In this document: positions 1 to 64,000 of the stretch, one piece after another | Layout of the letters: every line of letters begins with the position of its first letter | How positions within the stretch are numbered: position 1 is the first letter of the stretch | Origin: Hygrocybe punicea | Taxonomy: Eukaryota > Basidiomycota > Agaricomycetes > Agaricales > Hygrophoraceae | Assembly: GCA_963556145.1 (NCBI GenBank) | Contig: OY744462.1 | Coordinates: 6,944,001 to 7,008,000, forward strand | Direction: 5' to 3' | Length of the DNA stretch: 64,000 bases | Notes under the pieces: model-generated | Told to the model about the DNA's origin: nothing | Databases searched by the model: none | Seen by the model: the letters and a program-made list of their open reading frames with translations, nothing else | Made by a program: the position numbers and the translations under genes

Positions 1-3000
1 ACTCGATGCCTGTTTGTTGTATGTCAATCGCTGCATAGCGTTCAACCTCTTTGACTCGCTTTAACCAATCGGTAGAGCTTGGAGTGTTTCTGTACCTGGA
101 TCGGAGGGCCAGAATTCTTGATTTTGGGAGGATTGTACCGCCGAACATTGCAAATCGACCAAAAGAAGACTCTCCCTCTCTCGGGCCATCATCAACCTCT
201 TCTCCAAGAGCATCCTCGATCTCTATTGATGTCGACAATTGGGGTCTCTGGGTTGGAGCCTGGGATGTGGCAGTGACAGAATCTACATCAATCTCGTCAT
301 CCTGTTCTGGAGGGAGATTCACAAGCAAACGCCCAAAGGGAGAAAGGATATCTGTTCCATCTGCCGAATCGATATTTTTTAGCAAAAAGGGATATTCGGC
401 TTCAACCAAACGGTGTCCTCGTTTCCAGCAGGTAAGGAGAGTCACATTTTGGACACAAACATTGCCTCGCCATGAGGCAGGTTTTATGTGATCAGCATTG
501 TTAGGAAGTTGGGTGGAATCTCTTGTGATGGCTGGCAGCTTCAAACGTTGAGGTGCCCTGTCCCAGTGGGGATACTTGGCAAGTATATTGGAAACTTCAG
601 TCGTCCCTGTGAGCCGTGAGGCAAGTTGCAGAATGTCAAGGTTAGCGTCGTTGCCAACCATTGTGTGGAGAATGCCAAAGAGTTCTTCTAAGCGATCGGT
701 GCCTAGCAGCATGAGCCAGAATTGGCCATGTGGATCGTTGACTTTAGTTTTCGCAACACAAAAATATATGTTTTTTATCATGATCATGATATCGGTGTAA
801 AGGAGTGTCGGGAGAAACTCCTTCTGAGCCTTGATGTATAACACGAGAGATGAGCCGCAGCACTGAGATGTTCAAGTTGTTCGGAGAGAGAAAGATCTAT
901 GCAGAGATAGAGAAAAACCACATGATAAAGAAGCTTGCCAAGTGTTCGAAGAGCTTCTCGTGCCGCTAGAAAGTTTGGCCTTGACTCTGAAGAAGATGCC
1001 GGAGGAATGGACCAAATGTCCTTTAGCAGGTCAAATGCCAGTTTGACATCTTGCTTGTCGTCTGGATTGAATATTGCATGGATGTGGGCAGAGGACATGT
1101 CCATTGACTGGAGATGTCTGTGAATTATTGCTGGCGTAACTTGAAAGCCCATGATGACGACACTGCGCTCTCGAAGAAGGAGGTTTCGGAGACGTTTAAA
1201 AATGTGCTTATAATCTTTATCAGCAGTCAAGTCATCGTCTCCCACGTGAAGATCCATGAGGCGGAGGGAGTTTAGTAGGGGATAAATGTTTGAATCGTGG
1301 GCCAGCTTGCGTTTAAAGGTCAAAATGACAAGTGATGTTCCACGTCCTGTTTCACCATCTGAAGCTATGGAGACAATACGGAGATTGGTGGCAGTCCTCT
1401 TTGTTTCGGCAGCTTCAATCATGGTTTCGATGACATCCCTGGCATGCTCTTTCCCGGACTCACGTTTGCAGTCTCCAGAGATAAGAATCAGTCGTGCTGC
1501 ATAGACACGAGTATCAGCGCCTAGTATTCCGAGAGCCCCAACAGTTGCCTATTAATAGTATTATAGAAGAAACACTTCAAATTCAGTGTGTTCGGAGCTA
1601 TGTAATCGTGATCCAGCTTACCTCACTTGCATGGTGCACTGATTGGTCGTCCAAGCTCTTGAACAATTCCTCCATGTCGGCTTCACTGTTGAACTCCAGG
1701 CTAATATTATTCGCATGTTCCCTGCATATGCCGAGGAAGCGATTTGTCTTGTGGTCCCATTGAATTCATTTCTCTGTTGCAATCTCGTCAATCATCAAAA
1801 CTTGATGCGCAACCTTCTTTGACTGCAAGACCTCCCTGATGCCTTCAAAGCAGGCTTCTATGTTTTTCTGAATTTCATCAACTTGGGGAGTTGAATGGGA
1901 AGGGATGATTGGAGGCATAGTGGAACGGTTTCGAAGTGTGGTCATCCCAGGAAGTCCCAATGAACGGTGGCCAATTTGGGCAACTCGGTTACCACCCAGC
2001 CGCCAGAGTAGAATTCCACGTAAGTCATCCTCCTCAGTAAAACCCTTTGGATGGTATACTCCACGAGCAGCATTTTCGTATAAATTTAGAAGCCCTCGTA
2101 TTCCCCTTTTCTGCTTTAAACCCACCTTCAGAAGCCTATCAACACGTTCATAATCCCCACTCCCAATTGCGTTCACAAATCTCTTGTGGTCTGAAAGTAC
2201 TGACGCCTTGCCCAGCATCAGTCTCGCATGATTCAGTCCACGTAGATGGAAGGCATCAATTTGTTTGTTCTTTCGACCCAAAAGATTGATCATCCCCCCA
2301 AATCCATGGTAGGCATATTTTGAATTCTCATGAACACCATCCTCAATGTGATGGAGAATGCCTTGGAGAGTTGTATTGGAAGGGAGATTGTTGCATGGTT
2401 CACAGTTTCTGTGTTCCTTCACCGGCTGGTTTGTGCATGCGCATGCCCGAAGTGTCAAGATACTGTTGACAACCGAGTAGTCCCATGGGAGACGCATTTG
2501 GTCATGGAGAGTGAATGGGTAGGTGGAATGTGGGGTTTTTCCAGTTGGAAATTGAACAACAAAACCTTGGCAGGCTGATGTACAGCTGGCATCGATGTCG
2601 ATGGGTTCCAAATCAAGTTGATGGGGCTGGGCGATTTGATGGGGCTGGGCGATTTGTCGACAGACATCAACACCAGAAGGCTCCCATTCGCCATCTATTG
2701 TATGGGTTGAAATATGCGCTGGTGGGGTTTCTGCAAACATTGCCTTGATTTCATCAATCAGAAATTCAAGTTTCGGCTGCATTAGGCCAATGTCTATGCC
2801 TCGTTCCACCACAAAGTACTCAATAAATTGAAAAAAACCATCTAAACTTCGTTTGCAGTGGCGCACAGACTCATTCCTCTTTGTCTCCAGGCCCCATCCA
2901 AACACCTTGTGGAAGAGCGGGTTCAAGGTGTCTTCCCAAAGCTCATCTGGGCCCACACTGACATCGGCGAATGTTGTAGGGTCCTTGGCGAAAACAGCAA

Positions 3001-3495
3001 GGACATCTTCATCTGTATTCTCCTCTCCTGTATCTGGGACTTGCTGGATCAGCTGTTGTAGTTGCTGAAGGAGTTGTGGGCAGACGGCAGAACAAGTGGA
3101 TCTAGGAGTGGGTGCAGCCTGAGAGCAGTTGATGACTGGCGTCACCACTGGCGGTGGGCCTGGTATTGAAGATGCATGGACAGCGGGTGGAGCTATGACA
3201 GTACGTGCCACTTTCGGAGCCTTCTGTTGCATGAAGGTAACAATAGATCCATCCTTTTTATTGGAAGTGTCGTGATCCCTCCTAGCCTTCACGTCTTTGC
3301 AGACCTTGGTTCCTTGGTGTAATTTCTCAAGGTTAGCTGATCCACCGGGGCCGCATTTGATGCGGGTGCCGCAATCAGGGCAAGTTGCATAGCCATTGGC
3401 ATCAACTTTAATTGCCTAGGAGAATGAATGCAATTGTAAACGCACAGACCATTCTCGATTCAATAAATACAGGTTTTACATACCTCTTGCGCCAT
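1..3495 (-). pseudogene. Degenerate zinc-finger transposase-like gene, 3' end cut by window edge
   Basis: Three exons on the minus strand. Exon 1 is only MAQE (3495-3484), then a 68-bp GT-AG intron (3416-3483). Exon 2 (3415-1622) opens with a zinc-finger-like CPDCGTRIKC...GTKVC motif, followed by a Pro-rich linker and a long conserved region ending in VLMIDEIATEK. A 73-bp intron (1549-1621) precedes exon 3, which contains HIKPASWRGN and leaves the window at base 1. Two lesions are visible: an in-frame TGA at 1766-1768 where the same frame continues as IQWDHKTN (probably a former CGA Arg codon), and a one-base frameshift near 848-850 between AAHLS and LVLYIKAQKEF. From memory this is a multicopy family in mushroom genomes. 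Its mobile nature, and the Asp of LMIDE as an RNase-H-like catalytic residue, are inference. Confidence 0.72.
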
Positions 3496-5267
3496 GACTG
3501 GTAAGATGATTAGTATGTTGAGATTCAGGAGCAGTTGTGGCAGGGACTATTTCACTTCGTGATGAAGCTATGTTATATAGCAGCACTTACAGGCCACAGT
3601 CAGACTGTCTAAAATCAACTAATATATTATAATGTGGACACCAAAAGACATTTTAAGATGTTTGTGGCCACCGAAGTTCAATTGTCGACCCTTTTGAGCT
3701 CTCCAGAGGCCGTTTATTGAGGTGGTCAAAAAAAAATTTCAGGCCCAGTGGCTGGACCTACCTACCATCCTCAGATATCGGATTTTAATCCCGGTACCCC
3801 CTTGAGAGCAGTTGATGTTCAAGATATTGGACAATATTCCGAAGCTTCAAACGCACATTGGCTACTAGTGCAGAATAAAGTACTGGGATATCTTTATGAA
3901 GATCAATAGTTCCTTGCCAGAAGAAGTTGACAATAGTGATGGTACTATGTCAAGAATATTCTCAAACAAGTAATAAAATACTATCAATATATATCTGATA
4001 TTGATAACTCAATTAAACTTAATGTCTGAGACTAATAAGCTGACTGAGAATGGAACTGTGACTGTGACTGTGACTGAATTGATGTACTGACTACTACCAA
4101 AAGTAGGTATGTACAAAGAAGAAGGGGGGTTGAATCAAAGGAATGACTGACTATCTCCTGCAGAAACTGGGCCCTATTTATACCTTTGGCTGCTGCAGGA
4201 GTCACTGTGAGTCATAGAAAGAGTTTGAAATAAGTGGGTAGGGTGTGAATCATAAGGGAGTAATTATGAAATGGGGAAGGGGGTTTGTAAGCATAATATG
4301 AAATAAAAGTGCTAACTACTGAGTCATTAAAGAGTAATATGAAATGAAAAGTAGGGTGATGAGTAAGGAGACATAGGTCTGTAAACATAAAAAGAAAATA
4401 GGGCATAGGTGGTGAGTCATAGACAGGAATTGGGGCATAATGCTGTGCAGGTATTGGAAATAGTGCACAGGTTGGTGAGTCATATAGAAGAATGGGGCAT
4501 AATGCTGTGCAGGCATTGGAAATAGTGCACAGGTTGGTGAGTCATATAGAAGAATGGGGCATAATGTTGTGCAGGTATTGGAAATACTGCACAGGTTGGT
4601 GACTAATGTGGAGTCAATTACTGAGATTCCTAGGGTAGATGTGATGGGAATGCTGGCATAATTGGTCATAAAGGTCATAAAGGTCATAATTTGGTCATGA
4701 TGAGCCATAGATGGTCATAGTGGTCCATATATGGTCATAGTAGTCATAAGATGTTGAGGGTGGATCAACTGAGTCATCACAGGAGGGGATGAGTCAAGGG
4801 CTGATCTAATCTGTGATCTGGGGGGGTATTCTATGATTCTCCAGGAATCATGGATCAAGGCTGAGTCATGCTATTTCAAATTGTGCTTGATAGATCAATT
4901 CTTCAGACAATGCTTCCCCTGATCAATAGATCTTGATGGATGATGTAAGATGGTGCTTCTTATCTTGTTTTGGTCCAACTGAGATAAGATTGTGGCTGTG
5001 CAGCTTCTTTGATCTTTTGATCTTGATGCCTGATATGGTCCTGCTTTTAGCTAATGTCTTATCCTTAGCAGTTAAGTTAAGGATAATTCATCTAATAACT
5101 AATCCTTTAACTGATAAGTGTCTCTCAACTTACAGTGTCCTGGGGTAGTGTCCTTGTCTTTTCTTATCAGTGGAGGTAAGGTAGCTTAACTTGAACTTTA
5201 TTCTTGTTATTGGCTACTGTTCCTTCAGGCTGATAAACTCAGGTGTCCTTGCTGTCAGCTTGATTCC
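3496..5267. other. AT-rich non-coding stretch with tandem repeats
   Basis: No convincing gene on either strand. The stretch holds short reiterated motifs (GTGACT triplets near 4050, GGTCATA runs near 4660-4750) and the 62-bp tandem array listed separately. It probably represents decayed transposon flanks or LTR-like sequence between the two transposase pseudogenes, but I see no matching partner LTR. Confidence 0.5.
4432..4610. repeat. 62-bp tandem repeat, about three copies
   Basis: Units start at 4432, 4494 and 4556, each opening GGGGCATAATG and containing TGCACAGGTTGGTGA. Copies differ by a few substitutions and the third is truncated. Confidence 0.85.
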
Positions 5268-6640
5268 ATGTTTGATCCAAAACCACTTTGGATCATGACA
5301 CCGGTCAACATTCTCAACCAGGAACTCTACAAGCTCACCGAATGGGTCAAGGAGGAGGAGGCACAGACTCTGAGCAAGCGTGTGGATAGCGAGGACGATG
5401 ACAAAGCTGTTGCAGATGAGCTTGCAGGTGATCTGAACAAGGAAGACTGTGAGCGGCTGCTGGCTGAGCTTTGCCCTATTCAGCTCTTGCTTGTCAGGGT
5501 ATGTGCCTGGTCATTGATGATAAGAAAGCATTGTCACCTTCTGCAGCTCTGAAGGCTCGCAATCAAGATCATTCACTCAACAACTATCATTCTCCCTCTC
5601 TGGCACGCGATCCTTGAACAGCTTGAGTTACCCGACCAAATCATGCCATGTGACGTCTCAACAAGGTGGAACTCTACATTCGACATGTTCAACTTTGCAA
5701 TTGAGTACCAGACTGCCATCGATAAAATAACTGGAGACCAAACTACAGAATTGCGTGACTTCAAGCTCAACAACACGGATTAGAAGATTGCTCAGCAGCT
5801 GCGCAACACTCTCAAGATGTTCAAAGATGCAACCTTTTCTTCTCTTGAGGAATGCTGAACCTAGCTACCATTATCCCTGCCATGGATCTGATGGACGAGT
5901 GCATGACTATGGATTCCATCAATCGTGCTCTCAGTGTCCCTATCCACACTGCCCTTGGCATTGCTAAGACAACAATGAACAAGTACTACACAAAGACCGA
6001 CCTATCCAAGGTCTACCATATTGCCATGTGTGAGAACCACCTGCCATCTCTGGCCCCAAGCTAATCCTCCAGTTTGGCAGTCCTCCACTGTTGTCATAAA
6101 CTCACATACTTCAAAAAGGCTGGCTGGGAAGCTGCTTGGATCAAGACGGCAAAGTCTCTTGTCTGCAAGACATTCAAACAGTTCTATGAGAAAGCAGAAA
6201 CTGAGCCCAATGCTGATGAAATCAAGCCGGCTGCAAAGGAAACCTCAAATATGATTGATGAGCTTGAGGCTCTTGCAGCGCCGAAGCATCTGACTTGCAC
6301 AGCGAGATCAATTGGTATCTCAGCACTGATATTGAAGATGTCTGTGATACTGTGATGTGGTGAACCGAGAGGAAGTCAATGTTCCCGATGCTATCTCGGA
6401 TGGCGCTTGACTATTTGACCATTCCTGGTGAGTGTTTCTCACTGTCATCATTTCTCACTGTTGTCACAGAGATTCCCAGCAATGTCAGTCGATGTCGAAC
6501 AGGTATTCAGCCATGGCCAACTGGTACTTAGCCATACCAAAAGCTGCCTAGCAACCCAGACAACACACGCAGTCTTGTGCCTAGGACCCTGGAGCCTCTT
6601 GCGCTTGATAAGGGATAGTGACATCAAAGCTGTGTCATAA
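5268..6640 (+). pseudogene. hAT-family transposase remnant
   Basis: Broken coding frames in order. Near 5300-5510 is TPVNILNQELYKLTEW followed by an acidic DEDDDK-type segment. At 5850-5960 is IIPAMDLMDECMTM, typical of the mid-region of fungal hAT transposases. At 6074-6355 is LTYFKKAGWEAAWI. At 6395-6640 is the hAT C-terminal dimerisation domain: MLSRMALDYLTIP, then SVDVEQVFSHGQL and LCLGPWSLLRL. A 52-bp intron (6428-6479) fits exactly between DYLTIP and AMSVDVE and restores the frame. Several stops and frame changes between the blocks show that the gene is dead. No terminal inverted repeats were identified around it. Confidence 0.75.
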
Positions 6641-8718
6641 ATGCAGGATGTTGAGGATGGCCTGTCAGAGGAGGATCAGCTGGAGGAAGGGTGGGATCAT
6701 ATTCCCAAGTCAATGTAGCTACTGCTGTATTCACAAGTGAACCTGCAGATAATCCACATCCGTCATATCCATACCCGTGTGATGATCCGTACCCGTGAGT
6801 TTCGTATCCATGGGAAAATCCGTGCCTGGTGGATACAAGGGTACGGATTTTCACGGATATGGATATGGATCAGAAAATTTGTATCCATGGATTACCCGTG
6901 CCATAGCCTAGTTGTTCTTGCCCCATTCAGCCTCATTGTCGCTGTTTCCTTCAATGTTGACGTCCTCTCGAAAGCTGTGCACACTGATATGTAACTTCCC
7001 CCTTTGGGCATGGAATCTCTCATATGGCCATTCCTATCTTTCCTACAACTCTTCCATGTCCAGCATACAAGCGAAACATCCACACACCATGTGTGACCTG
7101 CACAATCTATGTGCACGTGGCTTCAACATTCTCACTGTACCTTAACCACACGACCCGGTCTCAACACAATAAAACACCACTGTTAAACACGTCCTACACC
7201 TTCAGATGCTGAGTCCGATGTCAGCAATGTAATTCATCTGGTTTCTTCTCTTCCTTTGGCTGACTTTCATGTGATATTTGCCTTTGTTTGAAATTCTGTG
7301 CTATTCCATTGTCATTTTGTTGCTTTCATGTGATATCTCACTGCGTTTCGATTTCACTCATCCACCCTTAAACCCCTATCCCTTTAAAGTATAAAGAATG
7401 TCCTGTAGTAGCAAAAAAAAAAAAGAAGACCCAGTTCTCCCCTCTCCACCAGATTTGCATTTTAGTTCTAAAAACAAATCATTCACACTCAATTTGCATC
7501 TCTTCTCATTGCATACTCTCCGCTATCATGACCTAAGTTGTAGCACAGAATCTTCATCTCGTCATGTCAATACTGTGTATTGCGCTGTCATCTAGGACAT
7601 CCAGCTAAGCCTCCTGATCCTTGTTTATCACTGCATGGTGACATCACGTCATCTTGCATTTCCCTGCATTTGTTTTTGATCACATGTTTCATTGCACTTT
7701 ATCATGTCCCCATTGGGTGTGTCCCAAGTCCCACTCGCACCTTTGCAACATTTTCCTCTTTTATTTCCTCTTAATTTGGGGTCATAGATGTAGAAACCGT
7801 ATCAACACATCAATTGACATGGCTGTACCCATTGGTGGTTGGTTTGAGAAGGCAACAGAGGGCTGGGCTACAGGGAGAAGGGTGTGGACTTGTTGTCCTC
7901 ATTCCCCCACTGTTGCTCTTGCTCTGGTTCATCCTCATTGTCATTGTTTCCAGTGATGCCGACATCGCCTGGTCATAGTGATTATTGTTAGTAGAAGCCA
8001 GATGGTGAGGGACCGGTGACTTACCTGTGCTGGTAGGAGGGCACACCACCCTCCTGGTTTGCTCTCCATCGTCTGCCATTGCCCTGTGAGTAGAGCAGGA
8101 GTGGTGGGCGAGGGTAGGAAGGCAAGAGAAGACAGGAGAAAAAAAAGATACCTGAAATCATGCAAACATGCAGTGTTTATCATGCAAATAATAAAAGTGC
8201 ATGTGGAATGTTATAGGCACTGGTGCCATGGGGCCTATCATTTCTGCACCACATGTTGCTGTCCTGGCGTGCCTGAGTCATAGTAATTATCTTTGAATCC
8301 TGGGCCTGTATGCTGCATAAACACCACTCCCACATTCTGTAATTTCATGGTCCCTTCCTCTCATTCAAACTATGAAGTTGCCCCCAACTTCAGCGACCTT
8401 CCATACTCTGTGTAATTATCATCACCACCTACTACTTTCCAGGTGCTTCTCAATTCCATTCAACTGCAGGTGAACCAGTTGTAAATTATTATGAAGAACA
8501 AGTCCACTATAATCCAAGACTCAGTATGATATCAGACATCTGTCCATCAAAGCCACCACTACCAATTAAGAGTGAAGGTGCTGCAAATGACATGTTTTTT
8601 GTCACCATAGAGGTTCCCCAAAGAGTCAACCTGCTCATCCAGGCCATCTGTTGCCCATCGATTATAGCAAACATGTAATCCCATGTAGCATGAATCTCTA
8701 CTGTGGTTGCACAGTAGA
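6641..8718. other. Decayed repeats, no gene seen
   Basis: 6737-6912 is rich in alternating CCGTATCC/GGATACGG-type words and ends GATTACCCGTGCCATAGCCTA. That resembles the right end of the TIR elements at 31110 and 37350, so it is probably a 5'-damaged copy of such an element. One copy of the dispersed CATCAATTGACATGGC word lies at 7807-7822. The rest is low-complexity and shows no conserved coding signal. Confidence 0.45.
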
Positions 8719-8899
8719 TGGGGTGCTGCTGGCAAACAGGTGGGTACTCACCTTTGCAGATGTACCAGATGGGGTCTTAAACTGGTGGCGAGGGGCACTG
8801 GAGGGTAAGTGAGGGCCAGGATGGATGATGGGGGGTGGAGAAGGGTGCATGGAGTGGGGGTGGCAATGTGTGGCAAGGAAAGGGCCAGGTAGCAAGGCG

Positions 8900-10167
8900 T
8901 AATGTTGGGAAGTTTGGTTCAGTCCGGTTTTGGGTCTTTTTGCCCCAAACCGAGACCGAACTGTTCGGTTCCTGCCAAAAATCCTGGAACTGAAACCAAA
9001 ACCAACTTAAACCATTTATGTTGGTTTATTTCAGTCCAAACTCGGTCTAAACCGAGACTTTTGGGTATCTACCTTGTGAGAGAGCCACGCACATCAATTG
9101 ACATGGCTGGTGTCATTGCAAGGTGGGATTGGGGGGCAGGTGAGCTGCCATGCCCTGTTGTTACTCCATCTGACCTTGCAGGAGAGCCATGCACATCAAT
9201 TGACATGGCTGGCATCTTTGTGAGGTGGGATTGGGGGCTGGCCTGCCTGTGGTTACTCCATCTGACCTCACAGGAGAGCCACACACATCAGTTGACGTGG
9301 CCAGCATCTTTGCAAGGTGGTGAAATGCATGCGTACAATGCATGTGTTCTGCCTCAGCTGTGTCCAGGGTGCCGGTACACCTCATTGTGAGGTGGGATTT
9401 GGCTGCCATGCCCTGTCCTGGTGGCATCAAGCCTCTCCACATGGGTGTCCTGACATGTTGTACATGTTGACCCTGCAGCCACATTAGTGCTTTTTGGTGG
9501 TGGTGGTGATGGTAGTGGTATGGTGCCACATTATGTTATATAGAATGAAATCAATAAAAAAAATCAATAAAAAAAATGTACCACAAAGGAGCAGATGTGG
9601 ATGCACCAACCCCCACTGCTCGTTCCATCTTGTAAACTCCAACTCCACCCCATTCACATTCGTTTGCATGCATGCACATGTTGGATGTGTTTGACATGGC
9701 TGTTGTTGGCATCCGATGTGGCCATCCTGGTGGTTGTGGCCATCATAGTGGCAATCATTGTAGTGGTGGTGGTGGTGGTGGTGTGGCCATTGACAGGTAA
9801 CTGAGAGTGTTAGTTAGTGTTGAATAAAATAAAATAAAATACATACGTGGGTGGCAGGGTACTCCCTGCTGCCTGTTTTGTCAACCTCAGGTGCTCCATC
9901 ATCCTTGTTTGGCGTACGTTGTGGGCATTGTTGGTGGTTGCAGAGGTGATTGGTGACTTTGGAAGTCAGCCAAATGGCCAACCTCAGCCTGTCAGTTTGC
10001 GCTTCAAACTGAGTTTGAAACCATTTCGGCCTGCTGCCAAATCTCCTAAACTGAAACCAAATGGTTCAGTCTCCACTGGAAATTCCCAAACTGAAACCAA
10101 GACTGGCAGTTTCAGTTTGGTCTAAACCAGGTTTGGATCAGTCTGAGATTGAACTTCCCCAACACTA
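8900..10167. mobile_element. Non-autonomous hAT-type TIR element with 8-bp target duplication
   Basis: The left end TAATGTTGGGAAGTTT and the inverted right end TAGTGTTGGGGAAGTTC are terminal inverted repeats of hAT type (TARTG start). They are flanked by GCAAGGCG (8892-8899) and GTGAGGCA (10168-10175). The uninserted paralogous arm at 13976-13983 reads GCAAGGTG on the minus strand, which explains both flanks as diverged copies of one 8-bp target. Subterminal regions are rich in AACCGAAC/GTTTCAG-type words. No transposase ORF is present. Confidence 0.85.
9074..9430. repeat. Imperfect 90-100-bp tandem repeat inside the hAT-type element
   Basis: Three units open with GAGAGCCAYRCACATCARTTGAC at about 9080, 9182 and 9274. 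Each is followed by GGCATCTTTG- or GGTGTCATTG-type text and AAGGTGGGATTGGG. A fourth partial unit (GTGAGGTGGGATT) lies near 9387. Confidence 0.8.
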
Positions 10168-10658
10168 GTGAGGCAGATGGGGGAAATGGAATGGGGATGG
10201 ATGGGGGAGGACTCCTGGCCCCAAATAAGTGGTGGGAAGGGTTAAGGATGCAGGGAAAAAGCAGGAGGGGGGTGGGTACTCACCTTTGCCCTTGTGGCCC
10301 CCCACAGCCCTCTCCACATTCCACCACTGATAGAGATGATGGAGACATCATCTACAATGTCCCCTTCATCTATTCCATGATTTTCTGCCCTGATCTGTCA
10401 TGCCATTTGAGTTGTGCGAGGGTGGCACCAAGGGTGGTTGCAACGGCGATATCTTGATGACGACCATGCCATTGACCATGCCATCACTGTGGGTAACCCT
10501 CCACATTGCCCTTGTCATCTTCATCACTGTGTGCCCTGTCCGCCACTGCTGGTTCCTATGTTTGAGGCCAATGGTTAAAAACATCAGGCGCGCTCCTGCG
10601 CAGCTGTGAGCATGTCTGGGGAGGCATTCTCAGTGCGAATCATCACTGTCATCATCAT

Positions 10659-10799
10659 TGGAGTAGTAGATCTAGGTAGATCAAGTGACTTTCCCACAGT
10701 TGGATCCAGTAGATAGCCCTGTTTGGTAGTCAGTAGAGATTCAGATTTAGTCTTAGCCTCTGAGCCCTGCGATCTGCTTGAGGACACTCTCCATGTCCA
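10659..10799 (+). repeat. 5' LTR-like direct repeat, 141 bp
   Basis: Begins TGGAGTAGTAGATCTAGG and ends CTCTCCATGTCCA. It matches the copy at 13160-13300 apart from about seven substitutions, several of them at CpG/TpG positions. Confidence 0.85.
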
Positions 10800-10802
10800 T
10801 TG

Positions 10803-10826
10803 TGGTGATGAGAGTGCGATTCAACC
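10803..10826 (+). other. Candidate primer-binding site
   Basis: Starts TGGTGATGAGAGTGCG three bases after the 5' LTR. Its reverse complement ends CTCTCATCACCA and carries a GGTTGAATC T-loop-like segment, as expected for the 3' half of a tRNA plus CCA. The tRNA identity is not assigned. Confidence 0.5.
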
Positions 10827-11013
10827 TTTAACATGCTTGCCTCTGCTCTGTTGTCATATACCAAGCCTCATCAGTGTTCATCTCAGCACCTTCCTCTCAG
10901 CATCTCAGCATCTCAGCATTCTGGGTCTCAGCATTCCCATGTCTTGCATCTTAGCATTTCAACATTTTTGTCTCCCCAAATTTCTGTCATTCCCTGCAAT
11001 CTACCTGCTCAAC

Positions 11014-11691
11014 ATGCCTGGCCCCAGCAACAGAAAGAAAACCCACAAACATGCAAAAATGGCTTCATATGCTGCAAAGCCACCAATGTCAGCCATGACA
11101 AAATACACAGAAGAATATAACAATGGCATGTGCAACGCTGAAATTGCCGAATTCAACACCATAGACGACAAATACAAGGCACTCAAAGGGTTTTTTGATA
11201 TTGCAATTGAACTAGGACAACGTGCAGCACACAAGCAACTAGCTAAGGATGCTACAACAGACGCTGAAGCTCAATGTGGTGCCTATGAAGCTGGCAAACT
11301 AGAAGGATGCTCAATAGGGCACAAAAAAGGCTTCAAAGATGGCCAGAACTCAGGCTACGATGAAGGGTATTTCGCTGGATATGATGCCAGCTGCCTTGCT
11401 GAACAACAGCAGCCCACTTACACATCTGTGTCCGCCCAAATGATGCCTCCCACCAGTGTTTCTGTCTCAACACAGACAGATTCAACACCAGAGATGGCGC
11501 CCACCGCAACTCAGACAGAACCATGTACCAGCACCCCAGTATCCACACAAACGATGCCGCAAAATTACACATCAAATACAAGCGTCGCTGGCCCCCACCT
11601 ATGCATTCCCAATGAAGATGACGTGCCACGCGTCAAAGTCAGCCCAAATGAGCACACATGCCCTCGCGTTCGTGTCAGTACAAACGGATGA
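11014..11691 (+). CDS. Uncharacterised element-encoded protein, 225 residues
   Basis: An uninterrupted ORF from an ATG in fair context (CAACATGCC). The N-terminus is basic and Lys-rich (NRKKTHKHAKM). The middle is helical and ends in a Gly/Tyr-spaced run (GHKKGFKDGQ, then GYDEGYFAGYD). The C-terminal third repeats TQT/STQ units such as VSTQTDS and TATQTEP. I do not recognise a known domain, and there is no zinc knuckle, protease, RT or integrase signature. It sits just downstream of the primer-binding-site candidate, where gag would normally be, so a structural role is conceivable but unproven. The open frame and the ORF's position suggest it was maintained until fairly recently. Similar Thr/Gln-rich wording recurs in the element at 31110-32828. 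Confidence 0.55.
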   Translation: MPGPSNRKKTHKHAKMASYAAKPPMSAMTKYTEEYNNGMCNAEIAEFNTIDDKYKALKGFFDIAIELGQRAAHKQLAKDATTDAEAQCGAYEAGKLEGCSIGHKKGFKDGQNSGYDEGYFAGYDASCLAEQQQPTYTSVSAQMMPPTSVSVSTQTDSTPEMAPTATQTEPCTSTPVSTQTMPQNYTSNTSVAGPHLCIPNEDDVPRVKVSPNEHTCPRVRVSTNG

Positions 11692-11908
11692 ACCGCAAAC
11701 ACACCCACTGTGGTGAACGCAGCCTGGGTAGGCGCGGATTCGTGTGCAAGTCCATTTGTCATTGGGGTGAAAACCCAATACTCTTCTTATTTGTAGCTAT
11801 TTACAACAGCTACTACATACAAATAATAGAACAAATAGGGAATATGGTAAAATGAGTGAATAATATGTCTCTACACCACCAACACCCAACACACATGAAA
11901 ATGCCCAC

Positions 11909-12637
11909 ATGTCCCCACGTGCACGTGGAAACACATGTCAACAAGCCCCAGCACACCCACCCTTACCAAACATGACCCCTGCTGCACTAGAATGTGCCAC
12001 ATCACCAGGCCCACCATGTATCGCAGTGCCAGCCCATGCACACACATCGAGAACAGCCCCGCACGTCCCAACACCCCCCCTGCTGCCCAACACTGACCGC
12101 AAGACTCACCGTGCCCCCACACCTGCCCAAATGGCCCCACCTCTCAAAGAACCACCACCCCCACCAAGAAACGCATCCATATGCGTCCCAACAAGCGATC
12201 CCACCATGCCGGCATCAACGCCCAACCAGTTCATGCCCACATACACCCAAGACCCCATGCCCATGCAACATGATGCATCAAAATGCATCCCAGACCCCAT
12301 CCCCACCCCAAGTGCATACCCACGCGCACCCACACCAACCCAAGGTCACAACGCCACCATCCAGATGCCACAACTGCGAACAACAAGGCCAGATGACGTT
12401 GAGATGCAAGCCAACATATATGAGGGATCCGAGGAGGTGAAGGACAAGGATATAGGCGACACACCAAGGGAGACAGAGACAAACAAGCAAAACGAGACGA
12501 GGACGAGCGCAGAGATGTGTCAGAATGAAGAGAAAATGCAACAAGAGTCAAGAACAGCTCAAAATGTATGTTCATGCCCACAAACCCATGTGCTGACATC
12601 CCCTCAAGGACGACCCATGCCCAAAGCCCCATATTAG
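11909..12637 (+). CDS. Proline/threonine-rich element ORF, 242 residues
   Basis: An open frame of Pro/Thr/His-rich sequence (PTPPLLPNTD, MPMQHDASKC, PDPIPTPSAY) with an acidic C-terminal part (EGSEEVKDKD). It lies downstream of the 225-residue ORF in the same LTR-flanked element. Composition alone could keep the frame open. However, a clearly homologous stretch occurs at about 31600-31880 (PNHLMPTQAP, PVPVQQNMPK, PDPIPPPS), so the sequence is shared by two elements. Function unknown. The start codon is uncertain, and this may be a downstream portion of a spliced product. Confidence 0.35.
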   Translation: MSPRARGNTCQQAPAHPPLPNMTPAALECATSPGPPCIAVPAHAHTSRTAPHVPTPPLLPNTDRKTHRAPTPAQMAPPLKEPPPPPRNASICVPTSDPTMPASTPNQFMPTYTQDPMPMQHDASKCIPDPIPTPSAYPRAPTPTQGHNATIQMPQLRTTRPDDVEMQANIYEGSEEVKDKDIGDTPRETETNKQNETRTSAEMCQNEEKMQQESRTAQNVCSCPQTHVLTSPQGRPMPKAPY

Positions 12638-13159
12638 CACCCACACAACTCGACTGGGCCAAAGACACTGTGACAATCCCACTCCACCCTATTTTCGCAA
12701 CCACATACCTGTCCCATGACCTTTCAGCCCTCCATTCCAACTTGCAAAGACCATTCGTCACCTTACAGCACCGTATTTGATGACCATGACCACAGACCCA
12801 CCCTTGACATGTTCTCATTGCCCCAGCATTACATGAAGCCACCCAGCCGGCATTGCGCCCAGATGGCCAATCATCACCAAACCCTTTACCACAGCCAATT
12901 CAACCTCACGTCATTCTAAGCACCTCGATTGGGATCATGACCCATGACTCATGGACTTGAGTAGGGCTCTCCAGGCCCTATAGGTTGGAAGAGACCAAGG
13001 TAGACTTTAGTTGTCTTTTACTCTATGATCATCTTTTGTCACTGCTTTTACCCCATCCCCATCTTTGTTCTCTTTTCTTTTCTTTCTCTTTTTCTTTTCC
13101 TTCACTTTTCTTTTCTTCTCACTGGCAGCAGGGATGCTGCCATTTTGGAGGGAGGTGCA

Positions 13160-13300
13160 TGGAGTAGTAGATCTAGGTAGATCACGTGACTTTCCCACGG
13201 TTGGATCCAGTAGATAGCCCTGTTTGGTAGTCAGTAGAGATTCAGATTTAGTCTTAGCCTCCGAGCCCTGCAATCTGCTCAAGGACACTCTCCGTGTCCA
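13160..13300 (+). repeat. 3' LTR-like direct repeat, 141 bp
   Basis: Partner of 10659-10799, same length and orientation, TG...CA ends. Immediately followed by TCATCATCATTG, matching the sequence left of the 5' copy. Confidence 0.85.
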
Positions 13301-14119
13301 TCATCATCATTGTTCCTGTACTTGTTGAGATGGTGGGGAGCAGGAGTGTGGTGAATAGGGGGGTGATGGTGGTGGAGGGTTGAAAGCTATATTGGACAGT
13401 TATGTGCTTTTACCACCACCCACTTGCCTCCAAACTTGCCTCCTCCCACACTCCCACTCCCCACCCCCTCAACAACCACAGAAATGAGGAGGAGGATGGC
13501 AACAGCGATGATTCACACAAGGAATGCCTCCCCAGACGTCCTCAAAGCTGCACAGGAGCACACCTGATGTTTTCAACCATTGGCCTCAAACATGGGAACC
13601 AGCAGTGGCAGACAGGGCACACAGTGATGAAGATGACAAGGGCAATGTGGAGGGTTGCCACTGGTGATGGTGTAGTCAATGGTGGTGGCAGCGTCAAGAT
13701 ATCGCCACCACAACCACTGCTGTGGCCATCCTTGTGTGGCTTGATGGTGGTGACAATCTGGACCGTGAAAATGTCCAAGGAAGTGATGGGGATGTCTGAG
13801 ATGACATCCCCATTGGCTTCATTGATGGTGGGATATTGGGAGGGCCATGGGGGGCCCCAAGGGCAAAGGTGAGTACCCACCCTTCCTTGCATTTTCCCCA
13901 CATATTTACCCCTTCCCGCCACTTGTTCGGGGCCAGGAGCCCTCCCCCATCCATCCCCTTTCCATTTCCCCCATCCACCTTGCTTCCTGGCCCTTTCCTC
14001 ACCACACATTGCCATCCCCACTCCATGCACCCTTCCCCAACCCCCATCATCCATCCCAGCCCTCACTCACCCTTCTGTGAAGGTGAGTACCCACCCATTT
14101 GCCAGCAGCACCCCATGTA

Positions 14120-14570
14120 TCCTTATTTTTTCTTTTGCTTTCTCTCGGTTATTTCATGTATTTTCATGTAGATGAGTCTATATACAGTATTTATAAGAAT
14201 ATATCTATGATATGTAAAAAATTCCACAGGAAAAGATGGCAGGATAGTGAAATAGTTGTGCTCAACATCAATGAGCACAAATGCCTGTGAGTGATGGGTG
14301 GGGCCATGGCAACAGTGAAGCGAAAGCCCGAGCCCATCACCCTGGTTATCAAATGTGCGCCAAATGGCCTTGCTCAGTACAAGTTCTATTTTCAGGAAAT
14401 ATTTATTGGTATTCGACTAATTATTGGGAGTGTGTGGAATTTGATAAATTCCAAACTAATTAGTTTGTTGATCTGGGGGTGCTTTACAAGCTAATTAGCT
14501 AAGGATAACGTGATGTCAAGGTGGTTGTACTGAAAGATGATATTCCTGTTTTGGGGAACCACGACACAGT
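14120..14570. other. Intergenic, nothing recognised
   Basis: AT-rich sequence between the inverted-repeat unit and the GH20 relic. Short frames only, no conserved coding or repeat signal seen. Confidence 0.5.
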
Positions 14571-15571
14571 TCAAGTTTTTCCTGGGGCTGCAGCATTCAG
14601 AATAGGATAAGCCCCATCAAACTGGGCTCTCATGAGAGCTGTGCTTCTTGCTTCGAACCCTGCCCACGATTTCTCCAAAAACACAGCAAGACTCTGTGCA
14701 AGCTGGTAATACTCTTCAAGCAGAGTGCTCACCTTGTTCCCCCAATCATTCCATAATGTCATAATCGCATCCCAAAGAACAGGATTGCTAATTCCAGTGT
14801 TGCTGGATGAATCTGTTCAGGAAAAGATATTGGGTGCCCAACCACTTCCTCCAGGTGCTCCGCCCCACATGAGGTCTTGGACCAGCTAATTGACCATCCT
14901 CTGTTGACATCTTGCCATCCAAATAAAGGAAGGCAATTTCTGAATTGATAACCGAATATCCTTTCTGCATCAGCTGCATGGGGATGGACTTGTCAGGGAA
15001 GTGCCAATGTTGGATGGTTACATTCAGCGATATGGACAGAGTTGTGCTTGGTTCATTCATTCCCCAGACACACATTGACTTGCCAGATTGTTGCTGGATG
15101 AAATTTGACATGTTGTTCATGAATGAGATGTACTCATCTGCTAAGGAGGACTCGTATTTATCTGCACCAATTGAGACTTCTGTAGCAGTGAACCATGGGA
15201 AAAACTCCTTCCATATCGATTGAACAGTCAGTAGGGTGTCAGTGTTGGAGAGATCCAGGAGGTCTGGCTTGCCTGGTATCATGATACCAGGCTTCCATTT
15301 GGTGAAAATGAGGGAATGGCCTAGTGTATCAATTTCAGGGATGATCTCAACTCCATGAGCAGCACAGCTAGATTGGAATTCCTCTTGTGTCCAACTCTCA
15401 TTTGTATTTGGCACCAGTCCAGCGTTCAGACTGCTGGGGGATGGCATAAAGCAAAATCCAGTATACAGGTCCCACCAATCTTGACCATAGAGGAAATCAG
15501 GGTTTCAGACATAATCCAATGCATGGATGTGAAATTCATTGAGCTTGAAGAATGAGGCATGCTGCAAAGAT
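14571..15571 (-). pseudogene. Glycoside hydrolase family 20 (beta-N-acetylhexosaminidase-like) relic
   Basis: Read on the minus strand, blocks match GH20 in order: FKLNEFHIHA, then NPDFLYGQDWW, GVEIIPEIDTLGHSLIFTKW, VSIGADKYESS, VWGMNEPST, then GGAPGGSGWAPNIF and LWNDWGNKVST. A 3' splice site (CTTTGCAG) sits just before FFKLNEF at about 15571. The catalytic Asp-Glu pair of GH20 should read GADEY; here codon 15157-15159 is AAA, giving GADKY, a single G-to-A change from GAA. Other damage: TGA at 15505-15507 inside the HASDN-like motif, a frameshift near 14875, and a stop after NIFS. The 5' part of the gene is absent. Dead beyond reasonable doubt. Confidence 0.85.
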
Positions 15572-15623
15572 CAGCTAATGGTTCGTTGTGGTTGGACCAA
15601 AATATTCTTGGAAATGGCACATG

Positions 15624-15912
15624 AAACAATGTATTTGAATTGTGGTTGTCGAGACGTCTATAAATCTACGGTATAAGTCAAGCAACAACCATCATAGTAC
15701 TGGCACAGGGTGACCCTTTTCCATCATTACAACATTCAAGGCTGTAGCAATTTTGGTGGGCTTCTGGTGTACAATAATTCTTATATAAATTACCCTTCTC
15801 AACAAGATACCATCCCAGATCTTTTTGAATCTGTTGGTGAAATGGCTGTCCATTAGTTATTTATTAAATTATTTATTTCCTGTAAATATTACAAGTACAG
15901 TGAGAATAAAAT
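15624..15912. repeat. Dispersed ~280-bp repeat, decayed copy
   Basis: Begins TGTATTTGAATTGTGGTTGTCG and ends ACAAGTACAGTGAGAATA. It aligns along its whole length with 17386-17657. CpG positions of the other copy are TpG or CpA here. It lies 5' of the GH20 relic. Confidence 0.8.
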
Positions 15913-16487
15913 GAACATTTCAAAGTTTTTTGTTCTCTCTTTGCTTAAGATCATATTACCTATGTCCACATAGCCAATATATTTTGAACTAAATTCCTTC
16001 CGGTATAAAACTCGCTCAATTCTAATGGCAAAAACTGCTCGAGTCGAGAGCTGGCCAGAAAGATATTCAACGAGCTGCATTGAGTATATAGATCATCGAT
16101 TATCTTTATTAGTAATAGTATTCGAAGTTCACTGAAATCAAATAACAGGGGGAAATTGAATAGCGTGAATTGAAATTTCACGAGCTGTACAAGGAATGTC
16201 ATATGGGTAAAAGGTATATTAAGTAGCCTAGGCCAGGGTCGAAAAGGAAGCTCATGCCAGTGGCCGGGCTGGGAGAAGTAAAGTATCAAAAATAAAAAGT
16301 TTTTTAAATTTAAATTTTCAAGGGGAATGATAACCGCCGGAAGAGATCTTCAAGAAATGCTGCGGCGACACTTCGTGAGGGGTACGATGTGAGTTCAGAG
16401 TGCAAATGGGCGGATAGATATATACAATGGGGACACTCACCATCGTGTTGTTGAGATTAACCAGCCAACCATCGACAAGTCAATCGT

Positions 16488-16666
16488 TCAGTTTAACGAT
16501 ACCTCTTCACCGCGCTTCCAGTCAGATCCCATTTCGCCGGTTGGCGGGCGCTAGAGGCTACGGGGTAAGAAAGAAGAAAAATAACTGGGTAAAGCAAAAA
16601 GCTTACCACAGGCGAAGCGGAAACCAGTGCCACGGGCAGAAGGAGGAGGACTTGGTAAAACTGCAT
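16488..16666 (-). CDS. Possible small secreted protein, 40 residues, two exons
   Basis: Exon 1 (16666-16607) encodes MQFYQVLLLLPVALVSASPV, a textbook signal peptide with an ASP-type cleavage region. It is followed by a GTAAGC donor. The best in-frame acceptor (CCTCTAG, 16551-16552) gives RPPTGEMGSDWKRGEEVSLN and a TGA at 16488. A TATA-like CATATAAAAG (minus strand, 16725-16734) lies about 60 bp upstream of the ATG, supporting a genuine promoter. The mature part is only about 22 residues, and alternative acceptors terminate even sooner, so this may be the surviving 5' end of a longer secreted enzyme. Homology not recognised. Confidence 0.35.
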
Positions 16667-17385
16667 CGTTCAACGAATAGGAAGCTCGTGAGGGATTGAT
16701 ATTCAGGCGATAAAGAATACGATGCTTTTATATGCCAAGGTGGCCAGACAGGGGGCCCAGATGGTCAGCAGATTCAAGTCACCGGATATGATCCATCGAT
16801 ACGGAGGTGTTGCAGACATGCTTAACCCTGAAGCTTGAAGGCCAAATTGCATCGGGAGTGGTGTATAACCGACATTATCATACGAATACTAGAGTCAGAC
16901 AGAATCACCTGAGAAATTCGATCAGCATACGTGGGGGAAATATAAAATAAAATAAAAACAACGAAAAAAAAAAAGAGTTGACAGACACGAACATTGTTGC
17001 ATTCTAGATTCTTGCAAACATGCTTCACATCCTGGGGCCTGGGCTCATGAGCGTCAAGTACGGTATACTTGTGTCTCCAGGAAGTTTGCATATGGAACTT
17101 CAAGTTTGAGCCCGACTTCGGGATGCCGCCGGAATGATCGAGCGATTTCCTTTCCAACGTCCAAGAACACCACTGACACCTGAGTACGACACAGTGTGGG
17201 ACCGGCAATCACGATTAACCGATTCAGCCGTGCTCTGCCAGGTGCCCAGTAACTTGACGAAAAGACGCGAGACGTATAATCGATTTCCCGAATTTCAAGC
17301 TTCAAGTTCGGAGCACACACGTGACGAGATCAACCAGGAGATCTTCAGCAACTTCAGCAACTTCGTTACAAACGGCACACCCGAC
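16667..17385. other. Intergenic, no gene recognised
   Basis: Contains the TATA-like element at 16725-16734 (minus strand) for the small secreted ORF. The remainder has short open frames on both strands without recognisable motifs. Confidence 0.4.
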
Positions 17386-17657
17386 AAATGTATTTGAATT
17401 GTGGTTGTCGTCGTATCAAGCATCGACCGTCATAAGCTCCGTCGTAGTATGGCACAGGGTGTACCCTATACGACGTTCAAGGCTGTAGTAAATTTGGCGG
17501 GCTTCCGTTGTTACAATTGTCAATTCGTATAATTTACCTTCTCAACGAGATATCCGAGTCGGATCCATCCCAGATCTTTTGATGGTTATGCAAATTCGTT
17601 GGTGAGATAGCTGTCCACTATTTATTTATTACTAAATATTACAAGTACGGTGAGAAT
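17386..17657. repeat. Dispersed ~280-bp repeat, CpG-rich copy
   Basis: Counterpart of 15624-15912, sharing TGTATTTGAATTGTGG at the left end and ACAAGTACGGTGAGAATA at the right. It keeps CpGs that are lost in the other copy. No terminal repeats or clear duplication seen. Confidence 0.8.
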
Positions 17658-20600
17658 AATTGTGTGTTTCAATGTTCAAACGATCTACGTATACGTATCG
17701 GTCAACTCATCCATTCACTACCAATCACGAGAGAAAACAAAAGTTTTGGACTTTTTACAGGACCACAGTGAGTGACTACTGACAACTGAGTTGAGGGGAA
17801 GACTCGGATAAGACTCGGATACACCGGGTCCGGGCCGTCAACTTTGTTCGTTGTTCTTGTCGCACCTGCAGGGTCCCCGGGCCCGCTGTATGCTCAATTA
17901 TTTCGCAGGCCGAATGCTATTACGACCACCCAACAGGAATCTGAGCCCGGAGTCAAACCAACCCATTCGCCACGCACGCACGCACGCACGCAGCACGCAC
18001 ACTTCCCCTCCCGCCGACCCCAACGGCAAAGCGAGGATAAACCTTGTAAAGGCTTTTTCCACCGCCCGAGGTTCGTCGAAGTCCGGCTTCTCCCTCAGTC
18101 CTTCAGGCCTAGCTTCAGGGCCCTCACGATAAGTCATCGATTTGAAAAGCCTAACTGATCGCATCTTATCAATCTTATCCGTTCTTTTTTTCAAAAGTGT
18201 TGAGTAATGATTTTATTCAATGATATGATAACGACGACGAACCGCTCATCCTCTACATCAGGTTACACCGAAGTCATCAACATGCATCAATTCCCACCCT
18301 GCCCGAACGTGAACGCGTCTTCGCGCAAGGTCCTTTTTCTTTCTTTCTTTTTTCGAACAACCGGTAGGATTTAACGGGTCATCGGTCCGAAGACGTCGAT
18401 GACGTTGACGCAAGATTGCATATGATCATGACGGCATTTCGTTTTGTTGATTTCTCGATTCGCGCTCATCCCGGGAGTTTCGTCATGGGAAATCATCGCA
18501 AAGAATCGTGGGGCCCGGTGTTCGTCATTGGAGGAACTCGGCTCGTGCTTTCGGTGGGTTGTTTTTATACCGAGGTATTCTGATTATTGTGCACAACAGG
18601 TATATGGGAAAAAGTACCCAGCAAGCCTATGCGCTAAACGTACGTATATACGCCGTTCGCCACTAGTGATCCCGATCATAACTCCGAGTAACTTTCCTAT
18701 GGCGTCCATCTGTGTCCGAGTGTCCGGGTCTGGCGCGCAATACACTTCTGAGCATGAAAGCATGAGCCTGAGCCTCTGCCCGCACGACATAGACCCGACT
18801 CATACTCACAACGGAACTGTTGCACAATAATTCCATCAACGGTACTACAATAATTGCAGAGAGATGCTAGATAGAATGGCTTTCCTCCATTCGAATTCCC
18901 CATCGACCATCGACTATCGACCATCCCCCCCGCATGTGCATTCCAACGTCCCAATCCCAAACACCGAAGACGGCGCGCCATCAAGAACAGAAGGAAGCTT
19001 GAGCTACAATCCGATAGTGATAACCCCGGTACTCTCCATGCATGCATGCATCCATCTAAACCAGAACACGCAAATCCAAAATACGGAAATCAAAACGCAC
19101 GAGAGCCATTTTTTTAATACGCGAATCGTCGTGGGATGCATGTACGTCTGCATCTGTCTGTCTGTGCGTGGGGTGTACATGTGTATGTACGATGCGGCGA
19201 CACGAACTTACACGATACGATAACGATCCTAGATTTTCTCTTCTTCAAAAGGTTAAAAATCTAGTAACTGCTCGCAATCGCAATCGCAATCGCGCTCGAT
19301 CTCTGGGCGACATCATAGATTTTTGTTCACGATCGGTATTAATATCAATGATCAACGATCATCACATCGATCACCGGCGATCCAACCTACGTTAGTCGAC
19401 GCTAATGCCAGCGCCGACGCCTACCAACGCCACCTGAAATCCCCGATCTGCAATCGGCGTATGACTGCACATACACACGCATACACAAAACACACTTTGA
19501 CATTCCAACATTCATGATTCCGAGACCCAATTGCAATCACGCCGGCGACTCAACTCAACGCAAACGCATGTTCGCGAGGGTCTGGGGGGGTTGCTATTTT
19601 TCTTCTTCTGACACCCGGCTTGAGGCTTGAGGCAGGTTTAAATGAAGGTGGGTGCGCGGTCACGGTGACAAAAGCGCCTTGGGAGCGCTTGAAAGAGAAG
19701 CTGTGGGATTCTTGTGGATCTCACTGTGAGGAGAGGGGGGGCACGGGGTGTTGTTCAGCGTCTCTATCTTGGCTCGGCGCAAGTGGACCTTAAGCTTGGC
19801 GTGTGCGTGTGCGTGTGTCAATGTCAAATGTCATTTTCTCGACTTTTGGAAGGGTGGTGTTGGGTGAAAAACCATCTTATTGATTGTGGTGGCTAGCACA
19901 GCAAATATAACATATAGCATATGCGGATGCGTGCATGCATCAATACAACATCATCCGTACATTACAGGGGTGGGGGGGATGGGGGCCCCACTGTTCGCAC
20001 AGCCTGACTAGACCTGATTCGGTGACTGCGCTGCGCTGGCTGGAATCATGATAACTATCAGTGTCCGAAGTTCGGCCCTGAGTAGTGAGTGTGCGCGGAG
20101 TGGTAAATTGATACACAATCCTGAGTGTGTGTCTGTGCAGCGTCCGCGGAATGTAGTCCCGCCCTCTCCTCGGCGGACCCTTCGTAGTGCATAATTATGA
20201 ATGATATGGGGGTAACCCACACGGAAAGCATGCCTTTGCTACCGCACACACGCACACACACGTAGTAGAAAGATTTCCAAAGCGAACAAGAGCGGGGAAG
20301 AGGACACGTGTACACACACATACGCACGCCTTGGAGCTTGGAGTCTTTCAAGTTCGCCACGCAGCACCCCTGCTGCAGTTGGGGGACATCAAAAAGCTGT
20401 TATGTTAGTGAAGGCACTGCTGTAGACTGCGGTTTTTTTGTCTTGGTGGCGACGATAGGGTTGGTATGATGGATGGATGCGATGGATGGCGATGGATGGA
20501 TGGATGGGATAAACACGGGGGATCCACGATGGAATGTACTGGGATCGCCGCTGCATTGTATATGTGGTGGTAGCGCTGCAGTATTGGCAGAACACGAGGC

Positions 20601-20914
20601 CGAAGCCAGGTGCGGGCGGGTTAGAAGAGAGAGAGCGCTAAAGGAAGTTGACAGCGGAGTGAGTAAGCGAACCGGGAAATACCGATGTGAACTGGTTTGG
20701 ATTGGAATTTCCAGACCGGGAGATGAAGAGAGCCGAAGGAGATACGTTTTGTGTGATTACGCGAGCTCCGAGATGTGCAGGCTGTATGCCAAATCCGTGT
20801 TTGTTTATATATAACCCGAGTCAGTCTTTGTTCAACCAACTAACCAACCCCTTCCTCTCCACCCCCATCCCCATCCTCCATCCTCCACCATCCCCATCTC
20901 CCCCGTCCCCCCAA
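17658..20914. other. Long intergenic region with microsatellites
   Basis: CpG-rich, apparently unique DNA. It contains a (GCAC)n tract near 17966-18000, GTGTGCGT-type runs near 19800, and a GGATG-type microsatellite at 20467-20512. Several 60-130-codon frames exist on both strands, but none shows conserved motifs, splice structure or a plausible start context. The right end is the promoter and CT-rich 5' leader of the gene at 20915. Confidence 0.5.
20806..20814 (+). promoter_or_regulatory. TATA box of the 20915 gene
   Basis: TATATATAA about 100 bp upstream of the ATG, followed by a CT-rich leader (CCCCTTCCTCTCC, CCATCCCC). This is a common architecture for expressed fungal genes. Confidence 0.6.
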
Positions 20915-21853
20915 ATGCCTTTCATCGACGACTACGACTCGAGGCTCTGCGTATCCTCCCGCCCTTCTTCTCCACACAAGTACTCTCCGGCCACGCGCGC
21001 CGAAGACATATCTCGCCTCCTCGACCCATCCTACTCATCATCCTCGTCGTCCTCATCTTCGCCACACTCACACTCCCCCTTTGTCTACGTCGACCACCAC
21101 GGCGACATTCACGATCCAGACTACCGCGATTTCCCCCCACTCCTCCTCCCAAAGCGTTCCCACTCTACACGCAGCCCCTCATCCGCGTGCCACTCCCTCG
21201 CCGCACTGCACGCGACTCGCCCCCCGTGGTACCAAGACGACGCCCTTTCTGACCGTGATGACGACGATGATGACGATGACGACGACGACGACGACCTCGG
21301 GTACGACTCCCGCTCTCGTTCCTCGCGTCGTTCCTCCATCCACACCCGTCCAAACCATAATCACCATCATCACTATCACCACCACCACCACCACCATCTC
21401 CACAATCCTCGCGATTACCGCCAGACATACACAACGTACGCGTACAGCATTCTGGAGCCATCTCCACCCAACTCTGCACACGCGTTCCTCTCAAACGACT
21501 CCACCACCGACATCGAATTCCACGACGACCGTGAGAAGCTGAGGAAACCCCAGCGCGGCAAGAAGACGACCACGCAAAAACAGAGACGCGCGCCTAGCGA
21601 AAAGTCCGCTCGTGGCCTGCTCCTCGCCTCAGACACACTCGCCGAGGAAGATGAGGAGCGGGGTGACGCTGATGACTATGACGACGACGACGACGACGAC
21701 GACGACAGGCGCGCACGCGAGCCTGAGTCCGAGTGGACGCCAACGTGCACGCAGGCTATGCGCCGACAATGGCAGGCCATATCACTGCGCTTTCGATTTC
21801 GCCTCTTTCGCGCGCAACGCGAAGTCCGCAGGCGCGTAACGGGTGGTGGTTGA
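20915..21853 (+). CDS. Conserved fungal protein with Asp and His tracts, 312 residues
   Basis: A single-exon ORF starting MPFIDDYDSRLC with context CCAAATGCC. An upstream in-frame ATG at 20687 was rejected because it lies before the TATA box. The N-terminus carries SRPSSPHKYSPATRAEDISRL and a VYVDHHGDIHDPDYRDFP motif that I associate with conserved proteins of unknown function in mushroom-forming fungi. Low-complexity features: a Ser run near residue 45, poly-Asp near 113-125, poly-His near 155-170, and a second Asp run near 255. The C-terminus is basic with WQAISLRFRFRLFRAQREVRRR. No membrane segment or enzyme motif. The acidic and His tracts suggest metal or nucleic-acid association, but this is only inference. 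Confidence 0.75.
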   Translation: MPFIDDYDSRLCVSSRPSSPHKYSPATRAEDISRLLDPSYSSSSSSSSSPHSHSPFVYVDHHGDIHDPDYRDFPPLLLPKRSHSTRSPSSACHSLAALHATRPPWYQDDALSDRDDDDDDDDDDDDDLGYDSRSRSSRRSSIHTRPNHNHHHHYHHHHHHHLHNPRDYRQTYTTYAYSILEPSPPNSAHAFLSNDSTTDIEFHDDREKLRKPQRGKKTTTQKQRRAPSEKSARGLLLASDTLAEEDEERGDADDYDDDDDDDDDRRAREPESEWTPTCTQAMRRQWQAISLRFRFRLFRAQREVRRRVTGGG

Positions 21854-24800
21854 GCCCCCATCCTCTCTTACAATCTCCCTGTTCTGTTTTACCGCTCCCC
21901 CAGCGCGTCTTTGGCGCTGGCTTATGCACACCTACACCTGCACTTTTCCACACACACACAACCCTCAGTAGACCCCCGGTACGGTTTCCCCAAGCAAGTT
22001 AAACTGGTAGGCGCGGAGACGTACGCAGACATAAACGGGACACGGACTATCGATGTGGATAAAGTTTCTTTGTTTCGCGCTTTTTTGGATATCATTATGC
22101 ATACCCTTTTTTGTTGTTCCTTCTCTCATCGGACAGCAATCACGCAATGTATACTTTATGGCAACTCCCTTCCAACATCTGTCACGTTCTTCGGTTCTTT
22201 TGGTTCTATTTTTGTTCCCTTTGACTTTCGATCTTGTTGGCTTCTTTCTTCGTCTCCCTTTGTCACGCACGCGCGCATCACCAGTATATGCGTCGCCAAC
22301 TCGTTCTTTTTCTTCTTTTCTTTGTGTTTCGGACACTGCGATTCGCGCCACCGCATGGATAACCACATACCCTCCGGCATCTCCCAATCCAATTGTTGTT
22401 ATTATCATTGCATTGACGCGTCGCACTTTGATCTGCTTTTGTTGTTGTTTTGTTGTTACAGTAGTAGTAGTAGTAGCAGTAGTAGTGTATACGGAATTGG
22501 AAACACGAAATTTTGGAAATTATTATTATTGTTGAAGCGATAACGTGATGGACACAACTCTCGGAGTCCGATATACGTCAGAAAACCGATGACGTGTTGT
22601 TCCTTGCCCAGGGATCGTACGATACGTATCCAATGGTTCCGATGATGATAATGGTGTGAACCCCACACATGCCCCACAACCGAAGAACACGTAGTACGTA
22701 GTCTACTAGCGCTAACCAGCGAGCGTTTGCCGAAGCGCTTGCACATGACCACGACCGGTGACCATGACTCAGTCGACGTCGTGACTCGGCACTGCAATTT
22801 GCATCGCAATTATTATTATTAATTATCGTAGCGAGCTCGACTCGGTGGTTGCTTTGGTTTGATTCGGGGTTTTGTTGTTTTTTTTTCTTTCTTGTCAAAG
22901 TTTCTTTCTTTTTTCTTTCTTTTCTTTCTCTGCACCGGGATTCAACGTTCCGGGTACCTGGGAGGAGGCGGTGTAATACTATAGTTGGACAAACAAAGTT
23001 CAGGCGTCTGACTCGGAAAGGAACGGAATGAATTGGTTGGTTGGTTTGGTTGGTTTTTTACGCTTGGGGGTTACATACGGTATGGCTTATAATGGCCATG
23101 GCCATGGTCATGGTGTTCCTCGTTCCTCAGCAAAAGCTTAACTTACAAAGCCACAAGATCAACTGCGCATGTTGACATCTGCATTATAATATGCCAATGA
23201 CATATGCCCCGGACTGATGGACCTTACAACCAGTGGGTACGCAGCGCTGGCCAGCCCACGCCTTTCCGACGGATTTACGATGGCCGATGACTGCATCACG
23301 TTGACCTGGTGGACCTGGTCACACACCACTATAGCTATGGCTACCAGGACCGACCCCGACCCCAACTCCAACACGGCAGAACGGCAGAACGGTGACGCAA
23401 AACGAGACGAACGTCTGGGAATTTCTGGTGCGTGGGCGGTGCGGGAAAAAAAAAGAGTTTGCTGACTTAAGTTTTGCGGTGAAGAAGGGTTCCGATAGCG
23501 AGTCGACGTCGACCGCTCTTTCATGAGGTGCCGTGAGGTGGGGGCTTACATCCGCAAACTGGCGTTTCCCCCACCCCCCCGGCGTTCGAGTTCCTCCGAT
23601 GGGACAGACAGACAGCCCAGGACGGAAAGAAAAACGTGGAAGTTTGGTTCAGTTCACCGTGTTGGGGGTTTAGCAATAGTTGCGTTTTTCAAGCGCTCAG
23701 AGACTTCTCGTCTCTTTTAAAGGCTGGTTCCGGTTCTCTTGGCTGGACTAGCTTGGCGGAGGCAGTCAGGCAGGCAGGCAGGCAAGGTTTAAGCTTGTAA
23801 TAATAGTACTGATTCCGGGGTACTCCTTTGGTGTGTAGCCAGCATGTGCGCAGGGCCTCCCTCCCTTGGGAGGTGCAATTCAACCTGTAACTAGTACTAT
23901 ATAGTTGTATAAAGCGTTGTCGGAGCGGGTAGCCGTTGGGTCTGGAACTGGTATATCGTGATCATGATCCATCGGCCTTGGCTGGCAGAGGCACCAGTAC
24001 TAGTACTGGCATGAGGCAGACCGGCAGACCTTTCAGTTCTAGCACGGTGTCTTTCTGTCACCGAGAAGACCTTTCATGGCTAGCTGCCCCAAAGTGTTCC
24101 CAAAGATTCCAAGAAGAACTTTGAAACAAAGAACATTCCTTTGAATGGCCCGGGGCGGGGTGGTGGTGCGGGTCGGTTTCTTTTCCGTCCCGGAGGAGTC
24201 GTTCATTCGATGGGCCAAGGGTGGACTGCATTCGCGCAGCATTCGTCACGGTCATGATGATGGCAGTACGTCTTGACATTGATGTTTCTTTTTTCTTAAA
24301 ATCATTTCAAAATCGGAGAGATTGTCGGCATTATTGCATAGTACGTCTTCAAATTGCATTTTAGATATGATATAAGTACACGTATCATCAATCTCGATAT
24401 ACACAGCAGCAGCAGCAGCTTGAACAATTTCGATGTGGTTTTTAACTTCAGTGGCATCGGGTGGTACGTGCCGGCTGCAGCAAAGGGGTTGTGGCCTGTG
24501 CGGCTTTTTTTTTTTGGATAGGTCCAGAGTGCCAGTACTGCGAGTCGTGTCAGCCATCGAACAAGAATACGCAAAAAATTCCGAGGTTACTGTCAATCTT
24601 TCTTTCCAGGACAATCGGGCCGAATCGGCCGATCCCTCCGATCTTGCCAACTCACTGCCACTGCCATAGATCATATTCCTTGCCAGTGGTTCGCTAAATT
24701 TACCGCACCTACAAGTTGGTCCGATTCCGATTCAGCGCTGGTTTGGGGGGCGGCCACAGGTCTTTGGTATTTCAATTGTTATAACAAGTCCAAACTTTCA

Positions 24801-25132
24801 TTGCCGCTTCACATTTAGGTTTTTTTTTTCTAATTCTGATATGAGATGCGATATGCGCTTGGGTAATAGTACAGCCTCGAATGTGTAACAAATGCGTCTT
24901 CCTCGATTGGATTTGTTGTGGTATGGCCAGGGTTGGCATTACCCACTGGCCCCACTGGGGAGCCGTTTGTGAGTCACACTCAGGCTGTTCATCCAGTTAT
25001 TCAAATTGTCGTGCTTTTCACATACAGTTTGGTTATAATTATGGTGGTTTTGCGTGCCGTGGTACCAACGATGGTGTTGACATCCGAGTCGTTGTTTGCA
25101 TTTACAGAATCTATTATTATTGTTGGTTGTTC
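21854..25132. other. Intergenic region, 3' flank and microsatellites
   Basis: Begins with the pyrimidine-rich 3' flank of the 20915 gene. It contains a (GTA)n run at 22462-22490 and (CAG)n at 24403-24420. Short frames on both strands lack conserved motifs; nothing else recognised. The left copy of the CATCAGAC target duplication of the next element is at 25133-25140. Confidence 0.5.
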
Positions 25133-25140
25133 CATCAGAC

Positions 25141-25718
25141 AGGACCCCCGATTATCTCTACTAAGGCCAGATCAAAATCCGGACAAATTTTGAGGTTTTA
25201 GCACAAAATGCCAGGGTAAAGTCCGGACAAAACCGCTCCAGGTGGCAAAAATGCCAGTTCCAAAGTCCGGACAGGGGCCCCCCAGCTAACCTGAGGCCAG
25301 TTAGAAATCCGGACAACAGGGGGACATTGCAAGAAATTTTAATTGATTAATAATTAATTTCGAGCCATCCTGGAGGTCACAGCTCGCATGCAAACGAAGC
25401 ATTATGCTTTGTTACCCTCAATCTCAATCCTCTGTCTACTGAATCTCCAATCTGGTGTGAAATCCTTATCTAAAGGTAACATTGAGCTTTCGGTGGAGAA
25501 CACTAAGATGTTCATGGATCTACACCAAGGATCCAAGAAGTATGAAATTCCACCTTCCTAGTAGGCTAGATCGCTAATCCGGACAAAATTTACTGAAATT
25601 GGCAGGCCAGATCAAAGTCCGGACAAAATTGGCCAAAATTGGCCATTTTTTATCCGGACATGAAAATCAAAATTCAAGTTTTTGTGATCTGGCCTTGGTA
25701 GAGATAATCGGGGGTCCT
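25141..25718. mobile_element. 578-bp MITE with perfect 8-bp target duplication
   Basis: The left terminus AGGACCCCCGATTATCTCTA and the inverted right terminus match with one or two mismatches over about 35 bp, continuing to AAGGCCAGATCA. CATCAGAC is duplicated exactly on both sides (25133-25140 and 25719-25726). Seven copies of TCCGGACA, all in the same orientation, cluster near the two ends at 25178, 25222, 25266, 25308, 25578, 25618 and 25653, with none in the centre. No coding capacity. The 8-bp duplication fits hAT, P or KDZ-type transposases; the ends do not decide among them. Confidence 0.93.
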
Positions 25719-25726
25719 CATCAGAC

Positions 25727-26721
25727 ATCCCATGGAGCCGTAGATGTCTCCCTTGGTGCGTATTCAGATCAAACAACAATTAGATATAATGGGCATTATT
25801 GATCTTGAATCCGCAGGTGCGAGATCCACCGCATATTCCTCGTACAATCATGCCAGAGTACGTACATACGCATGCAGGCCTATGGTCAGCCTTTGCGGTG
25901 GGGTCTAGTATGTGCAAGCTCGAGTAAACATCACCTAATCATCACTCGATTATTAGGTTTTTTACAATTTCTAACCTTGCGGCTAAGTCATTTTGGGGTG
26001 GGGGGCCAGGTTGACCCTGATCCGCGGTCCGCAGGATAATGTCAAATAGGACCAGGGTTTCATTGGACGTTTGTTGGTAGGTAGGTAGGGGGGAGGACGA
26101 GGATGAAGGAGAGCCTCTTCTAATAATTAATTCAAAGCGACAGGAAAAAATAGCGTCCTCACGGGGGGGAAAATAAAAATGAGGGCCGTGTGTGTGTCCA
26201 TATCGCTGTATTCATTTCTCACCCCGTATTGATCAATTCCTCACTCAAAGGGGTTGGTTGCAGCCTACCAAGATGTCAAGATGGTTTTATTATTATTTAA
26301 ATTATGGAGGAGGGGGGGTAAGTACATCCTTGTCTTTTGTAGTGGCAGTCCAGCCTCAGGTGCTGTGTATAGCAACTCATTTGCACCCACATATCAATTT
26401 CCTCACAACCGTGTTGAAATGTTCATGGCAGTGTGGTGGGAAGAAAATGCAACCACTGATGCAATACTTATCCAAACTGCTTGATTAGTTGCCTATCATT
26501 AATAAACAAGCCCTGCATGCTTCCACTGCTGGAAATCTGGTTGTCGTGATACCAGTAACTGGATGGGTTTCCTGTGTTTGGTCTGTTGTGATGTCTCATC
26601 TATCTTTTTCAGATTATTCGGGTATAAGTTGATTTCATTCATGTGCCCATTATGAGTGTTCTTTCAAAGATGATGTACATTGTGTTGCAAAATTGAGCCC
26701 AGAAAAGTCATCAGTACAAGT
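25727..26721. other. Intergenic, one unrecognised short frame
   Basis: Mostly AT-rich and low-complexity. A plus-strand frame around 26254-26484 contains SGSPASGAVYSNSFAP and PHNRVEMFMAVWWEENATTD. This looks like a decayed protein-coding exon, but I cannot place it in a family. Confidence 0.35.
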
Positions 26722-27036
26722 GAGGTAACAACTACAAAAAATGTCCAGCAGCAAAGGCTGTAGCTGATAGGGGTTGAGTGGAGAGGGGATAGGAGAGGAG
26801 TGCTATGTACTAAGAGATGGAAAACAAAGAAATCTGATATATAAGTATATACATACTGATTCCAAATCATTATGAACATCGCATGGTTGACAGGAAGGAT
26901 TCTGGAGTTGGATCTGGAGTGGAATCAGTGGAATGAAGCAGAATCATGTGGAATCAATAATAACTGAGTGGAAATGGATGGGAACGGAAGTGGGGTATGG
27001 AGAGGGTACAGATCCAGGGGGTCCGGGGCCTCTACA
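26722..27036 (+). repeat. 5'-truncated copy of the 613-bp LTR family
   Basis: Matches the second half of the LTR at 38287-38899, from the GCGAAGGCTGTAACTGAT region (here GCAAAGGCTGTAGCTGAT) to GGGGCCTCTACA. Many CpG-to-TpG/CpA changes. Left boundary approximate. Confidence 0.75.
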
Positions 27037-28118
27037 CCAGCTCCTTGCAGCATAATCTAGTCCCCTCACTCCCCTGCCTTCAAAAAAACCAGGGCTGGCA
27101 TGAACATTCATCACTGCCAGCCAATCCATTGAGATAGAGAGGTGGTGCATTGGGTGGTTGAGAGAGTTGTCATTGGAGCAGGCCCTTATGAAAAGAAAGT
27201 AAACACAACTTTGGAAGGAAACTAGAATTGTACGTCTTGTATTGACATATGGAAAGGCCAAACAAGTTGGTCATCATCCTCAGGGATGATGGGGATTAAC
27301 TGAACTCCTACCAATGCATGAATGACGTTGTATTGCGACAGAATAAGCCGAAGGTTTTACTTCACAAGACGGTTTAGGGAAAAGGGCTTAGGTTCTGAAG
27401 GCAATCAATCTTAGAATAAGAGAAAGCGATTGAGTAGTAAGTGATATGAAATTTAAAGTCTACTGTACAAGCTGAAAGTAGACTTCTTATATAGTCCAAG
27501 GGAGTGGCTATGTTATGAGGAAAGGGATAGGGGCTATGCGCCGTAGCATATGGTGATAAGGGATGAAACATGAATGAAAGGAGATATCATACAGCATTTG
27601 TCGTATCATACGACTAAGTGGAAGGAAATGGCAGCACATATATGAAAGGAATGACTAATGATAGCGGAAGAGGAGAGTGAGAAGGAAAAAGAAAGAAGTA
27701 AGCACGTTTAGCTAAGAAATCATAACAGACGTCCCTAGTTTCGAGTTGAAGAAGACATGTGAGAGCCCTCATGGACAAGTATTCTGTAGCAAGCATGATG
27801 GCTCCAAGTACCTGATCAAAGTGAGGTTTGTGTGGAGCCATTTGATGACCTGAATGTAAAGAGGCTTTCCCCACTAGTTCATCAAGTTCTGATTGCAAAG
27901 GCCATGGCAGTGTCATGTTTTACATGAGTTGACAGTTGTCTTCAAATATGGTAGTCAGACATGACTGAAAGAATGTGTCAATCAGTGTTGTATTCTAAGA
28001 GGTTATTAACCCCAATTTTTTCCCTGAAGACTTAGTATTTAGATAAAGCCTTAATTAAGACTTGTTATTAAGACATTATTAAGACACTGACTGAAAATGG
28101 CACTGCCCTCATGACTCA
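27037..28118. other. Non-coding, probably decayed repeat
   Basis: Purine-rich plus strand with frames on the minus strand only. Two imperfect AAGACATTATTAAGACACTG-like runs near 28050. No gene or terminal-repeat pair recognised. Confidence 0.4.
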
Positions 28119-30330
28119 TTGAAGTCATCACCTGAACCCTCCAACTCCCCATCATCTGGGATCCTTTCTGTGTCTGCTTCCTCATCAGCAAACAGTTCCA
28201 TTAGCCATGCCTCCTCTGTGTATGCCTGTTGTTGATATGTATACCTCAGTTGCTCATTGATATTGGTTTCCTTGTGACCCGAAAACAAGTTGAGTGATCA
28301 AGGCAGCTACTTTGACCTCTAGTGACCATACAAATGGTGTTGTAAGTCATCCAAGTTGTCATGTAAGGCCTTGTCTTGGTCTGGACCCATTTTTCATCTC
28401 TGTTCACCATCCTGCACAATGCTTGACCAGTGGCTTGCTTCAATGTTTTTCTTCGGTGTTTGCATGATTTTTCCATTTCTGGTGTTCTTGAATAAAACCT
28501 GCTTCTTGATGTGATATTGTAATATCAGCACCAACCTGTGGATATAGAATTAGTAATGGTAGAACAATTGTAAAAGAATTCCAAGTTTCAGCCTCACCTT
28601 TGCCAATTTCTCAAGCCTTGGCAACTTCAAATAATTCCAGAGATGGGTCTTCTTTTTTGAGGTCAGAAAAGCTATGCTTGAGCCTGGCTTGATTTACAGA
28701 CATGCTCAGTAGTAGGATTGTGAAGTCAGCAAGCTCAAAGACTGATTTAGTTGGCAAAAAGGCTTGCCACATTGTGAGAGGGCTATCTCCCTATTATGGT
28801 ACATGAGTTATAATCCCTGCAGCAATAGATGTACAAGCCTCACATGAACATTCTGAAAAGACTCTTTATTTTTTGCCCAGTCCTCAAATGGACCAGTTGA
28901 GCTTAAATACAGAAACTTCTTTTTCCTTTGTAAGTTTTGTGACTTTCTATTCTGCCTCTTCTTCAGCAGAACAGGGAACCTTTGGGGGTCAGGAATCAAC
29001 ATGACCATAAGTCTAAGAAAATAGCTATTAGTAAAATGAACAAGGTTGATCAAAAAGCATACATCAAGTAAGATAGTATTCAGTGTAAATGGGCTCCTCA
29101 CAGCCTTGTCACTCAAGCATGAAATGCCTTTGAAGGGGTTGAGGACAAGTGGCAGCACAAACATAGGCTGGTCAAGGGCTTTCCAGCATTTCTCAATCCT
29201 TTTTGTTATGCCTACTGCAAGAGCTTGGTTTGTGTGCTTCTGAAAATACAAAAATATTTCTGCAAATGTCAAAAGTGCCTGGTCTGGGCACATACTGTCA
29301 GTTTGATTCATATTAATCCCAAGACAAATTGGCTCAAGATCATCTACAACTGTCCTTAGTTGATGCCAAAATGCTGGCTCATTGTGATGGCGAGTGTGGG
29401 TGTAGACTCAGATTGGAATCTACAAAAAGGAGTGATCAGCTAGAAAGTGATTGTAGGAGTTCTAGGTTTTCTATAGAATTGTCTTAATCAAATCCTACCC
29501 AGATCCATCCAGAACAGAGGGGAAGTATGAGGAGAGGACGAAGGGAAATATAGACAATACGAAGAGAGGGCTAAGAAATAGAACTGAGGTGTGATGATAA
29601 GATGTATTTCTTATGTGTAAAAAGTACAACTTTTATACTACTACTACTACTACTGGTAGAATCCTGTGCTGTAGTAACAAGCAAAGGCTGTATATGATAG
29701 GGGAGGGAGTGGAGAGTGAGACATGAGTAAAGTCCTATGTACTAGGAAACTGGAAATAAAGATATATGATATACAAATGGATACATACTAATTCTGGGTC
29801 ATTAGGAACATTGCATTGTTGATCAGGAACAATTCTGGAGTCAGATCCAGAGCAGAATCAATGATAATGGAATGGAAATGGTTGGGAATGGAGTGGGATA
29901 TGAAGAGGATACAGATCCAGAGGGTCCAGAGCCTCTACATTGTCTATGAGCTTGCAATGCACAGTCGCCTCATCCTTGAGCTCCTGCCTTTTCTGACAAT
30001 TTTTCTCTGTGCAAACTTGAGCAGCAATTATCTCTCACTTCTGAGAGATTACTGCACTTTGCATGGTCAAAGGTGATGAAATGTGTGGTCCAGCAGGTCA
30101 TATTTGTGACCAGGAATGTGAGAACCTTTCTGGGTGGCACAGACATTTCTGCCTGTGACTTGTTGAAGACTGTATGGAGTTTTGCATGATTAAAAACCCA
30201 GCCAATAAGGTCCATGGCTACAAAATAAAGGCCTAGGAGACACCTGGTTGTGTTTCAATAGATCAGAACTGAGATCAGCTTTTTCTTACCAGCCAGTTTG
30301 AGGCAACACTAGGTACAGCAAGGTCATGTC
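28119..30330 (-). pseudogene. Second hAT-family transposase relic, split by a solo LTR
   Basis: Minus-strand blocks run from upstream to downstream. MDLIGWVFNHAKLHTVF and NMTCWTTHFITFDH (30215-30050) are followed by DEATVHCKLIDN (about 29990-29945). The LTR 29383-29939 interrupts here, and the frame resumes as EPAFWHQLRTVVDDLEPICLG, then NMNQTDSMCPDQALLTFAEIF, LVLNPFKGISCLSD and LSSTGPFEDWAKNKESF. Further on are LPTKSVFELADFTILLL, MSVNQARLKHSFSDLK, and an acidic tail ELEGSGDDFNES. An intron of about 66 bp near 28530-28600 and another near 30235-30290 are visible. Multiple stops and frame changes disable it. It differs in sequence from the 5268-6640 relic, so it is a separate hAT lineage. Confidence 0.8.
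29383..29939 (+). repeat. Decayed solo LTR inside the hAT relic
   Basis: Starts TGTGATGGCGAGTGTGG and ends AGAGCCTCTACA, with the full LTR framework but a shorter middle. Removing it joins GCTCATAGACAA to TGAGCC on the minus strand and restores the hAT reading frame LIDN-EPAFW. The left target-duplication copy has lost a few bases. Confidence 0.88.
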
Positions 30331-31109
30331 AGGGTGTATCCATGATTGGTTGGGAGTGTTCTAGAAGAATGGGTGACAAATAGAAAGAGGGCAAAGTGCG
30401 TTGTCTGAAGAAGGAATGAAAGTGTGAGAATAAATTGGAGTGCATCATTGGGATTTGAATGATGACAAAGAAAAAGAAAAAGAACACAAAGAACAAGACA
30501 AGGTCAAAAAGAAATAAAAAGGAATGTGTGGCTGTGCAGAATTGTAACACATGGAACAATTTAGAACAAGGACAATTCCACACCAATTTCTTTCCACCAG
30601 TTGAATTCCCTGTCATCCCTCATATGTCTTGGGTCAAAAAGAATATTCTGATTCCTCCTGGCATCTATGATGACGTGTGTTGCATAATTCACAAAAAAGA
30701 TCAAAGCAGACATATGCAAACCATCAAACTTGTCATACTGTGCAATGGTTCATGGTTCTTAAGAAAGGAGAAAAGGTCCTCCATTTAGTACACAACCTCA
30801 AACCCCTCAGCAAAGTTATGATCCAGCATTCCAGCATCATGCCAATCCCTGAAAATATCCCCAAATGATTCACTAATCAAGCCTGCAGAGTAATGCTCAA
30901 TCTCTATGTTGAATCTGATGAGCAATGGATTGCAGAATCCTCATGAGTTTAACAACCTTCCAGACACCCTTTGGAGCCTTGCAATTAGTTACCCTACCAA
31001 TAGGTTGGATGAATTCTGTCCCTATATTCCATGATGACATGACATTTATCTTGCAACCCAAAATTCCCAATGTTACAATTTCCTATGTCGATTATGTCCC
31101 CATCAAGGG

Positions 31110-32828
31110 TAGGCAATGACACCGGTATGGGTTACCTTTTTTGGACCTGGGCAAAACCCATACCCATGACCACGGGTCTTGGTATACCCGCAGGTACCGG
31201 CCCAAACAGAGCCACACAGCTTCATGGGAATTCTCAACACAAATACCAGCATCGACAATGACACCCAGCAATGCATCCGCACCCCCACAGGCTGCCCCAC
31301 GCACGCACGCATCTGCGACAACACAGATGATGCCGATAGCCACCACTTCCATGGCAACACAACACCAACCGCCTGCCAAATGGCCCCATCCTCGCATGAA
31401 ACCATGTCCCAGCATGACACTACATGCCCACTGCAAGAAGCAACAGCAACCGCATTGCATGATGCCCCGTCGTCAAATAGTGCCCCAACGCGAACCCCTG
31501 TGCCCAAAACCCAATGGGAGATGCATCATGTGCCCGTGTCAGCCCCAAACACAACGTCCCCACTGCAAAATGCGTCCGAACGCGTCTCAAGTCCCACCCT
31601 GGCCCCAAACCCTGTGCCCATGCAAGAAAACGTGTTCAAACGCATCCCAGACCGTGGTCCCACAACACCCAACCATTTGATGCCCACACAGGCCCCAAAG
31701 CCTGTGCCTGTGCAACAGAACATGCCCAAACACACCCCAGACCCCATCCCCCCCCCAAGTACATGCCCACACATGCCCACAATCACGACGCTGCCATCCA
31801 GACACCGCAACTGTGAACGCCAAGGCTAAACAGTGTCGAAATGCGGGCTGACGCATACGCGACGATGGAGGAGGATGAGAGGGAGGGGAGAATGGGAGAT
31901 GGTGTGGGGAATGAGGAGACGGATTCGATGGGCGAGGGTCTCTCGCCCACGAGAACCCAACCCGTCACGTGGTTCCCAGCCCCCCCACTCCTCGCATTTG
32001 CACAGCGCCACGTCAATTGATGTGCGTGTCAGCGATGCGATGTGACAGCGAGTTCTGTTGTAGACCCGAATGGGAATCTACGAAAGTGGTGATCAGCTAA
32101 GAAGTGATCAGAGGAGTTTAGTGTCTATAGTCTAGTCAATCCAACCCGAATCCAGGGTTCCGGATCAGAGGGGAAGTGAAGAGAGTGGAGTACGAAGACT
32201 AATGAGATGATACGAAGCGAGGACTAAGAAATAGAACTGAAGGGGAGCGATAACCTGTATTTTCTATATGGTGGGATATGATATTATGTTGTAGTATAAG
32301 GGTACATCTTTTATACTACTGGGAGTGATCCTGTGCTATAGTAACCATGTACTACAAGCGAAGGCTGTAACTGATGGGAGAGGAGTGGAGCGGAGTATAG
32401 GAGGAATGATGCTATGTACTAAGTAACGGGAAATGAAGATATATCATATGTAACTATATACGTACTGATTCCGGGTCATTAGAGACATCGCATCTTGAGT
32501 ATGAACGATTCTGGAGGCGGAATCCGGAGCGGAATCGACGGAGAGAACCGGAATCGGGTGGAATCGACGATACGTGAATGGGAATGGACGGGGACGAAGT
32601 GGGATATGAAGAGGATTCAGGTCCAGACGGCCCGGAGCCTCTACAGCGAGGTAGATGTGGGCTGGAACCCGCTGGGTTTCCTGCGTGGGTCAATACCTGT
32701 ACCCGACCCGCCGCTACCCGCCATCTACCCGCTGAAAAAAGACCCATGGGTAGATGGGTACGGGTTGGAGTGGGTCCGGGTACAGGTTGGCCTCGGGACA
32801 CCTGCGGGTATACCTGTGTCATTGCCTA
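31110..32828. mobile_element. Non-autonomous hAT-like element inside gypsy pol, carrying Pro-rich sequence and a solo LTR
   Basis: TIR TAGGCAATGACAC at the left and its exact inverse GTGTCATTGCCTA at the right, flanked by a perfect 8-bp duplication ATCAAGGG (31102-31109 and 32829-32836). Internal sequence near both ends is rich in GGTACCCG/GGGTATAC words. The middle (about 31200-31920) encodes Pro/Thr/Gln-rich frames homologous to those of the element at 10659-13300, followed by a CACGTCAATTGATGTG word near 32010. A 605-bp solo LTR is inserted at 32041-32645. No transposase. The 8-bp duplication and TAGGC start fit hAT. Confidence 0.9.
32041..32645 (+). repeat. Solo LTR with GCGA target duplication
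   Basis: 605 bp, TGTGACAGCGAG...GAGCCTCTACA, flanked by GCGA on both sides (32037-32040, 32646-32649). Same family and orientation as 38287-38899, with moderate divergence. Confidence 0.93.
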
Positions 32829-32866
32829 ATCAAGGGCCCCCCAACCAGATATATTCATGATAACAG

Positions 32867-33481
32867 TGTAGAGGCTCCAGATCATGTGGATCCATTTCCC
32901 CTTCATATCAGACACTGCTCCCGTCCATTCCCATTCCCATATCATCGATTCCGTTCGATTCTGCTCATTTCCATCGATTCCACTCCAGATTCCACCTCTG
33001 GAATCGTTCCTACTCAAGATGCAATGTCCCTAACGACCCGGAATCAGTACATATATAGTTATATATCATGTATCTTCGTTTCCCGTCTCCTTGTACATAA
33101 CACTACTCCACCTATCCTCCACTCCACTCCACCCCTATCATTTACAGCCTTCGCTTGTAGTACTTAGTTACTACAGCACAGGATCCCTCTCAGTAGTATA
33201 AAAGTAGCACATTTATACTACAAACAATATAGCAACACCAATCCCCAGACACATATAGAAATACCAATACCCAGAGTCCCATATAGAATCCTCTTATTGT
33301 CCCGTCTCATATATACTTGCCTTTGTCCTTTCTCCCATACTCTCCCTCTGAGTCCGGAACCCCTGGATTTGGGTTGGATTGACTAGACCTCTAAAGAAAC
33401 TAATTCCTCTGATCACTTTCTAGCTGATCACCCCTTTTTGTAGATTCCCATTCCGGGTCTACAACAGAACTCGCCATCACA
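32867..33481 (-). repeat. Solo LTR in inverted orientation with ACAG target duplication
   Basis: 615 bp, TGTAGAGGCTCC...CTCGCCATCACA, the reverse complement of the LTR family, flanked by ACAG (32863-32866 and 33482-33485). It interrupts the gypsy pol relic; removing it and one ACAG rejoins GATAACAG with ATCATACAAAAC in frame. Confidence 0.92.
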
Positions 33482-33540
33482 ACAGATCATACAAAACTAT
33501 TCCTGAAAACAGTAGCATTAATCATTTCATATAGGAACAT

Positions 33541-35320
33541 TTCTGTTACATTTTACAACTCTGCAACTCCGATTCCAACTCCGTTACCCACCATGACAAT
33601 TCCACTTTACCACACCTTCCTTTTTCATTCCCCTTTGCCTTTTGTCTTCTTTTGGACATCGTTGTTTATTCTTGTTCTTATCCTTTCTTCTAGAACAATC
33701 CAGACTGACCATGGACACATCCCCACATTACCTTGCTGTATCCACATAGTTGCCTTGCCAACGGATGTCACTTTCATTGTCTTCGCCATACAACATACTG
33801 TCTTACCAAACCGACACACAATGGCTATCCTCACCAAACAGTTCATAACCATGATGATCATTGGTGCCATAGCAATCACCTTCCTGATTGGTTTCTACAT
33901 TGTCATGATTTGCCTCTGGAAAAGGCAACCTTCCTTCATTGATGAAACCAACATCCGCCTCGACAGTATACCAACACGTAATTGACAATTGCCATTCCTG
34001 GATATATGGTTTCCACTTTTATTCTGTGCCTACCATTATCCTCCCTAATTATCCGACAACATTCCTCACCTGCACGCATGCCCTGAACAATCCTCGATCA
34101 CAAGACATTTCACTGTTCCCTCCATTCCGATCATCACCGAAGCACACACCTTCAGACTTCGACCACAGACCATATGATTTCCCAATACAGTGAACCAACC
34201 CCTATCATATATTGTTCGCATGACATCACTTCATTGCAGTACCCAATGACTTGTTCCCACAGCTTGTCATTTGTGCCATGACTCAAAACCTGGACCCATG
34301 TTCATTTATCCTTTTTCATCTGTAACTTTGATACCTCCCACACTTGTTTATAACAATACCCTTTCTTGGACGAATACCAACATCAGGTGGACTGCATTGT
34401 TCCACAGACAGGACAAGACATTGCCCCTTGATACGTCATTGACACAGACATTGTCATCCAGTACAGCTTATGCTGTTCGCATGTCTGACCTCGACTAGCC
34501 CACTGTCATAGTCGGTTTTTCCTCCATATATTCCTTTGTTTTCTTTCATGCCAACCTTGCCGCTATATCCACACTACTTCAAGACACTCCCTTCACCAAT
34601 GACACTGGATGATACCCCTCTTCAACCTGACCATGCATTGCACTTGCCAGATTGCGCACTTACCCATTACAGCAAGTATAGACCCCAAATGGGCAATTCA
34701 GCATGTCACATGATCTGATGACAAATCATCCGAGTCATCCGGACCTCTCCTATCCCTCAATGACACCTGGGCCTCCAGTTGGATCATGAGAACATCAACA
34801 TGAGGATACCTCATATGCACCTCATGGTGAACACATGGTGTAGTTGGACATGTTGTAGCTTCATGGTTGTATTCCCATTTACCTCCCCTCAAGACCAGTC
34901 ACTTTATATACTGTTCTTGTTGTTGGTTCAGACTTTTTCTTCTTTCTTTTCCTTATGTTTAGTCTGGTTCTTGGGGCAGACCCCCTTGTCTTGGGTAACC
35001 CCCACGGCTCGCAATGACATTAGACCATGACCCCCCCCCTCTTAGCAGTGTTGTCTTAGTTGTAAGCAACAATGAAAACTGCTGTCCTCTCCTCTGGAAT
35101 CCAATCCATAGTTAAGTTGATTGTTGCCGGAGCCCGCTGCAGAAGCGATCCGTAACAATTTCCAACATCTCAATCATGTTGTACAGCAAATCAAATGAAG
35201 TATTGCAAAGGGTCCTTTTCAGATCTCAAGCTTTTTGTTTGTGTTGAGGAGATAATCATAGTTGGACATTGTTGCATGTACCACAGTTTACTCCTGAAAC
35301 CTTGAGGTCAAAGTTATATA
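33541..35320. other. Unassigned region, one membrane-like ORF, possible LTR remnant
   Basis: A plus-strand frame at 33593-33985 (130 codons) contains hydrophobic stretches, including ITMMIIGAIAITFLIGFYIV followed by basic residues. It lies in Pro/Thr-rich low-complexity DNA with no homology that I recognise. 34930-35160 is C- and T-rich (CAGACCCCCTTGTCTTGGG, GCGATCCGTAACA) and resembles the 3' part of a retroelement, but no partner copy is in the window. No supported gene. Confidence 0.35.
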
Positions 35321-36156
35321 CACTGGATGCAAGCCATAAGATTTCTAATAAAAATATTATGAAATTGTTTTGAAATTGTTTTGAAATTAATCTATATTAT
35401 TTTAACATGTCATTTGCAGAAAATATTGAGATATATAGTGCATATTTTTTGTATATTTCTGAAAAGAATTATTCTATTTGGCTCCTCGGGGTGCACCTGA
35501 CTTCCCACGCACCCCTTGCCTTATATAGTGATAGCTAAGTAAGATGATTTCAATGAATCAGTTTTCACTTAACTTCTGTTGGTTGTAAAATTCTAGAGAA
35601 ATTGCATTTAGTAGGCTTACATGTCTAGATCCTTATAGAAAAATAGTATTTTGGTTCTATTACATAGTTGCTTAGGAATAATTGACTCATCCAGAATTTG
35701 TACTTATATTTAAGCATTAACTGAATATATTTTGACAAGAATTAACTGCTGGACATCTTAGCCTTCATACCAAAGAGCCATGATTTTTCAGTTATTTTAT
35801 CACCAGCAGTACTTGAGTTAAATTTGATTCATTCAAAATATTTCACTTAGCTACCACTATATAAGGCAAGGGGTTCATGGGAAGTTAGGTGCACCCCAGG
35901 GTGCCAAATAGAACTACCCTTCTGAAAAAGGTATGATAAAGATATGATGAAAATTATAAGAAAAGAAAGATGTTCAAAGACTGTGAGATTGTATGTCTTT
36001 TAAGAGAGCACTCAAGATATTTTTATGATAACTTCCTTTAGGATGAACAGAAATGTTTTTAAACTTTTTTTACAATGATGTGTTAAAGTAACATGGATTA
36101 ATTTCAAGAAAAATTCAAGATATTTTGAGTAGAAATACTATTGCTTGCATCCAGTG
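35321..36156. mobile_element. TIR element CACTGGATGCAAGC, copy 1, with nested MITE
   Basis: Ends CACTGGATGCAAGCCAT and (inverted) CACTGGATGCAAGCAAT. The right half is homologous, in opposite orientation, to the left half of the element at 44187-45279, including TCAAGATATTTTGAGTAGAAAT. No ORF. Flanks (TATA and ATAA) allow only a 2-3-bp duplication, so the superfamily is unclear. Without the inner 454-bp insertion it is about 370 bp. Confidence 0.82.
35466..35919. mobile_element. 454-bp MITE nested in the CACTGG element, 9-bp target duplication
   Basis: The left end GAATTATTCTATTTGGC and the inverted right end GGGTAGTTCTATTTGGC continue as GGGGTGCACCT(G/A)ACTTCCCA and CCTTGCCTTATATAGTG. TTCTGAAAA is present on both sides (35457-35465 and 35920-35928). 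Excision would recreate the host sequence seen in copy 2. A 9-bp duplication suggests a Mutator-like origin. Confidence 0.85.
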
Positions 36157-36319
36157 ATAAAAATGGGAACCACACCAGATGTTATGTGATGTTCATGCAT
36201 TTCTTGGAATGGTCAGACTGTGTTGAATATTTATCCACAACTTTACACATCATGCACATCATTTAGTCAAGTTAACCTGAAAGGATGTACCATTCAAGTT
36301 TGGTCCCAATCAGATCACA

Positions 36320-36890
36320 GCCCAGGATGATCTTGGGATGCTTTTGTGGTTGCTAAAAAAATATTGATGGCAAGGAGGAGATCTGGATTGTCAATGTCAG
36401 GTGGACCTTCTAGAGGATTATGAAGCCATTCAATGGTTTCCTCATTGAGGTCCCCATTATCCAGTGTAGCAGAATGAATGCTATTGATATATTGATGTCG
36501 TCTAGATTTGCAACTTCCAGTTCAGGTTTGTGCTGCACAGGAACTGGGTCAGCAGGGATGGGATTAATTAGTTCATTTCTCTCAGGCTGATCAATGTCAT
36601 CCAGGCTGCCAGGGTCAATGGCTTCATCAGGAGCACTATCCTGAGGTAAAATAATGTCAGATAAGAGTTATGCTAGGAAAGAGGTACTTACATCATGTGC
36701 AACATCAATGCCTGCATTATCTTTGCCATCATCAACATTTTCACCTCTTGTTCCTCCATCAGTCCACATGCTTGACCCCCACATCTCCAAAACATTAGAA
36801 GATTTACACCATTGTATTTCAGCTTGGTGCTTACTCAACTGAGCTTCCACTTTTCTCAAACAACTTTTCACAGCTTTTCAAGGCTTTTTC
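36320..36890 (-). pseudogene. Fragment resembling the N-terminal part of Tnp2/Plavaka-type transposases
   Basis: Minus-strand text CLRKVEAQLSKHQAEIQW and DDGKDNAGIDVAH is followed by a small GT-AG intron (about 36610-36660), then DSAPDEAIDPGSLDDIDQPE. Further on, after a frame change, are NGDLNEETIEWLHNPLEG and IDNPDLLLAINIFLATTKAS. The last block resembles the segment found upstream of the transposase core in CACTA-like (Tnp2/Plavaka) elements of mushrooms. This assignment is from memory and tentative. The catalytic region is missing and frames are broken. Confidence 0.45.
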
Positions 36891-37349
36891 CAGCTTCTTG
36901 CTCTTTCATACTTTATTATTATACATGTATGTCTTGTAATTTATCATATATATCATAGTTAATATAATACTTCAACATCCAAAGTCTACGCACAGTACCT
37001 TGCAAGGGACAGGTGCACGTCAATTGACGTGGCTCCATCTGAGTGCAAGGTAGTTAGGGACCATCTAAGCCTCATTGTTGCCCTTGTCACCATCAATGTC
37101 ACTGCCTGTTAGCCAGCACCAGGTTGACAATGTTGCTGTAAACAGCTATTGTCAATGTTGCTAGCTGGTATTGGGTTGACATTGTTGTTGCTGTCACCAT
37201 TGCTGCCATCATCATCAATGCTGCTGGGCCAGTGGGCCAGCACTAGATTGGTGCTGTTGCGGTTGACAGTGAGTTGTTGTTGTTGTCGCTGACACCAACG
37301 CCCCTGTCCTAGGCCACTTGGCTGGCTGGATTGATGTTATCATTGTTGA

Positions 37350-37669
37350 TAGGGAAATGCAGGGATAAGGGTAAATCCTTTTCAGCAGGTATCCGTACTC
37401 TTAAGAGTACGAGTACGGATACAGATTCTCGTATCCGTGGGCTTCAAAATGAGCCGGAGATTATCCAAAACGGTCAAGAATTGACTGAGATAGAGACTAA
37501 ACATTGATTGGACTCTATCTCAGTCAATTCTTGACCATTTCAGGTGATCTCCGGCTCATTTTGATCGCGAATCCGTGGGTAAAATCCGTGGATATTGCAT
37601 CCGTATCTGTGGGGAGTACGAGTACGGATACAGACAAATGTATCCTGGGATTACCCCTGCATTTCCCTA
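37350..37669. mobile_element. 320-bp hAT-type MITE with central hairpin
   Basis: TIR TAGGGAAATGCAGGG at the left and its inverse CCCTGCATTTCCCTA at the right, with a perfect 8-bp duplication ATTGTTGA (37342-37349 and 37670-37677). The word AGTACGAGTACGGATACAGA occurs near both ends in direct orientation (about 37407 and 37616). Confidence 0.93.
37444..37564. repeat. 52-bp-arm hairpin at the centre of the MITE
   Basis: Arms 37444-37495 and 37513-37564 pair, starting TCAAAATGAGCCGG and ending CCGGCTCATTTTGA, with a 17-bp loop. A mismatched patch lies near 37464-37474. Confidence 0.9.
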
Positions 37670-38286
37670 ATTGTTGATGGTGTGTTGTTGTCATCATTTG
37701 TTGCTCAGGCTGTTCAGTGTCCTTATTGACACTGTTGATTAGCAGACATCGGAGGGTGATAAGGTGATTTCAGCAATTCTCTTGGTGTCACATGACATGG
37801 AAGGTTATGGTATCTGGGCCAGTAGGTGGGCATACCTTAGTCCCGGCCATGTTCCTCATTGTTGTCGTTGTTTTGTGCATCATTGTTTTTGTGTGTATGG
37901 AAGCGATATTTTGGCCAAGTCCATCCTTTGGCTCTGTTTGCCTTGGTTGAAGTTTTCACTGATAACTACTTGAAGTTTCACTGATAATGACTTGAAAGGC
38001 TTCCTGCTCCCACTTTCCCCTGCTAACTCCCTTCCTCTCACTGTCTCCCCTGCCACATGCATGCACACACCCTGGGTGGGGGTAATGCATTAGTAAGTAC
38101 CACAACTGTTGTTTTCTACTGATTACACATAATGGGCAATAGATACACATCCACTCCAATAGCAATGGCAATGGCAGCTTTGTGGTGGCAGCACCATACC
38201 TCCAGTGAGTACTCCACCTTCACCTCCACTTTTTACGAGTTACAGTGATGGCAATGAGGTTGACCATGGGATATCACAGATAGCGA

Positions 38287-38899
38287 TGTGACGGCGAGTT
38301 CGGTTGTAGACCCGAATGGGAATCTACGAAAGTGGTGATCAGCTAAGAAGTGATCAGAGGAGTTTAGTGTCTATAGTCTAGTCAATCCAACCCGAATCCA
38401 GGGTTCTGGATCAGAGGGGAAGTGAAGGGAGTGGAGTACGAAGACTAATGAGATGATACGAAGCGAGGACTAAGAAATAGAACTGAAGGGATGCAATACG
38501 ATAGGATGTAATATGATATGGTGGGATATGATAATATATATGTTGTAGTATAAGGGTACATCTTTTATACTACTGGGAGAGATCCTGTGCTGTAGTAACT
38601 ATGTACTACAAGCGAAGGCTGTAACTGATGGTAGAGAGGTGGAGCGGAGTATAGGGGGAATGGTGCTATGTACTAAGTAACGGGAAACGAAGATATATCA
38701 TATGTAACTATATACGTACTGATTCCGGGTCGTTAGAGACATCGCATCTTGAGTATGAACGATTCCGGAGGCGGAATCCGGAGCGGAATCGACGGAAAAG
38801 ACCGGAAACGGGCGGAATCGATGATACGTGAATGGGAATGGACAAGGACAAAGTGGGATATGAAGAGGATTCGGGTCCAGAGGGCCCGGGGCCTCTACA
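38287..38899. repeat. Left LTR, 613 bp
   Basis: Starts TGTGACGGCGAGTTCGG and ends GGGGCCTCTACA. Nearly identical to the right LTR. Its inner edge faces the passenger gene, whose ATG is about 330 bp away. Confidence 0.95.
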
Positions 38900-39231
38900 T
38901 CCGGTCAGGACTCAGATAGAGACCATCCCTGGTCGATCCATACGAAATAATGAAGATACCGGGGTCGTGGGAATAAATGAGCGGAGGCGATGTCGAAAAT
39001 GGGCGGAAACGAGAGTACAATGTGAGCGGAGTCGAAGCCGGCGGGTATCGAAGCATCGGGAAGCAGTGGTCCGGAGCTACTAAAAGAGGGTGGGGCGAAA
39101 CGGCTGGATAAAGGAACAACGGTCACGTGACGGGGCAACAAATACAAACAAGAAAACTTTTCAACGTGACTTTCAACCATCTCGACAACAACCTCAACGA
39201 GCCCAACAAACCCAACAAACACCAACACCAA

Positions 39232-40700
39232 ATGTCGACGGAATACAACAAATTCCTCAATACTCTCATTGCAGAAACGCGGCAAGATTTTGAGAGCGCC
39301 GTAGCTGAGTTACTAGAAGTCGACGCGGCCGGAATCGATATCGTACGCAACGGATTCGAGAACGAAGCACAGCAATGGGTGGTGAGACGACGACGGGCCA
39401 TGGTAAGAGTTCCCGTTCCCGTAAACGGCACAGACTAACGATACCCGGCAGCGGAACTACAGAGGAATCTTGGTGGAAATCCGGGACAACGGAATCGACG
39501 TGACGGAACCGAAGGATTTCTCGATGGGCGGAGAGATGGTGGTGGAGGTCGAGGAGTGGTTGCGGAGCTGGGAGGACTACGAACGGGAACGGAAAGAGGC
39601 GAGGCGTCGGGAAGCTGTACGGTTGCAGGAGGAAAAGGAGGAGGAAGTGAGGAGGCAACAGGTTGAGGAGGCGGAAAGGATCGAGCGGCAACGGGCGGAG
39701 GAATCGCGTCAGTACGAAGAGGAGATGAATAGGAGGGCGGAAGCGGAGAAGCGGATCGAGGAGGCGGAAAGGGCGAAGGCGGCAGAGGCAGCAAAAGGGG
39801 AGGCTGATGCAGCCACGGAAAGGGACCGGGAGGAAACCGCACAAACCAGCCATCATGGAAGCGAGGACGAGGAGGGCACCTGGTCCGATCAACAACTACA
39901 AAAATACGAGAGGCTTCAAGTACTGAACGCAATCAAAAACAAAAAGCTCAACCGGGATAAGAGGGTCACCCGGGACGACGAAACCGTTCACGGGGACTAC
40001 AACAGCGGCAACGATTTCTCGAATGTGAGCGGGAACGAGGACGCGGAACCGAAGGGAAAGATTCCGGGGGTAAGTGATATCTCGCGGACTCGTATATCCA
40101 TTGTGCCTAACTAATCCGTAGTACATGCAGTCGTTCCGGATCCGGCAATGCGATGCGTGCGTGACCGCCAATGCAGTTTGTCGCGGAATCGAGGGGTACG
40201 CGTGCGATCGGTGCAAAAGACTTAAACGACGTTGCGGATTGTCGACGAAGGGACCGGCCACCGGATCTGGAAAAGCGGAAAGGAAAGGGAAGGCGAAGGC
40301 GGGTAGTCCGAAGAGAAAGGTCGTCGCGAAGAAGATACCAAAGCCCGTGAGGAAGCCTAGGTTGCAGACCGGAGAGGCGTCGATGAGTAAGCGGACGTTG
40401 ACCGACGTCGAACCGGATACGGAATCGGAGCGGGACAAAGGGAGACGAGGAAATCCATTCAAGCACCCGCGGATCGGAGCCGGAATCAACGACCACGTCT
40501 GGGCAGTACGCAAGATGGCGACGGAAACGCAAAGGGAGATATCGACGATCGCGGACGGCCTCTCTGAATATGTCACGGAGGTCCACACCAAGCTAACCCG
40601 TTGGACGCAGGAGCTAAATCGACTACGCGCGAACCAGGCCCATATCCTGGGTCAACTCAACCTAATCGACACGAAACTCGATGAAAGGAGAAGGGAGTAA
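39232..40700 (+). CDS. Passenger gene: coiled-coil protein with a cysteine cluster, 455 residues
   Basis: Exons 39232-39402, 39452-40069 and 40122-40700, with introns of 49 bp (39403-39451, branch site CTAAC) and 52 bp (40070-40121). Both are phase 0 with GTAAG donors. The ATG sits in ACCAAATGTC after a CAAC-rich leader typical of a 5' UTR. The protein starts MSTEYNKFLNTLIAETRQDF. Its central part is a long charged Glu/Arg coiled coil (about 75-160). Exon 3 has CDAC-x6-C-x8-CDRC-x6-C (RLKRRC), spacing reminiscent of a Zn2Cys6 fungal regulator cluster, then a basic tail PKRKVVAKKIPKPVRK and a C-terminal coiled coil. It lies entirely inside the retrotransposon, opposite to gag and 80 bp from gag's 3' end. 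The introns splice only in the plus direction, so it needs its own promoter or an LTR promoter. Function unknown; DNA or nucleic-acid binding is inference. Confidence 0.8.
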
Positions 40701-40779
40701 AAGGGGAATGGACGAAAAGGGAAGGGAAAGCGGAACGTCGAACAATGTATATAAAATAAAAATAGAGTATATAATAAAA

Positions 40780-42459
40780 CTATAAACGGAAAAGAGGGAA
40801 ACGGAACGACGAGATAAGATAGCCGGAATCTGGGGGTCGAGGAGGAGGACAGGACCGGAATACAACGGAAACGAAACAGGTCCGGAACGAGCGGGAAACA
40901 ATGGAAACTAGAAATGGAAACGAAAATATAAATAAATGAGAAACGGGAGCGGAAACGGAAAGCGGAACGGAAGACGAAAACGCAAAAATAGGAGACGGAA
41001 ACGGGTCTACATCCCCACAAGAGTTTCTGAAAGAAGGTCGGAGGCGGAACGACGAGAGGAGGCGGAGAACTTCTTGCAAATATTCGAGCGAGGTGTCGAG
41101 GGGGCGGAGGTCCAGAATGCGATCACAAAGTAGAATGAAGACGGAAACGAGGAATAAAATAAAATCGAGAACCGGAGTGCCGACACCAACACGATCCCAT
41201 ATAACGGGTGTGCCGCGTGACGGGTCTAAAAATGACAGGGTGCCCCAAGCGGGCGAAGACAGAACCGACAACGATACGGGAGCGGAAACGATGAGGGGAA
41301 CCGGGAACGAAGGGGTCGACATAACGGAATCGGAACCGGAATCGAAATCAAATAAAAGGGGTGGAATGGAGTCCGGAATGGGAATGGGTACGGAATACTC
41401 AACCAAAGTCAACGGAATCTCGATAGACGGTGACGGAGGACAATATGGCGGCGATATCGGGGACGGAATGTCTTTTTCTGGAGAGTCCGAGGACAATGGG
41501 AGCGGGTCCGGTACGAGTTCGTGGACGGAAAGCGGAGGGGTCGAATCCGGAGACGACGTGGACGAAATAGGAAATGAATTGGATAAATCGGTGACTGGCA
41601 TCGATAAATCGGGAATGGGATCGGACGGGGACGACACGGGACTGGACGACAATACCTGTAAACAAATGACGGTCTTGACGGGCACCGGAATGGACAGGGA
41701 CGGAATATGCGATAAAGAGGACGGAGTATACGTAGGACCGGAATGAACGTGGGCGACGGAACGAATGACGGTGGGCGGGATCGAGGTCAGAATCGGGACC
41801 AGAGATGACAAAGCTATGATGGGTGGGGGACTGGGACCGGAATCGGGACTAGAGATGGTAACGGCAAGGGAAGGGGATTTCGGAACGGAGCGATAACCGG
41901 AAAGTAGGAATAAGGCGGCATCGTGGAAAACATCGAGCGGGTACGGATCGTCGTGGTAATGGTCGGGAAGAAGGTAATGGAGGCGTTCTTCAATACGTAG
42001 ACGAAGGTCTGAGTCGAATCCGTTGGCGAAGTATGTGTTCTGTTGCTTATCCGTTAGACGGCCATTGTCAAACAAGACACCGGAAATGCGTATGAAATCC
42101 CGGAAATATTGTCCTAAGTCCACTTTGTTCTCTATACCGTAAGCCGATTGTCGTCGCGTAAGTTGATCGAGATCCGAGATCGTATACCGGATGGAATTCG
42201 TAGCACCGGGATAAAAGTCGAAGACGGCACGTCGGAAAGCAATGAAGTCCTTTGCTGAAGCGGCGGGTAGGGTAGACCAAAGTTCGTAATCGTCGTTATC
42301 GAGGTACCGGAGTGTGTAGCGAATCTTCATAGCGTCCGTGAGTCCACAGTCGGAGCCGAGCATGTCAATTTCGTCAAAGAAGCGGGGAAGGTCGTGTTCG
42401 TCACCATGAAACGTCGGGGCTGAACGATCACCTCGGAGAGGCATCAATCCGTACGTCAT
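40780..42459 (-). CDS. Gag-like protein of the LTR element, up to 559 residues
   Basis: The N-terminal ~190 residues match the retrotransposon gag layout: APTFHGDEHDLPRFFDEID, GLTDAMKIRYTLRYLDNDD, LWSTLPAASAKDFIAFRRAV, FYPGATNSIRYT, then DLGQYFRDFIRISG and a YFANGFD segment. The rest is Ser/Pro-rich low complexity with a hydrophobic stretch FILFLVSVFILLC. There is no CCHC zinc knuckle or protease motif. It starts about 195 bp inside the right LTR, which would be the 5' LTR on this strand. The 3' half may be open by composition only, so the true stop is the end of the open frame at 40780. The absence of pol makes the element non-autonomous. Confidence 0.75.
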   Translation of the reverse strand: MTYGLMPLRGDRSAPTFHGDEHDLPRFFDEIDMLGSDCGLTDAMKIRYTLRYLDNDDYELWSTLPAASAKDFIAFRRAVFDFYPGATNSIRYTISDLDQLTRRQSAYGIENKVDLGQYFRDFIRISGVLFDNGRLTDKQQNTYFANGFDSDLRLRIEERLHYLLPDHYHDDPYPLDVFHDAALFLLSGYRSVPKSPSLAVTISSPDSGPSPPPIIALSSLVPILTSIPPTVIRSVAHVHSGPTYTPSSLSHIPSLSIPVPVKTVICLQVLSSSPVSSPSDPIPDLSMPVTDLSNSFPISSTSSPDSTPPLSVHELVPDPLPLSSDSPEKDIPSPISPPYCPPSPSIEIPLTLVEYSVPIPIPDSIPPLLFDFDSGSDSVMSTPSFPVPLIVSAPVSLSVLSSPAWGTLSFLDPSRGTPVIWDRVGVGTPVLDFILFLVSVFILLCDRILDLRPLDTSLEYLQEVLRLLSSFRLRPSFRNSCGDVDPFPSPIFAFSSSVPLSVSAPVSHLFIFSFPFLVSIVSRSFRTCFVSVVFRSCPPPRPPDSGYLISSFRFPLFRL

Positions 42460-42634
42460 ATCGGGAATGTCTAAATCGGGATGCGGGTCGGAAAGCGGGT
42501 CGGGTCGAGGAGGTTCGAGGTCGAGGTCGAAGGCGTAAGCGGAACTAAATAACTAGAGTCGGGTAGAAGAGGGAAACGTCATGAAAGTCAAAGCCGACCG
42601 TGGGGAGGGTATGAAAAGACAAAAGAAATAAACT

Positions 42635-42651
42635 CCTCGCGGTGGGCTCCA
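42635..42651 (-). other. Candidate primer-binding site of the LTR element
   Basis: On the minus strand, two bases after the right LTR, the sequence reads TGGAGCCCACCGCGAGG. The TGG start complements a tRNA CCA end. The priming tRNA is not identified. Confidence 0.5.
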
Positions 42652-42653
42652 GT

Positions 42654-43266
42654 TGTGACGGCGAGTTCGGTTGTAGACCCGAATGGGAATCTACGAAAGT
42701 GGTGATCAGCTAAGAAGTGATCAGAGGAGTTTAGTGTCTATAGTCTAGTCAATCCAACCCGAATCCAGGGTTCTGGATCAGAGGGGAAGTGAAGGGAGTG
42801 GAGTACGAAGACTAATGAGATGATACGAAGCGAGGACTAAGAAATAGAACTGAAGGGATGCAATACGATAGGATGTAATATGATATGGTGGGATATGATA
42901 ATATATATGTTGTAGTATAAGGGTACATCTTTTATACTACTGGGAGAGATCCTGTGCTGTAGTAACTATGTACTACAAGCGAAGGCTGTAACTGATGGTA
43001 GAGAGGTGGAGCGGAGTATAGGGGGAATGGTGCTATGTACTAAGTAACGGGAAACGAAGATATATCATATGTAACTATATACGTACTGATTCCGGGTCGT
43101 TAGAGACATCGCATCTTGAGTATGAACGATTCCGGAGGCGGAATCCGGAGCGGAATCGACAGAAAAGACCGGAAACGGGCAGAATCGATGATACGTGAAT
43201 GGGAATGGACAAGGACAAAGTGGGATATGAAGAGGATTCGGGTCCAGAGGGCCCGGGGCCTCTACA
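42654..43266. repeat. Right LTR, 613 bp
   Basis: Matches 38287-38899 except for two visible G-to-A changes (GACGGAA to GACAGAA and GGGCGG to GGGCAG), both at CpG. Confidence 0.95.
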
Positions 43267-43270
43267 GCGA

Positions 43271-44186
43271 GATGGTGGAAATGGCAATGGTGACCATGGC
43301 AGCTATGCGGAAGGACAATGATGATGCAGGAAAAGACAGGGAAGGCTCAGTGGACAATCAGATTCCAATGCTAAAGGTTTGTTCTCTTCTGGTAATACAA
43401 ACACATCAACGCTGATGACTTCTTACAGCCTAGCCAGCAACTCGGAACATGCCAAATGCTCTCACTTCATAAGCATTTCTTAGTTACCTGCTTCATAGTT
43501 ACATAGGACTTTGCTTGTGCCCCTCTCAAAAATATATATTGTACCCCAATAAACCAAAAGCCCACAATGAAATAAAAAAGTGCAGGGTGCTTTCATGAAA
43601 GCTATGCTACTTATTCATGCTTTTATCATCTTATAAAAGCTGGCCCAGCTTTTGGCTTTTTGTGCTTTTTGTGCTTAAAAAAGCTGAATAAGCACCCAAA
43701 AGCAGACATGTAAATATTCTGATGAATGGCCAGCATAAAGGTACTCAATATCACTTTACACATCATCCTCTGGGGTATCAATGTGACCAGGTTATCCTGA
43801 ATTGGTACGTCTTCACCTGAGTCCAGTTTCCCCAGTCCTGGATCTGCTCCACACTGGGCAAGGTACTCATCAAGCTCATTTTGAAGCTGGTTGTGGCAGT
43901 GTGGTGCATGGGAAAAATATGTTCAAGTTCATTTCAAGACCTTCTGCTGAGTTCCACAGTACTGAGAGCAATTGCAAAAGTATTCTCTTTGCATGGAACT
44001 GTAAAAGATAGTTAACTATGTCTTAATATGTCATACCTTGAACACACCTTAGTGTTTCTTATGGTGTTTCTTATCTGATGTTTGTGTGCACAATTGATCT
44101 GATCATTTGTTAATTGATATAAATGGCATTATCCTATATAATTAGACTTTAAACTTGTGACTTTTCACTGGGCTCAACATTTGTAT
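43271..44186. other. Intergenic, repeat-like
   Basis: Contains short reiterations of AAAGC/GCTTTT (43610-43720) and decayed AT-rich sequence. No coding motif recognised. Confidence 0.4.
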
Positions 44187-45279
44187 CACTGGATGCAAGC
44201 CATAGCATTTCTACTCAAAATATCTTGAAGTTATCTTGAAATTAATCCATGTTACTTTAACATATCATTGTAAGCAAAACTTTAAAAACATTTTGAATAA
44301 TTTCTATTTGTTTTAAAGGAAGTTATCATAAAAATATCTTGAGTGCTATCTTAAAAGAAATGCAATTTCACAGTCTTTGAACATCTTTCTTTTCTTATAA
44401 TTTTTATCATATCTTTATCATACCTTTTGAAGAAATATACCAAAAATATGCACCATATATCTTATTGCGCTTTTCAAAACTAATGACATTTCAAAAAACA
44501 AATTTGTTAAGTTTGGGGACCTAAGTAAATATTGTAACTCACGAAATACTGCACAGATTTACATGGTTGTAGAATGAAGTTTCATCCAAATTTCAAGGGC
44601 TAGCCACTCCTGTATTTAAATTTAGGAAATATTCAGATTATTGATAGTTACAGGTGCATTTCTGCATTTCAGCGACTAAAACTTGAACAATGAATAACTT
44701 TACAAGGAATGCTCAGATTTACAAGATTGTAGGGAGAAAACCATTCCATTTTTGAAGGGCTAGAAGCTCACATACCGGGATTTTGCTTAAGTTCAGGTTT
44801 TGCACAGGTAATAAGTATGTGCCTTGTTGGGATAAATATTGTCTTAATGCCCAAAAGTATACAAAATCCCGGTATGTGAGCTTCTAGCCCTTCAAAAATG
44901 GAATGGTTTTCTCCCTACAATCTTGTAAATCTGAGCATTCCTTGTAAAGTTATTCATTGTACAAGTTTTAGTCGCTGAAATGCAGAAATGCACCTGTAAC
45001 TATCAATAATCTGAATATTTCCTAAATTTAAATACAGGAGTGGCTAGCCCTTGAAATTTGGATGAAACTTCATTCTACAACCATGTAAATCTGTGCAGTA
45101 TTTCATGAGTTACAATATTTACTTAGGTCCCCAAACTTAACAAATTTGTTTTTTGAAATGTCATTAGTTTTGAAAAGCGCCATAATGTTTTCTGCAAATG
45201 ACATGTTAAAATAATATGGATTAATTTCCAAACAATTTCATGATATTTTTATTAGAAATATTATGGCTTGCATCCAGTG
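44187..45279. mobile_element. TIR element CACTGGATGCAAGC, copy 2, with a nested giant hairpin
   Basis: Ends CACTGGATGCAAGCCAT at both termini (inverted). The outer portions match the element at 35321-36156 in reverse orientation. A 714-bp palindrome is inserted at 44467-45180. Flanks GTAT and TATT give only an ambiguous short duplication. Confidence 0.85.
44467..45180. repeat. 714-bp near-perfect palindrome (319-bp arms)
   Basis: Arms 44467-44785 and 44862-45180 are each 319 bp, from GCGCTTTTCAAAACTAATG to CATACCGGGATTTTG, separated by a 76-bp loop. I find two mismatches (CTCACGAAAT/CTCATGAAAT and CTTGAACAAT/CTTGTACAAT). No ORF of note. Confidence 0.93.
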
Positions 45280-45398
45280 TATTATTGTGCAATCCAACAT
45301 GATCCATGATAATATACAGTTGCAAGCTAATGTAAAAATATGCACACATCAATCTAGTCACTGCAACCACCACAACCATGCCACACGCCATGCACCGA

Positions 45399-47152
45399 CT
45401 AGCACACCCAGTGATCGACTGCCCCCCCACCTGCATCGGACCGTAGGGCATTCAGGGCCTTGCGTACCACGAGCGATTGCTCCCTCAGTTCTTCCGACTC
45501 TGTCCGCGTCACGCTCCGCCGGAGATGCAATATCCTGGAAAAGCATGAGATGTATGTGAGCAAGCGAAGAAACGAAACAAAAGGCAAACATTGGTGACAA
45601 CAGCCACAGGCAGTTCTAGCACAAAGCACTTACAGTCGACAGGCCTTGCAAGAAGCGTAGAAAACGTGTGAAGTGAGGCAACTATAGTAGATATGGGCAA
45701 CTTACAATGATGTTGTTGAGGATAAGTGCAAATGGCAAAGCGAGCCCATGGACCGAGCGGATTGGCCTGGCACACAAAGGGGTGTTCGTGTCAACCTGTT
45801 GCAAGACACGGATCATTTGTAAGATCGTACAGGATATTTTCAGTTGCAGCGAACAAATTCGCAATCGTCATAGCTGAAAACCCAATCATTCCTGGACAAA
45901 AAAAACAGTCAGTGAGCGATCTGCGCATATGGCAAGGGCTACCGGATTTGCCTTGTTTCAGGAACGTCTCCCCCAGACGGCCTTGCATACTTCGCGTGTA
46001 GATGCAGTGCTACACCTCGCTGTCAGTAAGACCAGATAATGAGATCATCCAAGGTAGTTCTTACAACGACAACAACAATTACACACAGCAAGTCGAAGAA
46101 GAAACAACCATAGAGGACAAGCTGACCACCCCAGGACGGTAAGAACGCAATTCACGGTCGACAAGCATCAGTAGCTGCTTACTGCAGTCCGTAGAACGAC
46201 ACGTTCTGGGAGGGTGTTTTCCAGACGGAGGCACGCGGTATTTCCGATGAACGGGTGGAGGACGGGACTGGCGGCTGGGGATCCAAACCACCATTATACT
46301 ACAGGTTTTCATAGACGATGCCGCGTAGACTCACAGTAGATATCGGCCGTGAATGTCCACATTTGAGCCCCCAGGAGGACAAGATAATTGGTCAATAGAA
46401 GGAGCAGTATGGCTTTCTTCCGCCCCGTGAACGCGTACGTCCGTATCAACATGACGGCTACGAAATATGAGTCGACTGCGCACAAAGGGACAATACGTCT
46501 AACCTTGTGGGGCTCCTTGCTGTATGGTGAATCAGCGGATACTCATTGACGGAGAGGGCAGTGTTCTGGCACACGTACCAGAGGGACCACGAGGGCATAA
46601 ATGACATGCACGAGCGGCGCGCACACGCGTGGTTCGTGGTTTAAAATGATCGACCACAAGAACGCGGGCCAGGTGAGAAGAGGATAGTATCTGCAGAAGA
46701 GGTACGCTATTTTGATGGAAGTCAAGCGCGCTTGGTGGATCTGTCGTTCCGATGTGCCTTTAACATAGCTTCCAGACTACGCAATCAATAGTGGATCAAT
46801 CACGCACCAAATAGATCTCCTCGCTGAGCCTCAAATTTCCCTGTCAGCCTGGTGAACGTCGTTGTCTAATGAACAACATACAACAGCAACCATTCAAATA
46901 CTTGGAGGGCATCTATGAGCACAGTCACCGAAGACGATCAACGATAATGCTACCCGGTTGTCAAGAGAGACTCACACAGGGCTGTGAAAAATCGGGACAA
47001 CTCAGCAAAAAAAAAACAAGACACGGAGAATAACACAGACATATTGTGCAATATCGGTATCTGGAGTTATTCGGGTTGAGTAAAAGTTCAACTGGTGAGT
47101 CTGGAACCCACGATTGTAAACTGCTGGCTATTAACGACAGCACATCCTCCAT
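45399..47152 (-). CDS. DUF6533-like multi-pass membrane protein, many small exons
   Basis: Start MEDVLSLIASSLQSW at 47152. Joined through phase-consistent GT-AG introns are ALQVFEWLLLY, LRLSEEIYL, IHQARLTSIKIAYLFCRYYP, LLTWPAFLWSIILNHEP, VIYALVVPL, DSYFVAVMLIRTYAFTGR and KKAILLLLLTNYLVLLG. These continue as GNTACLRLENTLPERV, LVLYGCFFFDLLCVIVVVV, HCIYTRSMQGRLGE, MIGFSAMTIANLFAATENIL, HGLALPFALILNNIIACR, and a cytoplasmic tail ending DAGGGAVDHWVC with TAG at 45399-45401. About seven hydrophobic helices fit the fungal DUF6533 family, membrane proteins of unknown function. Introns of 99 bp (45535-45633) and 65 bp flank an 11-bp exon (45634-45644) and a 90-bp exon (45706-45795). Exact borders of the first exons are uncertain; frames are consistent throughout, so the gene may be intact. 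Confidence 0.7.
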
Positions 47153-47340
47153 TCTACCAGCAGATACCAAGCATGGGACTCTGGAGAGAAACAAGACGGA
47201 AGAATGATGATTTGCTGCTAGCCGACATAGGTAACCGTGTTGACAACCTGTGGGAAACGAGTTTCGAGTTTCAAATTTTAATACGATCAACACTTCGATC
47301 AATATCGCGTTACGTAACAATAGAATTTACGTTTCCGCCG

Positions 47341-49402
47341 CTATAGTTTGCCACGAATCCGGAGGTTGCGACCATACTGTCCAACACTTTGGTCAATCCC
47401 CATGACAGCCTGAGCCTCATCACATAGGATTTCGAACGCTCTTCGAACATGGATCTCTTCCGTCCGTATAACCCCTACAGCGAACCGGATGCAAAATACT
47501 CCGTTCAACTCTGTCTGTGTAAGAAGGATGTCGCTCCTGCCAGAAATACGTTCGTGTAATATTCTGTTGAGCTTGTTCAAATCATCGCCTGAGGGCGGAA
47601 CGTCTCCAATCGTGGTAGGAGGAACAAGACGGAATACTGTCACGGCAAACGAGGGTGGAGCAACGAGCGAAAATTGGGATGATGCGCGGATGAGAGTGGC
47701 AAACAACTCATTCAGTTGAATCGTCTGCGAAAAACAACGGGGTCGTCTTTGTGACATCTCCGTAATGTTTGCGCAATAAACGTACTCGTCGGATGTACTT
47801 TTGGAAACCGGCAACGCCGAAGCTCCGCAACACAAACCAGAGCTTCAGCGATCGAAATCGCCTACCCAAGGTTAGGTGCCAATTACGATACTCGATTGCC
47901 GTGCCTAAGAAATGCAAGTTATAAATTGTTTTTAGCACAACGAAAATCAACGAGGGACTTTACCCGCATCTCCCTCTTTGGTTCTGAGGAATGGTGGGGT
48001 GATATCCAACGCATCCGTGAGGTGTTTGCGATCCCGTACCCATAACGCCGATGCGTCGAAGTTCGTAAGACCCCACTATTACCAAGAAGTCAACGAACCG
48101 CAAGACATGAAAAACGTGAGACAAACTTTGTGGAAGTTCGTACAGAAAGAATCGGCGTACATGTTGATGGCTTTCAATTGGGCGATTCCGCGGTATTCAG
48201 GGCAAGCCAGAGCAACACCGGCCCATGCGGCATCGACGTGGATCCATACATCGGGAAAGTCTCGCACTATCACTCTCCTGAGGAGATATAGCACAACAAG
48301 AAAACTTGATTGCCATACCGACTTCCCCTATCTCTTCCATAAAATCGATTGCCCCAGACGAAGTTGTGCCGAGAGTGGCGACTACACAATTTCAGATTCT
48401 TGATTGGTGGTATTTGGCAACCGGCTAGGACTCACTTAACACAAACGGCTTCCGCCCCTTTGCTAAATCCTCGTTGAGGGCCTCCCGAAGCGATTCTCCT
48501 CGTAGCCCAAAATTATCGTCCGAGAAAACATCGATGGCGCGACAAGATAAACCGAGTACCAAGCCTGCTTTAGACCCTAATGAATGTGTTTGAGTAGTCG
48601 TATAAATCACAAGGTCCGCCGAGCTAGCCTCGGGATTCCGCCGCAAATATAACGACCTGGCCGCTACGATTGCAACCAAAGCGGAATCGGAGGCAGTGCT
48701 CTATGGAGAGAGTAAGTAGAACGTAGTTGCGCTGGTAAATTACCAACGGAACCTGCATAACGCCACCCCCTACGTCCGATTTATTATAGAACGCAGGGCT
48801 CAACCCAAGAAGTTGAGCCGCCCAGTCCATCACTACAACTTCCAGTTCAGTGCAAGCAGGACTAACGGACCACTAGGAACTCGATGAGCCGTACAAATGA
48901 CAACATCGAGAGACGACAACGGCCCACATTGAATCCAGGATTACTAACGGCGGAAGAATAAAGATCGCCGAGTATCCCTTCGAAAGTACATGCAGTGGGA
49001 AAGTAGGCGAAAAATGAGGGATGTTGCCAATGCGTAAGACCTGGATTTGACGGCCATGAAAAACAAGCCGTTCGGGGGGTAACAACACACCAGGCAAAAC
49101 GAGCTTATGGTAGTCATCAGCGATGATTTGGAAATCTTCACCCGTTTCGGGAGCAGAATCTACCGTGACGTAGGGAGACGTTGTGAGTTCTGAGTAGCGT
49201 ACCAAAAACCAGAAGGGGCACCTGGAAGTGTTTGCCGAAGAAAACCAGGCTTCACTTTGGGGACAAGCGGACGATCTTGAAGGGTGTAATAATAATCACA
49301 TATCCTATCGATGGCCTGATAACCAGCTTTGCGGAACCTAAGATTTTTATTAGCCAACACAACGAAATATATATATGCCAGACCCCACTGTTCGATATCC
49401 AT
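47341..49402 (-). CDS. Aromatic-L-amino-acid decarboxylase family (group II PLP enzyme)
   Basis: Start MDIEQ at 49402, joined across ten phase-consistent introns. Exon blocks: [104 protein letters not shown] and [15 protein letters not shown]. They continue as [64 protein letters not shown] (PLP-binding Lys codon 48127-48129), [16 protein letters not shown] and [20 protein letters not shown], ending [17 protein letters not shown] (PLP nitrogen Asp) and NFHKW are the family signatures, and the length of about 490 residues is normal. It should decarboxylate an aromatic amino acid (Trp, Tyr or DOPA); the substrate cannot be read from the sequence. Cytosolic: no signal peptide. No lesion found. 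Confidence 0.9.
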
Positions 49403-49939
49403 GATGGCGCCTGCCAGTAGGCGCTGAACAGGCGAAGACTTTAAAGTTTATAAATTGACCCTGACGGTCTTTTTTGGTAAAGTGAGGCTAGTACTATTTT
49501 GAATCTGACATTCATACCAAATTCATGAGTTTGCACTCCATACTAATCCCCGACCAGAGTACTGAAGTGAAAGTAGAAGGATGTAGATAGGATGTAGATG
49601 GGATTACCATCTTATTTACATAAATTATTATTGTAAAATAACCTTCACAACAACGTGGAAGTAGATGTGATATCAATGATCTCCGTTAAGTGGTGTATAG
49701 TCTTATTGGATGATGAAGCTTCGATGAAGCCTCGAATGTGAGAGGAGAGACGCTCTTGAAGCGCCTCACATCTGTAGTTTGTAGCTCAAGCAAGTTTCAA
49801 TAACGACTTACTTGATTAAATTGAAGGATGAACCAATGAGAGCACAAAAACTACGAAGAAGCTTATACAGTTTGTGAAACGAAAAAACCACCACGATCAA
49901 TAGAACGCCGATAGTGTTCCCCGATTCCACTCCTCTATG
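49403..49939. other. Intergenic, 5' region of the decarboxylase gene
   Basis: AT-rich spacer between the decarboxylase start and the end of the next minus-strand gene. It contains imperfect short inverted words (AAGCTTCGATGAAGC near 49718) but no clear promoter element. Confidence 0.4.
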
Positions 49940-52900
49940 TCATGGCTCCAGCCTGGCATGCCCAATCTGCCTGCTCGCCGTCCGGGGTCCTATGGGCATC
50001 GTAGCGATTCGGCTGGAAGGCTTCTTATCTCTGAGGAGAATTTTTTGATTTGGTGCCAGAGGAAGAGGAGGAGGATCCTCGTCATCAGGGGAGGGATTCA
50101 ACGGCTGTCGAACACTGTGTCTTCCATTGTATTGCGCAGGCGTCGTCTGAGGGACGGAAGGGAAAGCATCAAACAGATCCTTTTCGAGCGGCGACGAGGA
50201 CGACGTGGATCCTGCAGAACCACATGACATTGGGCGATCTGGTTGGGCGTCGGGAGTTGCTGTACCGGCAGATGCTGAGATGACAAAGAGGGGTGGCACA
50301 TCAGGCGGATATGCTGCTGCTGTCGGACGGTATCAGGGACTAAATATTTATTATATATACTCGTCAGAAGAGGAGAGGCATACCAGGTGATTCAGCGATG
50401 CTGGCAAAGGATTTTGTCCGGCCACGCTTCCATATTCTTTCTGCAAAAGAACTCGCTCGACTAAGCCCGGCGCTCTTATTGAATGACGACGACAACCCTA
50501 CCCCCAATGATGGACCAACAGCAGTAGCAGACGACGAGAGGTTCGGACCAGTCCCTGCAACATCTGGATTGGTATTATCAGGTGGGGTGACAACCGACGT
50601 CGAATCCTCCGAGGAAAAGTCCGAAGATGTTGAGATGCTTTTGCGGGGGAAGATGCCGGGTATGGCACCAGAAGCGCTCGCCAGCCTCCGAAAACTCGAA
50701 AAATAGCGATGGCGGAAAGATTTGGCGGGCATGTTGGATTGTGTATCGTTGGCATTTGCGTAGGATTCATCAGGGCCATGATGGGATGAATTTTCACCAT
50801 TAAGTGTCCGGTTCGAGTCCGATGATTGCATTTTAGGTGCACAGTCTGCAGATCGTGAGCGGGGTACGGTTTTCGAAGCGGATGGACTTGACAAGGCTCG
50901 ATGGAAGATGGGCCGGGCCCGTTGCTCGACAGATTTCGGGTTCGCGCTAGCGTTCTGGAAAAGATATATCTTATCCAGAGTGCCAGCGCCCATTGAGGTT
51001 GCCTTGAGTAGTCCCGCGGCCCCACTGTTGTCGCTGGGAATGTCACCCTCTAACAACCTCTTCTCCAACAGTGCGGCGTCTTCCAACAATACGGCCAACT
51101 CGCCATGTCCCGGGCTCTGCGGGGGAATTACGTTAACAATGGCTGGTCGTCGAGTGCGAGACATCTGCGGGGTGACCGGGTAAGATGGTGGCGAATGAGA
51201 ATCCGACGAAGGTATCTCCGTGACTTTCCTGTGAGCCACCGCCGAAAAACTGAGGGGTGTAGAATCTGGCTCAGCGAGGTTTGAGGGGAAGTCAGGCTCC
51301 GCGTAGGAAGGAGGTTGTGAGTATGAAAGCGAATATGTGTGCACTGACACTGTACCGAATTCAGATTCAGACTCTGGGCTCCTCGGTTTCAGTGATCCTG
51401 CAGTCTCATGTCCAGATATAAAGGCAGGCAGGGAACGACTCGCCAAACGCGAAACGGGCGGTGTATTGGCTTCACTCGGCGCGTATTTTCGACTTTCAGG
51501 ATTCAGCAACAAATCATCGGATGTGTTCGGCGACTCAGTCAACGGTGGTTGTGGTGTGAAAGCGTGAGGAGTAATAGAATCGAGAGGCGTCTCGATAATA
51601 ATGGGATCACACAAGGGAGCATTGGGAACTTGTGGTGATGCACCATCAACGATCGAAATATTGAGAATAGAGGGATCTTCAACAGGATCCGAAAGGGGAG
51701 GTTTTGGACTTTGTGGTGATCCATCAACAAGAACAGAGACATCCCTCTCGGGAAAAGTATGATCTTCAGCACGATCAGACAAGGGAAGATTGTGCACTTG
51801 TGGAGATACATCAACTTGAACGGATCCATCCCTCGTATTGATCTCTTGAAATACCTCGTTTGACGTAGCAGTAGTAGTATCGAGGTCGGTGTCGTTCAAT
51901 GACGAGACAAGATCCGTAGTATCAGAGCAGTCCTCTGACGATCCACTCATAGTTTCGACGATCGTGTTCGATAATTCGTCTTCTAATACATGTTGGTCGT
52001 GGATGAGCTGAAAACCTGGCTCTTCTGGCAAGAAAGTGACATTGCCTACAGGGATACCTGAATCTTCGACATCGGTGACATCGATGACGTTGTGAAGAGG
52101 GGTACCAGAATTGTCGTTCTGCTGGTCGGCTTTAAAAGAAACTCCAACAGTTGGAGGGTCAACAATGACAGGATCGGCGGGTGTGCTTCCGCTGGGCGGA
52201 TCGTGATTGGCTGCACTAGGGATGTCGGTCATTGCAGTCTGTGAAAATTTGGCCTCTTCTTGCATCAACTCCCTCGATGTAGACACCGAAATGCCTTGTC
52301 CTGATTCGTCAGCCTCTTCGGTGACTACGACAGATATACCCGCTTGAACCTCTGGATATGACTGGTCCGCTTCCTTCGGTTCCCCATCCAAGGACACGAC
52401 AGACATCTGAGGGGTCACGGTTGCATGACTCTGCGTCTGTCTGTCATCCACAAGTAGTGGGAATACTATCCCGGAATCCGCTGGATCGCTCAAGCCGTTC
52501 ACGAGAGAGTGAATTGGTACTTCGTGGGTTACTGTGGTGACTTCGGTACAATCCTCATCAAGCAGAGTTTCTTGCGTTTCAGCAGTCTGTGCCACGTCGC
52601 TATCACCCAGTGTGGCCGATATGTTATCGTAGGATGTGTGCGCAGCATCCGGTACGCACGTTGGAATAGGCCCAGTTGCCGGTGGGACCTGCACATAGAC
52701 GTCGTGGAGTATAAGTTCCTCTGCAGGCGACAGCTCTGTTTCCGTAGAGAAATCTGGAGCGGATTCTAATACATTCCCAGCAGTAGGTGTTTCCCGTACA
52801 TCCACCGTCGACGATATTGACGACTCCATCTCCACATGGATAGCAGGAGCGGATCCAAGCGGACCATCTACAGCAGGCGTCCGTTGTGCATCCCAAAACA

Positions 52901-53728
52901 AATCTTGATCTGCAGTCGGAGATGACTTTGTAGAAGGTCCAGTTATCCTCGGCGTAAAATGGACTTCCTCCCCGTCTGGTACCACGGGTTCTGACAAACG
53001 CTGAACTGAAAGTGGAGAGGCCAACTGAAGCCGAGATATCTCAGGAGGATGGTGATTCCCAACAACGTCAGCAGCGTTCGCGGCACGACGAGCAATATCG
53101 AGGGCGCGAATGAAGGAACTTTTGGGTGGTGATACCGTGGGTGAATGAAGAGGTGAGGATTCGGGAGTATGTGCAGTAGTAGGAAACGAGGGCGAATGAG
53201 AAAGCAACTCGGGAGATGACAAAGGGGATGGAAACCCAGATAATGGTGATAACGAAGGGGAATGCTCAAGGTTGGTTTGATCGTCGTCCTCGAAGGGACT
53301 CCTACCTCTTCCAACAGGTGTGAAGGTGCCACTTGGCAACGGAGAACCAGATCGACTCAACGGAGCACTGGTGGACCTCAAAACTGAAGGAATCCGGTTC
53401 CCGTACAGCTCGTTTGTCCTCCGTGACTGTGCACCGCCAGCGACTGGAGGCGCACCCAATCCGAAACTTCCTCGAGGGACTGGCACACCCCCCTTCTGCT
53501 CAAACTGCGCTATCTTGTCCCGAAGACCCAAGGAATGGTTGGGCGGCGAGGCCGAGGGAGACACGGAGAGTTGTCGTTGATGCGAGGATACATTTCGTTG
53601 TTGAAAAGCCGCAATGCGCTCCTTGAGATTGACTGGGGGAGCCTGCACCTTGTGGCTAGTCCTACGGTGTTAGTACAGATCAGATTGGAGAGTAATGGCG
53701 GTAGTTGCAGGTCAGACCACACTGACAT
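49940..53728 (-). CDS. Ser/Thr/Pro-rich conserved fungal protein, 1222 residues
   Basis: Three exons: 53728-53718 (MSVW start, 11 bp), 53661-50384, and 50319-49940. Introns are 56 bp (53662-53717, TACTAAC branch site) and 64 bp (50320-50383), and the total is 1223 codons including the stop. The conserved N-terminus reads VQAPPVNLKERIAAFQQRN, then LGLRDKIAQFEQKGGVPVPR and GSFGLGAPP, then ELYGNRIPSV, which I recognise as a recurring motif set in mushroom proteins of unknown function. The middle 800 residues are disordered, rich in Ser/Pro/Asp/Thr. Near the C-terminus are EDAALLEKRLLEGDIPSD, SFRHRYFSSFRRLASASG and SFAERIWKRGRTKSFASIAE. No catalytic domain. The repeated Arg/Ser-Pro motifs suggest a phosphorylated scaffold, which is inference. 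Confidence 0.8.
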
Positions 53729-56015
53729 GTAAAGGAATGACGAGAACGTTAGGACGTTAGAACGAAAAGGATGACCACTAATTATAATGGAAGTGGAAGT
53801 ATTTGGTTGAACCGCGAATAAAAGTCCAGTCACCGTTTTGACGGCAGGTGCTGAAAAGCGCTTAGGCTAATAGTTGACGTTCAATTTGTAGGGAAGCTGT
53901 GGCAAGGCTGGACTTTTTTGAGACGTTGATATGGGAATTGATGTTCCTTGCAATTGGCCAGCCCTTTACGGATGAACGGACAACCTTGTCCAGGGCAGGG
54001 AAGGCGGCATCAGGAAATTGAACATGAAATGAGAAAGTCTTATAAGACCTGATCTGATACATCATAAGTAACATCCAGTATCACTATGATGACAGCCAGG
54101 TCAACTCAGATAATTTATGGTTACCTAGATGAAAATACATCACATCAAGCATATTGATGTCAATGTAGCATTAGTTGCCAACAATGTCTTGACCACTAAT
54201 TCTGGTATTCATTGGTAACCAATGATATTAGAATATCTGTTATTGACTAATAGGAGGGGAAAAAATTCTGCCTTTTAACCATTGTCTTTCTCATTCACTT
54301 ATCTTATAATGGTCTCATGTTAAATCTTCTTGGAATTTATCTGATGTTATCTCAAGGTCTTAGAATTAATTTTATCTAATCTTATCTCAAGGTCTTGGAA
54401 GTTTATCTTATCTCACTTATTGTCTTATTGTCCAATTTGAATGCTTAATATAAGTGTAAGGATGAAAAATTGAGACATGAACAAGATTTTGTATTTTGTT
54501 CAACCCACAGGTGTGCAGCCAAATAGTGCCAACATATGTGTACATATTTATACAGACTCCAGGTACAAGAAAGATAGTTACTTGCCAATGGAATGCCAAA
54601 TCTCAACAGTGTGACCATGCATAGATTTTAATATATCACCACATACAAAATGATTCCAGTCTTGCAATACCTCTGAGAAGAATTCATCATCTTAACATCA
54701 GAATTACATGACTTTATCTTAAAATATCAATGTGTTAGCTACAGGAATAGTGTGACAATATTGTTATCAGAATTACATGACTTGATCTTAAAATATCAAT
54801 GTGATAGCTACAGGAATAGTATGACAATATTGTTATCAGAGTTCTAAATTGTGATAAGCTTATATATCACTAGATCACATGATATCAGTCAGCTATCTGT
54901 TGATAAGATCTGTCTGGAAATCCCTGTGTCTCCACGTTTTCCTGATGCAATGAATCCTCCTGCTACTCGTACGAGTTGAACTCAAGTTTCACCTCGAGAA
55001 ACAGGTGACAGGGCAAATCCAGCTCCTCCATATATCCAGGTCGACTCTCATACGATACATCATGATGGATGTAGAAACGGATTCCGAGTCCGTCAACACC
55101 TATTAATCTGCAATCAAAACCTTGACGGGCAGATCCTTATAGCAAATAACTGTTACGAGTCACTATTACGTCTTGTCAGCCCAGTGGGCGTGGGCACTGT
55201 CGAGTGCAGCACCAGAATTGGCAGACCTTCACAGTTCTCCTGTAACGGGTGGAATGCCTTTGTGGATCTCCTCCCAACCATACGAAGCCTGAAACAAGGC
55301 CATCAGGAAAACGTGGAGACCCCGGTAAGGCATGGCGGAGTTGACAATTGCTAATCAGCCGCCCAGCCACTGATCTAATATTACCTCTTCTTACCTTGGC
55401 GCAGAATTATTTTAGGCTTAGCTCATGTAATATCGTGCTGGTAAATAAATATCTGGTATTACCATTTCAGTGGCGGAATGGCAACATTTTATCATTTACT
55501 GGCATAATGATATGGCCTTAGTATGTCCTTATCATAGTGCCAGCATTCCTGGCAGTGCATGGATGGGGTTACCATGGACTGGAATTATTTTAATGTGAAT
55601 TCATTTCTGGCAAATAAATATCTATTATTACATCGGTAGACGACAAATCCCAGTGAAAAGTCGCAAGTTTTAAAAAGATTTAGATATGATAAGTCCTTTT
55701 AAATTGGGTTGCAAATAATAAAATCGTTTCGAGAGAAAAGACAACGATTAAAAATGAATAAACTAACCAAAAATAGAGACTTATGTTCTTGTAGACTCGT
55801 ACTCACAAAAACTCTTTTTTTGTGTAACTAAGACAAGATGTATCCAATACGAGAATAAATACGAGAACCGCACTGTATGCCTATGATGTCATGGGACTTA
55901 ACATTTTTTCGTTCGTTCCGTCCTTGCCACTTCCCTCCTCTACCACCACCACTATCACCATTATGACGACTACCACTAACCGAGCACAGCACCCTCAACA
56001 GGCCTGTCGTCGAGG
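53729..56015. other. Intergenic, AT-rich with a 69-bp tandem duplication
   Basis: 53729-54660 and 54850-55880 hold no convincing gene. Two diverged copies of a segment containing AATAAATATCTRKTATTAC lie near 55445-55470 and 55612-55630, possibly old repeat copies. 55880-56015 is the leader of the kinase gene. Confidence 0.45.
54698..54835. repeat. 69-bp tandem duplication
   Basis: Units 54698-54766 and 54767-54835 share TCAGAATTACATGACTT, ATCAATGTG and GCTACAGGAATAGT with about four substitutions. A third start (TCAGAGTTC) follows. Confidence 0.9.
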
Positions 56016-57978
56016 ATGTCACCCCCGCTCACCGTCCTCCCTAGCGCCCTCCCTCAACTCTCCCGGGCCCTGTCCCTCCTCGGTACCTCCCCGTCTGTCT
56101 CCTCCACCTTCTCTGACATCTCCGTATTGTCTCTCCCCTCTATCCCCTCACCGTGCATATCGCTCGGCCCTCCTCCAGCATCCCGAGCACGCCCTCAAGC
56201 AAGACGTCTGCATTTTTTGGAAGCCCCTTTAGTACCCGCCCCCCTTCGCCAGCGCCCCCACCCAATCATCATCACTACAAATCCTCCTCCCTCGACTCTG
56301 TACCCACCCACCAAGATCCTGCGTCTCTCACAATCCCAACACGTCTCCCAGCTCTCTGTCGCCTTTTCCCCTCGCGCTACCTCACCGATCTCGCCATCGA
56401 CGTCCCCACCGATCTCCATCAACATAAACGTGACTTCCTCGACCTTGACACTGAACACCTCCTCATCTCGTCCCCTATCTCGTTTGACGCAGAGTCCCCC
56501 CCCTGCCCACCGTCCCTGGTCCCCTCTCTTTCGTCTTCTCCGTCTTCCACTTCCACCTCCGCCTCCCTACCACCTCCACCACCCATAGACCCTGTATATT
56601 ATCCAGAGAACCCGGACTCTGCTCTCGTCCCCGGATCTATTCTTTCCTCTCACACCCCCGGCAGTCGGCCCGCCCCACATCACTCTCATACTCGTGCGTA
56701 CTCTTGGCCAGGGCGCGTTCAGCAGTGTCTGGCTCGCCGACGACGCGCGTAGGGGCATATCCAAAAGGTGCTCACATTGCTGGCACGACTCCAGTCGTGG
56801 AGGCCCTCCGGGGACTTGGCATCACCAAGTCCGCCGAATCCGGTTCGGATCTTCGCAGGGTGGATGTAGGGGTGGGCTCACGGCTTGTCGCGGTCAAGAC
56901 AATGCCTAGGGCACGCGAGCAAGATCGTGACCGCAACAGCGACCGCACGCGCGTCGGGTTCGTCAGGGAGGTGGAGGTCCTCCGGGTGCGCACCTTTTTT
57001 CTTTGAATTTTTTAATACTCGTGTTATATCCAATGGGATTACTAATGGCTGACAGCGCTGCAGCACATCGCACATCCGGCACTCCTTGGTGCGTTCTCGA
57101 CGTCGACCCACCACGTCCTCGTGCTCCCCCACCTCGTTGGTGGAGACCTCCTCACTCTCGTCAACAACGATGGTGCGTGCGGTGCCCTGAGCGAGAGCAC
57201 GCTCCAGCGTATGTGGTGCGAGCTCTGTAGTGCCGTTGCATGGATGCACAGCGTCGGGCTCGTGCACCGCGACATCAAGCTTGAAAGTGAGCATATCTTG
57301 TTTCCACCATCACATTCACCCTCTTAATATTTTTTCTCTGCACACGCAGATATCCTCCTCGTTGCCCCCCTAGACCCGCTGCCCCCATCCTCACGCATAT
57401 TGACGCAGCTAGGCAATTTTGGACTGGCGCGTTTCGTGGATCCCCGTGCGCCTCGCCTACGCACCCGCTGTGGCAGCGAGGCCTACACCACTCCAGAGCT
57501 CGTCACGGCTGGCCGCGGATACGATGCACGTGCAACGGACGCTTGGGCGTGTGGCGTCGTGCTGTTCGCGGTTTGTGTACGGCGATTGCCATTTGGGGAT
57601 GGCGTAGACGCAGATGCAGGCGAAGGAACGGGGATCCGTGGGGAGCCAGGTTCGTTGGGGCGGCAGGGATATGGGTATAGTGAGGCGCAAAGAGCAGAGG
57701 GGGAGATGATGGAGGGGAAGGGTGGGTGGGCAGAGAGGAGGCGGATTGCGCGGGGAGAGTATGAGTGGCCGTCTGTGCTAGTGCTGGGGAGGGGGTGGCG
57801 AGACAGAACAGGTGGCAACCGGAGAGCAGGGGAGCCGGAATGGGGAGCCGGAATGGGCACAGGGGACGGGGAGTGCAGATTTAGTTTTAATCTAAATGCG
57901 GCAGCGTTTAGGCCAATGACGCCTGGTCAATTTAAATGTTGGCCCATCCCTTTGGATCAGTTACTTCCTTGCTGGTGA
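56016..57978 (+). pseudogene. Ser/Thr protein kinase with in-frame stop and NFG motif (pseudokinase or dead copy)
   Basis: Exons 56016-56748, 56795-56985, 57064-57286 and 57350-57978 join in phase (introns 46, 78 and 63 bp) to 592 codons. The leader starts MSPPLTVLPSALPQLSRAL and is Pro/Ser-rich. Kinase blocks: TLGQGAFSSVWLA (P-loop), RLVAVKTMPR (VAVK lysine), VGFVREVEVL, THHVLVLPHLVGGDLLTLV, VGLVHRDIKLEN (HRD, Asp and Asn intact), LGNFGLARF (DFG changed to NFG at 57415-57417), CGSEAYTTPEL (APE-like), and DAWACGVVLFAVC. TAG at 56586-56588 interrupts the frame between the leader and the P-loop; I found no phase-consistent intron that removes it. After GEYEWPS the C-terminus runs into unrelated sequence, so subdomains X-XI are missing. 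The closest family is the fungal kinases with long disordered leaders. Likely inactive. Confidence 0.75.
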
Positions 57979-58157
57979 ATTAAAATACATTGTACTCACA
58001 GTAACTTCAGCAAATGCTGAAGTGAGTTGACATGCAGAAATTAAGCCAAGGGATCATTTATTGTACCTCAAAACATCTTCCACAACCTTGAAATAAGAAG
58101 CAAGAGCAGGATGAAGAGAGAATAGAAAAAAAATAAGACACTGTCAGGGAGGGTCAA

Positions 58158-58446
58158 CTATCCGTTTAGAGAAACGGACATGAGAACATACAGCTTAATT
58201 TCCCGTTTCAAACGGTAGATTTCCCGTTTCAAATGCGCTTCGCGCCTTTCCGCCGCCTTTCGCCACTGTTTCTCTTGCCCCGCCTCGGACTGGTCGTCTG
58301 GTAGCCGGCCGATCGCTATGAATCCGTCAGTATGGTTTCATTCCGGGGTAATGGGACTCGGACTTACTGATATTAAATTGATCACCTCTGAAGTCATTCA
58401 GGGTGCAGGCGTTCATCTGGATATGTTGAGCGCGGTTGAATGACAT
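58158..58446 (-). CDS. Small coiled-coil protein, 78 residues, two exons
   Basis: Exon 1 58446-58368 (MSFNRAQHIQMNACTLNDF, RGDQFNI), a 52-bp intron (58316-58367, GTAAGT donor), and exon 2 58315-58158 (IGRLPDDQSEAGQEKQWRK, AAERREAHLKREIYRLKREI, ending SVSLNG). Frame closes exactly (237 bp). Upstream at 58637 another minus-strand ATG with a GTGAGT donor could belong to a spliced 5' UTR. The C-terminal half is a charged, probably helical segment. Not recognised; the NDFRGDQFNI start recalls short prefixes found on some mushroom signalling proteins, so it may also be a truncated copy. Confidence 0.45.
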
Positions 58447-58838
58447 AGGACAAGATAGAAATGGTTGGAATACTGAGTAGGCGAGAAACTACTAGAAACA
58501 GCGCGGATCTGACGAAGGTAGTAATGTCTTAGTCTGATGGGGGAAAAGAAAGAAAAAATCGGAGTTAACTTTAAATCAGTAATAGTGCGACTGACAACAA
58601 ACTCACAAAACTCACTCGCTCGTGCCTCTTCGGACACTACCCGACCCCTCGACGATCATCCACGGCAATCCAAAGAGTACGCTCTATCCTGCGCGACGTT
58701 GAAACGGTGAACTTGGCTTCATCATGATGAAGCTTGAGGCCAAGGCCTTGAGCTAGATCTAGAGCTTGGGCTTGAGCTTGAAGCGCTTCCAGCTTGCCAC
58801 GGCCGAAAGCAAATTTCCTTAGTTGAGTCATACCATAG
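58447..58838. other. Spacer between the small gene and the CAND1 fragment
   Basis: Divergent region. The minus-strand frame 58831-58637 (MTQLRKFAFGRGKLEALQAQ) is Gln/Ala/Leu-rich and unsupported. No exon encoding the missing CAND1 N-terminus could be found here. Confidence 0.4.
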
Positions 58839-60527
58839 CGTTGAAGACCATCACTGCCGAGCTACCGCCAGATGGGAAGATTGCTGCGACGGCGTGCGCC
58901 AAGTTAACACCCAAACTTCTTGCACAAGTATCCAATGTATGTATTGTTTCCACCACGTTCGGCAGTCCTCAACTAATATAACACCATTACAGCCAGATAC
59001 CCCACCTGAAACACTGATTGAAACCCTCTCTATTCTGTCCATCCTAATCAGCCGATTCCCCTCCAACCTATCCAGCACCACTTTAAACCCACAACCACTA
59101 ACCGTTCTAGCTCCTTTGTTGGCCCACCAACGTCCGGTTGTTCGAAAACGCGCCATCATCACCCTCGCGCAGTTCATCCCAACATCTCAACCCGAGCTAT
59201 TTGGGGGACTTCTGAAATCCTTTGTGTACCCCTTTCTTACCACTTCGGCAAGTGTAGAAAAGCAACGCACAACTTCGCAGCTCGTGGCGGCTGTGGCGAG
59301 ACATTCAGCGTTGCAAATTGCGCCTGTACTGGGAGATATCGTTCCGGGGATTTTGAAAGCAGTTCAAAAAGATGACGAGCTCCGAGAGAGTGGACTTCAG
59401 GCAAATTTGTGTTCATCAAGGCAAGTCATCGTACTGACGTGAAGATATGGCAGGCTCTGGAAGCACTCGTACTTCGGTGCCCTGCCGAGATCACTCTCTT
59501 CCTCAACTCAATCGTGCTGGTTGGGAATCAGTTCATTAAACATGATCCGGTAAGTTCTTGGCACGACAATCGATGTTTTCATTCCTGTTGACCATCGTAA
59601 CAACAGAATTATGCTGGTGATGAGGGAGACGAAGACGAAGACATGGCTGACGCCGAAGGCGATGATGACGACGACGACGCAGGGCTCGATGGGTGAGTGT
59701 AATATATATCTCAATTACATTTTGCCTCTGAAACATGGTCTTGGATCAGGTACTCTGACGACGAAGACACTTCTTACAAAATACGCCGGTCAGCCACCAA
59801 ATTGCTGGCGGCCATTGTGAGCACGCGCCCAGAACTTCTTGTGTCGATATACAAGGAAGTGTCACCTGTCCTCATCTCCCGCTTTGGTGATCGCGAAGAG
59901 ACAGTCCGCCTTGAAGTTTGGGCAACCTATGTCGTGCTTCTCAACCAGACAGCCGTCTATAGCGGCCATCCTCAAGCCAAGGATGCCGATTCCAATATCC
60001 GCGGAAAGAGGAAACGTGATAATGAGACTATGGATGTCGAAGAGTCTCCTTACACGCTTTTGCGGAGCCAGGTGCCTTCACTATCCAAGGCACTTCTAAG
60101 TCAATTCAAGTCTGTAGAAAAAAAAGTTAGACCCATAGACGTCTTATTAAACGCATGTCCAGTCGGAGTTTCACTCCAAGCGCCAACATCACAAGTTCCA
60201 GGCCTCAACACACACCAATACGGCTGCAACGAGATAGCCTTGATGTCCCGGCGCACCATCCGGTACCGTAAGTCGTGCAACCGCGGAAGCGCGCTAGCAA
60301 TGTTACGCACGCGACCACTGGGGGGCGTCGCCCCGTCCAGAAAACCTCAGCGGAGCTGGCGGCGCGAGGCCAGACGATCGAATCGAGGTTCTCTGGAGAA
60401 GATTATTCGGTCCAAAGCAATTGTTCGCCTGCATCGACAAGGCGAGATTTTTAATTATGTGACAAAATTTTCAGCAGACGAAACACGGTCTTACCGCCAA
60501 GAACAAGTTGCGTCTGTGATGAGATGA
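58839..60527 (+). pseudogene. CAND1/TIP120 (cullin-associated protein) gene fragment
   Basis: Exons 58839-58936, 58993-59400, 59454-59549, 59607-59692 and 59750 onward. The protein reads LKTITAELPPDGKIAATAC, LTPKLLAQVSN, PDTPPETLIETLSILSILIS, LLAHQRPVVRKRAIITLAQF, LQ/ALEALVLRCPAEITLFL and GNQFIKHDPNYAGDEGDEDE. It continues as SYKIRRSATKLLAAIVS, SPVLISRFGDREETVRLEVW and LLSQFKSVEKK. This matches CAND1 HEAT repeats from roughly residue 110 onward. The first ~110 residues are absent, and after about 60122 the sequence turns unrelated (PIDVLLNACPVGV...) until TGA at 60525-60527. CAND1 is normally about 1200 residues, so only about a quarter is here. The intron 59401-59453 starts with GC instead of GT. 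Truncated at both ends, so non-functional as CAND1. Confidence 0.85.
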
Positions 60528-60541
60528 TGTTTACGAGAGGA

Positions 60542-61701
60542 TCAAAGGTGTATGACTGGAAGTTGATATCCACCAAAATCGGCTAAAATGAGTTCGTGGG
60601 AGGGAAATGGATTAAGGGAAAGGCAATATTTGGGGACATGTACGGCAGCGGTATCGTCAGTCCGGTATGGAGTGAATCCTGTGAGTTGGGCGGCCGGTGA
60701 AGAACTGCTGGCTCTCCGTTCCAGGTCGTAGAAGACGAGGGCCAGAAGATGGCCGTCAATGATGAATTCCTGTGTTATAGTGGTCTGCAAAGCTAATTAA
60801 TAGACACGTGGATCAGTATACGGCGAGCATGTGGAAAACATCTGTGGTGTATGCGTACTTGCATCAAGCCATCGACTCCTGCTGAGAGACGATTCTGTGT
60901 GAAGGAACCTTCGCCATATCGCCATAGATATACTAGACGCGACTAGTTGAAGAGTTTCGGCCTCCTCGGAGATGCGAGCCTTTCCAACATAGACCCGGTA
61001 ACGCACTTGGCTGAAGAAGGCCATGGGGCATTGAAAGTGACGGAACCATGAAAACCATGGAGTGTGGGCAGGCTATGAATATCGTCAATTGATGGGAGGG
61101 ATAGTTTAATTTGAATGGTGATCGGTGAGAGTGAACGGAGAGATGTGGCTCTCAAGGCGTCGAATGACAAGTTGTATGATGACATTCCCTCAGCCCAAAG
61201 GCACAGGCTGGATATTTTGTTTGTTGTTGGGGATGTAGGTGACGGAAAAACACTACTTCGCCTCGCGGAAGGAGCCTGATCGAAGAAACGTGCTCGGTTC
61301 ACGGGAGTTTCCAGTTTGCGACCTGCGATGACCCAGAAGATGCACCGCGACTCACTGGCGGATAGGAATTGGCTTCACATTCCATGTTGAAAAACGTCAC
61401 AGCAGATGTAGAAGCTGTGTTGGACATCTCGGTGTTCGAAAGTAAAGGTTGATGAGGGCGAGCTGCGTGATACAGGCGATGACGAGAGCACCACGCTCCC
61501 GATTTCGTTGTTTGAAGGTAAGGGTGAGTGGCGGTGAGGTGATTCGATAGAGAATGGTGCTGTGGAATATGAATCGAAGATAGCACTGCATGGCTGCAAG
61601 GGAGGGTGCGAAGGACTCTCGAACTTGAAGTCGCCGGAAGAAAATCCTGGGGATGGGGGTGAAGGAGAAAGACGGGGAACCGGGTCCACCGGCATCGCCA
61701 T
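60542..61701 (-). pseudogene. Broken copy of a conserved fungal gene, possibly TEA/ATTS-type regulator C-terminal region
   Basis: Minus-strand blocks: SPGFSSGDFKFESPSH, then VNRARFFDQAPSARRSSVFP, YNLSFDALRATSLRSLSPIT, LPTLHGFHGSVTFNAPWPSS and AKCVT, a one-base frameshift near 61000, then RVYVGKARISEEAETLQL and SLSRSRWLDA. An intron (about 60790-60872) leads to LQTTITQEFIIDGHLLALV, FYDLERR, GFTPYRTDD, VPKYCLSLNPFPSHEL and ILADFGGYQLPV, with TGA at 60542. The beta-strand-like layout (SVTF...RVY...SEE...TITQEFIIDG) faintly resembles the partner-binding half of TEA/ATTS factors, but no TEA DNA-binding helix bundle is visible. Assignment is weak; that the copy is frameshifted is firmer. The 5' part up to 61879 has open frames whose joining I could not resolve. 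Confidence 0.45.
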
Positions 61702-61985
61702 CGGGAGGGATCAATGCACCAGATTCGCACAGGTCTTCTGCCTTTACGGTGGCTAACAAACCACTTTCGAGGAAAAGCTCTTCGCCTCCTGTTACCAAAT
61801 GGAACTCTGCATATATTGCTGCGGAAAATAGAAACAGGAGAAAAAAACCATACCTCTGACCAAGTTTTGAATGGATCACAGCTATTATTAGTATCAGAGG
61901 TAAGTCATGACATCTCGTTAGTCAGTAAATAATTTACCTGGTTGGGCTATTTCCCAGCCACCTCCGCAGTCCTATTGATACACGT

Positions 61986-63610
61986 CTAAACCGGACTACC
62001 GCATTTCAAAAGTTCATGTGTTCGTGAACCAAGCAGAAATAGTTGGAGGGCGCAAGAATAATCCGGAAGTTCTTTGCGACCACGGCAGCGGCACTGTTGG
62101 ATGAGATCCAAACCCAAAGCGTCCAGCGTGGAATTTTGGTCCCGAAAATTTGGCAACACGAACATGACAGTGTTCTTATCCAAAGTCACTTTGTGATTTA
62201 AAACAATTTCTAACAACAATGTTGTGAGCAAACAGGACATCGTGTCAGCACTAACCGACCTTCCCACACAACAGGCGTCTTCCCCACCGCCAAAAGTGCA
62301 TGATGCGTCCCCTGCGTGAAAACATCCAACGCTTCCTCCAGCGTCTGTCCACTTCGCTTCAATTCTGCCTGTGTCTCGTTGTCGTTCGCATAACAGTTCG
62401 TGTTCCATTCATCGCCACGCTGAAAATTTTGATGGCAGAGTCTTCGCCACGACAGAGATGAGCGAAGCAGTGAAGTTGGCCACTCCGGGGGATGCAATGC
62501 GCAGTTGGCCAGCAGGAGGTTCATTGGCGGAGTTACACGCGATATATTCCGGGTGTGAGGCGGAAATAGCTGCAGTATGACCTGGGGTGTCTATCTCCTG
62601 CATGTTATTTGATGGTACATACAGCCTGCGTATTGGGGCGGGGAAAGCCCACCATTAGGAAGTCAATGCCTCGCTACAGAGGGAGTCTGGTCAGGGTACA
62701 CTCTACGTGAGGGGAGGGTCGTGCTCACGGCACCGGCATATACGACAATATCTTGCACGTCGCCGGGGGTGTACACCTCGTTCGACGAATATGCCCCAGT
62801 TCGGGAAACTCGGCAATAGAGAGGGGAAAGCTTTGGCTGTCTGATGTGCCAACAGAACATGTTGATCTGTCGAAGAGCGTGGTTAAGACGAACAACCATA
62901 TCGAGAGGCGGAGCGGGCCTTGACATAACTCATAGCATCTAGGGTTCGTTGTATGTCGGGTATAGGGAAACTATGATGATGTAGATGTCGTGCATGGGTT
63001 GAGATTATGAGGAAATAAAACGAAGGAAGCTTACAAGTGTCGTGCTGCATCGAGCATAAAACCCCGATAGGGCTGTGCAAATCAATCAAGAGTCATAAAT
63101 CTACACTAAACTTGAGAAAATGGCGTGCAAATGCAGGGTTATCCGAGGTTTTAACGGGACTCTCGAGGTGTAAATATCGCCCCCCGTGTAATACCAAAGC
63201 TGGGCAAATGTGGTCAAGCCACGCAAAAGACCTGGAGTCGAAGGCGCGGTCAGAGAGGCGGCTGAGCCATCGCTGGATATAATCAGCGAGTGTGTCTCCA
63301 CCCCGTTGGATATTGCTCCGCACGGGAGTCCTACCAACAATCGAAATATTCAGCGATGATAAGAACTTCGCCCCATCAATGGCATGTGGTCTGATGCTCC
63401 CTGGCCAACGATAAGATGTTGTGCGAGGTACAACTTGTTCGCAGGACGGCGTCTGTCAAATCCTGTGGTGAATTTGCAATGTCGACTGTGATGGTGAAAT
63501 TGGGTGATGGTTTCAATCTCCCTGCCAACCTCAGAAATGCAAAGAACGCCCAGCCAGCGACAGGCCAAGGCGAAGAACAGGGAGCCGCACACTTGGTGAC
63601 ACGGTCTTCC
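61986..63610 (-). pseudogene. Frameshifted GH20 beta-N-acetylhexosaminidase gene
   Basis: Minus-strand blocks in order: FLRLAGRLKPSPNFTITVDI, ANSPQDLTDAVLRT, LIISSDGSAASLTAPSTPG, LLRGLTTFAQLWYYTGGDIY, YRGFMLDAARH and FPIPDIQRTLDAMSYVK. They continue as INMFCWHI, SQSFPLSIAEFPELG, AYSSNEVYTPGDVQDIVVYA, GIDFLM/EIDTPGHTAAISAS, NEPPAGQLRIASPG, GDEWNTNCYANDNETQAEL and TPVVWEEIVLNHKVTLDKNT, ending near ISSNSAAAVVAKNFRIILAP. The catalytic Asp-Glu pair is intact (GDEW). Frameshifts lie at WHI/DSQ, at ELG/AYSS, before GDEW (about 62440) and after TVMFV (about 62165), and the C-terminal third is missing. Small introns are still recognisable. A typical fungal chitobiase-type hexosaminidase now decayed, not the same subfamily as the relic at 14571-15571. 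Confidence 0.82.
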
Positions 63611-63840
63611 AGACAATGATCCGCAGCACGGACCAGACTCCAGAAGTGGAAATCAACGATGAGTCTACATCGCAGCTTGTCGTGTACTCCAACGCAACTC
63701 CCGAGCTGGACCCGTTCTGCGCAAACGCCACAACATACTATACACCGTAGACAATGATCCCCGCCACGCCACCACGCCGAGGCTGCGAAGCACTTCAAGA
63801 AGAGGTCACGAGAGGATGACCTGATTGTTACTTGCGCAAG
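63611..63840. other. Spacer, nothing firm
   Basis: Between the GH20 relic and the exon at the right edge. Overlapping minus-strand frames are unsupported. Confidence 0.3.
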
Positions 63841-64000
63841 CAACTGGCTCTGCAGAGTGAGTTGTGCACGCAGTACGAGGTGGACTCGCGTGCGCGTGAC
63901 GAGCTCGTTGAGGTGCTCGGGAAGCAGGTAGATGTCGCGGAACGGGAGATGGAGAAGCGATGCAATGTATTAAAAGGCTGGGAGAAGGAGAAGGGGGGGA
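63841..64000 (+). CDS. Partial coding exon, coiled-coil protein, runs off right edge
   Basis: Plus-strand frame QLALQSELCTQYEVDSRARD, ELVEVLGKQVDVAEREMEK, RCNVLKGWEKEKGG with heptad-like spacing and high charge. A GCGCAAG acceptor precedes CAACTGG and a stop lies just upstream, so this is probably an internal exon. Family not identified; the 3' part is outside the window. Confidence 0.4.

Follow-up and report, generated by a model that had tools for sequence, protein, structure and literature searches.

In this work, we provide evidence that a gag-only LTR retrotransposon in the genome of Hygrocybe punicea carries, on the strand opposite to gag, an intron-containing gene on which purifying selection acts. 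The element lies in a window of 64,000 bp (assembly GCA_963556145.1, contig OY744462.1, forward-strand positions 6,944,001 to 7,008,000; coordinates below are those of the window). The comparison with autonomous Ty3/Gypsy relatives in the same genome shows, as far as homology and intron positions tell, that this antisense gene belongs to the lineage and is older than the gag-only form.

The element is bounded by two LTRs of 613 bp (38287-38899 and 42654-43266, both TG..CA) that are identical except at 2 positions, each a CG->CA change in the right copy, and it is flanked by a GCGA target-site duplication of the NCGN type (38283-38286 and 43267-43270). The primer-binding site (PBS) TGGAGCCCACCG was found on the minus strand at 42640-42651, 2 nt inside the right LTR and within a 19-nt block that is identical in the autonomous element. 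Its location beside the right LTR identifies the minus strand as the sense strand, so that in the gag-sense direction the right LTR is the 5′ LTR and the left one the 3′ LTR, both oriented on the minus strand. The block adjoining the 3′ LTR (38916-38936, minus strand) has 20 of 21 nt in common with the autonomous element, and among copies in the genome an NCGN-type target site occurs at 26 of 29 distinct LTR ends. No ORF of at least 300 aa other than gag was found within the element. With its LTRs, target-site duplication, PBS and minus-strand gag, and with pol absent, the element is of the TR-GAG type, in agreement with the preliminary description, which had recognized a gag-only LTR retrotransposon.

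The gag ORF (40780-42459, minus strand) encodes 559 aa and shows clear constraint in its N-terminal part only. The N-terminal domain (41860-42459, minus strand; dN/dS 0.24) shares 44.6% identity with the autonomous gag across 195 aa, and its second half is predicted to be helical; the C-terminal part is under little constraint (dN/dS 0.69-0.70, 11 of 13 aligned sequences). The structure model is partly confident (mean pLDDT 62) and the fold search gave nothing significant, the best match (E 1.1) being an HTLV-1 capsid, so the reading of this protein as a capsid rests on its homology to other gags. The CCHC knuckle motif is absent from the window gag and from the longest frame of 12 copies; it is present in P0001 and in the autonomous gag.

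The antisense gene, as predicted from the sequence, comprises three plus-strand exons encoding 455 aa and two phase-0 GT..AG introns. Exon 1 (39232-39402, 57 codons) is followed by a 49-bp intron 1 (39403-39451), the highly charged exon 2 (39452-40069, 206 codons), a 52-bp intron 2 (40070-40121) and exon 3 (40122-40700, 192 codons and the stop), which encodes a cysteine cluster, a basic linker and a 73-residue C-terminal helix, so that intron 2 lies immediately 5′ of the cysteine exon. In length-filtered sets that include the window copy, and to which some loci contributed fewer than all three exons, the splice borders and exon frame lengths were intact in 19/19 copies for exon 1, 19/19 for exon 2 and 20/20 for exon 3; the filter had removed a rearranged exon 2 with 13 stops (L027) and the insertion-broken exon 3 of L009 and L020/L021. 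Exon 2 contains a stretch that is repeated in some copies (39665-39772); its length varies from 537 to 813 nt and is divisible by 3 in all 19 cases. A single internal stop was present in 4 of the 58 length-filtered exons, and the stop-codon deficit taken alone is not significant. The gene with two phase-0 introns that had been proposed from the window is thus borne out by its copies, and its structure is not due to chance. The convergent arrangement described earlier also holds for the window, where a 79-bp gap separates the two gene ends, but this gap is restricted to some copies, and in certain others the gag frame runs over the antisense gene.

The preliminary description had suggested that further copies be sought and the passenger ORF be assessed by dN/dS; many copies were found, and the ORF is under purifying selection. 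In its own genome (all counts being lower bounds), at least 150 copies of exon 3 were scored, with an opposite-strand gag at the expected place beside 115 of the 150 and at a distance of about 1.7-1.8 kb in 97 of these 115 pairs. The unspliced intron 1/exon 2 junction occurs at least 149 times (reversed-pattern control, 0) vs. 0 occurrences of the spliced form, which shows that the copies spread via gag-sense RNA and substantiates the earlier proposal that antisense introns are carried unspliced through such an RNA. The introns of the antisense gene thereby mark which RNA strand gets copied. CpG transitions are frequent among the copies, which hints at silencing.

Selection was estimated as Nei-Gojobori dN/dS over sequence pairs that are non-independent. 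Since the larger exon and gag sets contain different copies, the valid comparison of the two genes is that of matched close copies, which gave 0.29, 0.358 and 0.187 for exons 1, 2 and 3, and 0.273 and 0.70 for the N- and C-terminal parts of gag; the constraint on exons 1 and 2 is therefore no stronger than that on the gag N-terminal domain. In the larger set, the values were 0.33, 0.26 and 0.166 for the three exons and fell to 0.073 over residues 1-45 of exon 3, which hold the cysteines, while exon 3 read in the +1 and +2 frames gave 1.47 and 1.29. The synonymous variants observed in exons 2 and 3 were reached in 0 of 1000 relocations for each exon.

The autonomous relatives place the element among Ty3/Gypsy retrotransposons. 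Their reverse transcriptase (RT; the L068 ORF) matches the solved Ty3 chains 4ol8 (E 3.9e-6) and 7q5b, Ty3-G Gag-Pol (E 1.8e-5), and Pfam returned no RT match at E<=1. An integrase (PF17921, 74.4 bits, in a 1257-aa frame at C33:693074) lies on the gag strand downstream of an RT piece (C33:690400-692000), pol being known from these pieces; a Ty3-type RT followed by the integrase is the Ty3/Gypsy order. The autonomous element has the target-site duplication CCGC at both ends and shares with the window element the PBS block, the 3′-end block, the LTR start and the NCGN target; most of the length of its LTR hardly aligns with the gag-only LTR. Between pol and the 3′ LTR there is a homologous antisense gene whose two phase-0 introns lie at matching sites (54 bp for intron 1 and 52 bp for intron 2), and for this reason we place the origin of the gene before the loss of pol. 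Among the 89 listed integrases from that lineage, 83 have it 0.5-4 kb downstream on the opposite strand, compared with 0 of the 61 other listed integrases; gag, integrase and the antisense gene occur together at 69 of 150 listed knuckle-gag matches. An antisense ORF between gag/pol and the 3′ LTR is thus present in most listed copies of both forms (115/150 and 83/89). Three autonomous-lineage copies gave dN/dS of 0.30-0.68 for exon 3. A Gypsy element nested in L020 was rejected as a helper, since BLASTP showed its gag to be unrelated (E 0.15) and the matches on either side of it overlap by 5 bp, not 4.

Exon 3 encodes the cluster CX2CX6CX7CX2CX6C, whose six cysteines keep identical spacing in 24 of 25 sequences; P0005, the exception, is a fragment that lacks this part. 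Zn(II)2Cys6 fungal transcription factors have six cysteines spaced as CX2CX6C..CX2CX6C, which the antisense protein matches; their strongly basic half is usually the first, whereas in the antisense protein it is the second. The scores against Pfam Zn_clus (PF00172) were below the gathering cut-off of 21 bits for the window protein (15.2), the autonomous form (12.0), P0002 (14.1) and P0003 (11.5), with no match for P0004, so the DNA-binding reading rests on the cysteine spacing and the basic composition. The C-terminal helix of 73 residues is modelled mostly at pLDDT 96-98. A search with the full 455-aa protein found no homologs; an exon-3 profile including the autonomous homolog retrieved four JGI metagenome proteins (86, 76, 43 and 38% identical, the last match spanning only 13% of the query) and nothing significant in the PDB. 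No TRP28 domain (PF04195) appeared among the Pfam matches of exons 2 and 3 (E<=1).

Taken together, these data lead us to favour, as rather probable, the view that the element is a gag-only Ty3/Gypsy member that moves by means of its relatives' enzymes and retains an ancestral antisense gene for a nuclear, DNA-binding regulator of its LTRs. It is non-autonomous and has neither pol nor the gag zinc knuckle, and the enzymes for its movement are probably supplied by the autonomous relatives, as suggested by the common PBS block, 3′-end block, LTR start and NCGN target. As the copies show, it spreads through gag-sense, LTR-to-LTR RNA that retains the antisense introns. Most likely, the antisense gene encodes a coiled-coil regulator that enters the nucleus, binds DNA and would act on the element's own LTRs, either in transcription or in anti-silencing, and selection may have kept the gene in the gag-only form because the product works best on its own family. 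A candidate binding site is the 70-bp LTR stretch densest in CGG/CCG (43109-43178, 9 triplets, near the LTR sense start); the clustering gave a max-cluster P of 0.002 in an exploratory test; taken over the entire LTR, CGG/CCG triplets show no significant enrichment (P 0.107). More tentatively, and perhaps with somewhat less than an even chance, this six-cysteine, coiled-coil protein may be family-specific, bind the LTRs of its own element so as to activate them or relieve their silencing and, together with Gag, have to be self-supplied.

The preliminary description had left open whether the product serves the element or is captured cargo. Selection favours service, and since the gene is also present in full-length relatives, it probably serves the element rather than being stray cargo. 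Acquisition of a host Zn-cluster-like gene by one gag-only element would fit the introns, which are typical of host genes, and the weak likeness to fungal Zn_clus, but it is made very improbable by the codon-level selection and by the autonomous homolog, which has both introns matching and stands beside 83 of 89 listed integrases. Recent host capture is thereby ruled out, as the autonomous lineage already holds the gene; the ancestor shared by the gag-only and autonomous forms may still have captured it earlier. The ORF might also be incidental to a functional antisense transcript acting in silencing or double-stranded RNA control. This is scarcely more probable: the CpG transitions and the spliced antisense transcripts of Blumeria elements, reportedly without meaningful peptides according to the searched text of PMC10648671, would suit it, and codon-level purifying selection, in-frame length changes and the conserved cysteine spacing speak against it.

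A different coding frame deserves least credit. In 5 of 12 other copies, two of the 12 being pieces that lack the gag start, the gag frame extends to 847-860 aa across the antisense gene, and over exon 3 the frame on the opposite strand that shares its wobble positions gave dN/dS 0.24, as if an extension of gag to about 850 aa were the real coding frame and the antisense frame its by-product. We reject this extension, as constraint is weak in gag's own C-terminal frame (0.69-0.70 between the N-terminal domain and the overlap), and the plus-strand reading is backed by its splice sites, its frame, its cysteine spacing and a homologous gene whose introns match. Rather unlikely, though the most serious of these alternatives, is a role of the protein on RNA, Gag or nuclear entry instead of LTR transcription, for example as a substitute for the missing zinc knuckle: the gag-only form, lacking a CCHC knuckle, retains a basic six-cysteine protein. 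However, the autonomous lineage possesses both knuckle and antisense protein, which argues against simple replacement.

In the window, selection maintains both gag and the antisense gene in an element that seemingly borrows its enzymes. This amounts to a natural deletion experiment, which speaks for an antisense product that is required and acts poorly in trans. If the more tentative reading is true, so reduced an element shows which genes have to be its own. TR-GAG elements of plants likewise have LTRs, a PBS and gag only, and their definition is not known to include an antisense gene, unlike the window element. The Boty/BcGypsy1 antisense gene brtn was reportedly described by Zhao et al. in 2011. 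In the searched text of PMC7264820, brtn of Botrytis cinerea is placed between pol and the 3′ LTR (on this element see also the parts consulted of PMC8365987, PMC4227169 and PMC5987419), so the earlier remark that no described fungal family with this exact layout was known is too strong. Boty resembles the window element, by description alone, in being fungal and having an additional antisense gene; it differs in its single gag-pol gene with a chromodomain, and a solo LTR of the Boty kind has a 5-bp duplication vs. 4 bp in the window (searched text of PMC4227169). Maize Grande (gene23) and rice RIRE2 also have an antisense ORF located between pol and the 3′ LTR; for Grande, a promoter of its own and a nuclear product are reported. 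Their hosts are plants, and the searched text of PMC7264820 makes no mention of introns; the same text calls the function of LTR-retrotransposon antisense genes not known. The plant Retand lineage, according to the searched text of PMC11963269, is Ty3/Gypsy with antisense TRP28 ORFs and resembles the window element in having some non-autonomous members and, in about half, tandem repeats; it differs in its plant host and TRP28 domain, and neither a six-cysteine cluster nor introns are mentioned there.

Antisense genes at this position are thus already known from Retand and Boty, and a spliced six-cysteine form in a gag-only derivative looks new. HBZ of HTLV-1 is a spliced, bZIP-type protein; like the proposed product, it is an antisense-encoded nuclear regulator of a retroelement, and it differs as an unrelated protein in a different host. 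HBZ is mentioned in the searched text of PMC11963269. If the more tentative reading is true, the antisense protein described here would correspond, in a retrotransposon, to HBZ or TRP28.

The window element (38287-43266) is bracketed by GCGA target-site duplications (38283-38286 and 43267-43270), and its 613-bp LTRs differ at only two positions, both CG to CA changes in the right copy, which makes a recent insertion probable. A minus-strand PBS, separated from the right LTR by two bases, identifies the minus strand as the sense strand of the element. This strand encodes a gag of 559 aa, and the plus strand carries the antisense gene, whose three exons (171, 618 and 579 nt), interrupted by introns of 49 and 52 bp, both in phase 0, specify a 455-aa product. 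The preliminary description, which had claimed the matched LTRs with the GCGA duplication, the minus-strand gag and the two-intron plus-strand gene, was thus accurate on each of these points. Left of the element, at 37444-37564, two 60-nt arms that are 87% complementary and separated by 1 nt form an inverted repeat, and a minus-strand ORF of 508 aa at 1766-3292 may resemble genes of fungal DNA transposons.

The search for further copies that had been proposed was run on the genome (92.2 Mb, 42 contigs). It gave 892 candidates for the LTR (40 scored), 694 for gag (150 scored) and 502 for exon 3, the cysteine exon of the antisense gene (150 scored). Among the gag matches listed, an opposite-strand gag was found 1.0-3.5 kb away from 115 of the 150 exon-3 matches, at about 1.7-1.8 kb in 97 of them. 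No partner was present among the matches listed for 35/150 exon-3 and 35/150 gag matches; the unpaired exon-3 matches may have their gag beyond those listed or may belong to broken copies. Exon 3 was stop-free in 104 of the 150 scored matches, and TGA accounted for 59 of the 61 stops across all 150. At C35:1851867-1871540, the element is arrayed in tandem, repeating about every 4334 bp and giving five matches each for gag and exon 3, the expected outcome of recombination between LTRs.

The unspliced intron 1/exon 2 junction occurred 149 times in the genome (up to 3 mismatches allowed; control, 0), versus 0 occurrences of the spliced exon 1/exon 2 junction. This shows that the copies descend from the gag-strand RNA, in which the antisense introns stay unspliced, just as had been claimed. 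In one copy, on contig C40, intron 1 of the antisense gene contains an insert of 6.7 kb bounded by short inverted ends, the exons being intact.

The proposed dN/dS check showed purifying selection on the antisense gene, with values of 0.33, 0.26 and 0.166 for exons 1, 2 and 3, and of 0.073 for exon-3 residues 1-45, which include the cysteines. In the copies passing the length filter (19 for exon 1, 19 for exon 2 and 20 for exon 3), every exon length was divisible by three and the GT/AG intron borders were preserved; exon 2 spanned 537-813 nt, yet stayed in frame. An in-frame length polymorphism lies within exon 2 at window positions 39665-39772. A single internal stop was found in one exon 1, two exons 2 and one exon 3; the scarcity of stops alone did not reach significance (for exons 1, 2 and 3, counts as low arose in 498, 134 and 88 of 1000 trials). 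The count of distinct synonymous variants was matched by 0/1000 relocations for exon 2 and likewise for exon 3, and by 29/1000 for exon 1, and the other two plus-strand frames of exon 3 gave dN/dS of 1.47 and 1.29. For gag, dN/dS was 0.24 in the N-terminal domain (window 41860-42459, minus strand; 31 sequences, the window copy counted twice among them) and 0.69 in the C-terminal part. When only close copies were compared, the values were 0.29, 0.358 and 0.187 for exons 1, 2 and 3, and 0.273 and 0.70 for the N- and C-terminal parts of gag; exon 3 is therefore under tighter constraint than the gag N-terminal domain (0.187 vs. 0.273), exons 1 and 2 being about equal or looser. CpG sites of exon 3 carried 116 transition variants at 158 sites vs. 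39 at the 179 remaining C/G sites, a pattern consistent with methylation and silencing of the copies, so that an anti-silencing role of the antisense protein merits testing.

The preliminary description had also regarded the antisense gene as a passenger, possibly captured cargo. This was not borne out, since an autonomous Ty3/Gypsy relative in the same genome has a homologous gene with both introns matching. A metagenome gag protein, P0001, is 37% identical to the window gag and runs on into a zinc knuckle; a search of the genome with its knuckle part (150 scored of 319 candidates) gave matches that included one at C33:689187, with an integrase farther downstream at C33:693074. The autonomous copy at this place, read in four pieces (L065-L068), has an LTR of 794 bp, the target-site duplication CCGC on both sides, a knuckle-bearing gag with 44.6% identity to the window gag over 195 aa, and an RT matching solved Ty3 chains (E 3.9e-6 and 1.8e-5). 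Its antisense gene, located past the integrase region and before the 3′ LTR, aligns with the window gene in two blocks, one of 174 positions (28%, E 6e-14) and one of 132 (30%, E 6e-12). Its phase-0 introns, 54 and 52 bp long, occupy matching places: intron 1 interrupts AQQWVVRRRRAM|RNYRGI in the window gene and AQQWLSGRKKAL|RAYNGI in that of the relative, and intron 2 directly precedes the cysteine exon in both, the cysteine spacing being the same. These data show that the antisense gene is older than the gag-only form.

The gene is widespread in this lineage. Of the 89/150 integrase matches assigned to the relative's class, solely on the profile range matched and in a split scripted together with the pairing, 83 were followed at 0.5-4 kb by an opposite-strand antisense gene, the distance being about 1.4 or 1.8 kb in 81 cases; the other 61 had none among the matches listed, more distant ones being possible. 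Gag, integrase and antisense gene were all in place in 69 of the 150 knuckle-gag matches. The relative's exon 3 gave 150 scored matches of 482 candidates, at 89-100% identity, and its dN/dS of 0.30-0.68, from three copies, two picked for divergence, is a weaker signal with few changes. Four metagenome proteins are related to exon 3, and hence its relatives exist outside this genome.

The PBS lies in a 19-nt block common to the two forms, which also share a block adjoining the 3′ LTR (20 of 21 nt) and the LTR start TGTAGAGG; the remaining LTR sequence scarcely aligns. Behind TGTAGAGG, each LTR has a near-palindrome, differing in sequence between the forms, which is perhaps an LTR end structure. 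The gag-only family inserts almost only at a CpG-centred target, NCGN, found at 26 of 29 distinct LTR ends (30 ends read, L029-L058, two of them from the window copy), the CG frequency in the flanking window being 0.043 per base. In the three other ends (CTGT, GCAG and CCAC), TG or CA replaces CG, as expected if CG mutated later. An NCGN-type target is likewise present in the single autonomous copy that was read through to both of its ends. The shared blocks and target fit one integration machinery for both forms. The window gag gave no knuckle motif, nor did the longest gag-strand frames from 12 copies, and the gag-only form fits a derivative that has lost pol and the zinc knuckle.

For the gag-only element, the structure, the copying strand, the selection on its antisense gene and the greater age of that gene are established; its pol would be supplied in trans. 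The antisense product is probably a nuclear, DNA-binding, coiled-coil regulator, as suggested by its six-Cys cluster with Zn2Cys6 spacing (scoring under the Pfam cut-off), its basic linker and a 73-residue helix predicted by a single-sequence model (mostly pLDDT 96-98, the cysteine part being of low confidence). A CGG-rich 70-bp LTR stretch near the sense start (9 triplets vs. 4.6 expected, P 0.002) offers a lead to a candidate binding site; the total CGG/CCG count in the LTR is not enriched (P 0.107).

According to the cited papers, an antisense gene lies between pol and the 3′ LTR in plant Retand (PMC11963269), in Grande and RIRE2, also of plants (PMC7264820), and in Botrytis Boty, whose gene is brtn (PMC7264820, PMC8365987, PMC4227169), the same location as in the autonomous relative here; they also report a Monilinia transcript resembling BRTN (PMC5987419) and spliced antisense transcripts of Blumeria, described as non-coding (PMC10648671). 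In titles and abstract openings of the open-licence literature, we found neither a fungal element with a spliced six-Cys antisense gene nor such a gene kept in a gag-only form. Thus, antisense genes at this place were already known, and what appears to be added here is a spliced six-Cys antisense gene that is kept in the gag-only form.
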